In this document: positions 1 through 44,780 of the stretch, piece by piece | How positions within the stretch are numbered: position 1 is the first letter of the stretch | Layout: each line of letters starts with the position of its first letter | NCBI GenBank assembly: GCA_030018935.1 | Contig: JASEGZ010000011.1 | Span: forward strand, 1-44,780 | DNA: 44,780 nucleotides | DNA from: Syntrophales bacterium | Lineage (GTDB): Bacteria; Desulfobacterota; Syntrophia; Syntrophales; CG2-30-49-12 | Direction: 5' to 3' | Translations under genes and position numbers: made by a program | The notes under the pieces: model-generated | Databases searched by the model: none | The model's input: only the letters and a program-made list of their open reading frames with translations | Told to the model about the DNA's origin: nothing

Positions 1-501
1 GTTAATAATCAATTGACAGATGTGGAAGATTCCATCCACCTTTACCGATCTTTTTATGGTTCATCTGGTTGATGCATACTTTTAACTTGAAAAGTTATTA
101 AATACCTTCAGGTTGACTCACTCTTTCACAAAATGACATTTGAATATTAGTCACTAAGTCGTAAGATTATCGATAATTTTGGCAGAATATTTTCCATTGC
201 CTCCGGTAAGTCTTTACAGTAAAGCGTTTGCAGAGATTATTTTCTGATCCAACTTTAGGCACTTCCAACTTTAGGCACTTTTCCGCTTTATGCGGGTTAG
301 GAGTAAGTAAACAAACGCTGTCTTCACCTACTTATCAACATAATTGATAGCACTCGGATTCTAATGATTACCGGCAGAAACATTCTTCTCCATGCGATGG
401 GTGGAACTGCATGGACTTCACTTCAAATATACTGAACAGGCATCGATTGAATGCCCGAGGCTTTTCTGCTGCATAATATTCCTTGACATTATTAGCATAG
501 C
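1..501. other. Intergenic region at the left edge
   Basis: No gene is supported in this AT-rich stretch. It holds one clear short tandem repeat (positions 249-280, listed separately). A TTGACA box lies at 483-488, ahead of the protease gene, but no convincing -10 box follows at the right distance. A perfect TATAAT at 529-534 has no good -35 partner. I see no tRNA, terminator or insertion-sequence end that I could defend. Confidence 0.5.
249..280. repeat. Tandem direct repeat, 2 x 16 bp
   Basis: The 16-base unit CCAACTTTAGGCACTT occurs twice head to tail (249-264 and 265-280) with no mismatch. The repeat lies in a non-coding stretch at the edge of an accessory island. It could be an operator, or the trace of an insertion-sequence end or integration event. 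Nothing else in the sequence decides between these. Confidence 0.75.
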
Positions 502-537
502 ATGAAATACATTTACAATCCATGGAGCTATAATAGA

Positions 538-1746
538 ATGTCCCCCAAAAAGAGGCCTAATAAAATGAAAGACCCAACGAAGAGATCATCTGCTCCCTTA
601 CTTCCGAAAGAAAAAGAAGGTCTGCTGAAAATGAACCTTGACCCAATTATTAAGAATTTAAGGGTCAAAACAAATAAGGATTTAATATCGCAGATAAGGT
701 CATCACGAAACAATAATCAATTTATTTCACTGGTTCTTATGGATGGCGTCCAGCTTTTACCCGAAATGATTCTTCCTCTTTTCGAGGTGTTACAAAAAAT
801 TGGGAAAACTAAACACTTGGATGTCTTTCTCTACACCACTGGTGGTGCAACAGAAGTTCCGTGGAGAATTGTAAGTTTAATTAGAGAATTTTGTGATGAG
901 TTTACAGCCATAATCCCGTTCATCGCCTTAAGCGCAGGCACACATATTGCTTTGGGAGCTGACCAGTTATTAATGAGTGAAATTTCGACCCTCGGACCGG
1001 TAGACCCTACTACAAGACATGCACTTTTGCCAAGAGATAAAAATGACCAACCAATCCCTGTTTCTGTGGAGGACCTAAAAAACTGTATCAAATTTATATC
1101 TCAACAATTGAAAGACCAGGATGAAGAGCTAAAATATACGCCTACGGATATGACCAATATAGTGAGTAAGCTCTTCGAACATATAGAACCACTGGCAATT
1201 GGGGCGGTGGAACGAGCCTATGGTTTATCGCGATTAGTGACCCGTAAAGTTTTGGAGACACATTTAGACGCCAGTAAGGATAAAGACAAAATTGACACTA
1301 TTGTAAATAAAATCGGGGGGGAATATTTTTCTCATTCTTTCCCGATTACGAGAAGAGATGTGGAACAGGAATTAAAGCTAAAGGTCGAGAAGCCGAGTGC
1401 CGATTTATTTGACAAAATATGGGCACTTTACGAGTATTACCGAGGAGCATTTTCCGTCCAACAAGATCTTCAATTAAATTTTGAACAAAAAGACCAAAAG
1501 GGTGTTACAATAGGAACATCAACTATACCGATCCTTATAAGAATATTAGGTTTTTTGGATTCCGAAACTGAAAGAAGGGCATTGTTACAGTTACGAACCA
1601 TAAAAAAAGAGGGCGATGATATAAAAGAAGAATCCATTTTTGTTAGATGGCTAAAGCCTTCAGAGACGGAATTACCAGTTGATTCTCCCAACTATTTCCT
1701 TGCTATTCCTGAACAACCTGTTCCTCAGCAACCGCCTTCGCTTTAA
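538..1746 (+). CDS. Serine dehydrogenase proteinase-like (ClpP/SppA fold) protein
   Basis: This protein of about 402 residues belongs by its motifs to the SDH-protease branch of the ClpP/crotonase superfamily. The core has a YTTGGAT oxyanion-type loop, then ALSAGTH with the likely nucleophilic serine (about residue 132 from this start), then STLGPVDP. Family members resemble SppA and cleave peptides or act on membrane or cytosolic proteins; the substrate here is unknown. The N-terminal 30 residues are rich in Lys, Arg and Pro, and no signal peptide or membrane segment is evident. The ATG at 538 is preferred because GGAG lies 10 bases upstream; an in-frame ATG at 502 has no ribosome site. The stop codon overlaps an ATG of the next gene by one base, so the two are probably co-transcribed. 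The gene points toward a restriction-type operon on the other strand, so a defence role is possible but only inferred from position. Confidence 0.8.
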   Translation: MSPKKRPNKMKDPTKRSSAPLLPKEKEGLLKMNLDPIIKNLRVKTNKDLISQIRSSRNNNQFISLVLMDGVQLLPEMILPLFEVLQKIGKTKHLDVFLYTTGGATEVPWRIVSLIREFCDEFTAIIPFIALSAGTHIALGADQLLMSEISTLGPVDPTTRHALLPRDKNDQPIPVSVEDLKNCIKFISQQLKDQDEELKYTPTDMTNIVSKLFEHIEPLAIGAVERAYGLSRLVTRKVLETHLDASKDKDKIDTIVNKIGGEYFSHSFPITRRDVEQELKLKVEKPSADLFDKIWALYEYYRGAFSVQQDLQLNFEQKDQKGVTIGTSTIPILIRILGFLDSETERRALLQLRTIKKEGDDIKEESIFVRWLKPSETELPVDSPNYFLAIPEQPVPQQPPSL

Positions 1747-1775
1747 TGAAAAAAGCTAATCTAAGGAGAACCGTT

Positions 1776-1991
1776 ATGAATAATATGTCATTAACTGGAA
1801 AAACAGAAGATAAGGATATTGTTGACCTGGAATTTCGTCAATATGATTCTATCAGTGTTTCTCCTGAAAAATATGATCCAAATATCCCTTTCGAAATATA
1901 TGGGGATTCAATAGTTAAATCCTTATCATCTCCCATAAGCGCAGTTTTACCAGATGACTACCTTTCCGAATCTTCTTGCATAGAAAGTTAG
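1776..1991 (+). CDS. Small hypothetical protein downstream of the protease
   Basis: This is a 71-residue acidic protein that I do not recognise. The chosen ATG at 1776 has a good AAGGAG seven bases upstream. An upstream in-frame ATG at 1746 overlaps the protease stop codon (TAATG) and would add ten residues, but it lacks its own ribosome site. The protein has many Asp, Glu, Ser and Pro residues, no Cys and no hydrophobic stretch, so it is probably a soluble, partly disordered cytosolic protein. Because it is coupled to the protease gene, it may be a partner, adaptor or substrate of that enzyme. That is inference from gene order only. Confidence 0.55.
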   Translation: MNNMSLTGKTEDKDIVDLEFRQYDSISVSPEKYDPNIPFEIYGDSIVKSLSSPISAVLPDDYLSESSCIES

Positions 1992-2307
1992 GGTCATTTT
2001 CCATAAAATCAATTTTGTTTTGAGTCGAGTAGTCCGATTTCTCCCGATACAGTAAGTTGAAGTTTGTTTTCTCCGTTTACCGCTTGGTTTCCTGGCGGTG
2101 CCACATTATTTCAACCATGTATCCGTTGGCTCCAGCCCTTCACAGAGCTGAACATCAAATATCTATATGCATATCATAATCGCTAAGGCAATCCCATCAT
2201 TAATTACGGTTTGAAATTCTGCATCTTTGCCGAGGTTGACGATTTGTGGATAACAGGAAGAAAGACATTTTAGACAAGTACGCTTAAACCGGATGAGCCC
2301 AAAAAAA
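1992..2307. other. Intergenic region between convergent genes
   Basis: This is a 316-base gap between two convergent transcription units. I see no complete gene. Short open frames on both strands (for example a Cys-rich minus-strand stretch over 2163-2307) have no start signal and resemble no family I know. No strong hairpin followed by a T-run is present. Confidence 0.45.
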
Positions 2308-5300
2308 TCACAGGTCGTCATGGTTCTCACGTCCCATGCGGTATTTGATGTCGTAGTTGATGATGAAGTCCAGTTCTTCCTCGGTGAAGCCGTAGTGCTG
2401 GGCGAGGACGCGGTCGATTTCGTCAATGATGGGTTTGGATTTTTGAATCTTAAATGACTGAGTTTCGGTGCGTCCGGTTTGACGTTGTTGGCGGACTAAC
2501 ATTGTGCTGTTATTTTTCAAGTCTTCCAGATAGATTCCACCGAGCTGGTCCAGTTGTGGATCACCAAGGGCTGTATCTGGAATGGGGAAGTTTTGAATGT
2601 CATAGGGATTAAGATGCCGGCAATTTGACGTTATGGTGTACCACCACCAGAAGATATCACTGCTCAAGGCAGCGATGGCCGCCTTTACCATGTCCTTCTG
2701 GGCAAGGGCAAACCAGGTTTCCCGCGTCGAATGTCCTTCTACTCCGTTAACGCTAAATGCCGGCGGAAAATCGGTGAACACCTTCCAATATAAACCACCA
2801 TCTGTGCGGTAATACACCCGATGTTCTGTATCTCTCATGAAGTGATTCAGAAGGGTTTTTACCTGGAAGACCTTTTCGAGAAGTGATTGCTCTATTGTTT
2901 GCCCCAGTTTCGGCACCCAAAAGGCAGGGCGCTGGCGGGGGACAGGCATGTAATATAAACCTGCCATGAGTAGGTCCCGGTTGTCTGATGACCATTTCTG
3001 ATAGTTTGTGGAAAATGTCTGCCCCTGTTTTGCAGGGGTAGCTGCAAAGATAGTCAGGGCACGGTTGACCGTGTCGAAAAGCTTGCCCGGTCGCCAGGAA
3101 TAATTGGCATACCAGGCATTCCGGCCTTCCTCCAGAAGGACTTGCACCATTTGCATCCGTTGTGTGGACACCAAGGCTAAGGGAACGATCATGCTCATGC
3201 ATCCATGCTGTTGTAACAGTTGTAGGCTGCGTTCAATACACAACGCATGAATAGTACCGTTTTCAATACATGTTAAGTTCTTCGGGAGATAATCGGCTTC
3301 TCGCATTTCGAGATACGGCGGATTGCCGATAATCACATCGAAACCGCCTCCGTTAAGGATACCGTGGAACTCGACGAACCAGTGGAAGGGCTTGTGGACG
3401 GACAACCATTTGTCATAGGCGCCTTTTCCCCTTTGATTGATTCCATATTCGTTAGCCAAGTAACGATTGAGTTCGTGTTCTAAGTTTTTCAGGCGAACGC
3501 AGAGCGCCTCTTTATGGGCGGTCGGGACTGAACCGTCACCTTCAAGCTGGCGTTGTCGGAAGGCGTCAAAGTACTGTTGAATATCCGCCACTTTGACGGC
3601 AATGCGCTCCATACTGTTTTCAAAATCCAGCTTGCTGGTAACAGCCTTCTCAACATCGGCGTAAGTCGCAAAACCCACCAGGGTATTTCCCGCCTGTATG
3701 TTGAAGTCAATATCAGGAAGGGGTTCGATGTCCTCCATCCGCTCTATCTGGGCAACGAGCTTGAGGAAGAGGCGAAGCTTGCAGATTTCTACGGCCTCGT
3801 CCATGATGTCCACACCATAGAGATTGTTCAGGATGATGGACTTCATGATGAAGTAACGGGGATTGGGGTGCTGTTCAACGCGCTTCAGGATTGTGCGAAA
3901 GTCGCTGAATTTTTCCGGGCGGTGTTTTTCACCGGAGCGTTCCAGGTCGTCTATAAAAACCTCCATCCTGTTTAGGCAAGCCTCATAGAGGGGTTCGAGG
4001 ATATTTAGGGCGGCAAAAAGAAAGGCCCCTGATCCACAGGTCGGATCGAGGATGGTCACGCTCTCGATGGCGTGCCAGAAGGCGCGCAGGAGTTCCGGCC
4101 CTTCGCTGTTTTCGATGACATCCTGGGCGAACTGGCGGATATTGAGGTTATAGGTAATAAGATCATTGATGTCGCGGATTTTACCGCCTGAGAGTTTGCC
4201 TCTTACTTCTTCATAGCGCTTGCGCCGTGCGACCACCTCCCGCCAGATTTCCGTGGGGAGTGCATATTCAACAGGGGCAGGTTTGTTCCATTCCGTCCGC
4301 TTGGAAACGTCGTTCAGTCCCACCGCAATATCTTCCGGCAACGGTAGCTCAACGCCCTTTTTTACCGCGTCATAGATGTAGCGGTCGGGATCGGCCTGGA
4401 GTAACCGCCAGAGGGAATGATCACCTTCAAAGGCAATCCTGCATTTTTGCCGCGCCCTGTCAAAGAGAAAGGGGATGATCGTGTTCTTGCCAATGTACCC
4501 GGTGATGTCCTCCTTGGTGTAGTAGGCGCCCATCTGCTTCTGGTTGATATACTTTTCAAAGATGTAGCCCAATACATCGGGATTGATTTCGTTATCTGCC
4601 CGAAGGGGACGCTCATCCAGGTGCCACTGATACTGTTCGAAGAACGTAAAGAGGTTTTCAAAGGCAGTATCGGCAATCTGAATCTTTTCCCCGTGGAGTT
4701 CCTCGATCTGGTGTTTCAGAAACAGGCCGCCGTTGAGATAGGGTACCTTGCCTAAGAGCCTGTTTACGGTCTCGGACCGCTCGGCTTCATTTTTCGCGAA
4801 ACCTTCAAAAAAGAGAGGGCAGAGGAATTCGCTGTAGAAGAGGTCTTTGCCGTTTTTCTGGTGTGCCTTGAGTTTGTTGCGCAGGTAATCGGCATTGCCG
4901 TCCATAAAATTCTTTTTCTGGATAAAGTAGATGAACATCAGGCGATTGAGCATAACGGAGGCATACCAGCGCTGCATCTCTTCATCGGGAATGCCTTTGA
5001 GGAATTTTAGGAATGCGGCGTGCTCGGCCTTGAAGCGGTCATAGAAACGCTTGGTAATACGGTCAACGTCAAAGGCAGCGCGGGCGCGGCCGGTCACATC
5101 GGGGAGAGTGAGGATGTTCTCTTCTTCAAGGCTGAAAACAATGCTTTGCAGTTTCTGGATCAGGGCGTCACCGGGCTGATGGCGGCGATAGGTGTGTTCA
5201 CGGCACGCTGTCGGCTTGCCTGCCTCCCGCTTGACCCACTGCCAGATCTGCGTTGTCTTGTTTGTGTCCGTGTAGATGATGAGGTGCTCGTGGACTGCCC

Positions 5301-5541
5301 TGGAGGTCTGTTGCTCGATTTTCCTGCGGGTCGGGTAATCGGGAAGACCACTGCTGGGTGAGCAGTTAAAAGCAACCATGCCCCTTTTCTGGGCTATTGC
5401 GGTCAGGGTAAAGTTCTGACCGTCGATGGAAATATCTAATCGGGACTGGTGATGATCCCACCCAAGTTCCTCAATGAAGAGTGTTTGAAAATCGAATTGT
5501 TGCAGAAGTTCGCGGGTTCTTGTGAAATTTAACGTGGTCAA
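2308..5541 (-). CDS. Eco57I/PglX-like class I DNA adenine methyltransferase
   Basis: This 1077-residue protein is a large N6-adenine DNA methyltransferase of the Eco57I/PglX type. SAM-binding motif I is DPTCGSGAF (about residues 499-507) and catalytic motif IV is NPPY (740-743). The first 140 residues have the size and feel of the nuclease-like N-terminal domain of type IIG enzymes, but I see no ExK pair (an AQK occurs near the expected strand), so nuclease activity there is doubtful. The 320 residues after motif IV would be the target-recognition region. The start is TTG with GAGG ten bases upstream, 13 bases after the HTH gene. It is the last gene of a four-gene operon with a PLD-helicase, which suggests it makes the self mark of a restriction system of DISARM or BREX kind. 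It could also be a stand-alone type IIG-like enzyme. Confidence 0.88.
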   Translation of the reverse strand: MTTLNFTRTRELLQQFDFQTLFIEELGWDHHQSRLDISIDGQNFTLTAIAQKRGMVAFNCSPSSGLPDYPTRRKIEQQTSRAVHEHLIIYTDTNKTTQIWQWVKREAGKPTACREHTYRRHQPGDALIQKLQSIVFSLEEENILTLPDVTGRARAAFDVDRITKRFYDRFKAEHAAFLKFLKGIPDEEMQRWYASVMLNRLMFIYFIQKKNFMDGNADYLRNKLKAHQKNGKDLFYSEFLCPLFFEGFAKNEAERSETVNRLLGKVPYLNGGLFLKHQIEELHGEKIQIADTAFENLFTFFEQYQWHLDERPLRADNEINPDVLGYIFEKYINQKQMGAYYTKEDITGYIGKNTIIPFLFDRARQKCRIAFEGDHSLWRLLQADPDRYIYDAVKKGVELPLPEDIAVGLNDVSKRTEWNKPAPVEYALPTEIWREVVARRKRYEEVRGKLSGGKIRDINDLITYNLNIRQFAQDVIENSEGPELLRAFWHAIESVTILDPTCGSGAFLFAALNILEPLYEACLNRMEVFIDDLERSGEKHRPEKFSDFRTILKRVEQHPNPRYFIMKSIILNNLYGVDIMDEAVEICKLRLFLKLVAQIERMEDIEPLPDIDFNIQAGNTLVGFATYADVEKAVTSKLDFENSMERIAVKVADIQQYFDAFRQRQLEGDGSVPTAHKEALCVRLKNLEHELNRYLANEYGINQRGKGAYDKWLSVHKPFHWFVEFHGILNGGGFDVIIGNPPYLEMREADYLPKNLTCIENGTIHALCIERSLQLLQQHGCMSMIVPLALVSTQRMQMVQVLLEEGRNAWYANYSWRPGKLFDTVNRALTIFAATPAKQGQTFSTNYQKWSSDNRDLLMAGLYYMPVPRQRPAFWVPKLGQTIEQSLLEKVFQVKTLLNHFMRDTEHRVYYRTDGGLYWKVFTDFPPAFSVNGVEGHSTRETWFALAQKDMVKAAIAALSSDIFWWWYTITSNCRHLNPYDIQNFPIPDTALGDPQLDQLGGIYLEDLKNNSTMLVRQQRQTGRTETQSFKIQKSKPIIDEIDRVLAQHYGFTEEELDFIINYDIKYRMGRENHDDL

Positions 5542-5554
5542 TGATTCAAAATCC

Positions 5555-5884
5555 TCATCGTTCTTGCGGCAGGGTTCCCCCCGTTTTAGGTTTATTGTTA
5601 TGCTTTCGTCTTCTTAAGTCTTCGACACTATAAACATAATTTTTACCTACAACACTAAATGGAAGCTTTCCTTCTTTCGTCCATCGCCGCACTGTGATTT
5701 CAGCAACTTCGAGGTACTGTGCCGCTTCCTTTACCGTGAAGGTTTGTGGAACATCGTCAAATACCTCTTCGTATTTGTAATAATCTTTTTCAAAACCCTT
5801 GCGGGCGATGATCGCAAACAGCTTTTCCCTTTCACTCACAGGTATGGCTACGATTTCATTGTATATTTTTTCTGCCGTGTTCAT
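5555..5884 (-). CDS. Excisionase/MerR-type HTH protein, probable antitoxin
   Basis: This is a 109-residue protein with a helix-turn-helix of the excisionase (HTH_17) family in its second half: FTVKEAAQYLEV, then TVRRWTKEGKLP, then a YVYSVEDLRR wing. The N-terminal half is helical and charged and may bind a partner. It starts three bases after the stop of a RelE-like toxin gene, in toxin-first order as in HigBA systems. It probably neutralises that toxin and represses the operon. An alternative is that it serves only as a transcription regulator of the surrounding restriction genes. The basic tail (RRRKHNNKPK) may add DNA contacts. Confidence 0.78.
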   Translation of the reverse strand: MNTAEKIYNEIVAIPVSEREKLFAIIARKGFEKDYYKYEEVFDDVPQTFTVKEAAQYLEVAEITVRRWTKEGKLPFSVVGKNYVYSVEDLRRRKHNNKPKTGGTLPQER

Positions 5885-5887
5885 GTT

Positions 5888-6169
5888 TTAAACCTCACTC
5901 AGATAATTTTTTAGATCCCTATAGAAATTTTCGTGTGTGCCTACCATGTAAAAGATGAGACTTCTTTCTTTTTTTTCATATGCCATGAGATATTCTTGTT
6001 TTTTGAACTTGAATTTGTGCACCCGAAAACCTGTCAGATCGCTCTTTTTGCTTTCGCCAATCTCCGGATTATCGCATATTCTATCCACTTCGTCCCGTAT
6101 CACAACCTGGAACGGTAAGGCCTGTTTTTTGACAAATCTCCTGAATAGCGGGGTGAACAGAATATCCAT
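5888..6169 (-). CDS. RelE/ParE-superfamily toxin
   Basis: This is a 93-residue protein with the RelE/ParE fold pattern: N-terminal helices, then a beta-rich half with the sequence SDLTGFRVHKFKFKKQEYLM and a final IFYMVGTHENFYRDL strand-helix. Family members cleave mRNA at the ribosome or poison gyrase; which applies here cannot be told. The length is normal and the frame is intact. It sits 53 bases after the helicase gene and three bases before the HTH gene, inside the restriction operon. One reading is that it enforces retention of the modification genes or acts as an abortive-infection arm. Another is that it is an ordinary addiction module that landed there. Confidence 0.8.
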   Translation of the reverse strand: MDILFTPLFRRFVKKQALPFQVVIRDEVDRICDNPEIGESKKSDLTGFRVHKFKFKKQEYLMAYEKKERSLIFYMVGTHENFYRDLKNYLSEV

Positions 6170-6222
6170 GACTACTTATTTGATAACATATTTAATCATT
6201 AAAGTCAACATTGTAAAATTAT

Positions 6223-9200
6223 TCATTCGCTCTTGCCGAGTAATCCCATCGAACAGATGATTCTTGGCTCCTGTGCCTGTTCTTCTTCATGGACGAGGCA
6301 GAGGCGGCCTTCGTCACGGAGGGCGACGACCAGTTGGGCCAGGATTTCATCAGAAATGCCGCTCCGGAATTGGCGGTTCAGGGTATCCGTCGCTGATGAG
6401 CGTAACGGGTAGCGGTAAATATCGTCTATGGCTTTGAGAAGTTCCTGAGACTCAAAAAGGGTTCCTCTGATTTCTTCTGCATAGCGTTTCAGGCGTTCGT
6501 AGGCGCGATAGCGCGCCCCCGAAGGCCGCCCAAGTTCACCACCGACAGATTTTTCTTCTTCAATAATCAACTCAACGCCCTTTTTGACAAGTTCGTGGTG
6601 TCTTTGATGCCGATTCAGCGCCGGGGTCTCAGGCTTACATTCCGCAGCTTTCAGTATGGCAAGCTGGGATTCGGTGACACTTTTACCTTCTTTATCCACC
6701 CACACCAGGGCGTCATTGCCTTCGGCGGTGCGTAAATAGACAAGAATGCCATCGGGTTCCTTGTCTGTCTGTCGGTGTGCCTTCGTGGAATAGCAAACAT
6801 TCGGGAGTTCAGGGATAATCTTTTGCAGTCGGGGATCGCGGGTGACGGCATTTTTCCAGATCTGGTAAGCATAGGATGCCAGGTCTACTTCAGAATCAAT
6901 ATCTCCGTCAAGAATCCCCGCCTTTTCATTGTAAAGATCGACGATGACCTGATCGTTCCGGTCGTCTTCAAAAAATGCTTCATCAGTTCCCACGACCTCG
7001 GCATTTTCCTGCAACCGTCTGCGCACCCGTGCCCGCAGGCCTATGATACGTTCGACACCGTCGGCAGGGAGAAAGGAATAGCACAGAATATTTTCTGACT
7101 TCTGTCCGATGCGGTCGACGCGGCCGGCTCGCTGGACCAGGCGAATGATTGCCCACGGGAGATCGTAATTGACCACGACGGCGCAATCCTGCAAATTTTG
7201 CCCTTCGCTGAGGACATCGGTCGCGATCAGCACACGCAGTTCATCTTCAGCACTGATCCGCTCGCGCTTGTTATTGCTTTCAGGACTGAACTGCCAAGCA
7301 AGTGCTGTGGGGTTCGGTGAATCGCCCGTAACGCCTGCGAGTTTTTGAATGCCACGTGCACGGAGTCGCGATTCCAGGTAGCGGACGGTATCGGCAAACT
7401 GCGTAAAGACGATGACCTTTTCTGACGGATGCTTTTCTGTCAGCAGCTTTTCGAGCGTGGCCAGCTTTGCATCCTTGTAAGCATTCCATTCCCCGCATTT
7501 CTGCAGGACTTTCAATAGTGACTGGGCATCGTTGTGCAGGTCTTTGCCGAGCGATTTTACAAACAGATCAGGCCGCAGCCACCTGAAACGCGTTTTGAAT
7601 TGTTCCGAATACTCCGTGTAAACCTCAGATGCGCGTAGCTTAAAGTCCTCTTCTGTCCGCAGGGCATCTGTCACAGAGGGTTTCTTCTCATCATCTGTAT
7701 TTTCATCGTCGAACATATCAGTGATAACGTCTGTTGCGTCCGCATCCTCGTCAAATATACGGGCATCCAGCAACCCTGCGTCCTGTGTGCCGATGGGAAG
7801 GGGATGTCCCTGTTCAATGGCGAGGAGGTAGATGTAATTACGCAAAATATGCCTTTCGATGGATTGAAGAAAAGCCTGCCCGCCGCTTTCAAGACGCTTG
7901 AAAAGGTTAGTTCTACAAAAGCCCATGAGCCTTTTACCGGCACGAGAGAGATCTTGTATGACCCTGGCTTCGGCTTGCGTCGGAGGACTGTGGGGTGATG
8001 CAGTTAAATAATTGCCTAAACCATAACGGGGCAGACTAAGGCCATTGATGGTCTCTACTACATCCGGTGAATAAAGCCGTGCGTATTGATCGTTGGGGTC
8101 CGCGTCGTTTATTTCAAACTTGATTGTTTTTGGCCGACGTTCAGGGAAATACGACCGTGTACCGTCTTCAAAAGTTAGATATTGCCGTCCCGTGGAAACA
8201 TCCGTATCGGCGTAATTCTCCTGGATAAAACTTCGCGTCCGCCTGACCAGATACAGTCGCATAAGCTCTCGCCAATCGTCAGGATATTCACTCTTTTCAA
8301 AGGCGGCGAGAGAGCGGTGGGGGCATTGAAAATGTCTGGTAAATTCAATCTCACCGAGTTCGCGCAGCAATCTTTCCGGGCGGATACCTATGTCCCTGTC
8401 TTCCTCAACAAAGAGACGCAACTGGTTGGCAAGATCGAGATAGGTCTTGTTGTACGGTGTGGCGGACAGAAGAATACATTTGCTCTCATTTTCCTGGATG
8501 TATTCATGAATTGCCCGGTAACGTTTCCCTTCACGGTTGCGGAGGTTATGACTCTCATCAATAAGGACAAGGCGGTAACGACGTAAATCGGGGAGTTCAT
8601 TAATCGCGCGCGAAATGGAAAGCACTCTTGCTCTCAATCTGTACTGGTCACGATAGTCTTCCCACATGGCGACAAGATTTTTCGGGCAGATGATGAGGGT
8701 TTCCAGGCCGTGATCGTCCTCGAAGATGCGGGCCAGAGCTGTAGCCATCAAGGTCTTGCCCAGTCCGACTACGTCACCGATAAGCACGCCGCCCCGTTTG
8801 TTGAGGTGGTGTGCCGCAATCTTGACCGCCGCCGTTTGAAACTCGAAGAGCTTGTTGCCAAAATCCCGGGGGATGCGAAATTCAGACAGCCCTGAACGGG
8901 CCTCCTGTGAGAGGTGATAGGCCATTTTTACATAGATGTGATAAGGAGGGAGCAATTCTTCCCGTGCCCAGCTTTCCTCTATAATTCTAACCAGTTCATC
9001 CGATATGTCCAGGCACCAGCGGTCATTCCACCTGTCTTCAAACCATTTTGACAACTTCTGACAGGCGTCGTGATCAAGAACATCCACGTTAAGTTCACCC
9101 TGCTGTGACAGACCTGCGAACGTCAAATTGCTGCTGCCTAAATAGCCTATCGTTGGGTTGATGGGATCGGGGCGGAAAAGAAGGTAGAGTTTTGCATGAA

Positions 9201-9615
9201 GAGGGTGGCGGAGGAAGAGTTTGACGATGACCTTCTTTGCTTTTATCTGAGTAGCGAGACGGCGTAATCCGACTTCATCATCATTCGTCGGGATACCGAT
9301 TGTTAACTGGTTTCGAAATTCATCAGCTAATTTTTTCTTCAGGAGTTGAGCGGTTTGATTATCTATATCGGTTGCGTCACGTTTGAGGAGGCTCATGGCT
9401 GTCCGGAGTTCTTCCTCCGGCAATCGCTGCATCCCCACAAGCAGGCGGCAGCACTGTCCTTCTCCCCCTGACCACTGCTCGATATAGGAATCTAACTGTT
9501 TCCAACCACGTAGATTGAAATAGCCGACACAGAAATCGGCGCGATCGGCAAGGTTCAGGGTTTCTTGTAAAGCAGTCAGCAGTTGTTGATCAATATTGTC
9601 AAAGATGCGTGGCAT
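6223..9615 (-). CDS. PLD-nuclease / SNF2-family helicase fusion
   Basis: This is a 1130-residue fusion. Residues 1-220 form a phospholipase-D-like nuclease domain with one HxK motif (H140, K142) followed by the typical GSSNLTFAGL stretch. A SNF2/DEAD-type helicase follows, with Walker A GLGKT (284-288), motif II DESH (353-356), motif III SATP, and a C-terminal RecA domain ending in the QRAGRVDRIGQ arginine-finger motif. Only one HKD half is present, so the nuclease would need to dimerise, as PLD nucleases such as BfiI do. The start ATG has AAGGA seven bases upstream. It heads the minus-strand operon with toxin, HTH and methyltransferase genes. The likely role is motor and cutter for unmodified foreign DNA. 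The parts resemble DrmC (PLD) and DrmD (SNF2) of DISARM joined in one chain, but no DrmA or DrmB is present. Confidence 0.88.
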   Translation of the reverse strand: MPRIFDNIDQQLLTALQETLNLADRADFCVGYFNLRGWKQLDSYIEQWSGGEGQCCRLLVGMQRLPEEELRTAMSLLKRDATDIDNQTAQLLKKKLADEFRNQLTIGIPTNDDEVGLRRLATQIKAKKVIVKLFLRHPLHAKLYLLFRPDPINPTIGYLGSSNLTFAGLSQQGELNVDVLDHDACQKLSKWFEDRWNDRWCLDISDELVRIIEESWAREELLPPYHIYVKMAYHLSQEARSGLSEFRIPRDFGNKLFEFQTAAVKIAAHHLNKRGGVLIGDVVGLGKTLMATALARIFEDDHGLETLIICPKNLVAMWEDYRDQYRLRARVLSISRAINELPDLRRYRLVLIDESHNLRNREGKRYRAIHEYIQENESKCILLSATPYNKTYLDLANQLRLFVEEDRDIGIRPERLLRELGEIEFTRHFQCPHRSLAAFEKSEYPDDWRELMRLYLVRRTRSFIQENYADTDVSTGRQYLTFEDGTRSYFPERRPKTIKFEINDADPNDQYARLYSPDVVETINGLSLPRYGLGNYLTASPHSPPTQAEARVIQDLSRAGKRLMGFCRTNLFKRLESGGQAFLQSIERHILRNYIYLLAIEQGHPLPIGTQDAGLLDARIFDEDADATDVITDMFDDENTDDEKKPSVTDALRTEEDFKLRASEVYTEYSEQFKTRFRWLRPDLFVKSLGKDLHNDAQSLLKVLQKCGEWNAYKDAKLATLEKLLTEKHPSEKVIVFTQFADTVRYLESRLRARGIQKLAGVTGDSPNPTALAWQFSPESNNKRERISAEDELRVLIATDVLSEGQNLQDCAVVVNYDLPWAIIRLVQRAGRVDRIGQKSENILCYSFLPADGVERIIGLRARVRRRLQENAEVVGTDEAFFEDDRNDQVIVDLYNEKAGILDGDIDSEVDLASYAYQIWKNAVTRDPRLQKIIPELPNVCYSTKAHRQTDKEPDGILVYLRTAEGNDALVWVDKEGKSVTESQLAILKAAECKPETPALNRHQRHHELVKKGVELIIEEEKSVGGELGRPSGARYRAYERLKRYAEEIRGTLFESQELLKAIDDIYRYPLRSSATDTLNRQFRSGISDEILAQLVVALRDEGRLCLVHEEEQAQEPRIICSMGLLGKSE

Positions 9616-9971
9616 GTAATCATCCTTGTAAGATTATGATCCTGCCTGAAATTAGGTTGCGAGGTCAATTATAAGAAAATAACACAGAAAACTTATCAGA
9701 TAGTACGTCTTTTATCAATGCAAAATATCCAGGACACTAAAAAGGCTGATCTTATTGGGCATATCTTGGATGTAAGAGCTTTTACGGACAGGAAGGGATC
9801 ACAAGGGACATGGGGGGATCATTTTGTGGTAGGGCAAAAAGAAGAGCAAGGGTTAATAAAGTCCTTGTAAAAGATGGTTTTTTTGGTAAGATTTCTTACC
9901 TGTCGGGCGGGAACCGTTTCAAAAATTAAAGGGAAATTTGGCGAAGAAATTCCAGTTATAGGAGAAAATTA
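9616..9971. other. Intergenic region between divergent operons
   Basis: This 356-base gap separates the minus-strand restriction operon from glmM. On the minus strand a TATAAT at 9668-9673 could be the -10 box of the restriction operon, but its -35 region is weak. A GGTAAG/CTTACC palindrome with a four-base loop lies at about 9884-9899 and could be an operator. A 49-codon open frame (9718-9867, plus strand) is described separately. Confidence 0.4.
9718..9867 (+). CDS. Possible small hypothetical ORF
   Basis: This is an open frame of 49 codons starting at ATG 9718 and ending at TAA. The product is hydrophilic and contains a glycine- and tryptophan-bearing middle (RKGSQGTWGDHF). No ribosome-binding site precedes the ATG, and I recognise no family. 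It may be a remnant of a longer gene or chance. I list it only because it fills the gap ahead of glmM. Confidence 0.2.
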
Positions 9972-11321
9972 ATGGGAAAGTTGTTTGGTACCGATGGTAT
10001 AAGGGGTATTGCCAATGAATATCCGATGACGGCGGAGATGGCCTTGAATATTGGTCGGGCTACCGCACACCTCTTCAAACGGAAGGGTCATACCCCCAGG
10101 ATCATTGTCGGGAAGGATACCCGCATCTCCGGTTACATGTTTGAAAATGCCCTTGTTGCCGGGATCTGTTCCATGGGAGTGAATGCCATCATGGTCGGAG
10201 TCCTCCCCACACCGGGCATCGCCTTTTTAACCAGCAGCAACAAGGCTGATGCCGGCATTGTCATTTCCGCCTCCCACAATCCTCTTCAGGACAATGGCAT
10301 TAAGATCTTTTCCGGTGAGGGATTCAAGCTTCCCGATGAGAAGGAACTCGCCATAGAAGAGATGATTTTTGCAAACAATATGCACACGCTCCATCCCTCA
10401 CCCCGGGAACTGGGGAAGGCTTACCGCATGGACGATGCAGGGGGCCGGTACATTATCTTTTTGAAACATGCCTTCCCCGGGGAACTCACGCTGGAGGGTA
10501 CCAGAGTTGTCCTTGACTGCGCCCATGGCGCTGCCTACAAAGTGGCGCCGGCGACCTTCTCTGAATTAGGAGCCGAAGTGACCACGCTCTTCGATCAGCC
10601 TGATGGCAAAAATATCAACGTCAATTGTGGATCCCAGCACCCTTTTGTGCTGGCGGAAGAGGTCTTAAAGAGAAAAGCTGATATTGGGTTCGCCTTCGAT
10701 GGAGACGGTGACCGCCTTGTTGCTGTTGATGAAAGAGGGACGGTGTTGACAGGGGATCAGATTCTCGCTATCTGTGCCAGCGTACTGAAAAAGGAAGGCA
10801 AACTGACCAATAATCTGGTGGTGAGAACCGTAATGAGCAACATCGGACTCAGCATTGCCTTGCAGGAATTGGGTATAGAATCGGTGATAACCGGGGTAGG
10901 AGACAGGTACGTCCTCGAAGCAATGCTAACTAAGGGGGCAGTCATTGGCGGTGAGGATTCAGGTCATCTGATCTTTTTGCAGCATCACACGACGGGAGAC
11001 GGGATTATCACGGCCTTACAATTGGCGGCGGCGATAAAAAAGGGAGAAAAACCCTTATCCGAACTCGCAAAGATCATGAAGGTATTTCCCCAGGTTCTAA
11101 TCAATGTGGAGGTGAAAATAAGACCTGAAATATCCTCGGTACCGGCAATCGCCCAGGTGATTAAAGAGGTCGAAAAAAAATTGGGGGATAAAGGAAGGGT
11201 CCTGGTACGGTACTCGGGGACCCAGAACATGTGCCGTGTGATGGTGGAGGGACCGAATCATGAGGAAACCGAGAGATACTGCCGGCAAATTGTAGGGGTG
11301 GTCAAAGAGAGGCTGAACTAA
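9972..11321 (+). CDS. glmM: Phosphoglucosamine mutase
   Basis: This 449-residue enzyme interconverts glucosamine-6-phosphate and glucosamine-1-phosphate in the cytosol, on the way to UDP-GlcNAc for peptidoglycan and LPS. The N-terminus MGKLFGTDGIRG, the phospho-serine loop ISASHNP (S101), the metal-binding DGDGDR loop and the C-terminal phosphate-binding RYSGTQN are all present, and the length is typical. GGAG lies a few bases before the ATG. In many bacteria glmM follows ftsH, folP or cdaA; here it stands alone beside an accessory island, with the start of the core genome apparently at this point. Specificity for glucosamine rather than other hexoses is inferred from overall similarity. Confidence 0.96.
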   Translation: MGKLFGTDGIRGIANEYPMTAEMALNIGRATAHLFKRKGHTPRIIVGKDTRISGYMFENALVAGICSMGVNAIMVGVLPTPGIAFLTSSNKADAGIVISASHNPLQDNGIKIFSGEGFKLPDEKELAIEEMIFANNMHTLHPSPRELGKAYRMDDAGGRYIIFLKHAFPGELTLEGTRVVLDCAHGAAYKVAPATFSELGAEVTTLFDQPDGKNINVNCGSQHPFVLAEEVLKRKADIGFAFDGDGDRLVAVDERGTVLTGDQILAICASVLKKEGKLTNNLVVRTVMSNIGLSIALQELGIESVITGVGDRYVLEAMLTKGAVIGGEDSGHLIFLQHHTTGDGIITALQLAAAIKKGEKPLSELAKIMKVFPQVLINVEVKIRPEISSVPAIAQVIKEVEKKLGDKGRVLVRYSGTQNMCRVMVEGPNHEETERYCRQIVGVVKERLN

Positions 11322-11412
11322 AACGATAGACTCGACAGGGGCAATCATTTTTATTTAATATTTATTTAATAAGAACTTCCTTCTGGCTGGCGGAAGTAGA
11401 GGTGTAATAATT

Positions 11413-12978
11413 ATGGTAGAGCGTGAACGCAGAAGTTATAAAAGCTTTGCGGAGGTAAAAGAGACACTCTCGCCTGCAGAAGAACGTTTTGAGCTATGGC
11501 GTAATACAATAGGGTTGTTTCTTGGTCCATTAATAGGCTTAATCATATACCTTATTCCAATGCCTGCATTAACTCCAAAGGCACATGTACTGGCAACCAT
11601 TCTTGCGTGGATCGTTGTATGGTGGATCACAGAACCTGTTCCCATTCCGATAACTGCCTTGCTTGGAGCTGTGCTCTGCGTGGTTTTTGATGTAGCAAGT
11701 GCAAAAGTGGCATTCGCTCCATTTGCAGACCCCATCATCTACCTGTTTCTGGGGAGTTTTATCCTGGCAGAGGCCATGTCCATACATGGACTGGATAAAC
11801 GCTTTGGGTTCGGAATCATGTCTCTAAAATGGGTAGGTAACAGCACAGGGCGTATCCTCTTCGCATACGGACTTATCTGTGCATTTCTGTCCATGTGGAT
11901 CAGCAACACTGCGACGACAGCGATGATGTTCCCCATCGGTCTCGGTATTATTTACGCCATGGGAGACATCGTTGAACAACAAACCGGAAAAGTAGTTGAC
12001 CTTACGCGTCTGCGCTATGGCACCGGTATGATGTTAATGGCTGCATTTGCCTCATCCACAGGAGGTATCGGCACACCTGTCGGGTCACCGCCGAACCTGA
12101 TCGGTATTGCCATGATCGAAAACTACTGCAAGGTAAAGATACCCTTTTTCCAATGGATGCTCTTCTGCATCCCCTTACTCGTATTTTTATTTATAGTCCT
12201 CTATTTCCTGATGTACTGCCTGCATAAACCTGAGTTAGCAAATATAGAGGGCAGCGCTGAATATTTACAACGAGAAAGAGCGGAATTGGGAAAGTGGAAA
12301 CCAGGAGAGAGAAACGCGTTAATTGCATTTTTGATAACGGTTGCATTATGGGTTATACCTGGCATCCTCGCAGTTATATATTCGACAGGCCACCCGATAT
12401 ATAAAGCATACAGCAAAATGATGCCGGAAGGCGTAGCCGCCCTTATAGGTGCGGGGCTCCTTTTCCTCCTTCCGGTAAACTGGAAAGAGAGGAAATTTAC
12501 CATATCATGGAAACAGGCAACCAAAATAGACTGGGGTACGCTACTGTTGTTCGGCGGAGGCATCACACTCGGTAGCCTTATGTTTGACACGAAACTGGCA
12601 GAGGTCATCGGTACGGGATTACTTAAGCTCAGTGGTGCAAAATCCGTCTGGGGTATCACGTTCGCTTCCATTTTCATTGCCATCCTGGTGAGTGAAACAT
12701 CATCGAACACGGCTTCAGCCAACATGGTGGTGCCAGTCATGATAGCCCTTTCCATGGCTGCGGGAGTCAACCCTATACCGCCTGCCATTGGGGCAACTTT
12801 AGGGGCAAGCTGGGGCTTCATGATGCCTGTATCCACACCGCCTAATGCCATTGTCTATGGTTCCGGCATGGTCCCCATTACGAAAATGATACGGGCAGGC
12901 ATCTTTTTCGACATTGCAGGTGGTATAGTTTTATGGGTTGGTCTCAGGATACTCCTGCCACTTGTCGGTCTTGCTTAG
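11413..12978 (+). CDS. DASS/SLC13-family anion (dicarboxylate) symporter
   Basis: This is a 521-residue integral membrane protein with about a dozen hydrophobic segments. It has the two signature repeats of the divalent-anion:sodium symporter family: a SNTATTAMMFPIG stretch in the first half and a SNTASANMVVPV stretch in the second, each holding the Ser-Asn-Thr motif that binds sodium and carboxylate. Family members import succinate, malate, 2-oxoglutarate or sulfate. The cluster downstream handles CoA acids, so a dicarboxylate substrate is plausible but not shown. The N-terminal 40 residues are charged and cytosolic. It stands alone, with about 90 bases before it and 70 after it. Confidence 0.88.
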   Translation: MVERERRSYKSFAEVKETLSPAEERFELWRNTIGLFLGPLIGLIIYLIPMPALTPKAHVLATILAWIVVWWITEPVPIPITALLGAVLCVVFDVASAKVAFAPFADPIIYLFLGSFILAEAMSIHGLDKRFGFGIMSLKWVGNSTGRILFAYGLICAFLSMWISNTATTAMMFPIGLGIIYAMGDIVEQQTGKVVDLTRLRYGTGMMLMAAFASSTGGIGTPVGSPPNLIGIAMIENYCKVKIPFFQWMLFCIPLLVFLFIVLYFLMYCLHKPELANIEGSAEYLQRERAELGKWKPGERNALIAFLITVALWVIPGILAVIYSTGHPIYKAYSKMMPEGVAALIGAGLLFLLPVNWKERKFTISWKQATKIDWGTLLLFGGGITLGSLMFDTKLAEVIGTGLLKLSGAKSVWGITFASIFIAILVSETSSNTASANMVVPVMIALSMAAGVNPIPPAIGATLGASWGFMMPVSTPPNAIVYGSGMVPITKMIRAGIFFDIAGGIVLWVGLRILLPLVGLA

Positions 12979-13050
12979 GAGTGATTGGTGAAGCCCTCCG
13001 CTCACAGGGGGGTATGGCACCGATTAAATTAAGGGGAACAGGAGTTTGAA

Positions 13051-15613
<2,563 letters not shown>

Positions 15614-15711
15614 AAATATTTCGAGACCTATAAAAAACGCGGCTCTTCGCAGGGCAAAACATTTTTTCGATCATTCTATCGCCCGCTTAATTACTGGCTG
15701 CCAGATAATAC

Positions 15712-15739
15712 TTGTTTTTTTATAACTTGGCGATATAAT
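15712..15739 (+). promoter_or_regulatory. Probable sigma-70 promoter for the mutase operon
   Basis: TTGTTT at 15712-15717 and a perfect TATAAT at 15734-15739 are separated by 16 bases, in the gap between acyP and the CoA mutase gene. Transcription would start near 15746 and give a leader of about 160 bases. The leader contains short imperfect repeats (GTCAGC, AACTGAAGGCTGGCAACTGAA) of unknown role. Confidence 0.45.
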
Positions 15740-15906
15740 CTATAAGGCAAGCGTTCAGCCGTCAGCGATTAGTAATCAGTAAAACAAGTCAAGACAAGCA
15801 TGAAAACTCGTCCTGAAAGTTGTGAACTTCCCCTCGTATCCCCCTGTTTTCGCTGAAAACTGAAGGCTGGCAACTGAATGCTTACAATAATGAGGAGATG
15901 GCTGTT

Positions 15907-17655
15907 ATGTTTAAGGAGGAGGCGCTGCGAGAAATAGAAAAACGGAAGAAGGAGTGGGAAGAGAAAACAATAAAAGCCTCTATGAAACGGTTTGGCATTG
16001 GGGAAAATCCCAACAAGTTCTATAGTCCAGAGGATGTTAAAGATTTTGATTTCCTGGAAAAGGTTGGATTTCCCGGGGAGTACCCGTTTACTGCGGGGAC
16101 TTATCCCACCCAGATACCCGGTGCCGGTCCTGTTATCGGCGGTGGTTTCCTGGAAAGTGGCGGAGGTCTAACCAGAGCGGGACGTTACTCTGGTTATGGC
16201 ACGGCAGAAGATACCAGAGACTATTATTGTAAGATGCAAGGCTTGGGGCGAGAAGGAGGACCTAATATTGCTTTCGACCTTCCCACTCAATGTGGTTATG
16301 ATTCTGACCACCCTATGGCTCGAGGTGAGGTGGGCAGGACGGGGGTAGCCATAGATACATTGAGAGATTTTGAAGTCCTTTACGAGGCATTTACCGATGA
16401 CAGAGACCTGGACAGGATAGCCTCTGACTGGACTATTAATGCCCCGGCTAACATAATTATCGCCATGTACGCTGTTCTGGCTAAGAAGAGGGGTATCCCC
16501 CTTGATAAGCTTAAGGGGACACCACAGAATGACATTTTGAAGGAGTTTGCGGCTCGCGGTACCTATATCTTTCCACCCGCTCCCTCAATGAGGATGGTAA
16601 GGGATACCATTACTTTCTGTACCAGGCATATGCCTTCAATGAATGTAATCAGCATTTGCAGCGGTCACATTCAGGAGGCTGGCGCTACTCATCCACAACG
16701 ACTGGCTTTCTACTTTGCCAATGCCATTGCTTATGTGCAACTGGGAATTGATGCCGGGCTGAACGTAGATGACTTTCTTCCCAGATTTACCTTTCTCGGT
16801 TTTGGTGGAAGCATGGAGTTGCTTAGAGAAGTGGCTCTCTGGAGGGCAGGGCGGAGGATGTGGGCCAGGATAGTAAGAGATAAGTTCAAAGCAAAGGATA
16901 TCAGATCCTACCGCATGCGGATGCCCGGGGTTGGTATGTCCGGGTATAGTAGCATGACCAAACAGCGTCCCCTTAACAACTTGGTGCGCGCCACCTTTGC
17001 CGGTATTGCTGCTGCCCTTGCTGGATATCCTCCCAGTTGTGAACCTCCTTATGATGAGGCATTGGGGTTAGGATGGAGTCTCGAGGCAATGCAACTATCC
17101 CTTGATGCTGCAAGGATTATCCAGTATGAAGGGAAGCTGACCGAGGCACTTGATCCTCTGGCAGGGTCTTATTATATAGAAGCGATGACGAATCAGCTTG
17201 AGGAGGAGGCGTGGGATATCCTTAATAAGATAGAGGCTATGGGCGGTGCCGTGGCTGCTATTGAGAAAGGTTTCGTACAGAAGGAACTTGCCAGGAGTGC
17301 CCATCAGCACCAGAAGGAGATAGAAACCAGGCAGAAGATAGTGGTAGGGGTAAATGCATTTCTCGGGGAGAACGAACTGGAAGTTACCACTAACAGGCTT
17401 GTCCCCCATCCCTACGATCCTGAGAGGAGAACTGAAGCAGAGGAGAAGCAGATAGCAGCTCTGACCATGGTGAAGCGAGAGAGAGACAACGAAAAGGTAA
17501 AAGCTACCCTGAAGCGGTTGGAGGAGGCAGCTCATGATGAGAAGGTAAATCTTATTTGCCCCATCATGGAAGCAGTTGAAGCCTATGCTACCCTCGGGGA
17601 GATATGCGATGTTTTAAGGGGGGTATTTGGAGAATATACTGAAGTTTCCTTATAG
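15907..17655 (+). CDS. Methylmalonyl-CoA-mutase-type catalytic subunit
   Basis: This is a 582-residue TIM-barrel catalytic subunit of a B12-dependent acyl-CoA mutase. Family marks include AFDLPTQCGYDSDHP, GEVGRTGVAID, GTPQNDILKEF and FPPAPSMR. Compared with Propionibacterium methylmalonyl-CoA mutase from memory, the substrate-selecting Tyr89 and Arg207 appear to be kept (GRYSGYGT, Y94; AARGTY, R217). That predicts a carboxylated CoA substrate rather than isobutyryl- or 2-hydroxyisobutyryl-CoA. Between Y66 and Y94 there is an insert of about 14 residues rich in glycine, and the usual FRPWTIRQY segment is replaced. The C-terminal B12-binding domain (about 140 residues) is absent, and no separate B12 subunit occurs in this window. 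The ATG at 15907 is preferred because GAGGAG lies nine bases before it; the ATG at 15898 directly abuts that site. It leads the catabolic cluster. Confidence 0.88.
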   Translation: MFKEEALREIEKRKKEWEEKTIKASMKRFGIGENPNKFYSPEDVKDFDFLEKVGFPGEYPFTAGTYPTQIPGAGPVIGGGFLESGGGLTRAGRYSGYGTAEDTRDYYCKMQGLGREGGPNIAFDLPTQCGYDSDHPMARGEVGRTGVAIDTLRDFEVLYEAFTDDRDLDRIASDWTINAPANIIIAMYAVLAKKRGIPLDKLKGTPQNDILKEFAARGTYIFPPAPSMRMVRDTITFCTRHMPSMNVISICSGHIQEAGATHPQRLAFYFANAIAYVQLGIDAGLNVDDFLPRFTFLGFGGSMELLREVALWRAGRRMWARIVRDKFKAKDIRSYRMRMPGVGMSGYSSMTKQRPLNNLVRATFAGIAAALAGYPPSCEPPYDEALGLGWSLEAMQLSLDAARIIQYEGKLTEALDPLAGSYYIEAMTNQLEEEAWDILNKIEAMGGAVAAIEKGFVQKELARSAHQHQKEIETRQKIVVGVNAFLGENELEVTTNRLVPHPYDPERRTEAEEKQIAALTMVKRERDNEKVKATLKRLEEAAHDEKVNLICPIMEAVEAYATLGEICDVLRGVFGEYTEVSL

Positions 17656-17674
17656 TAAAGGGGGAGGTGTTAAA

Positions 17675-19039
17675 ATGGAACAGAAGATTACAGAAGGAAT
17701 AGCCGATTTTGTGGCAAAAACAAGTTATAACCAGCTTCCCCAAGAGGCTATAAGTGCTGCCAAAGGATGCATCCTTGATTGCCTCGGCGTGTCTTTGTTG
17801 GGATCAAGGGAGGAGGCAAGCAGGATCATGATTGAATATGGCAGGAGATCTGAAGGTAGCCCTGAAGCTACGGTATGGACGGGCAAGATTATGGTCCCAG
17901 CTTCTCAGACCGTCCTTATCAATGGCACCATGGCCCATGTTTTGGATTATGACGATTATTCCCTTACCTGGCTTGCCCATCCCACGGTAGCAATCTTTCC
18001 CGCAGCACTGGCCATGGCAGAAAAGTGCCATCGCCCGGGTAGGGAATGTCTACTGGCTTATATTTTAGGGGTAGAAGTAGGGGGGAAACTAAGTGCCGCG
18101 TTCGGCAACACCCATTATCTCGTGGGATGGCACAATACAGGAACTCTGGGCAGCATCGGAGCAGCGACAGCCAGTGTAAAGATATTGAACCTGGACGTTA
18201 AAAAGATAAAATTTGCACTGGGAATCGGCGCTTCCCTTGCCAGTGGATTGAGACAGAACTTTGGCAGCATGACCAAATCCCTCCATGCAGGGAGTGCAAA
18301 TAGGAATGGTATCGTGGCAGCGGAGTTAGCAGAGGCTGGTTTTACCTCGGACGAGAATATAATTGAAGCCCCTTTAGGGTTCTCCAAGGTCTTTGCCGGT
18401 GGTAAGGAACAGCCTCTGGATGGGGTGCCTGGGTCTTTAGGTAATCCGTTTGAGATTGTCTCTCCGGGCCTTACTATAAAACCTTACCCTTCCTGTGGTG
18501 GTACCCATCCCATGATATATGCCATGTTAAACCTGAAAAAGGAACATGATCTCTCCCCGTCTGAGGTTACTGAAATAGAATGTCGCGCCAGCCGTGCTTT
18601 ACCCAATATATTGATCCATCATCGTCCGCATCAGGGATTGGAGGGTAAGTTCAGTATGGAGTTTTGCCTGGCTGCGGCACTCACTGACGGTAAGATTGGT
18701 GTGGGACAATTCACGGATGAGAGCATCAACCGATCTGAGATCCAAGACCTTATTTCCCGGACAAAATTTGTCCATCCTGAAGACTGGAGTGAAGATATCA
18801 TCTCTCCCCAGGAGGTGGTTGTCAGACTAAAGGATGGCAGAGAGTTCTCCCGAAAGGTTTCCTTCGCCGATGTCCCGGGTTCTCCCAGGAATCCGATTAC
18901 CTGGGAGGAGCAGTGTAACAAGTTCAGGGACTGCGCCCAGATAGTTCTTCCTGCAAAAAAAATAAACGAGATTGTCGAGTTGGTATTACATTTTGACGAA
19001 CTACGGGATGTTAATGAACTGACAAAATTGCTGACTTAA
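17675..19039 (+). CDS. MmgE/PrpD family protein
   Basis: This 454-residue protein is an MmgE/PrpD-family member. The family includes 2-methylcitrate dehydratase and cis-aconitate decarboxylase, which act on branched tricarboxylates. Seen here are the CLGVSLLGS start region, the HVLDYDDYS motif typical of the active-site helix, the GWHNTGTLGSIGAA stretch, SLHAGSANRNG and the KPYPSCGGTHP segment. Length is typical. The ATG at 17675 has a strong GGGGGAGG site; an upstream in-frame ATG at 17627 lies inside the mutase gene and has none. It follows the CoA mutase by 19 bases, so a shared pathway in propionate-like or branched-acid metabolism is likely. The exact substrate cannot be assigned. Confidence 0.88.
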   Translation: MEQKITEGIADFVAKTSYNQLPQEAISAAKGCILDCLGVSLLGSREEASRIMIEYGRRSEGSPEATVWTGKIMVPASQTVLINGTMAHVLDYDDYSLTWLAHPTVAIFPAALAMAEKCHRPGRECLLAYILGVEVGGKLSAAFGNTHYLVGWHNTGTLGSIGAATASVKILNLDVKKIKFALGIGASLASGLRQNFGSMTKSLHAGSANRNGIVAAELAEAGFTSDENIIEAPLGFSKVFAGGKEQPLDGVPGSLGNPFEIVSPGLTIKPYPSCGGTHPMIYAMLNLKKEHDLSPSEVTEIECRASRALPNILIHHRPHQGLEGKFSMEFCLAAALTDGKIGVGQFTDESINRSEIQDLISRTKFVHPEDWSEDIISPQEVVVRLKDGREFSRKVSFADVPGSPRNPITWEEQCNKFRDCAQIVLPAKKINEIVELVLHFDELRDVNELTKLLT

Positions 19040-19045
19040 AGTGGA

Positions 19046-19101
19046 CATAAGTCGTAAGTCGTAAGTCATAAGTCGTAAGTCATAAGTCATAAGTCATAAG
19101 T
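19046..19101. repeat. Heptamer tandem repeat, 8 units of CRTAAGT
   Basis: Eight consecutive seven-base units read CATAAGT or CGTAAGT, starting seven bases after the MmgE/PrpD stop codon. The two variants occur in the order A G G A G A A A at the second base, and a degenerate ninth unit (CAGAGGT) follows. This is a simple-sequence repeat typical of slippage. It lies between genes and could alter spacing to the HIT gene. Confidence 0.9.
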
Positions 19102-19198
19102 CAGAGGTCTGGAGTAGAGAAAGAAGAGTTGATCGCTGACAATTGGTAACCGACAACTGACGTGACTGCCGATCCCTCTTATTACAAAGGCAGGTTCA

Positions 19199-19684
19199 AT
19201 GAAAACGATATTTGCGCCCTGGAGAATGGCATACATAAGAGGTGAAAAGCCGGAGGGTTGCATTTTTTGCAAGAATTCCATCAGGGTGGATGAACTTGTT
19301 CTTTTCGACGGAGAAACCTCTTTTGTGATGATGAATCTCTATCCCTATACCAGTGGACACTTGTTGATTATTCCCTTCCGGCACGTAAGCCAGGTAGAAG
19401 ACCTTTTGCCAGCGGAGAAACAGGAGATGTTTGACCTTGTGGATATTTCCGTGAGGGTCTTAAAGGAGGCCTTGAAACCGGAGGGTTTTAACATAGGCAT
19501 GAATCTGGGAACAGTGGCAGGCGCCGGGGTAGATGATCATTTTCATATACACATTGTTCCAAGGTGGCGTGGTGATAGCAACTTTATGAGTGTTCTGGGT
19601 GAAGTACGCGTGATCCCTGAGGATGTTTCCCGGACATGGGAACTCCTTATGCCATATTTTAAAAAATATCATCGGGAGGATTGA
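19199..19684 (+). CDS. HIT-family nucleotide hydrolase/transferase
   Basis: This is a 161-residue HIT-domain protein of the Fhit/Ap4A-phosphorylase-like branch. The histidine triad is HFHIHIVPRW, preceded by NLGTVAGAGVDDH. An N-terminal CIFC pair could bind zinc with a histidine, as in bacterial relatives. Members hydrolyse dinucleoside polyphosphates or AMP-lysine-type bonds in the cytosol. The PYTSGHLLIIPFRHV segment is the conserved first strand. The start ATG has only a weak AGG upstream. It precedes the LapA-like gene by one base, so the two are co-transcribed. No link to the catabolic genes is evident. Confidence 0.92.
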   Translation: MKTIFAPWRMAYIRGEKPEGCIFCKNSIRVDELVLFDGETSFVMMNLYPYTSGHLLIIPFRHVSQVEDLLPAEKQEMFDLVDISVRVLKEALKPEGFNIGMNLGTVAGAGVDDHFHIHIVPRWRGDSNFMSVLGEVRVIPEDVSRTWELLMPYFKKYHRED

Positions 19685-19685
19685 A

Positions 19686-19997
19686 ATGAAGGTTATATAT
19701 ACCATTATCGTCGTATTAGTTGTACTGTTTATCATCACGTTTTCATTGGAAAATACGGTGCCTGTCCAGTTAAAATATTACGATCTCATAAATGTTACCC
19801 TGTCGACTTACCTGTTGGTTTTTATTGTGTTTCTTGTTGGTGTCGTCTTTACGGGATTTATGGGGATCATGGAGAGATACAGGCTAAACAGGACAATGGC
19901 CAAATTGAATAGAACACTCAGAGACTTAAGGAGAGAGATTAAGGCAAGCGAATTGCCGCCCTCTCTCGAAGAGACCGTCCCTACGGATCAAGGGTAA
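19686..19997 (+). CDS. LapA-like (DUF1049) inner-membrane protein
   Basis: This is a 103-residue membrane protein with two hydrophobic segments (about residues 3-20 and 38-60) and a charged, probably coiled-coil cytoplasmic tail (RTMAKLNRTLRDLRREI). The SLENTVPVQLKYYDL loop between the segments is the hallmark of the LapA/DUF1049 family. In E. coli LapA sits next to LapB and helps control LPS synthesis, but no lapB is present here. The ATG at 19686 has GGGAGG seven bases upstream; an upstream in-frame ATG inside the HIT gene is rejected. A hairpin follows the stop codon. Confidence 0.85.
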   Translation: MKVIYTIIVVLVVLFIITFSLENTVPVQLKYYDLINVTLSTYLLVFIVFLVGVVFTGFMGIMERYRLNRTMAKLNRTLRDLRREIKASELPPSLEETVPTDQG

Positions 19998-20015
19998 ATG
20001 TTAATAGCGCTTTAT

Positions 20016-20053
20016 TTCAAGGGGTTCGAGGATTCAAGAACCCCTTGAATCCT
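20016..20053 (+). terminator. Overlapping alternative hairpins after lapA
   Basis: A perfect 12-base-pair stem (20016-20027 with 20038-20049, ten-base loop) lies 19 bases after the LapA stop. A second perfect ten-base-pair stem (20029-20038 with 20044-20053) uses part of the same sequence, so the two cannot form together. A T-rich TTTATC follows, so it may act as a terminator. The exclusive pairing also resembles an attenuator. Confidence 0.5.
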
Positions 20054-20067
20054 TTATCAAGTTACCT

Positions 20068-20214
20068 TGGATAGAACTTTTCTTCAAATGGATCAAACAA
20101 CGCTTGAGAATCAAAACGTTCTATGGCACATCTACCAATGCCGTCAAAATCCAGATATGGATTGCCGTCTGCGCTTATCTTCTGGTTGCCATTAACCAGG
20201 CATGTCTGCGAAAT
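20068..20214 (+). pseudogene. IS4-family transposase C-terminal remnant
   Basis: In the frame that runs into hemW, the sequence encodes WIELFFKWIKQ, then RIKTFYGTSTNAVKIQIWIA, then YLLVAI. This is the familiar end of IS4-type DDE transposases, around and after the catalytic glutamate (the E of WIELFFKWIKQ). Only about 49 codons survive, with no start and no upstream transposase sequence. It is a fossil of an insertion between lapA and hemW. No inverted repeats or target duplications are recognisable. Confidence 0.75.
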
Positions 20215-20223
20215 TTGGGATCA

Positions 20224-21510
20224 ATGGGGAAACTGAACAACTCCAGGACAGCCGGTCTTTACATCCATATTCCCTTCTGCCGGGGGAAATGCAATTACTG
20301 TGATTTTTATTCTGAAACTTCTCTTCACCAGATTCCCGATTTCCTGAAGGCGCTCTTCAGAGAAGTGGAAATCTACCGCCAGGTATTCAGCCGGTTTGAC
20401 ACCCTTTACCTCGGTGGGGGTACCCCTTCTGTCCTTACGATAAGAGATTTTGCAGGCATCCTGTCACAGGTTGATAAAACCTTTTTCCTTCCTTCCGATG
20501 CGGAGATTACTGTGGAGGTCAATCCGGCAGATGTTGATCTCAAGTCTCTTGAATCTCTCCGTCAATTAGGGGTAAATCGTCTCCATATAGGCGTCCAGTC
20601 GTTTGACGAGAAGGTCCTGTCCTTTCTCGAACGCAGACATACCAGAAGTCAGGCTGTACTGGCCATTGAATCTGCTCAAAGAGCCGGATTTAACAACATG
20701 GGACTCGACCTGATTTACGGTGTCCCCGGGCAGGACAGGCAATCCTGGCTTGACGACCTGTCTCTAACTGTATCATTTGATGCGGCGCACCTTTCCTGCT
20801 ATCAGTTAACCGTGGAAGCCCATACACCTCTCGGGATAAGGCACCAGAGGGGAGAATTTACCCTTCCCGATGAAGAGGTACAGCATGACCTGTTTATAGA
20901 AACATCCGAAACCCTCGAGGATGCGGGATATGTCCATTACGAGGTATCGAACTTTGCAAAAGATCTTAGTGTGGCATCAAGACACAACCAGAAATACTGG
21001 AACCATACACCTTACCTCGGTCTTGGTCCCGCCGCCCACTCCTTTATAGACAAACAACATTCCTTTATAGACAATAGACGCTGGTGGAATCACCGGTCTG
21101 TTGATCAGTATATCAGAGACATAGAAAAAGGGAAACCACCCGTTGAGGGAGCGGAAACCCTGACAGGCGGGCAGTTGCAAATGGAAGCCCTCTACCTTGG
21201 CCTCCGCACGAAAAAGGGGATCCACCTGAGAAATTTTTCCGTCCAGTATCAATGCGACCTCTTATCTGAAAACGGCAAAATACTGGCCGCACTCGGTGAG
21301 GCGGGATTAATCGTCATTAAAAACGGTTATCTGTCTCTCACCCGTACCGGCCTTGCCGTGGCTGACAGTCTGTCCCAAATAGTGGCAGCTTCCCTGACAA
21401 ATACTCCTTTTTCAAAGCTCTCAATCAACGATAGAAGGGGAGGAGATGTATGCCTTTTCAACTTACAGAAGAACAGGAAATATTCAGAAATTCTCTGCGG
21501 GGCTTTTTAG
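20224..21510 (+). CDS. hemW: HemW-like radical SAM protein
   Basis: This is a radical SAM protein of the HemW type, which binds haem and passes it to respiratory enzymes rather than oxidising coproporphyrinogen. The cluster motif is [15 protein letters not shown] (CX3CX2C), without the extra cysteine of HemN. The LYLGGGTPS and [16 protein letters not shown] motifs follow, and a HemN C-terminal domain ends near [12 protein letters not shown]. From ATG 20224 the product is 428 residues. The frame is open further upstream to 20104, but that part encodes a transposase remnant, so it is not the real start; the ribosome site is weak (GGGATCA). The last 60 bases overlap the acyl-CoA dehydrogenase gene and encode a tail not typical of the family. 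Confidence 0.9.
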
Positions 21511-22592
21511 CAGAGAAGGTAGCGCCGAGGGCGGCTGAAATTGACGATAAGGATGAGTTTCCAGGCGACGTATACAGGACCCTTAGTGAAATCGGTGTTC
21601 AGGCGATATTTTTCCCGGAAGAGTATGGTGGATCGGAAGGGGACCTCGTAACTTGCTGTCTGGCTACAGAAGAGATCAGCAGGGTTAGTGGAACCATGGC
21701 TGTTCTCACAGGCCCCCCCTTATCCCTTGCTTCTGCTGCATTCAGACTGGCTGGTACTCATGAACAGAAGACCAGATATCTACCCAGGCTGGCAAGTGGT
21801 GAATGGCTCTATGCCATAGCCATTACGGAGCCGGATGCAGGGTCTGATGTTTCCGCGATAAGAACCACCGCTGTACTCAGGGGTGATCATTACATCTTGA
21901 GTGGAACAAAACGGTTTCATTCAATGGGTGACCAAGCTGATGTGACCACGGTTTATGCCAAGACCGATGTAAGCAAAGGAGCAAAAGGGATTAGCACCTT
22001 TGTCGTTGAGAAAGGAACCCCTGGTCGGATTATCTCTAAGAAGGAGAAGATGATGGGTATAAAGGGCATTGCCTCCTGCGAGGTGGTCTTTGAGGACTGC
22101 CGTATCCCCAGGGAGAACCTCCTCGGCAGGGAAGGTGATGGATTTAAGGACGTAATGTATACTCTGGATGAGAGCCGCCCGATAGTGGCTGCCATGGGTG
22201 TGGGATTGGCTCAAGGTGCCCTCGATTATGCCATAAGCTACGCAAAACAAAGGGTCCAGTTTGGCAAGCCGATTTGTGAATTTCAGGGAATACAGTTTAT
22301 GCTGTCAGATATGGCGACTCAGATTGAGGCAGCCAGGTATCTGGTTTACAGGGCTGCTACTGTTGCCTTAAATCGCAATAGAGAGAGTATCATGCTTGCC
22401 TCCATGGCTAAATATTTTGCCAGCGATGTGGCGATGAAGGTAACCACGGACGCAGTTCAGATCCTCGGTGGGTATGGATATACCCAGGAGTATCCTGTGG
22501 AAAGAATGATGAGAGATGCCAAGTGTTTTCAGATATTTGAAGGAACCAACCAGATCCAGAGGATTGTGGTAGCAAGGTCACTGCTGGTATAA
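21450..22592 (+). CDS. Acyl-CoA dehydrogenase
   Basis: This 380-residue FAD-dependent acyl-CoA dehydrogenase removes hydrogens from C2-C3 of an acyl-CoA and passes electrons to ETF. Motifs in order are the N-terminal helical domain, [14 protein letters not shown] (FAD/substrate loop), [34 protein letters not shown], and FEGTNQIQR with the probable catalytic glutamate E364. The SRP triplet before the helix, in place of the usual GR, occurs in a branch of dehydrogenases from anaerobes. The exact chain or ring substrate is open. A strong AGGGGAGGAG site precedes the ATG, which lies inside the end of hemW. Downstream is the 2-oxoacid oxidoreductase, suggesting a pathway from 2-oxoacids through acyl-CoA to enoyl-CoA. 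Confidence 0.94.
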
Positions 22593-22677
22593 ATTCGTAT
22601 CTGCTCAAATTGCCGGAAAGGAGATTGCTCTCCTGGTAGACGAACTTAGACAAGAAAGGAGGCATAAGGTATAATTT

Positions 22678-23229
22678 ATGATTGAGGTAACGCTTTACGG
22701 TAGAGGTGGACAAGGTGCAGTTGTGGGGTCTCGGGTACTTGCCTATGCTGCAGTAGTGGAGGGGAAATATGGCCAGCAGGCTCAATCTCCCGTCGGGGAA
22801 AGAAGAGGCGCCCCGGTGTGGGGATGGGTAAGGATAGATGACAAAAAGATCAGGATCAGGGCGCCGATTGTTAGTCCTGATTATCTTATTGTCCTCGATC
22901 CTACAATAGTTTATACCGAGAATATTGAGGCCGGCCTTAAGGATAACAGCACAATAATCCTCAACTCACCAAAGAATCTGGAACTGAAGCATAAAACGAT
23001 CTGTGTTGATGCTACCTCCATCGCCTTGAAACATCTGGGCAGACCCGTGGTAAACACCTCCCTGCTTGGAGCCTTCTCCGCTCTCACGGGCATCGTTTCC
23101 TTGGCGTCAATCGAGAAGGTCTTACCAGATCTATTGGGAAGAAAGCTGGTAGGAGAGGAACACACAGAAAGTAATATTGCAGCTCTCAGAGAGACTTATG
23201 AGGAGGTGAAGAGAAAATGCCAGAATTAA
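22678..23229 (+). CDS. 2-oxoacid:acceptor oxidoreductase, gamma subunit
   Basis: This 183-residue protein is the gamma (POR catalytic-site-binding) subunit of a 2-oxoacid:ferredoxin oxidoreductase, which turns a 2-oxoacid and CoA into acyl-CoA, CO2 and reduced ferredoxin. It starts with the family signature EVTLYGRGGQGAVVGSRVLA and has the QQAQSPVGERRGAPVWGWVR segment and the later PVVNTSLLGAFSALTG. It is of normal size. Its end overlaps the delta-subunit gene by 13 bases, and the alpha-beta chain follows. The substrate could be pyruvate, a branched-chain 2-oxoacid or an aryl 2-oxoacid; the sequence alone does not decide. Confidence 0.93.
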   Translation: MIEVTLYGRGGQGAVVGSRVLAYAAVVEGKYGQQAQSPVGERRGAPVWGWVRIDDKKIRIRAPIVSPDYLIVLDPTIVYTENIEAGLKDNSTIILNSPKNLELKHKTICVDATSIALKHLGRPVVNTSLLGAFSALTGIVSLASIEKVLPDLLGRKLVGEEHTESNIAALRETYEEVKRKCQN

Positions 23230-23486
23230 GAGGAGGTGTAATACATAACCTTGGTAATACCCTATTCATGAAGACCGGAAGCTGGAGGACTTTCAAGCCT
23301 GTGATTGATCACGATAAGTGTAACCGATGTATTGTCTGTAGCGATTACTGTATCGAAGGGGTAGTATATCGGAAGGGAAAAGAAGAAAAGATTGTCATAG
23401 ATTACGATTATTGCAAGGGGTGTGGTGTTTGTGCCCATGAATGTCCTTTAGATGCAGTAGAAATGGTAAGGGAGGAGATGCCATGA
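23217..23486 (+). CDS. 2-oxoacid:acceptor oxidoreductase, delta (ferredoxin-like) subunit
   Basis: This 89-residue protein carries two [4Fe-4S] clusters that move electrons from the catalytic chain to ferredoxin. The motifs are CNRCIVCSDYC (about residues 36-46) and CKGCGVCAHECP (about 66-77). The ahead-lying SWRTFKPVID segment is typical of PorD/VorD proteins. It overlaps the gamma gene at its start, and its own stop overlaps the start of the fused alpha-beta gene (ATGA). Each start has a GGAGG-like site nearby, so the complex is probably made in balanced amounts. Confidence 0.95.
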   Translation: MPELRGGVIHNLGNTLFMKTGSWRTFKPVIDHDKCNRCIVCSDYCIEGVVYRKGKEEKIVIDYDYCKGCGVCAHECPLDAVEMVREEMP

Positions 23487-25603
23487 ACGGGGGAATGATC
23501 AAAACACACACACGAATGTTTCTTTCTGGTTCCGAGGCTGCCGCCTGGGGGGCAAAGCTTGCCCGGGTAGAAGTTGTCTCGGCTTATCCCATTACACCAA
23601 ATACGCCTACGATAGCGGCGGTGGCTGAATTGATAAACGAGGGTACAATGGATGCAGAATTTATTAACGCCGAAGGGGAACATTCTGCCTGTAGTATCGT
23701 CGCGGGAGCTTCATCAGCGGGAGTTCGTTCCTTTACCGCGAGCTGTGGTCAGGGTATCGCCTACATGCATGAGGTGATGTGGATGGCCTCCGGGATGGCC
23801 CTGCCCTTTGTGATGGCCGTTACCACAAGGGGAATAGGTTCTCCCCAGACCTTCGGCCCGGACACCTCTGATGTCCTTTCTGAGAGAGATTCAAGCTGGC
23901 TTCAGTTCCACTGCGAAGATGCCCAGGAAATCCTGGATTCAATAATCATGGCTTATAAAGTGAGCGAGCATGAGGAGGTACTGTTACCCAGCCTCGTATC
24001 CTATGAGGGTTTTCGGTTAACCCATACCTATGAACCAGTGATGGTTCCAGATCAGGAATCTGTTGACAGGTTCCTGCCCCCATATACCCCAAAACATGCC
24101 TTTTTGGATCCAGACTATCCCATTCAACAGGGGCATGGATCTTTACTTGACTATTCTAATATGAAGAGACAGCAGCATGAGGCCATGTTAAGAGCGAAAG
24201 AGGTAATTAAGGATATTTGTGAAGAATTTGAAAAGGTATTTGGCAGAAAGTATGGCTTGATCGAAGAGTATATGGCGGAAGATGCCGATCTTGTTGTGGT
24301 CACTTATGGAACAGCGGCCGGGGTGGTGAAGGACGTGGTTGATGAATATCGAAGGGAGGGTGAAAAGGTAGGCTTGGTAAGGATAAGGGTTTTCAGGCCC
24401 TTCCCGGAAGAGGAACTGAGGAGTACTTTAGCAGATAAGAAGAAGATTCTAGTCCTGGACAGATTTAGGTCACCAGGTAGCCATGGAATCTTTTTCATGG
24501 AGATCAGGAATGTCCTCTATGGAGAGAAGCCCAAGATATCCAATTTCGTTTTAGGCCATGAAGATGTCCGCCGTCTTGATATCAGAAAGATGATCGAAGA
24601 AGCTATATCTCGTGAGGATCAATTTGAGGAATGGTATAATGTTAGTGGCATACCTGAAGCCAGTTTGAAGATGGCTGGAGATGATAATTATCAGAGATTA
24701 AGAAGAGGGGAAAAATTTACCAGGGAAGACGTTAGGGAAGATCCTTTGGTTGTCCCGGGGACCAATGTCTGTCAGGGGTGTGCCTCTATGCTGGCGGTGA
24801 GACACGTGATAGAGACTGTGGGAAAGAACTGTGTAGTCCCCGTTGCCACCGGCTGTATTATGGCTGCTATGGGAGTATGGCCTCTGTCGTCATTCAAGGT
24901 TGCCGGAGGCCATTACTGCTTTACCAATCTGGCCTCTATTGCCTCCGGGGTAGAGGCGGCAAGAAGGAGACAGGGTAAGGATTATACCATTCTGGCCATT
25001 GGCGGAGATGGTGGCCTCGGTGATATTGGCTTCGGGGCTTTATCCGGTGCCGTGGAAAGGGGACACAGAATAGTCTATGTTTGCTATGATAATGAAGCCT
25101 ATATGACTACAGGGGTGCAACGAAGTGGTAGCACCTCTTATCTGGCCAAAACCAAGACCACCCCCTGGGGCAAGGAGATGAAAAAGAAGGACCTTGCCAG
25201 GATTATTGAGGCCAACGGTGCCGTTTATGTGGCTACTGCTTCGCCCAGTTATCTGCCTGATCTCAGGAAAAAGGTCCTCAAGGCTAAAGAGGCTAATGGT
25301 CCGGCCTTCATCCATATCCTTTGCCCATGCCCTACTGGCTGGGAAATGGATCCCGCCCTGGCGATTGAAATAGGAAGACTTGCCGTAGAGACAGGATCCT
25401 GGATACTGTATGAGTGGGAGGGGGGAAAGAGGACCATTACCAAAGTGCCGAAAAAAAAGAGATCTGTAGAGGAGTATCTCAAGTTACAGGGGAGGTTTTC
25501 CCATATAACCGATGCCCAGATGGAAGAGATACAGAGGTATATTGATAAGAGATGGCAGGAGTTGGTCGAAGGCAATAAAGTTAACAGCAAAAAAACAATC
25601 TAA
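23483..25603 (+). CDS. 2-oxoacid:acceptor oxidoreductase, fused alpha-beta subunit
   Basis: This 706-residue chain joins the alpha and beta subunits that are separate proteins in most four-subunit enzymes. The alpha part (about 1-420) has SGSEAAAWGAKLA, SAYPITPNTP and the ASCGQGIAYMHE stretch. The beta part starts near residue 425 with NVCQGCASM (cluster cysteines) and carries the thiamine-diphosphate motif GDGGLGDIGFGAL ending in CYDNEAYMTTG. The frame is continuous with no stop between the parts. The ATG at 23483 has GGAGGAG six bases upstream and overlaps the delta gene stop; an in-frame ATG at 23441 is upstream of this site. The architecture differs from single-chain PFOR and from indolepyruvate oxidoreductase IorA, because gamma and delta stay separate. 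Substrate is unknown. Confidence 0.93.
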   Translation: MNGGMIKTHTRMFLSGSEAAAWGAKLARVEVVSAYPITPNTPTIAAVAELINEGTMDAEFINAEGEHSACSIVAGASSAGVRSFTASCGQGIAYMHEVMWMASGMALPFVMAVTTRGIGSPQTFGPDTSDVLSERDSSWLQFHCEDAQEILDSIIMAYKVSEHEEVLLPSLVSYEGFRLTHTYEPVMVPDQESVDRFLPPYTPKHAFLDPDYPIQQGHGSLLDYSNMKRQQHEAMLRAKEVIKDICEEFEKVFGRKYGLIEEYMAEDADLVVVTYGTAAGVVKDVVDEYRREGEKVGLVRIRVFRPFPEEELRSTLADKKKILVLDRFRSPGSHGIFFMEIRNVLYGEKPKISNFVLGHEDVRRLDIRKMIEEAISREDQFEEWYNVSGIPEASLKMAGDDNYQRLRRGEKFTREDVREDPLVVPGTNVCQGCASMLAVRHVIETVGKNCVVPVATGCIMAAMGVWPLSSFKVAGGHYCFTNLASIASGVEAARRRQGKDYTILAIGGDGGLGDIGFGALSGAVERGHRIVYVCYDNEAYMTTGVQRSGSTSYLAKTKTTPWGKEMKKKDLARIIEANGAVYVATASPSYLPDLRKKVLKAKEANGPAFIHILCPCPTGWEMDPALAIEIGRLAVETGSWILYEWEGGKRTITKVPKKKRSVEEYLKLQGRFSHITDAQMEEIQRYIDKRWQELVEGNKVNSKKTI

Positions 25604-25663
25604 GGCTACGGGTTACGAGTTGCGCGTAAGGGTAATAAAGTTAAACAAAAAACAATCTTAAGG
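25571..25663. repeat. Imperfect direct repeat around the oxidoreductase stop
   Basis: A segment of about 34 bases (25571-25605, GGCAATAAAG to CTAAGG) recurs at 25631-25663 with a few changes, 60 bases downstream. The first copy encodes the last ten codons and stop of the oxidoreductase alpha-beta chain. The second is non-coding and supplies the TTAAGGAGG ribosome site of the SDR gene. It looks like a local duplication. Confidence 0.8.
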
Positions 25664-25672
25664 AGGCAAGAG

Positions 25673-26428
25673 ATGAGACTTGAAGGAAAGGTTGCTATTG
25701 TCACTGGCGCTGCAGGGGCAGGTATCGGTCAGGGTGTATCCTGGGCTTTGGCCAGGGAGGGGGCAAATGTTGTGGTTAGTGATGCCCATCCCAAGAGGCC
25801 ATTTCAGATAGCAGAAGATATTAAGTCTGAAACGGGGCGAGAGGCCCTGGGTATTGTGTGTGATGTAACAAAGAGGGAAGACATAACCAATATGGTTAAG
25901 GAAACACTGGATAAGTTCGGAAGGATAGACATCCTGGTGAACAATGCCGGTGGAAACAAACTTCAGCAGGTAGTTGATATGGATGAGGAGGTGTGGGATT
26001 TTGTTATAAACGTTAATCTTAAGTCTACCTTTCTGTGCTGTAAAGCAGTCCTTCCCACAATGATTAAACAGAAGTATGGAAGAATTGTCAATCTTTCGTC
26101 TTCCATATTTTTAGTCGGTTCTAAGGATGGCGAGGCCCATTACACGGCGGCGAAGGCAGGTATTGTCGGATTTACGAGGGCTTTATGTAGAGAGGTAGGC
26201 GAACATAATATTACGGTAAACTGTATCGCCCCAGGACTGATCATGAACGAGTTTCTCCTCAAAATTTATCCCAAGGAATATTTCGATGATTTTGAAAAAA
26301 ACGTTCCTCTCGGAAGAAGTGGAAAGCCTTCGGACATAGCCGGTGCTGTGTTATTTTTCGTTACCGATGAGGGGAGTTATATGACCGGCCAGACGCTTTC
26401 TGTAAGTGGCGGGTGGACCACATATTAA
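25673..26428 (+). CDS. Short-chain dehydrogenase/reductase
   Basis: This is a 251-residue classical SDR, an NAD(P)-dependent oxidoreductase. The cofactor motif is TGAAGAGIG (about 11-19). D63 (CDVT) and NNAGG follow, then the catalytic serine in NLSSSIF, HYTAAKAG with the catalytic Tyr and Lys, and the C-terminal SGGWTTY. Relatives in such clusters act as 3-hydroxyacyl-CoA or cyclic hydroxyacyl-CoA dehydrogenases. That fits the neighbours (acyl-CoA dehydrogenase and dehydratase subunits) but is not proved. A strong TAAGGAGG site sits nine bases before the ATG, within a duplicated segment. An acidic residue (D at SDAHP) after strand 2 suggests preference for NAD. Confidence 0.92.
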   Translation: MRLEGKVAIVTGAAGAGIGQGVSWALAREGANVVVSDAHPKRPFQIAEDIKSETGREALGIVCDVTKREDITNMVKETLDKFGRIDILVNNAGGNKLQQVVDMDEEVWDFVINVNLKSTFLCCKAVLPTMIKQKYGRIVNLSSSIFLVGSKDGEAHYTAAKAGIVGFTRALCREVGEHNITVNCIAPGLIMNEFLLKIYPKEYFDDFEKNVPLGRSGKPSDIAGAVLFFVTDEGSYMTGQTLSVSGGWTTY

Positions 26429-26485
26429 ACACCCACGGCAAAGCCGAGAGAGTATTGGGTCTTAGGTAGAAGAAAGGGGTGCAGT

Positions 26486-27628
26486 ATGGAAAGGATATTG
26501 AGTAAGATTGCAGAGACCACATCAGATCCCTATGGGTATGTCGCTGGGCTCAAGGAGCGTAAGAATAAGAAGATTATTGGTTGTTTCCCCATGCACATTC
26601 CGGAAGAGATAGTCCACGCCGCCGGTCTGATACCGGTAGTAATATGGAGAGGCAACGAACCGGTAACATGGGGACATGCTCATGTGCCACCGTATGACTG
26701 TGGTATTACAAGAAGCTTCGTTGATGATGCAGTGAGAGGAAAACTGGATTTTATGGATGGGCTGGTCTTCCATATAAGACAATGCCTGCAGGCGGGAGAG
26801 TTTCCCTTTATTATGGAGAGACATTTTAAGCCTGCCTACCAAAAGGTTTTATACCTTCCTGCCATCTATCCCGGCAAGGCCACAAGGGATTTTGCACTAA
26901 AAGAATTGGAATCTTTCAAGACATCATTAGAAGACTTCACCGGCAAAAAGATAAGCGATGATAATCTCAAGAAGAGTATTGAAATATATAATAAGAACCG
27001 CAGCCTTATGGAAAGGGTCTATGAAATGCGGCGGGAAAAACCGGAGATCTTGAAGGCAAAAGAGGTCATGCAGATAGTATGGTCGAGCATGTTGATGCCC
27101 AAAGAAGACCACAATGAATTGCTGACAGAGCTTATTAAAGGAATGGAAGAAAAGGCGATGGAAGCAAAAAAAGAAAAGATTAAGGTTATCCTCGTTGGCT
27201 GTCTCTGCCAGACCCTTCAATTTGACATCCTTGACCTGATAGAAGATCTGGGAATGATTATCCCTGACGATGACCTCTACATCGGTTCAAGATACTTTGC
27301 AAATAAAGTCAATCTGAATGGTGATCCCATGGAGGCCCTTGTGGATCGTTATCTTACCAAAAGCCCTCTCTGTCCAACCAAGGGAGTCTGGGATATCCAT
27401 TGGGGAGATGAGGTCATAAAGAAGATGAAGGATAACAATGCCAGGGGTATCATCAGTATCCTCGTAAAATACTGTCCTCCTCACGCCTGTTATTATCCTG
27501 ACTTTAGAAGCAAGATGGAGAAAGAGGGGGTACATGAAACAATGATACAGATGGAACACGAGATTATGACTCTGGAAGGGATAAAAACCAGGTTGCAGTC
27601 ATTTGCAGAGATGATAGGGGGTGTATAA
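26486..27628 (+). CDS. 2-hydroxyacyl-CoA dehydratase / benzoyl-CoA reductase family subunit (HgdB/BcrC type)
   Basis: This is a 380-residue subunit of the 2-hydroxyacyl-CoA dehydratase/benzoyl-CoA reductase family, which uses a [4Fe-4S]-bound ketyl-radical or dearomatising mechanism. Likely cluster cysteines are in IIGCFPMHIPEEIVHAAG (near residue 33), HIRQCLQAGEF and KYCPPHACYYPD. The length matches HgdB (379) or BcrC (384). The stop overlaps the next gene by one base (TAATG), and that gene encodes the partner subunit. Whether the substrate is a 2-hydroxyacyl-CoA, an enoyl-type or an aromatic CoA thioester cannot be told; the nearby dehydrogenase, SDR and oxidoreductase fit either. The enzyme needs an ATP-driven activator, whose gene is broken just downstream. 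Confidence 0.9.
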   Translation: MERILSKIAETTSDPYGYVAGLKERKNKKIIGCFPMHIPEEIVHAAGLIPVVIWRGNEPVTWGHAHVPPYDCGITRSFVDDAVRGKLDFMDGLVFHIRQCLQAGEFPFIMERHFKPAYQKVLYLPAIYPGKATRDFALKELESFKTSLEDFTGKKISDDNLKKSIEIYNKNRSLMERVYEMRREKPEILKAKEVMQIVWSSMLMPKEDHNELLTELIKGMEEKAMEAKKEKIKVILVGCLCQTLQFDILDLIEDLGMIIPDDDLYIGSRYFANKVNLNGDPMEALVDRYLTKSPLCPTKGVWDIHWGDEVIKKMKDNNARGIISILVKYCPPHACYYPDFRSKMEKEGVHETMIQMEHEIMTLEGIKTRLQSFAEMIGGV

Positions 27629-28887
27629 TGGATGTGCAATATAAAGTAAACAGGCTTAAAACAACGAATGAGATCAGGCTGTTGGTAGATAAACACTGGG
27701 CTGACCTGAGAACAGCCAAGGAAAGAGGAGAGATGGTGGCATGGGCATCGGGCCCCACATTCATATTTGCCTATGCAATGGGTATGAAATGCCACTTTAT
27801 GGCCGGTTATGCCGCATACTGCGGCGGTATAGGGGCAGGAGAAGAGGTGTTAAGGGTGGCAGAGATGGCGGGGGACCTTCCTGAGACGTGTTCATATCAT
27901 CGCCTTCACATGGGGATGGGCGAAGCGGTAGCCAGAGGGATACCCATAAATCCACAGGCAATACTTCCCATGCCAGATTTGATGATAGCGGGTCGCCTCT
28001 GCCCGGAGATGTCCCATTATGCTGAGGGGCTTCATCGAAGATTTGGAGTTCGCGTTTTGCCTATTGATCTTCCTGCTGTTTTCAATGTAGAAGACATGCC
28101 CAGGATAAGAGAATTTGTTTACAGGCAATTTAAAGAGGTTGTTATACCGACTTTTGAAGATGTATGCGAAAAGCCCTTCGATTATGATCGAATGAGTGAG
28201 ATCTTAAGTATACTCAAAAAGGTAGCCACCCTCAGAAATCAGTGTTGGGAATTTTTTAAGGACAAACCCTCTCGTTGGACACTCTGGGACTATGGTGTAA
28301 GTATTGCACCTGTTTTCTATTTGATGGGAAATCCGGCAGGTATCGCCTATTACGAAAGACTCCTTAACGAATTACAAGAGCGGAGAGAACAGGGTATCCC
28401 TGCAATAGCCCCGGATGGAGAGAAATACCGGCTATATTGGGATGGGTGGCTTCCCTGGGCGTTTTTAGGCAAATTTATGCGCAAATTTATCCCTCATGGC
28501 GCCGTTGTCCTCTGTGGAAGATATCCCTGGGAGTTTTTCCCTCATCCGGAACTGATTGACCCTGAACATCCGGTTGAGACCTGGGCAGATTTATATTATG
28601 GGATGGAAAGTCACCTGATTTATACCTTCTCCCCTAAGGGAACAATAGACTTGATAGGCAAGTTGATTGAGGACTACTCCCTTGACGGATTGATCATGTT
28701 TTCCTCCAAAACATGCAGGATAATGAACCTTGCCCAACCGGATGTAATAGATGTGTTGGATAAAAAGTACGGGATTCCTGGAGTAATTGTTGAAGGAGAC
28801 ATGATTGATCCCGCTATGATTTCAGATAATCAGATAGAGACAAGGCTTCAGGCGTTATACGAAATGATAGATTCAAGAAGAAGGTAA
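27628..28887 (+). CDS. 2-hydroxyacyl-CoA dehydratase / benzoyl-CoA reductase family subunit (HgdA/BcrB type)
   Basis: This 419-residue protein is the partner subunit. Its C-terminal part has the family signature FSSKTCRIMNLAQPDV then GIPGVIVEGDMIDP and NQIETRLQALYE. In this signature the cysteine ligates a [4Fe-4S] cluster and the EGD loop lies at the active site. Further cysteines are in KCHFMAGYAAYCGG and AGRLCPEMSHY. Its length is nearer BcrB (about 438) than HgdA (about 477). Translation is coupled to the upstream subunit through TAATG. Immediately after its stop, after a five-base gap, comes the truncated activator gene. Confidence 0.9.
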   Translation: MDVQYKVNRLKTTNEIRLLVDKHWADLRTAKERGEMVAWASGPTFIFAYAMGMKCHFMAGYAAYCGGIGAGEEVLRVAEMAGDLPETCSYHRLHMGMGEAVARGIPINPQAILPMPDLMIAGRLCPEMSHYAEGLHRRFGVRVLPIDLPAVFNVEDMPRIREFVYRQFKEVVIPTFEDVCEKPFDYDRMSEILSILKKVATLRNQCWEFFKDKPSRWTLWDYGVSIAPVFYLMGNPAGIAYYERLLNELQERREQGIPAIAPDGEKYRLYWDGWLPWAFLGKFMRKFIPHGAVVLCGRYPWEFFPHPELIDPEHPVETWADLYYGMESHLIYTFSPKGTIDLIGKLIEDYSLDGLIMFSSKTCRIMNLAQPDVIDVLDKKYGIPGVIVEGDMIDPAMISDNQIETRLQALYEMIDSRRR

Positions 28888-28892
28888 AGAGA

Positions 28893-28979
28893 ATGGCTTA
28901 CACTGTGGTGGGTGTAGATATAGGTTCCCTTTCATTCTGGCTCCTGAGTAGTGACTACAAAACTTCAGGTAAAAAATGA
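28893..28979 (+). pseudogene. Truncated activator ATPase of the dehydratase (HgdC/BcrA/BadF type)
   Basis: Five bases after the dehydratase subunit gene an ATG opens a 28-codon frame starting MAYTVVGVDIGS. This is the first strand and phosphate-1 loop of the BadF/BcrA/HgdC ATPase family (ASKHA fold). After the GS the sequence no longer matches the family and stops at TGA 28977-28979, overlapping the aminotransferase start. A full activator needs about 250-280 residues with two more ATP motifs and a CxG...C cluster site. So the gene has lost about 90 percent of its length by deletion, and activation must come from elsewhere in the genome. Confidence 0.8.
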
Positions 28980-30202
28980 AAGAAACCATGTCAAGGTATG
29001 AAAAAAAGAAGGAATTCGTTGTGGCCATTTCTAAGAAAATCCAAGGATTTATTACCGACTCTTCATGGATCAGGAAGATGTTTGAGGAGGGTGTCAGTCT
29101 CAAAAAGCAGTATGGGGCGGAGAATGTGTTTGATTTCAGTCTCGGGAATCCTAATCTCGACCCCCCTACTCGGTTTAAGGAATTACTCCGGCATGTGGCC
29201 GGGGAAGATATCCCCGGCATGCACGGGTATATGCCCAATGCCGGATACCCGGAAACGAGGGATGCTGTCGCTTCCTATCTCAGCAGAGAGCATGGTGTAT
29301 CCTTATCCGCTGAACACATTATCATGACCTGCGGGGCAGGGGGAGCGCTAAACGTGATCTTAAAGGCCCTTCTCGATCCAGGCGAGGAGGTAATCATTCC
29401 CGCACCGTTCTTTGTAGAGTACAGGTTTTATGTGGACAATAGCGGCGGTATCACAAAGATCGTAAAAACGAGGGAAGATTTTTCCCTTGATCTCGGAGCA
29501 ATAGGCGACGCCTTCACGGAAAAAACAAAGATTGTCTTAATCAATTCTCCCAATAATCCAACGGGGAAAGTGTATGACAAAGCAACAATAAGGGGGCTGG
29601 CCGCCCTCCTTGAGGAAAAATGCAGAGTGTATGAAAGGAATATTTACCTCGTCTCCGACGAGCCTTATTCTGATATAGTCTATGACGGTGTAAAGGTGCC
29701 GAGTATACTTTCGGCCTGTAAAAACGGCGTCATAACCTCTTCCTATTCCAAGAGTCTATCTCTTGCCGGAGAAAGGATCGGCTTCATCGCGGTCAATCCG
29801 GAAATCGCAGATGTCAAAGAGGTCATCAACGGGATGATCCTATGCAACAGGATACTTGGTTTTGTCAATGCACCCGCCCTTATGCAGAGAATAGTGGCCA
29901 GAATGCAGGGTGAGCGGGTCAATGTGGAGGAATACAAAAGAAAGAGAGATATGCTCTGTGATGGCCTTTCCTCACTCGGTTACCAGTTTACCAGACCCGA
30001 GGGAGCATTCTATCTCTTTGCCCGCACGCCTATCGAAGATGATATTGAATTTGTCAGGGCCCTCCAGAAGAGAAAAATCCTTACCGTTCCTGGTAGCGGA
30101 TTCGGGGGACCAGGACATTTTCGCATCGCCTACTGTGTGGATGACGCTACCATCATCAATGCGATGGAGGGATTCGGGCAGACATTGAAAGAGTATCTTT
30201 AA
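28976..30202 (+). CDS. Pyridoxal-phosphate aminotransferase, class I/II
   Basis: This is a 408-residue fold-type I aminotransferase that swaps amino groups between amino acids and 2-oxoacids. Seen are the GNPNLDPP and GAGGALN phosphate-cup regions, NSPNNPTGKV, the SDEPYSD aspartate, the PLP lysine in SSYSKSLSLAGERIG, and the C-terminal FRIAYCVDD arginine for the substrate carboxylate. The first 35 residues are an extra helical extension. The start overlaps the stop of the truncated activator (ATGA); an ATG four codons on (28988) is an alternative. It could feed 2-oxoacids from amino acids into the oxidoreductase encoded upstream. Amino acid preference cannot be read off. Confidence 0.93.
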   Translation: MKETMSRYEKKKEFVVAISKKIQGFITDSSWIRKMFEEGVSLKKQYGAENVFDFSLGNPNLDPPTRFKELLRHVAGEDIPGMHGYMPNAGYPETRDAVASYLSREHGVSLSAEHIIMTCGAGGALNVILKALLDPGEEVIIPAPFFVEYRFYVDNSGGITKIVKTREDFSLDLGAIGDAFTEKTKIVLINSPNNPTGKVYDKATIRGLAALLEEKCRVYERNIYLVSDEPYSDIVYDGVKVPSILSACKNGVITSSYSKSLSLAGERIGFIAVNPEIADVKEVINGMILCNRILGFVNAPALMQRIVARMQGERVNVEEYKRKRDMLCDGLSSLGYQFTRPEGAFYLFARTPIEDDIEFVRALQKRKILTVPGSGFGGPGHFRIAYCVDDATIINAMEGFGQTLKEYL

Positions 30203-30371
30203 TAGAGGCGGGTGGGAATGTACGGTTTGTTCTTCCTGGATCTCCTTCTCTATTGCTTTTCCGAGGTATATTCTTCGTACTTTGGTAACTTTTCAGCCTT
30301 TCCAACCTTTAACCGGGGGATGTTCCTTTTGTTCATTCGTATTGCCCATACTTTACCTTCTCACCCCATCA

Positions 30372-30749
30372 TTAACTACCCACACTGGATGGCAGCCTAC
30401 GTCCATAGCCTATATTTAGTTCCTTTTGTCGCTGATTGAGAAACTCATCCAATTTCAGAATGTTCCACCGCTGATTGGCTCTTCTGAGTTCGACTATAAT
30501 ATCCTTAGCATCTCTCAGCAATGCCTCATCTGCATCTTTCCCGATGCTTGCCAGTTTCATAGAGAGTTCCTTCATTTCCTCTTCTTCCCCTTCTAAGGCC
30601 TCAGCCCTCGAAAATATACCAGTGGTCCCACACCTGGGACACTGCCGGAAGTCAGCACATCCGGTAGCTGGTCAACCAGCCTTACTCAGGTATCTGAATG
30701 TGTAAAATACATCTGTAAAGCCACACTTGTCACAAGTCATCTTCATCAT
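30372..30749 (-). CDS. Zinc-ribbon protein with in-frame TGA, candidate selenoprotein
   Basis: A minus-strand frame of 125 codons begins MMKMTCDKCGF with AAGGAGGT eight bases upstream. It is open to TAA except for one TGA at codon 26 (30672-30674). CDKC before the TGA and CPRC after it (QCPRCGTTG) form a zinc-ribbon pair, so the protein spans the TGA. After it come 99 more sense codons, encoding a charged, helical C-terminal half with no further damage. The local sequence is KAG-(TGA)-PATGC, so a selenocysteine would have a cysteine five residues on. Three bases past the TGA a hairpin can form (GCUxCCGGA with UCCGGxAGU, ten-base loop), placed as in bacterial SECIS elements. If the TGA is a true stop, the gene is a pseudogene, or a separate 67-residue frame starts at 30575. 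The family is unknown to me. Confidence 0.55.
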
Positions 30750-30851
30750 CTCACTACCTCCTTCTTTTCTCTAATTAGTCCGTCCTGAAAAATAGGACTT
30801 TTCAAACGTTGTTGTGATTTTGCTCTTTGAAAACTGAAGAAGACGAAAGAT

Positions 30852-30877
30852 AAAAAGGGAATCCGGGTGGGGTTCCC
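30852..30877 (-). terminator. Intrinsic terminator of the leader RNA
   Basis: On the minus strand GGGAA and UUCCC arms (30877-30873 with 30861-30857) pair, with one C-A mismatch and two more G-C pairs inside. UUUUU follows directly (30856-30852). This is a good intrinsic terminator about 100 bases before the zinc-ribbon start codon, in position for attenuation. Confidence 0.7.
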
Positions 30878-30999
30878 GTCTATGCCGCCAAAGATAGAGT
30901 CTTGTTCCTCTGCTTTTCTTCTCTGTGCCTACGGCAGCGGCCTAACAACCGCATTTTTTAGAGGAAACTAATTAAACCTCCTTTTGAGATAAAATCTCT
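30852..30999 (-). ncRNA. Structured leader or small RNA, unclassified
   Basis: A strong promoter upstream and a terminator at the end define a transcript of about 150 bases. It can fold into a 5' hairpin (GAGAUUUUAUCUC) and a closed domain made by GCCGC (30941-30937) and GCGGC (30888-30884). That domain encloses a UGCC-GUA-GGCA hairpin, a CAGAGA/UCUUUG helix and an AGAG/CUCU hairpin, followed by the terminator. No long open frame lies inside. I compared it by eye with cobalamin, TPP, c-di-GMP, 6S and SRP RNAs and found no convincing match. It may be a riboswitch-like leader of the zinc-ribbon gene or a free small RNA. Confidence 0.5.
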
Positions 31000-31005
31000 T
31001 TTAAT

Positions 31006-31034
31006 ATTATAGGAAAAATCTTCTTTTTTAGCAA
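31006..31034 (-). promoter_or_regulatory. Strong sigma-70 promoter driving the leader RNA
   Basis: On the minus strand TTGCTA (31034-31029) and a perfect TATAAT (31011-31006) are 17 bases apart, followed by an AT-rich start region. The transcript would begin near 30999 and run through the structured RNA toward the zinc-ribbon gene. Confidence 0.75.
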
Positions 31035-31050
31035 CTTTTTTTTAGATTAA

Positions 31051-31200
31051 GGGCAAACCATCTCGGATCAGGCTGTTATTGTTAATCATAATTATGTTTT
31101 TCTCCAGGAGAATATCTATCGTTACATGAAAAAAGGCATGGAACCCATGAAAGCGGTTTACTTAAATGAAGTTCGCGGTATGACAACCCAGAAGAGATAG
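31051..31200 (+). pseudogene. Possible fragment of an RND efflux transporter gene
   Basis: An open stretch of 49 codons without its own start encodes QENIYRYMKKGMEPMKAVY near its middle. This resembles the conserved ENIYR...G.SP..AA segment of RND-type efflux pumps, after transmembrane helix 4. Nothing else of such a gene (over 1000 codons) is present. It is probably a decayed scrap between the leader-RNA promoter and the sirtuin promoter, though chance resemblance is possible. Confidence 0.35.
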
Positions 31201-31216
31201 TTGGCCGTGTGTTTTT

Positions 31217-31245
31217 TTGACAATTTGACAAGAACTTGCTATCCT
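31217..31245 (+). promoter_or_regulatory. Sigma-70 promoter of the sirtuin gene
   Basis: A perfect TTGACA (31217-31222) and TATCCT (31240-31245) are separated by 17 bases. They lie 37 bases ahead of the sirtuin start codon, on the same strand, with a T-run in front of the -35 box. Confidence 0.65.
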
Positions 31246-31281
31246 TAAAATAAGGATTTAGATTCTCTTGAAGGAGGTATC

Positions 31282-32100
31282 ATGATCAGCCAAGAAATGA
31301 TAGACAGATCAGCCCGACTAGTCTCTGGATGTCGACGGGTCGTGGCATTAACGGGGGCTGGTATCTCTGCCGAGAGCGGGATATCAACCTATCGGGACCC
31401 GGGCGGTCTGTGGGACAGATACCCGGAGGGGAGTTCCGGGGGGATAGTGGCGGTAATGGCCAGACACCCCAAGGATGCGCCACAGATTTTAATGGGCTTT
31501 TTAAATGGCATCAAGACGGCCAGACCGAATCCAGGTCATCAGGCGTTGGTTGACCTTGAAAGGATGGGTTATCTGAGAGCTGTCATCACCCAGAATGTTG
31601 ACAACCTTCATCGGGAGGCGGGCAATTCCCGGGTATTCGAAATGCATGGGAATGTCTATCGGCTTCGCTGTCTCGAATGTGGTAAAAAGAAGGTACTGGA
31701 ACGAAATGCGTTTTTTGAGGTCTTCGAGGAATATATCGCAAAGATGGAGCGATTTTCTTTCGAGGAGATGGCATCTCATTTTCCACGTTGCTCCTGTGGT
31801 GGGAATACACGTATGGATGCTGTGGCATTTGGAGAGCCAGTTCAGGACCTAAATGAAGCAATGGTTGAGGCCAGGGCTTGTGATCTCATGCTGATTTTGG
31901 GTACATCCGGCGTAGTTTACCCGGCAGCCTCTCTCCCTTCAATGGCCAAATCAGCGGGGGCTTTACTGATTGAGATTAATCCCAGGGGAAGTGCCCTCAC
32001 CGACCAATCTGATCTCTTTCTGGAAGGAAATACGGGGGAAATCCTTCCCCTGATCGTTCTTTCACTAAAAGAAATCATGGTAAAAGAGGGGGGCGCCTGA
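31282..32100 (+). CDS. Sir2-family NAD-dependent protein deacylase
   Basis: This 272-residue sirtuin removes acyl groups from lysines using NAD+. NAD-binding GAGISAESGI and TYRDPGGLW, the TQNVDNLH segment, the catalytic histidine in FEMHGNVY, and a zinc site (CLEC then CSC) are present. It is of normal length. The loop after the zinc site is longer than in E. coli CobB, and the Tyr/Arg pair for succinyl-lysine (Y-x-x-R) is not obvious, so the acyl preference is open. GGAGG lies six bases upstream of the ATG, and a strong promoter precedes it. In acyl-CoA-rich anaerobes such enzymes counter chemical acylation of metabolic enzymes, which fits the cluster upstream but is inference. Confidence 0.93.
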   Translation: MISQEMIDRSARLVSGCRRVVALTGAGISAESGISTYRDPGGLWDRYPEGSSGGIVAVMARHPKDAPQILMGFLNGIKTARPNPGHQALVDLERMGYLRAVITQNVDNLHREAGNSRVFEMHGNVYRLRCLECGKKKVLERNAFFEVFEEYIAKMERFSFEEMASHFPRCSCGGNTRMDAVAFGEPVQDLNEAMVEARACDLMLILGTSGVVYPAASLPSMAKSAGALLIEINPRGSALTDQSDLFLEGNTGEILPLIVLSLKEIMVKEGGA

Positions 32101-32162
32101 ACTTACTGGAGGGCATGCAATTCCTGAAAATAGAGAAGGGGAATTTTTGAAAGAGAGATAGT

Positions 32163-33281
32163 ATGGATATGGATACTTTAAATAGGGAAAATGGGAAACT
32201 CGCCGGACTTTCATTTGAGATAGGGCCCATACGTCCTCCCAGTGAAGGTGGTAGTTATTCCCTTCTGATAAGGGTTACCAGAAACTGCCCGTGGAACCAA
32301 TGTGCCTTCTGCTACGGCAGACCGTATGATCACGAAAAATTCCAGATGCGATCTGTGGACGATGTTAAGACCGATATTGATACGGCAGGGCTTATCTGCG
32401 ACGAAATAAAAAATGTATCCTGGGAGCTGGGCTATGCTGGCGATATAAGCGCCCCGGTGGGAACCACTCTCCTCAGAAGGATGCCCCAACTCGGCAACAG
32501 CCATAGTTTTATCAATGTCTTCAATTGGCTGCTTTCGGGGGCAAGAACGGCCTTTTTACAGGATGCTGATTCCCCTATCATTCCTACCCCCCGATTGGTT
32601 GAAATTATCAAATATTTAAGGGAAAGATTTCCTACTCTGGAACGGGTAACCTCCTATGCGAGGGCCAAGACCATATTTAAAAAGAAAGGGAAAGATCTAA
32701 AAGACCTGTCTCATGCAGGTCTTGCGAGATTACATATAGGACTGGAGACAGGGGATGATGAGTTGTTAGCGAAGGTGAAAAAAGGGGTAACAGCGGAGGA
32801 ACATATCGTTGCCGGAAGGAAGGTCATGGAAGCTGGCATTGAGCTTTCAGAATATATCATGCCCGGTTTGGGGGGGAAGGCCATGTCCAGGCAACATGCC
32901 GAAAGTACGGCCAGGATACTGAACGCAATCAACCCTGATTTTATACGGTCGAGGCCATTCACCCCTTTACCCGGTACACCCCTGTTTGACGCATACATGA
33001 ATAATAAACTGGAGCTTCTATCGCCTCATGAGTGCTTGGAAGAAATGAAAATACTGATCGCCGGACTGGATGTAACCAGCAGGATTTGCTTCGACCACTT
33101 CAGGAATCCCGCCTATTTGAATGCCACCGGACAGCTCACCCACCTATTAAAACAGGATTACGATGGATATAAACTTCCTGAAGAAAAAGGGGCTCTTCTT
33201 GAACTCATAGAAAAGGGGTTAAGGATCAGTGAAGAGAAATTTTTACAAACTGAGGATTATATTCATCTGGGAAGCCTTTAA
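32163..33281 (+). CDS. Radical SAM protein with CX4CX2C motif
   Basis: This 372-residue protein carries a radical SAM cluster motif, CPWNQCAFCYGRPYD, at about residues 39-53. The cysteine spacing is CX4CX2C rather than the usual CX3CX2C. The ELGYAGDI, RLHIGLETGDDELL and YIMPGLGGKAMS stretches match the Elp3/HemN-like SAM barrel. The C-terminal 70 residues show no cysteine cluster, so a second cluster (SPASM) is unlikely. No substrate can be assigned. It lies 62 bases after the sirtuin and may be co-transcribed. Confidence 0.85.
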   Translation: MDMDTLNRENGKLAGLSFEIGPIRPPSEGGSYSLLIRVTRNCPWNQCAFCYGRPYDHEKFQMRSVDDVKTDIDTAGLICDEIKNVSWELGYAGDISAPVGTTLLRRMPQLGNSHSFINVFNWLLSGARTAFLQDADSPIIPTPRLVEIIKYLRERFPTLERVTSYARAKTIFKKKGKDLKDLSHAGLARLHIGLETGDDELLAKVKKGVTAEEHIVAGRKVMEAGIELSEYIMPGLGGKAMSRQHAESTARILNAINPDFIRSRPFTPLPGTPLFDAYMNNKLELLSPHECLEEMKILIAGLDVTSRICFDHFRNPAYLNATGQLTHLLKQDYDGYKLPEEKGALLELIEKGLRISEEKFLQTEDYIHLGSL

Positions 33282-33324
33282 ACTTTTAAACATATTTGAG
33301 ATAGATTAAATAAGGGAAAAGGAT

Positions 33325-34173
33325 ATTTTAAAGAAAAGGATTACATCAATAATCGGGAGAATATTTTCTGCCAAAGATCAGTCCCGTCTGGAAAGAGATA
33401 TCCAGTCTATTATTGACGCGGGGGAGGAAAATGGGCTGATAGATCCCCACTCAGGCGAGATGATCCAGAGTATCCTTGAATTCAGGGATACCATCGTCAG
33501 AGAGGTCATGATCCCGAGGACAGAAATCGTTGCCATCAGGAGCAACGCAACGATTGAAGAGATTCTTGATCTGATCATTAAGTATGGTCATACGAGGATG
33601 CCCGTCTACAGTGGCAATGTGGACAATATTGTCGGCATCCTAAACGTGAAGGACCTCCTTAAATTCTGGTCAAAACCGGTAACAGAGGGCGATATCATCT
33701 CCTGCCTCAGAAATCCCTATTATATCCCGGAAACAAAGAACATTCATCTTCTCCTCCATGAGTTAAAACAAAAAAAGTACCACATGGCGATTGTGATTGA
33801 CGAGTACGGGGGGACGTCGGGACTTGTCACCCTCGAAGATTTAATAGAGGAAATTGTCGGGGAGATTCACGATGAGCATGATCTAGAAGAAGGGGGCTTT
33901 GTGGAGCTTGCCGATGGTTATACCCTTGTTGACGGCAGAATGGAGATCGAAAAAATTGAAGATTATTTTGATGTCGAGTTTTTGGAGGGAAAGTTTGAGA
34001 CCCTCGGGGGATTGATCCTTTCCATGATCAAAAAAATCCCGGTGGCAGGAGAAATGATTTATATAGATAATTTTGAAATGATTATAGAATCGGCCGATGA
34101 ACGGAGTATTAAAAAGGTCAAGATCGGAAGAGTGAACAGTGAACAAGGTCAAGATCGGAAGAGTGAGCAGTGA
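33325..34173 (+). CDS. corC: CorC/TlyC (hemolysin-like) CBS-domain protein
   Basis: This soluble CorC/YbeX-family protein has two CBS domains (from about [11 protein letters not shown] and [11 protein letters not shown]) and a C-terminal transporter-associated domain ([19 protein letters not shown]). It is implicated in magnesium/cobalt efflux and in 16S rRNA processing. Homology continues upstream of the first ATG (33460) to a typical N-terminus ([21 protein letters not shown]), which would give about 282 residues, but that stretch holds no ATG, GTG or TTG. The best candidate is ATT at 33325, with AGGG nine bases upstream; an ATT start is known for infC. A lost base is the alternative. The 3' end lies in a 31-base tandem duplication that also carries the lnt start. 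Neighbours lnt and prfB fit the classic order. Confidence 0.85.
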
Positions 34174-34175
34174 GC
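34114..34175. repeat. 31-bp tandem duplication at the corC/lnt junction
   Basis: Units 34114-34144 and 34145-34175 match at all but two of 31 positions. Each ends in heptamer steps such as AGTGAAC or AGTGAGC. The second unit carries the corC stop and the GTG start of lnt, so the duplication extends corC by about ten residues and supplies the overlap. Confidence 0.85.
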
Positions 34176-35732
34176 GGTGAACGGGGAATCAATAAAAATG
34201 CATTCGTTTTAGCTGCTGCCTCCGGGATTCTCCTTTTCCTCTCTTTCCCCAAGTTTGGGATGGGGATATTTGCCTGGGTCGCCCTTGTTCCCCTTTTATA
34301 TGCCCTGAAAGGGAAGCACCCCTCAGAGGGACTGGCTATCGGTTTTATTGCCGGTCTTGTGTCCTATATCGGCATCATCTACTGGGTCACGTTTGTTGTG
34401 GTGCACTATGGTTACCTGCCCTATTATGTGGGCATCTCCGCCATGGTGCTCTTGGCAGCCTACCTAAGTCTCTATATAGCCCTCTTTGCCGCTGGCGTCA
34501 TTTATTTTAAAGAGAGGGGTATTCCCCCGATCCTGGTGGCGCCTCTTTTATGGACCTGCCTCGAATATGGCAAGTCTCATCTGCTTACCGGTTTTCCCTG
34601 GGAGAACCTGGCTTACTCGCAATACTTATGTGGTCCCATGATCCAGGTGGCTGACATAACCGGCATCTATGGGATTACCTTTCTCATCGTTTTGATTAAT
34701 GTTGTTTTTTATGACTTGTTATCATATCGGCGGTCAGCGATCGGCAGTCAGGGGTCGGGAAAGCGCCTGCTCGTGGAAGTTACGGCAGGATGTGCCCTGG
34801 TCTTGATCTGCTATTTTTATGGCGTCTTGCGCATCGAAGAAATCAGGAAGGATCTACGGGAAGCAGAAGCAATGGAAGTTGCCCTTATTCAGGGAAATAT
34901 TGATCAGAGTATCAAGTGGAATCCCCGGTACCAGGATGAGACTTTGAACGTCTACAAATTACTGTCCCTTCAGATGTCACCATCAGGATCAGGATTAATC
35001 GTCTGGCCGGAGACCGCCGTGCCCTTTTATTTTCAGGATATGGACGATTTACATAGAAAAGTGACGGATGTTGCAAAGGTACCCGCTGACTGGCTGCTGT
35101 TCGGAAGTCCCAGCTATCAGAGGGAGGAGGGTAAACTATCCTCTTTCAACAGTGCTTTTCTCCTTTCCCCTGAAGGAAAGATCCTCGGACGATATGATAA
35201 GGTTCATCTGGTACCCTTCGGCGAGTATGTACCCTTAAAGAAACTGTTTCCCTTTATCGGTAAATTGGTGGTGGGTGTAGGAGACTTTGGTGCAGGAAAG
35301 GGATTTTACCCCTTGTCAATGGACAGTCGTAAAGTGGGCGTCCTGATCTGTTACGAAGGGATATTCCCTGAGGCAAGCCGGACATATAAAAAAAGGGGAG
35401 CAGACCTGCTTGTGAATATAACCAATGATGCCTGGTTTGGCAGGACATCAGCCCCCTTTCAACATCTATCCATGACGGCATTCAGGGCAGTGGAAAACCG
35501 CCTCTATGTCGTCAGAGCCGCAAATACGGGAATCAGCGCCATTATTGATCCCACAGGAGAGTTTATCTCTCAAACAGGATTGTTTAAAAGATCAGCCCTG
35601 CGGGGAATGGTTAAATTTATTGACAAACAGACATTCTATACGATATACGGGGATGTTTTTGTTTACACTTGCCTGATATTTCTGTCAGTAATTTTTTTAA
35701 CTTCATTGAAGAGGAGAAGACAATATGCTTGA
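34170..35732 (+). CDS. lnt: Apolipoprotein N-acyltransferase
   Basis: This 520-residue inner-membrane enzyme adds the third acyl chain to lipoproteins. About seven or eight transmembrane segments precede a periplasmic nitrilase domain with the catalytic triad in WPETAVPF (Glu), KVHLVPFGEY (Lys) and CYEGIFPE (Cys). A last transmembrane segment lies near the C-terminus. The start is GTG at 34170, overlapping the corC stop. In the middle (about residues 185-200), a serine-rich stretch SYRRSAIGSQGSGKR lies in the linker between membrane segments. The stop overlaps the prfB start by eight bases. The protein is essential in many Gram-negative bacteria, consistent with an outer membrane. Confidence 0.96.
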   Translation: MSGERGINKNAFVLAAASGILLFLSFPKFGMGIFAWVALVPLLYALKGKHPSEGLAIGFIAGLVSYIGIIYWVTFVVVHYGYLPYYVGISAMVLLAAYLSLYIALFAAGVIYFKERGIPPILVAPLLWTCLEYGKSHLLTGFPWENLAYSQYLCGPMIQVADITGIYGITFLIVLINVVFYDLLSYRRSAIGSQGSGKRLLVEVTAGCALVLICYFYGVLRIEEIRKDLREAEAMEVALIQGNIDQSIKWNPRYQDETLNVYKLLSLQMSPSGSGLIVWPETAVPFYFQDMDDLHRKVTDVAKVPADWLLFGSPSYQREEGKLSSFNSAFLLSPEGKILGRYDKVHLVPFGEYVPLKKLFPFIGKLVVGVGDFGAGKGFYPLSMDSRKVGVLICYEGIFPEASRTYKKRGADLLVNITNDAWFGRTSAPFQHLSMTAFRAVENRLYVVRAANTGISAIIDPTGEFISQTGLFKRSALRGMVKFIDKQTFYTIYGDVFVYTCLIFLSVIFLTSLKRRRQYA

Positions 35733-36811
35733 ATTAACTGAGGCCATTGCAGATTTAAAGAAGAGAATCGAACGTCTCGGAAACTGCCTTTGACATTACA
35801 GGCAAGGAATTGCAAATCAAAGAAATGGAAAAGTGTTCGTTAAAGGAAGACTTCTGGACTGATCCTGAAAAAGCCAGTGAAATACTGAAGGAAAAAAACA
35901 GGTTGACGACGATCGTCGCTAACTGGAAGAGACAGAAAAGCGCCCTGAATGACCTGGAGATGCTTTTCGAGATGGCCCGTGAAGAAAATGACGAAGAGAC
36001 ACTAAATGATATTGGCCGTGATCTGGATAAACTGAGGTTATTCGTGAGTGATGAAGAACTCAGGATGATGCTGGGCAGCGAACAGGACCACATGAATGCC
36101 ATCATGACGATTCATGCTGGTGCCGGCGGTACAGAGGCCCAGGACTGGGCGGCGATGCTTTTACGCATGTACTTAAGATGGGCTGAGAAAAAGGGATTCT
36201 CTACCACTATCATTGATTATCAACCAGGAGAGGAAGCCGGCGTAAAGAGTGTCTCCTTGACCCTGGAGGGAACATACGCATACGGGTATGCCAGGGCAGA
36301 AATCGGTATCCATCGTCTTGTACGGGTATCTCCTTTTGATGCCGGTGCCAGGAGACATACCTCCTTCGCCTCTGTTTTTGTCTATCCGGAAGTGGATGAT
36401 AAAATCGTCATCGAGATAGATGAGAATGACCTGCGCATTGATACCTATCGTTCTACGGGGGCGGGAGGTCAGCATGTGAACAAGACCGACTCTGCCGTCA
36501 GAATTACCCATTTACCCACAGGGATAGTAGTGCAATGCCAGAATGAACGGTCCCAGCATAAGAATAAGGCCATGGCAATGAAGTTCTTAAGGTCTCGGCT
36601 CTATGAGCTGAAGCTCCGGGAACAAAGCGAAAAGTTACACGAATTGAACAAGTCGAAAAAAGAGATCGCCTGGGGAAGCCAGATCCGTTCTTATGTTCTT
36701 CATCCCTACAGAAAGGTGAAGGATCACAGGACAAATTTAGAAGTGGGGAATGTAGGCAGGGTATTGGACGGCGATATAGATGACTTTATCGAAGCCTATC
36801 TGCTGCAATAA
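35725..36811 (+). CDS. prfB: Peptide chain release factor 2, programmed +1 frameshift
   Basis: RF2 releases peptides at UGA and UAA. The first frame starts at ATG 35725 (AGGAG upstream) and ends in CTT TGA C at 35788-35794. Shifting by +1 at this site joins it to the main frame and gives 361 residues. The anticodon-like SPF motif (RVSPFDAGA) and the peptidyl-hydrolysis GGQ (GAGGQHVNKTDSAV) are present. In E. coli an AGGGGG site just upstream stimulates the shift. Here only a weak CGGAAA lies there, so shifting may rely on the slow UGA decoding alone. The autoregulation is known from the family. The gene overlaps the lnt stop. Confidence 0.97.
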
Positions 36812-36876
36812 ATAATTTTTCATCATAGGGGAAGATAAAAAATAGCCTCAAAACACAGAAAGGAGAGATCAGAACC

Positions 36877-38781
36877 ATGCCGAAACTAAGGATCTATTTT
36901 ATCTTTTTCGTGGTTTCCATGTGCGTTTTTCTCTATAGCTATACACAAAGTGAGGCTGAAGATCGGTCATCTCTCGCGGGTACTGCAGGAAAAAAACCTG
37001 CCGTTGAGGAGTCCCCATGTACATCTGAAACAAAAGCAGTCGTAAAAGAACGAGAGGAGATTCATAAACAGACGGAGGCAATCGAAGCTAACAGACGCCC
37101 GAAACAAATAAATATTACCTCTTCCGAAGACGCCAATAAACAGCAAGAGGAAACCGAAGAAGCGATCATGGAAGAAGCTCTTGAATTACTGAATGGCTCC
37201 CAGAATTACTGGGCAAAAGGTGATCTTGAAAGTGCCCTTAATCTGCTGGATCAGGCCTATGCTCTCCTCCTGGACACTGACGGGCATCCTGAGATAGCCC
37301 GGCAGAAAGATGATTTACGCCTGTTGATAGCAAAGCAGATTTTAGTCATTTATACCTCCAGACAAACACTCACCAACGGAAAACGTGGAGAGATACCTCT
37401 TGTCATGAATGCAGATGTGGAAAAAGAGATACGAAATTTTCAGACCATAGAAAGGGATTTTTTTATCCAATCCTATAAACGTTCAGGACTCTACCGTCCA
37501 ATTATTCTGAGAGAGTTGAAAAAAGCGGGATTACCCGAAGAACTATCCTGGCTCCCTCTTGTGGAGAGCGGTTTCAAGATTTCTGCCTTCTCGCGTGCAA
37601 GGGCCCTTGGTCTGTGGCAGTTCATCTCGTCAACGGGTTATAAATATGGCTTGAACAGAGACGAATGGGTGGATGAACGGATGGATGTGGAAAGCTCAAC
37701 AAGAGCAGCTATCGCCTATCTTAAGGAACTCCATAACATGTTTGGTGACTGGCTGACCGTTCTGGCGGCATACAATTGCGGGGAGGGTAGGGTACTTAGA
37801 GTCATATCAAGTCAACACCTGAATTATCTCGACCGATTCTGGGATCTCTACCACCAGCTCCCAAATGAAACGGCGCGGTATGTTCCCCGTTTTCTCGCCA
37901 CTCTGCATATCATCAAAGATCCCCAGAAGTACGGTATTGATCTGATAAAAGACGAAGAATTGCCTGTTCCTCCCCCATACGAATGGGTAAAGACATATAA
38001 ACCGATGCGATTGCAGGATATCGCCCTTCACCTTAACATCTCAGAAGAGTTATTAAACACCCTCAATGCTGAACTGAGGCATAAAATTACCCCCGACCGG
38101 GAATATGAGCTGAAAGTCCCCCTGGAGGTAGCGGAAGAATTCGCTCTGGTTGGTGATGAAATTCCCCGCTGGGAGAAACCCGCTCCTGTCTCTGCTTCTA
38201 TCCGACCAGTTCTGATCAAACATCGTGTAAAACGAAAAGAGACGATTTCTTCTATTGCCCGAAGATACAAAACCTCTGTCAGGGCAATCAGAGCCTATAA
38301 TCACCTATCATGTCGAGGAATTAGGGTAGGTCAATACTTAAACATACCCATTCGTAGCTATCGCTATGCTAGGATAAAGGCAGACCAACAACCTGAGGTC
38401 ACTGAGGAGCTCACGAGATATAGGGTGAAAAAGGGTGATACACTTTTATCCCTGGCTAAGCGCTTTGATACCACCGTCTCCAAAATAAAAAAGATAAACC
38501 GGCTCAAAGGGAATATGCTCAAATCTGGTCAGATCATAATGGTCGCGTATCAAAAAGGAGAGGGTAACAACAGTGACGAGGGGAAAAAAGCAACGAGGAA
38601 AAAACGAAACAGAAGGACTGCCTCTGTAAAGACCGTTGAGAGAACATATACCGTCAAAAAGGGGGATTGCCTGATTAAAATCGCCAGGGAAAATAATGTC
38701 GCCCTTGATGAACTTCTTGACCTTAATAACCTTGCCCGTAAAGATACCATTACCCCTGGCCAGATCATCATCGTGAAGTAA
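36877..38781 (+). CDS. mltD: MltD-like membrane-bound lytic murein transglycosylase with three LysM repeats
   Basis: This is a 634-residue exported lytic transglycosylase that cleaves the MurNAc-GlcNAc bond of peptidoglycan. An N-terminal hydrophobic segment (residues 5-22) acts as signal peptide, though I see no lipobox cysteine, so it may be released to the periplasm. An acidic linker follows. The SLT domain starts near residue 200 with LVESGFKISAFSRARALGLWQF (catalytic Glu in ESGF), then AYNCGEGRV and YVPRFLATLHI. Three LysM peptidoglycan-binding repeats follow at about 448-492, 507-551 and 588-634 (HRVKRKETISS, YRVKKGDTLLS, YTVKKGDCLIK). GGAG lies upstream of the ATG. It lies 65 bases after prfB and 27 before MscS. 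Confidence 0.93.
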   Translation: MPKLRIYFIFFVVSMCVFLYSYTQSEAEDRSSLAGTAGKKPAVEESPCTSETKAVVKEREEIHKQTEAIEANRRPKQINITSSEDANKQQEETEEAIMEEALELLNGSQNYWAKGDLESALNLLDQAYALLLDTDGHPEIARQKDDLRLLIAKQILVIYTSRQTLTNGKRGEIPLVMNADVEKEIRNFQTIERDFFIQSYKRSGLYRPIILRELKKAGLPEELSWLPLVESGFKISAFSRARALGLWQFISSTGYKYGLNRDEWVDERMDVESSTRAAIAYLKELHNMFGDWLTVLAAYNCGEGRVLRVISSQHLNYLDRFWDLYHQLPNETARYVPRFLATLHIIKDPQKYGIDLIKDEELPVPPPYEWVKTYKPMRLQDIALHLNISEELLNTLNAELRHKITPDREYELKVPLEVAEEFALVGDEIPRWEKPAPVSASIRPVLIKHRVKRKETISSIARRYKTSVRAIRAYNHLSCRGIRVGQYLNIPIRSYRYARIKADQQPEVTEELTRYRVKKGDTLLSLAKRFDTTVSKIKKINRLKGNMLKSGQIIMVAYQKGEGNNSDEGKKATRKKRNRRTASVKTVERTYTVKKGDCLIKIARENNVALDELLDLNNLARKDTITPGQIIIVK

Positions 38782-38807
38782 CTCGTACCAATAGAAGGTA
38801 AAATAAG

Positions 38808-39875
38808 ATGCCCTTTCTAAAGATGACATACTATGGCAACACGCTGAATGCATGGCTTTTCGCCCTTATCGTTACCATTGTTATTTTTGCGACCCTGAAG
38901 GTCTTGCAAAAAGTTATCATAAAGCACCTGGCCCCTTTTGCTGAAAAGACAGAGACTTTTTTTGACAACCTTGCCATAGACCTCCTTAAGAGTACGAAAT
39001 TCTTCTTTTTCCTTTTTCTGTCTCTTTATGCAGGTTCACTCACCCTGTCACTGCCGGAAAGGGCAAGTTCTCTTCTTAGAAATGCGACCCTCATTGCTTT
39101 CTTTCTCCAGGCGGCAATTTGGGGAAATCATTACCTCTCTTTTTTTCTCAATCGCTATAAAAGTCAAAAGTTAGCATTGGAACAGGGTGCCGCTAGTGTA
39201 GCGACAATCGCGGCATTTGGTTTCATGGGTAGACTGTTCCTCTGGACGGTTGTCCTTCTCCTTATCCTCGATAATCTCGGAGTGGACATTACCACCCTGA
39301 TTGCTGGTCTCGGCATCGGTGGTATTGCTCTGGCACTGGCTGCCCAGAATATCCTCGGAGACCTCTTCGCCTCCCTGTCAATTATGTTGGATAAACCGTT
39401 TGCAATCGGGGATTTTATCATTGTAGATGAATATATGGGAAGCATCGAACAGATAGGTCTTAAAACCACACGCATCCGTAGTCTTTCCGGTGAGCAGCTC
39501 ATCTTTTCCAATGCCGATCTTCTCAAGAGTCGCATCAGAAACTACAAACGGATGTATGAACGTCGTGTAATTTTCTCTATCGGGGTCATCTACCAGACAT
39601 CTTATGACAAACTCAAAATCATCCTTGGTATAATCCGGGAGATTATCGAAGCCCAGGAGCAGACACGATTCGATCGGGCTCATTTCAAGGAGTTCGGAAA
39701 CTCATCATTAAATTTCGAGATCGTCTACTGGGTTAAGAACCCGGATTACAATGTTTACATGGATCTCCATCAGGCCATCAACATGGAAATCTTTCGCCGT
39801 TTTGAAGAGGAAGGGATCGTCTTTGCCTATCCCACACAGACTCTGTATTTGAATAAGGAAGAATCAACTGAATGA
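38808..39875 (+). CDS. MscS-family mechanosensitive ion channel
   Basis: This 355-residue inner-membrane channel opens under membrane tension to let solutes out. About five hydrophobic segments span residues 13-190. The pore helix region ITTLIAGLGIGGIALALAAQNILGD, with its Gly/Ala packing, is the MscS signature. The cytosolic beta domain (KPFAIGDFIIVDEYMGSIEQIGLKTTRIR) and an alpha/beta C-terminal domain follow. The N-terminal extra segments make it longer than E. coli MscS (286), resembling YnaI/YbdG-type channels. It ends 30 bases before the convergent ybeY gene, and a GC-rich stem (39899-39917) lies between and overlaps the ybeY stop. Confidence 0.93.
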   Translation: MPFLKMTYYGNTLNAWLFALIVTIVIFATLKVLQKVIIKHLAPFAEKTETFFDNLAIDLLKSTKFFFFLFLSLYAGSLTLSLPERASSLLRNATLIAFFLQAAIWGNHYLSFFLNRYKSQKLALEQGAASVATIAAFGFMGRLFLWTVVLLLILDNLGVDITTLIAGLGIGGIALALAAQNILGDLFASLSIMLDKPFAIGDFIIVDEYMGSIEQIGLKTTRIRSLSGEQLIFSNADLLKSRIRNYKRMYERRVIFSIGVIYQTSYDKLKIILGIIREIIEAQEQTRFDRAHFKEFGNSSLNFEIVYWVKNPDYNVYMDLHQAINMEIFRRFEEEGIVFAYPTQTLYLNKEESTE

Positions 39876-39905
39876 GGAGGGGGGCACTTTGGTACAGGCC
39901 CCGCA

Positions 39906-40385
39906 TCACCGGCGGGGGAGGGAGCCTAACTTTTTCCCCAGTTTACTGTCTTTCAATATAAAAAGTAGTTCTCTTTCTTTGTTTTCCACGCACTTTGCCT
40001 CGTCTTCCCCGGTATCTTCATGATTGTACCCTAAAAGATGAAGTATACCATGAATCATGAGAAAATCCAGTTCATCATCCAATTCGGCAGCAGCTTCCCG
40101 GGCATCTCTAAGGGCTGTCTCTACTGAAATAACAATGTCACCAAGGATATGGGGATTAATGTCACCAAATTCACCCTCCGACATGGAGAACGAGATCACA
40201 TTGGTGGGGCAGTCCCTGTTCAGAAAACGCCTGTTTATATCCCTGATGCCCTCGTCATCGACAAACAGTAAACTGATCTCTTTATCTTCACAATTGAGCG
40301 TTTTCAGGATTTTATTTAGTACCCGCCGCACCCGCCGGAGGTCTATCTTTATTCTTCTCTGCCGATTTTCGATCAATATTGCCAT
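39906..40385 (-). CDS. ybeY: Endoribonuclease YbeY (16S rRNA maturation)
   Basis: This 159-residue metal-dependent endoribonuclease takes part in 16S rRNA 3'-end processing and ribosome quality control. The zinc motif HGILHLLGYNHED (HX3HX5H) is intact. The N-terminal LFVDDEGIRDINRRFLNRDCPTNV region is typical. The start ATG lies inside the end of the HD-hydrolase gene; the overlap is 74 bases. It is the last gene of a phoH, HD-hydrolase, ybeY operon on the minus strand. The family partner corC lies on the other strand of the same window. Confidence 0.96.
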   Translation of the reverse strand: MAILIENRQRRIKIDLRRVRRVLNKILKTLNCEDKEISLLFVDDEGIRDINRRFLNRDCPTNVISFSMSEGEFGDINPHILGDIVISVETALRDAREAAAELDDELDFLMIHGILHLLGYNHEDTGEDEAKCVENKERELLFILKDSKLGKKLGSLPRR

Positions 40386-42777
40386 TGTTTAATTTCCTGC
40401 TGCCATTGTCACGGATGATCGAGTCAGGATAATCGATACGGTGATGGAAAATACCGTTGAGGATTCTCGCGAAGGTTTCGGCGATTTTGTTTAAGTCACG
40501 CAGGGTCAATTCACACTCATCAAGCTGACCATCCATAAAGATTCTTTCTATTCTTTCCCTGACGAGATGATTGATTCGCGAAGGAGCAGGATTTGACAGA
40601 GTTCGTGACGAGGCTTCCACAACATCACCCAGCAAAACAAGTCCCGCTTCCTTGGTTTGAGGCTTCGGCCCCGGGTATTGAAAATCGCTTTCTGACAGCG
40701 ACCTGATAGAGGGGTCCCTGTCCTTTTTGGCCTTATCGTAAAAGTAATTGACGAGACTGGTTCCATGATGTTGTTTAATAATGTTTATAATTTCCGGTCC
40801 CAGCTTGATCTTATTTGCCAGTTCGCAGCCGTCTTTGACATGGGAAATAATCACGAGACTGCTCATTTTGGGTGACAGTTTGTCATGTTTATTCTCCCCG
40901 CTCTGCTGATTTTCAATAAAATACTGAGGTTTTTTCATTTTTCCAATGTCGTGATAGAAAGCGCTGACCTTAGCCATAAGGGAGTTAGCTCCGATGGCAT
41001 CGGCTGCTGCCTCCACCATGGATGCTACAATAATACTGTGGTGATAGGTACCCGGAGCCTCCATAATCATCCGCTGGAATACAGGACGATTAAGATTGGC
41101 AAGTTCCAGGAGCTTGATATCTGTCGTGTAGGGAAAAAGGGCTTCAAAAAGGGGGGTGATGCCAGCGACGATAATTCCGGCAACGATTCCTCCTGGGATA
41201 CCCATGAAGAGCTTGATTATCGTATCCATGGAGGCAATACTACCGGAAAGGAGAGAGAGGAAGACAATAGTCATACCATTTATGGCGCCTAAAAAAAGAC
41301 CTGTCCGGAAAAAAGCCGAGCGTTGCCTGTAAGCTACAACATGATAAGATACCGCAACGCTTCCAAAGAAGGAGAAGAGGAACATAGTCATCTTACCATC
41401 AAAGAGGAAGGTAATAAGAAAAGACAAAAAGACCGAAAAAATAAAAGCAATGTTCCTGTTCATAAAAATACCAACCAGCATGGCGCCGACGGCAAAAGGA
41501 ATGACAAAGAAACATGCCTCTGTAGGTAAAAAGGGAAACGCCCGGTTAATGGCTTCTGAAATGAAAATTCCAGCTCTTACCAGGAGAACCTGAAGAAGAG
41601 CGGTAGCGCTTAAAAATAATATATCTACTTTTATTTTTTTTAGCCAGTTTCTGGCTAAATGGAAGAAAATGATGGTCAGAAAGATGATCGTAAGGAAGAT
41701 ACCCAAAAAAATAGAGAGACTCGAAAGTCTCCTTTCTCCTTCTATCTTATAAAATGCCTCGAGCTTGTCCAGGTCGGTACGGCTGATCTTCTCTCCCTCG
41801 CGCACAATCATTTCATTCTTTTGTACCTGAAAGTAAACAGGTTTTACACCTGCCATGGTGATCTGTTTTCTTTTTTCGGTAGCGTCTCTATTAAAAGTAA
41901 GGTTTGGCTGGATCAGTCTTTTAGCCAGGGAAACGGCAACCTTCTTAATCTCCTCCTGATCACGGCCGAGAATGGTCTTTGCCCTTTTCCGTAAGATAGT
42001 CTCAACGTCCTCTAGATGCCAGATTTTTGCAGGTCCTCTTCCCTCCCATGTCTCTAAAAGACCTTCTCCGCCCTTTTCCTTCCTTATGTGGAGAAACGGT
42101 ACTTCTTCCAGCAAAACACTTATTTCATTTTGCGTTCTCACGTCCCTGATGATGATCCCCCTGTCTATATCATATCTTGGAAAGGTTGCATCGGTGATCA
42201 ATCCAGTGTCATAAACGGCGGTAATCAGTTTAGAGGTTTTACTTGCAACCTCGGGGGAAAACATGTATTTTCGGAGAATATTAAATTCGTCGTCCGTAAG
42301 CGTTATTCCCAATGCCTTCTCAAAATCTTTCCTTGTCTGTCTTGAGAGTTCCTGTCCACCGACCTGAGATGTGACGTCAATTAATTTATCCTTGCCATGG
42401 TATGCTTTTCCTATCAGTGAAAAAGCATTATTCAGGTTTGCCGTCAACTGGGAAGCGGTATCGCTGTCGTAGTCATAGAGCGACATGGTACCTTTGAGAG
42501 TTTCCATCCTTTTCTGGTCTGTAGAGACCCGGTCTTCAACGAGAAAATCACGATCGGCCTTTATGTCTTTAGAGACAATTGAGCCGACTTTATAATGGGG
42601 GTGAATAAAGTGAATATGGGGTGTGAGTAGCAAGGATAAAATAAAGCTCAAACAAATACCGATGCCCCACCTTTGAAAAACAGTGTTTCTGGCAAATTCA
42701 GGAACAATGTTAATTCGATTCGCTGTTCTTTTAAAGATATTTAAAATGTTGTTTGTGATGATAACAATAAAATTCAT
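40312..42777 (-). CDS. 7TM-HDED/HD-domain phosphohydrolase, PgpH-like
   Basis: This 821-residue membrane protein resembles PgpH, which hydrolyses c-di-AMP in Gram-positive bacteria. The N-terminal segment (about 38-56) is a membrane anchor. A long extracytoplasmic 7TMR-HDED domain follows (about 60-345), then seven hydrophobic segments (about 350-570) and a cytosolic HD domain with TYHHSIIVASMV, FYHDIGKM and IIKQHHGTSLVNYF. It sits between phoH and ybeY, a fixed context in many phyla. The ATG overlaps the phoH stop by one base (TAATG). The c-di-AMP role is family knowledge; the glmM gene in this window lacks its usual cdaA neighbour, so the nucleotide cannot be inferred locally. Confidence 0.92.
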   Translation of the reverse strand: MNFIVIITNNILNIFKRTANRINIVPEFARNTVFQRWGIGICLSFILSLLLTPHIHFIHPHYKVGSIVSKDIKADRDFLVEDRVSTDQKRMETLKGTMSLYDYDSDTASQLTANLNNAFSLIGKAYHGKDKLIDVTSQVGGQELSRQTRKDFEKALGITLTDDEFNILRKYMFSPEVASKTSKLITAVYDTGLITDATFPRYDIDRGIIIRDVRTQNEISVLLEEVPFLHIRKEKGGEGLLETWEGRGPAKIWHLEDVETILRKRAKTILGRDQEEIKKVAVSLAKRLIQPNLTFNRDATEKRKQITMAGVKPVYFQVQKNEMIVREGEKISRTDLDKLEAFYKIEGERRLSSLSIFLGIFLTIIFLTIIFFHLARNWLKKIKVDILFLSATALLQVLLVRAGIFISEAINRAFPFLPTEACFFVIPFAVGAMLVGIFMNRNIAFIFSVFLSFLITFLFDGKMTMFLFSFFGSVAVSYHVVAYRQRSAFFRTGLFLGAINGMTIVFLSLLSGSIASMDTIIKLFMGIPGGIVAGIIVAGITPLFEALFPYTTDIKLLELANLNRPVFQRMIMEAPGTYHHSIIVASMVEAAADAIGANSLMAKVSAFYHDIGKMKKPQYFIENQQSGENKHDKLSPKMSSLVIISHVKDGCELANKIKLGPEIINIIKQHHGTSLVNYFYDKAKKDRDPSIRSLSESDFQYPGPKPQTKEAGLVLLGDVVEASSRTLSNPAPSRINHLVRERIERIFMDGQLDECELTLRDLNKIAETFARILNGIFHHRIDYPDSIIRDNGSRKLNNGNIDRKSAEKNKDRPPAGAAGTK

Positions 42778-43790
42778 TATGATTCCCGATATGATTCCCG
42801 ATTTATATTTTTTCCCTTTCCCCGCTCCAGATGATTATAAGCCCTTATCACATCCTGGACAAGGTGATGTCTTACCACATCAATCTCCGAGAAATAGACA
42901 AACCTGATTCCCTCTATTTTCTTCAGAATTTTTTCCACTTCAATGAGGCCGGATATTCTATCAGACGGGAGATCAATCTGGGTAACATCACCCGTGATGA
43001 CGGCCTTTGAACCAAATCCAAGCCTCGTCAGAAACATCTTCATCTGTTCTGAAGTTGTATTTTGGGCCTCATCAAGGATAACGAAAGAATCATTCAAAGT
43101 CCGTCCCCGCATAAAGGCAAGGGGGGCAACCTCGATGACTCCCTTCTGGATGAGGGCGGATGACCTGTCAAAATCAATCATATCAAAAAGGGCATCATAC
43201 AGCGGCCTGAGATAGGGGTTAACCTTTTCGGAAAGGTCACCTGGCAGAAAACCAAGTTTTTCACCGGCCTCAACGGCGGGCCTTGTCAGGACAATCCTGT
43301 TCACCTTTTTTTCGAGGAGAGTAGATACAGCCATGGCCATGGCCAGATAAGTCTTTCCTGTCCCCGCCGGGCCGATGCCAAAAACCATATCATACTTCCT
43401 GATGGAATCAATATAGAGCTTCTGGGCAATGCTCTTCGGTGTGATAATCTGTTTTTTTGATGAGATAAAGACCGTATCCAGAAATATCTTCTCCAGGTCT
43501 GCCCTGCTGTTTTCGGAGAGTATCCTGTGGGCGTAATCAATGTCGGCGGGGTAGACGGGATATCCTTTTTTCATGATGGCATAGAGCTGGACAAGAAGGT
43601 TTTTCACCAGCGCAACGGCGAGAACATCGCCGGAGATAGAGATGTCATTCCCCCGTATACCTACCTTGACCCGTTCTAATCTTTCGATGAGCTTTATGTT
43701 TCTGTCATGTTCACCAAACAGGTTTTTGAGAATACTGTTGTCCGTAAAACTAATCTTTTCAACTGTAATATGTTCAGGTATTTGTTTCAA
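42777..43790 (-). CDS. PhoH-like ATPase
   Basis: This 337-residue cytosolic P-loop ATPase belongs to the PhoH/YbeZ family, linked to RNA metabolism and ribosome maturation together with YbeY. Walker A is GPAGTGKTYLA (about 146-156) and Walker B is VILDEAQNTT. An N-terminal small domain (1-110) resembles the PhoH2-type KH-like region. The C-terminus is Lys- and Arg-rich (ERGKGKNINRES). The start is TTG at 43790, with GAGA a few bases upstream; no ATG or GTG lies nearby in frame. It opens the operon with the HD hydrolase and ybeY. Confidence 0.94.
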   Translation of the reverse strand: MKQIPEHITVEKISFTDNSILKNLFGEHDRNIKLIERLERVKVGIRGNDISISGDVLAVALVKNLLVQLYAIMKKGYPVYPADIDYAHRILSENSRADLEKIFLDTVFISSKKQIITPKSIAQKLYIDSIRKYDMVFGIGPAGTGKTYLAMAMAVSTLLEKKVNRIVLTRPAVEAGEKLGFLPGDLSEKVNPYLRPLYDALFDMIDFDRSSALIQKGVIEVAPLAFMRGRTLNDSFVILDEAQNTTSEQMKMFLTRLGFGSKAVITGDVTQIDLPSDRISGLIEVEKILKKIEGIRFVYFSEIDVVRHHLVQDVIRAYNHLERGKGKNINRESYRES

Positions 43791-43852
43791 GTATATCTCG
43801 AGCCTTTATATGAATGGCCTTTTAATACTACTCCGACAGATGTGAGCACTGA

Positions 43853-43987
43853 TTAACCAAGAATTGCAAGGAAGAAACCACCCATGAAAATGATTCTAAT
43901 AGCCTTCACCATGTGCTCGCCATTTTCATTGATCCATGTGTGATCGGCTTCAAACGCAAGCAGCTCCTTGATCAGTTGTCCGTCCAT
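43853..43987 (-). CDS. Small ORF with hydrophobic tail
   Basis: This is a 44-codon frame on the minus strand with a good GGAGG six bases before the ATG. The product starts acidic (MDGQLIKELLAFEADHTWIN) and ends in a hydrophobic tail (RIIFMGGFFLAILG) that could be a membrane anchor. I recognise no family. It lies between an attC-like site and phoH, in the same direction. It might be the next gene cassette, but no second attC follows it. It may also be a leader of the phoH operon. Confidence 0.4.
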   Translation of the reverse strand: MDGQLIKELLAFEADHTWINENGEHMVKAIRIIFMGGFFLAILG

Positions 43988-44029
43988 CTTCGACCTCCAT
44001 CTTCCTTTGCTCTCCTCAGGGCTGGTTTT

Positions 44030-44169
44030 GGCTAACGTTCAAGCGTAAACGACGTTGCCCGCCCTGTCAGGGTTGGCGCAAGATTTGATGCTTTTTCAAA
44101 TCTTGTGACAAAGGGCAATGTCGCCACTGTGGTGTTGATTTTTCGATAGCGCTTACGTACCCGTTAGGC
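44030..44169 (-). other. attC-like integron recombination site
   Basis: On the minus strand an imperfect palindrome of 140 bases begins GCCTAAC (44169-44163) and ends GTTAGCC (44036-44030). These are the RYYYAAC and GTTRRRY core-site boxes, with one deviation in the second. Inner arms pair in order: AAGCG with CGCTT, CGACGTTGCCC with GGGCAATGTCG (one mismatch) and CAAGATTTG with CAAATCTTG, separated by bulges. This is the layout of an integron attC site at the upper end of the size range. It begins 11 bases after the restored toxin stop codon, where a cassette's attC should be. No integrase gene is in the window. Confidence 0.6.
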
Positions 44170-44180
44170 GCAGTTCACGG

Positions 44181-44494
44181 TCAAGCTCTATTTTCTTTCT
44201 CCCATAACGTCTTTAAATCTCTGGCTCCATGAACAAGAGCCAGCATTACAACACGAGATTGTTCTATACTGTGTAAATGAGGCGATAATCTCTTATTAGG
44301 AGTTCTCGAATATTAGGATTGCCAAGCTCTGGAACAATGCGTCCTCTTTCTGAAAACTCATTGAGGGAACGGCTTGTGTCCAAAATCTGCTGGGTAAATG
44401 CTGCGGCGTAAAAAGAGGAGTCCCTTGCTATATACTCGGCAAGGGCATCAAGGTCATCAGTGGCTTCATAAGACCAGATTACTTTCCGAGCCAT
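44181..44494 (-). pseudogene. ParE/RelE-family toxin with frameshift
   Basis: The first 76 codons encode a ParE/RelE-type toxin (WSYEATDDLDALAEYIARDS, then NIRELLIRDYRLIYTV) ending at a TAG. The usual final part is missing from this frame but present just after the stop in another frame, as IEQSRVVMLALVHGARDL and ending at TGA 44183-44181. Removing two bases of the ACAC at about 44271-44276 would restore a protein of about 104 residues. So the toxin is inactive, or the assembly has an error. The gene overlaps the antitoxin by 16 bases and is followed by the attC-like site. Confidence 0.75.
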
Positions 44495-44667
44495 TTTGCC
44501 ATCCGCTTTTCAACCTCTTCTTGTGTGTAAACTCTTTCCTCTTCCGCATCCTTCAGCCCACGTTCAATCTTTTGAAGGACATAAAGGTGATACTGGACAT
44601 CCTCCAGAGAGCAATCATCCGGTAAGCGGGTAAGAAGGTTATTGACCTCCTGTTTTACTGTCTGCAT
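44479..44667 (-). CDS. Antitoxin of a RelE/ParE-type toxin
   Basis: This is a 62-residue, highly charged helical protein of a kind often found directly upstream of RelE/ParE toxins. The middle LEDVQYHLYVLQKIERGLKDA and the C-terminal YTQEEVEKRMAKWL helix are the recognisable parts; the tail would wrap the toxin. GAGGG lies eight bases before the ATG. The stop overlaps the toxin start, so the two are translationally coupled. The upstream region to the window edge (44668-44780) should hold the promoter, since cassette toxin-antitoxin genes carry their own, but I see no clear -35/-10 pair. Confidence 0.75.
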   Translation of the reverse strand: MQTVKQEVNNLLTRLPDDCSLEDVQYHLYVLQKIERGLKDAEEERVYTQEEVEKRMAKWLGK

Positions 44668-44780
44668 TGTTATTCCCTCTTCGGTTTATGAATATGAAGA
44701 AATTACACCTTTTTTTGACCGTGAATTTCGGTCGAGTAGAGCACAGGCGCACGCAACCTTAGGTAGAGAGTTTCCGACAT

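Follow-up and report, generated by a model that had tools for sequence, protein, structure and literature searches.

The closest described systems for the locus presented here include small subunits of two glycyl radical enzymes, benzylsuccinate synthase and (1-methylalkyl)succinate synthase (MASS), the latter of which joins alkanes to fumarate. In the former, the beta subunit BssB gates radical installation, while the 2025 structure of MASS led to the proposal that its delta subunit, MasE, gates the glycyl radical domain and overlaps the activase site (PMC12358834). MasE may even help to reduce the activase cluster, and its rubredoxin fold was called enigmatic (PMC12358834). The MASS of Azoarcus HxN1 has been described without a selenoprotein of the kind reported below (PMC12358834).

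The DNA analysed (the window) comprises 44,780 nucleotides from a Syntrophales bacterium (GCA_030018935.1, contig JASEGZ010000011.1). One of its genes very probably codes for a selenoprotein, and the family of this protein had not been listed before (Table 1). Taken as a whole, the evidence makes it likely that this new, MasE-like family provides an accessory factor of MASS. The ribosome site, the cysteine pairs and the 99 sense codons between the TGA at codon 26 and the TAA, on which the original prediction was built, are all present; the prediction had left unstated that the gene lies on the minus strand, and an open frame is absent from the plus strand of the same coordinates. Purine-rich sites like the Shine-Dalgarno sequence of the window occur in several homologues. 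The product, MMKMTCDKCGFTDVFYTFRYLSKAGU-PATGCADFRQCPRCG..., continues into about 80 residues of predicted helices and consists of a rubredoxin-like/zinc-ribbon domain (residues 1-50) and a helical C-terminal domain (residues 55-111; mean pLDDT of the AlphaFold2 model 79.8). Cys6, Cys9, Cys37 and Cys40 would bind one metal.

Table 1. Positions of the features discussed, in window coordinates unless a contig (C) or locus (L) is given.
Feature	Position	Strand	Evidence or remark
Selenoprotein gene, 125 residues + TAA	30372..30749	minus	Start ATG 30749, stop TAA 30374-30372; translation with TGA as U, 24-row family alignment, AlphaFold2
Shine-Dalgarno AAGGAGGT	30756..30763	minus	6 bases upstream of ATG 30749, from sequence
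First CxxC, Cys6-x2-Cys9, one metal-site knuckle (predicted)	30723..30734	minus	Invariant in family alignment; matches MasE Cys3/Cys6
In-frame TGA, codon 26 (Sec)	30672..30674	minus	Column holds TGA in 16 members and TGC/TGT (Cys) in the other 8
First RNA hairpin (original prediction)	30641..30668	minus	Same register in many Sec homologues
Second CxxC, Cys37-x2-Cys40, other metal-site knuckle (predicted)	30630..30641	minus	Invariant in family alignment; matches MasE Cys32/Cys35
Second RNA hairpin core, GUCCCA-GGUG-UGGGAC	30625..30640	minus	Fits published bacterial SECIS model better
Methylmalonyl-CoA-mutase-type gene	15898..19039	plus	53-57% identical to mas-operon mutase
Two adjacent 2-hydroxyglutaryl-CoA dehydratase D-component genes	26486..28887	plus	
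tRNA-Sec-shaped tRNA, anticodon GCA (Cys)	C18:22198-22289 (= L003 1501-1592)		
TusA-like ORF near the GCA tRNA	L003 2777-2995		
Second ribbon family	L025 1465-1665	minus	
Second ribbon family	L026 1501-1701	plus	
Second ribbon family	L027 1453-1656	minus	
Second ribbon family	L044		

With regard to ancestry, comparison of the family profile with solved structures left MasE (PDB 9o8u chain D, E 0.0022) as the sole credible relative, and profile-profile comparison with eight MasE homologues gave a probability of 96.4 and an E value of 1.2e-9 over 43 columns. The structural match to MasE extends over 46 residues at 1.4 A with a Z of 5.8, a value that is middling when taken alone; a Foldseek search of the PDB returned nothing at E 0.001. 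Judged by sequence comparison, the ribbon and MasE are distant paralogues, with Sec26 falling in a loop that is absent from MasE in the profile alignment.

The genomic setting of the family points in the same direction. Of 20 homologous loci, 18, spread across several families of the phylum, have a MoxR ATPase gene immediately downstream of the gene, and a VWA gene comes next after MoxR in nearly all of these. Immediately upstream, masE is found in 15 of the 20 loci, where the gene forms part of the alkylsuccinate synthase (mas) operon and masD, masB and the activase gene are nearby; the order in relatives is masD-masB-masE-(selenoprotein gene)-MoxR-VWA. The glycyl radical enzyme at these loci scores 1255 bits against MasD of HxN1 vs. 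475 bits against benzylsuccinate synthase, the masB and masE neighbours match chains B and D of 9o8u, and the flanking genes, encoding a methylmalonyl-CoA-mutase-type enzyme, MeaB, a CoA ligase and enoyl-CoA hydratases, fit the pathway. In about 390 genomes of the phylum, MasD (called at E below 1e-150) was present in 15 of 17 carriers of the gene vs. 3 of about 373 others (Fisher p 2.6e-22, which overstates the case because the genomes are related). One of the two carriers counted without MasD, G052, does have fragments of MasD where contigs end, and in three genomes (G381, G420 and G507) MasD is present while the selenoprotein gene was not detected. Locus L133 (8865-14096) contains tandem glycyl radical enzyme genes, one product being near MasD (66% to the L105 protein) and the other more distant (48%). 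Two adjacent glycyl-radical activase genes were observed in L134 (10649-12547), L118 (1538-3477) and L136 (6795-8701), with a shorter MasE-like ribbon that lacks Sec as a recurrent neighbour.

The window's own genome departs from this arrangement. Its gene stands by itself on contig C11, flanked by an aminotransferase and unrelated genes and outside any mas operon, and the same holds for the gene of its sister species. The same genome encodes two full MASS-type MasD proteins (1375 bits on C15 and 1326 bits on C9 against HxN1 MasD) and a third MasD in tandem; C9 also carries MasE and MasB, and C15 a MasE-like ribbon, two activases, MoxR and VWA. Within the window, the mutase-type gene is followed by a distant MmgE/PrpD gene, and both are possibly part of alkylsuccinyl-CoA rearrangement. 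The solitary position of the gene in the window's genus would also suit a selenoprotein that acts elsewhere, in general thiol redox, metal handling or transcription regulation, and that owes its place in the mas operon to co-transcription, the more so as zinc ribbons are versatile and the protein weakly matches many unrelated ribbon families. We nevertheless consider such a role unlikely in view of the direct adjacency to MoxR in loci from several families, the near-exclusive co-occurrence with MasD and a homology to the MASS subunit that extends past the Cys knuckles.

MoxR/VWA pairs are established as enzyme activators in other systems. As an accessory factor of MASS, presumably in physical contact with it, the selenoprotein would most likely have as its partner the MoxR/VWA pair encoded next to it in relatives, during glycyl radical installation or enzyme protection. 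Its fold would combine a MasE-like ribbon, Sec26 in the inter-knuckle loop and a helical C-terminal domain in place of the MasE tail. Sec26 and a neighbouring Cys (Cys31 in the window) may form a redox pair of low potential, which would serve either to reduce the activase or the synthase or to sense oxidation, and the ATPase would remodel the complex while the Sec paralogue acts as redox partner or sensor. That the paralogue is encoded between masE and MoxR/VWA suggests such a function in activation or protection. The redox role in radical installation or protection is not derivable from homology, as MasE has neither Sec nor Cys at the place of Sec26, and it is put forward tentatively. The idea that a Sec redox switch working with the MoxR/VWA ATPase controls glycyl radical installation or repair in alkylsuccinate synthase is similarly speculative; if true, the anaerobic degradation of oil alkanes would be influenced by selenium in many bacteria of the phylum.

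The identity of the TGA was derived from the family. When 149 relatives, the order, about 395 phylum genomes and also genome contigs were searched, covering about half of the species in the taxonomy, 24 members including the window's protein came to light, 16 with TGA and 8 with Cys in the same alignment column, and none with Trp, Arg or Gly. In the 24-row alignment 24 columns never vary, and they lie on either side of the TGA column. The closest member (78% identity) is on the same contig as the MAG Syntrophaceae bacterium CG2_30_49_12, from the window's own genus. The best tree contains three changes between Sec and Cys, and dN/dS 3' of the TGA amounts to 0.07-0.25 in all measurable family pairs, indicating purifying selection on the downstream protein. 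No Sec member lacks a Cys within five residues of its Sec; the arrangement is U-x-x-C in most, C-x3-U in many and U-x4-C in the window. The TGA is a selenocysteine codon, and the original prediction of a candidate selenoprotein is thus supported by a conserved TGA, Cys as its alternative and, as described next, the Sec machinery of the genome.

SelA is encoded on C1, SelB on C29 together with FdhD, and a canonical tRNA-Sec with anticodon UCA (76.3 bits with the Rfam tRNA-Sec model) on C5. Decoding of the TGA would involve SelB, tRNA-Sec and a hairpin that follows shortly after it in the mRNA. A second tRNA-Sec-shaped tRNA has the Cys anticodon GCA; tRNAs of this kind are reportedly charged with Cys and able to decode SECIS-directed UGA through SelB (RNA Biology, 2018). 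In this genome, UGA might then be decoded at least mainly as Cys, a reading favoured by the score of the GCA tRNA (63.7 bits, above the gathering score of 47) and by Cys being the natural alternative at the TGA column. We regard it as improbable: the same recoding signal would still be required, and because the canonical tRNA-Sec scores higher and SelA is present, Sec insertion should be available. With the GCA tRNA in the genome, however, residue 26 could be partly Sec and partly Cys. Recent breakage of the gene or an error of assembly, for which the stop codon in the frame is the sole argument, is practically excluded by the same TGA in 16 genomes, the downstream purifying selection and the Sec machinery: recurrence at the exact same column is far beyond chance, and retention in independently assembled genomes excludes a sequencing error.

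Selection tied to Sec is also supported at the RNA level. The hairpin originally predicted three bases after the TGA was recovered with 8 pairs, one mismatch and a 10-base loop, which closes further on folding. Its loop, 12-15 nt from the TGA, falls short of the bacterial SECIS model, which places the loop 16-37 nt after the UGA, with G in the first two loop positions and an MFE of -7.5 or lower (PMC13188914). A second hairpin, or both together, is therefore the better SECIS candidate. The second hairpin lies within the CPRCG codons, its loop (GGUG, starting GG(U)) is located about 36-37 nt from the TGA, and the corresponding fold has -23.5 kcal/mol and z -2.26 relative to dinucleotide shuffles, 4 of 200 of which folded as well. 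The window's second hairpin fits the SECIS model, while the fit is not uniform over relatives, some of which fit the hairpin pairing poorly; two hairpins are possible. Since ribbon codons alone make such a hairpin likely, synonymous recodings were also tested: Sec genes were more stably folded than their recodings, whereas Cys genes were not, the mean folding z being -1.72 in 16 Sec genes vs. -0.10 in 8 Cys genes (Mann-Whitney p 0.0008, only indicative as the rows are related). Where CPRCG contains Arg, its codon is AGG in all 11 Sec genes concerned vs. CGG in both Cys genes, the AGG share among local Arg codons being 7-42%. Folding excess and AGG use support RNA-level selection tied to Sec, each hairpin being a candidate for the one that SelB binds. 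Rfam SECIS_1 matched neither the window's genome nor any control and is hence uninformative.

A second ribbon family of 66-67 residues with an in-frame TGA (MEVICKNCKFKKDHTDYIFVGTGGU-HTVGSVEVRKCPRCG) was encountered in the f14 genus, outside the mas operon. Compared with synonymous recodings, its RNA is more stably folded (z about -2.4), and it is likely another unlisted selenoprotein.

The family described here is not among the entries of a 119-family review of bacterial selenoproteins, so that it adds to a 2026 catalogue, and no paper joining alkylsuccinate synthase with a selenoprotein in the present sense was found in the open-licence literature. As standard gene callers stop at TGA, most annotations probably lack the gene or contain it in truncated form. 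Pfam, NCBIfam and PHROGs gave weak ribbon matches only, all below cut-off, and searches of phages, plasmids and viral contigs found nothing that would suggest a mobile or phage origin. The family is a candidate for a missing part of the enzymes that initiate the anaerobic breakdown of alkanes; why MASS needs a rubredoxin-like subunit was left unexplained by its 2025 structure, and a Sec paralogue encoded between MasE and an AAA ATPase makes this question testable.

Several known selenoprotein families were compared and rejected. The model of NF041197 (OS_HP3/hypothetical protein DW) misses the gene in its own genome at the cut-off of 40 bits, with an hhalign profile-profile probability of 22 over 9 columns; no family member reaches the 130 bits of NF049953 ((seleno)protein DG), the 172-residue architecture of which was not found; and for the FmdB family (TIGR02605, Sec form UxxU, cut-off 31.3 bits) one member scored 10.6 bits, with 1 of 24 at E 0.038. 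The original statement that no zinc-ribbon selenoprotein of such a shape was known has to be amended, since NF041197 and NF049953 are zinc-ribbon-like; the gene belongs to neither.

NF041197, a small (seleno)protein with a dual CXXC motif from the same phylum, likewise places Sec between two CxxC pairs but differs in its spacing, its R-x-U motif and its length of about 53 residues. NF049953, also a zinc-ribbon selenoprotein of related bacteria, exhibits a 20-column local likeness around C-P-A-C-G but has 172 residues, two ribbons, a KGCCG centre and another Sec motif. BssB is comparable as a small accessory subunit that carries a metal cluster and belongs to a fumarate-adding glycyl radical enzyme; it has a HiPIP-like [4Fe-4S] fold and lacks Sec. 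With MasE the family has in common two CxxC knuckles in the same register, the F-[RK]-Y-L and R-Q-C-P-x-C stretches and, in relatives, the same operon as a neighbouring gene. MasE, on the other hand, has about 71 residues and neither Sec nor Cys between its knuckles. At its C-terminus, PWGKSAGIE forms a tail in contact with the glycyl radical domain; this tail is seen in true MasE homologues and is missing from the alignment of the Sec family, which differs by its inserted Sec loop and its helical domain and occurs beside true masE.
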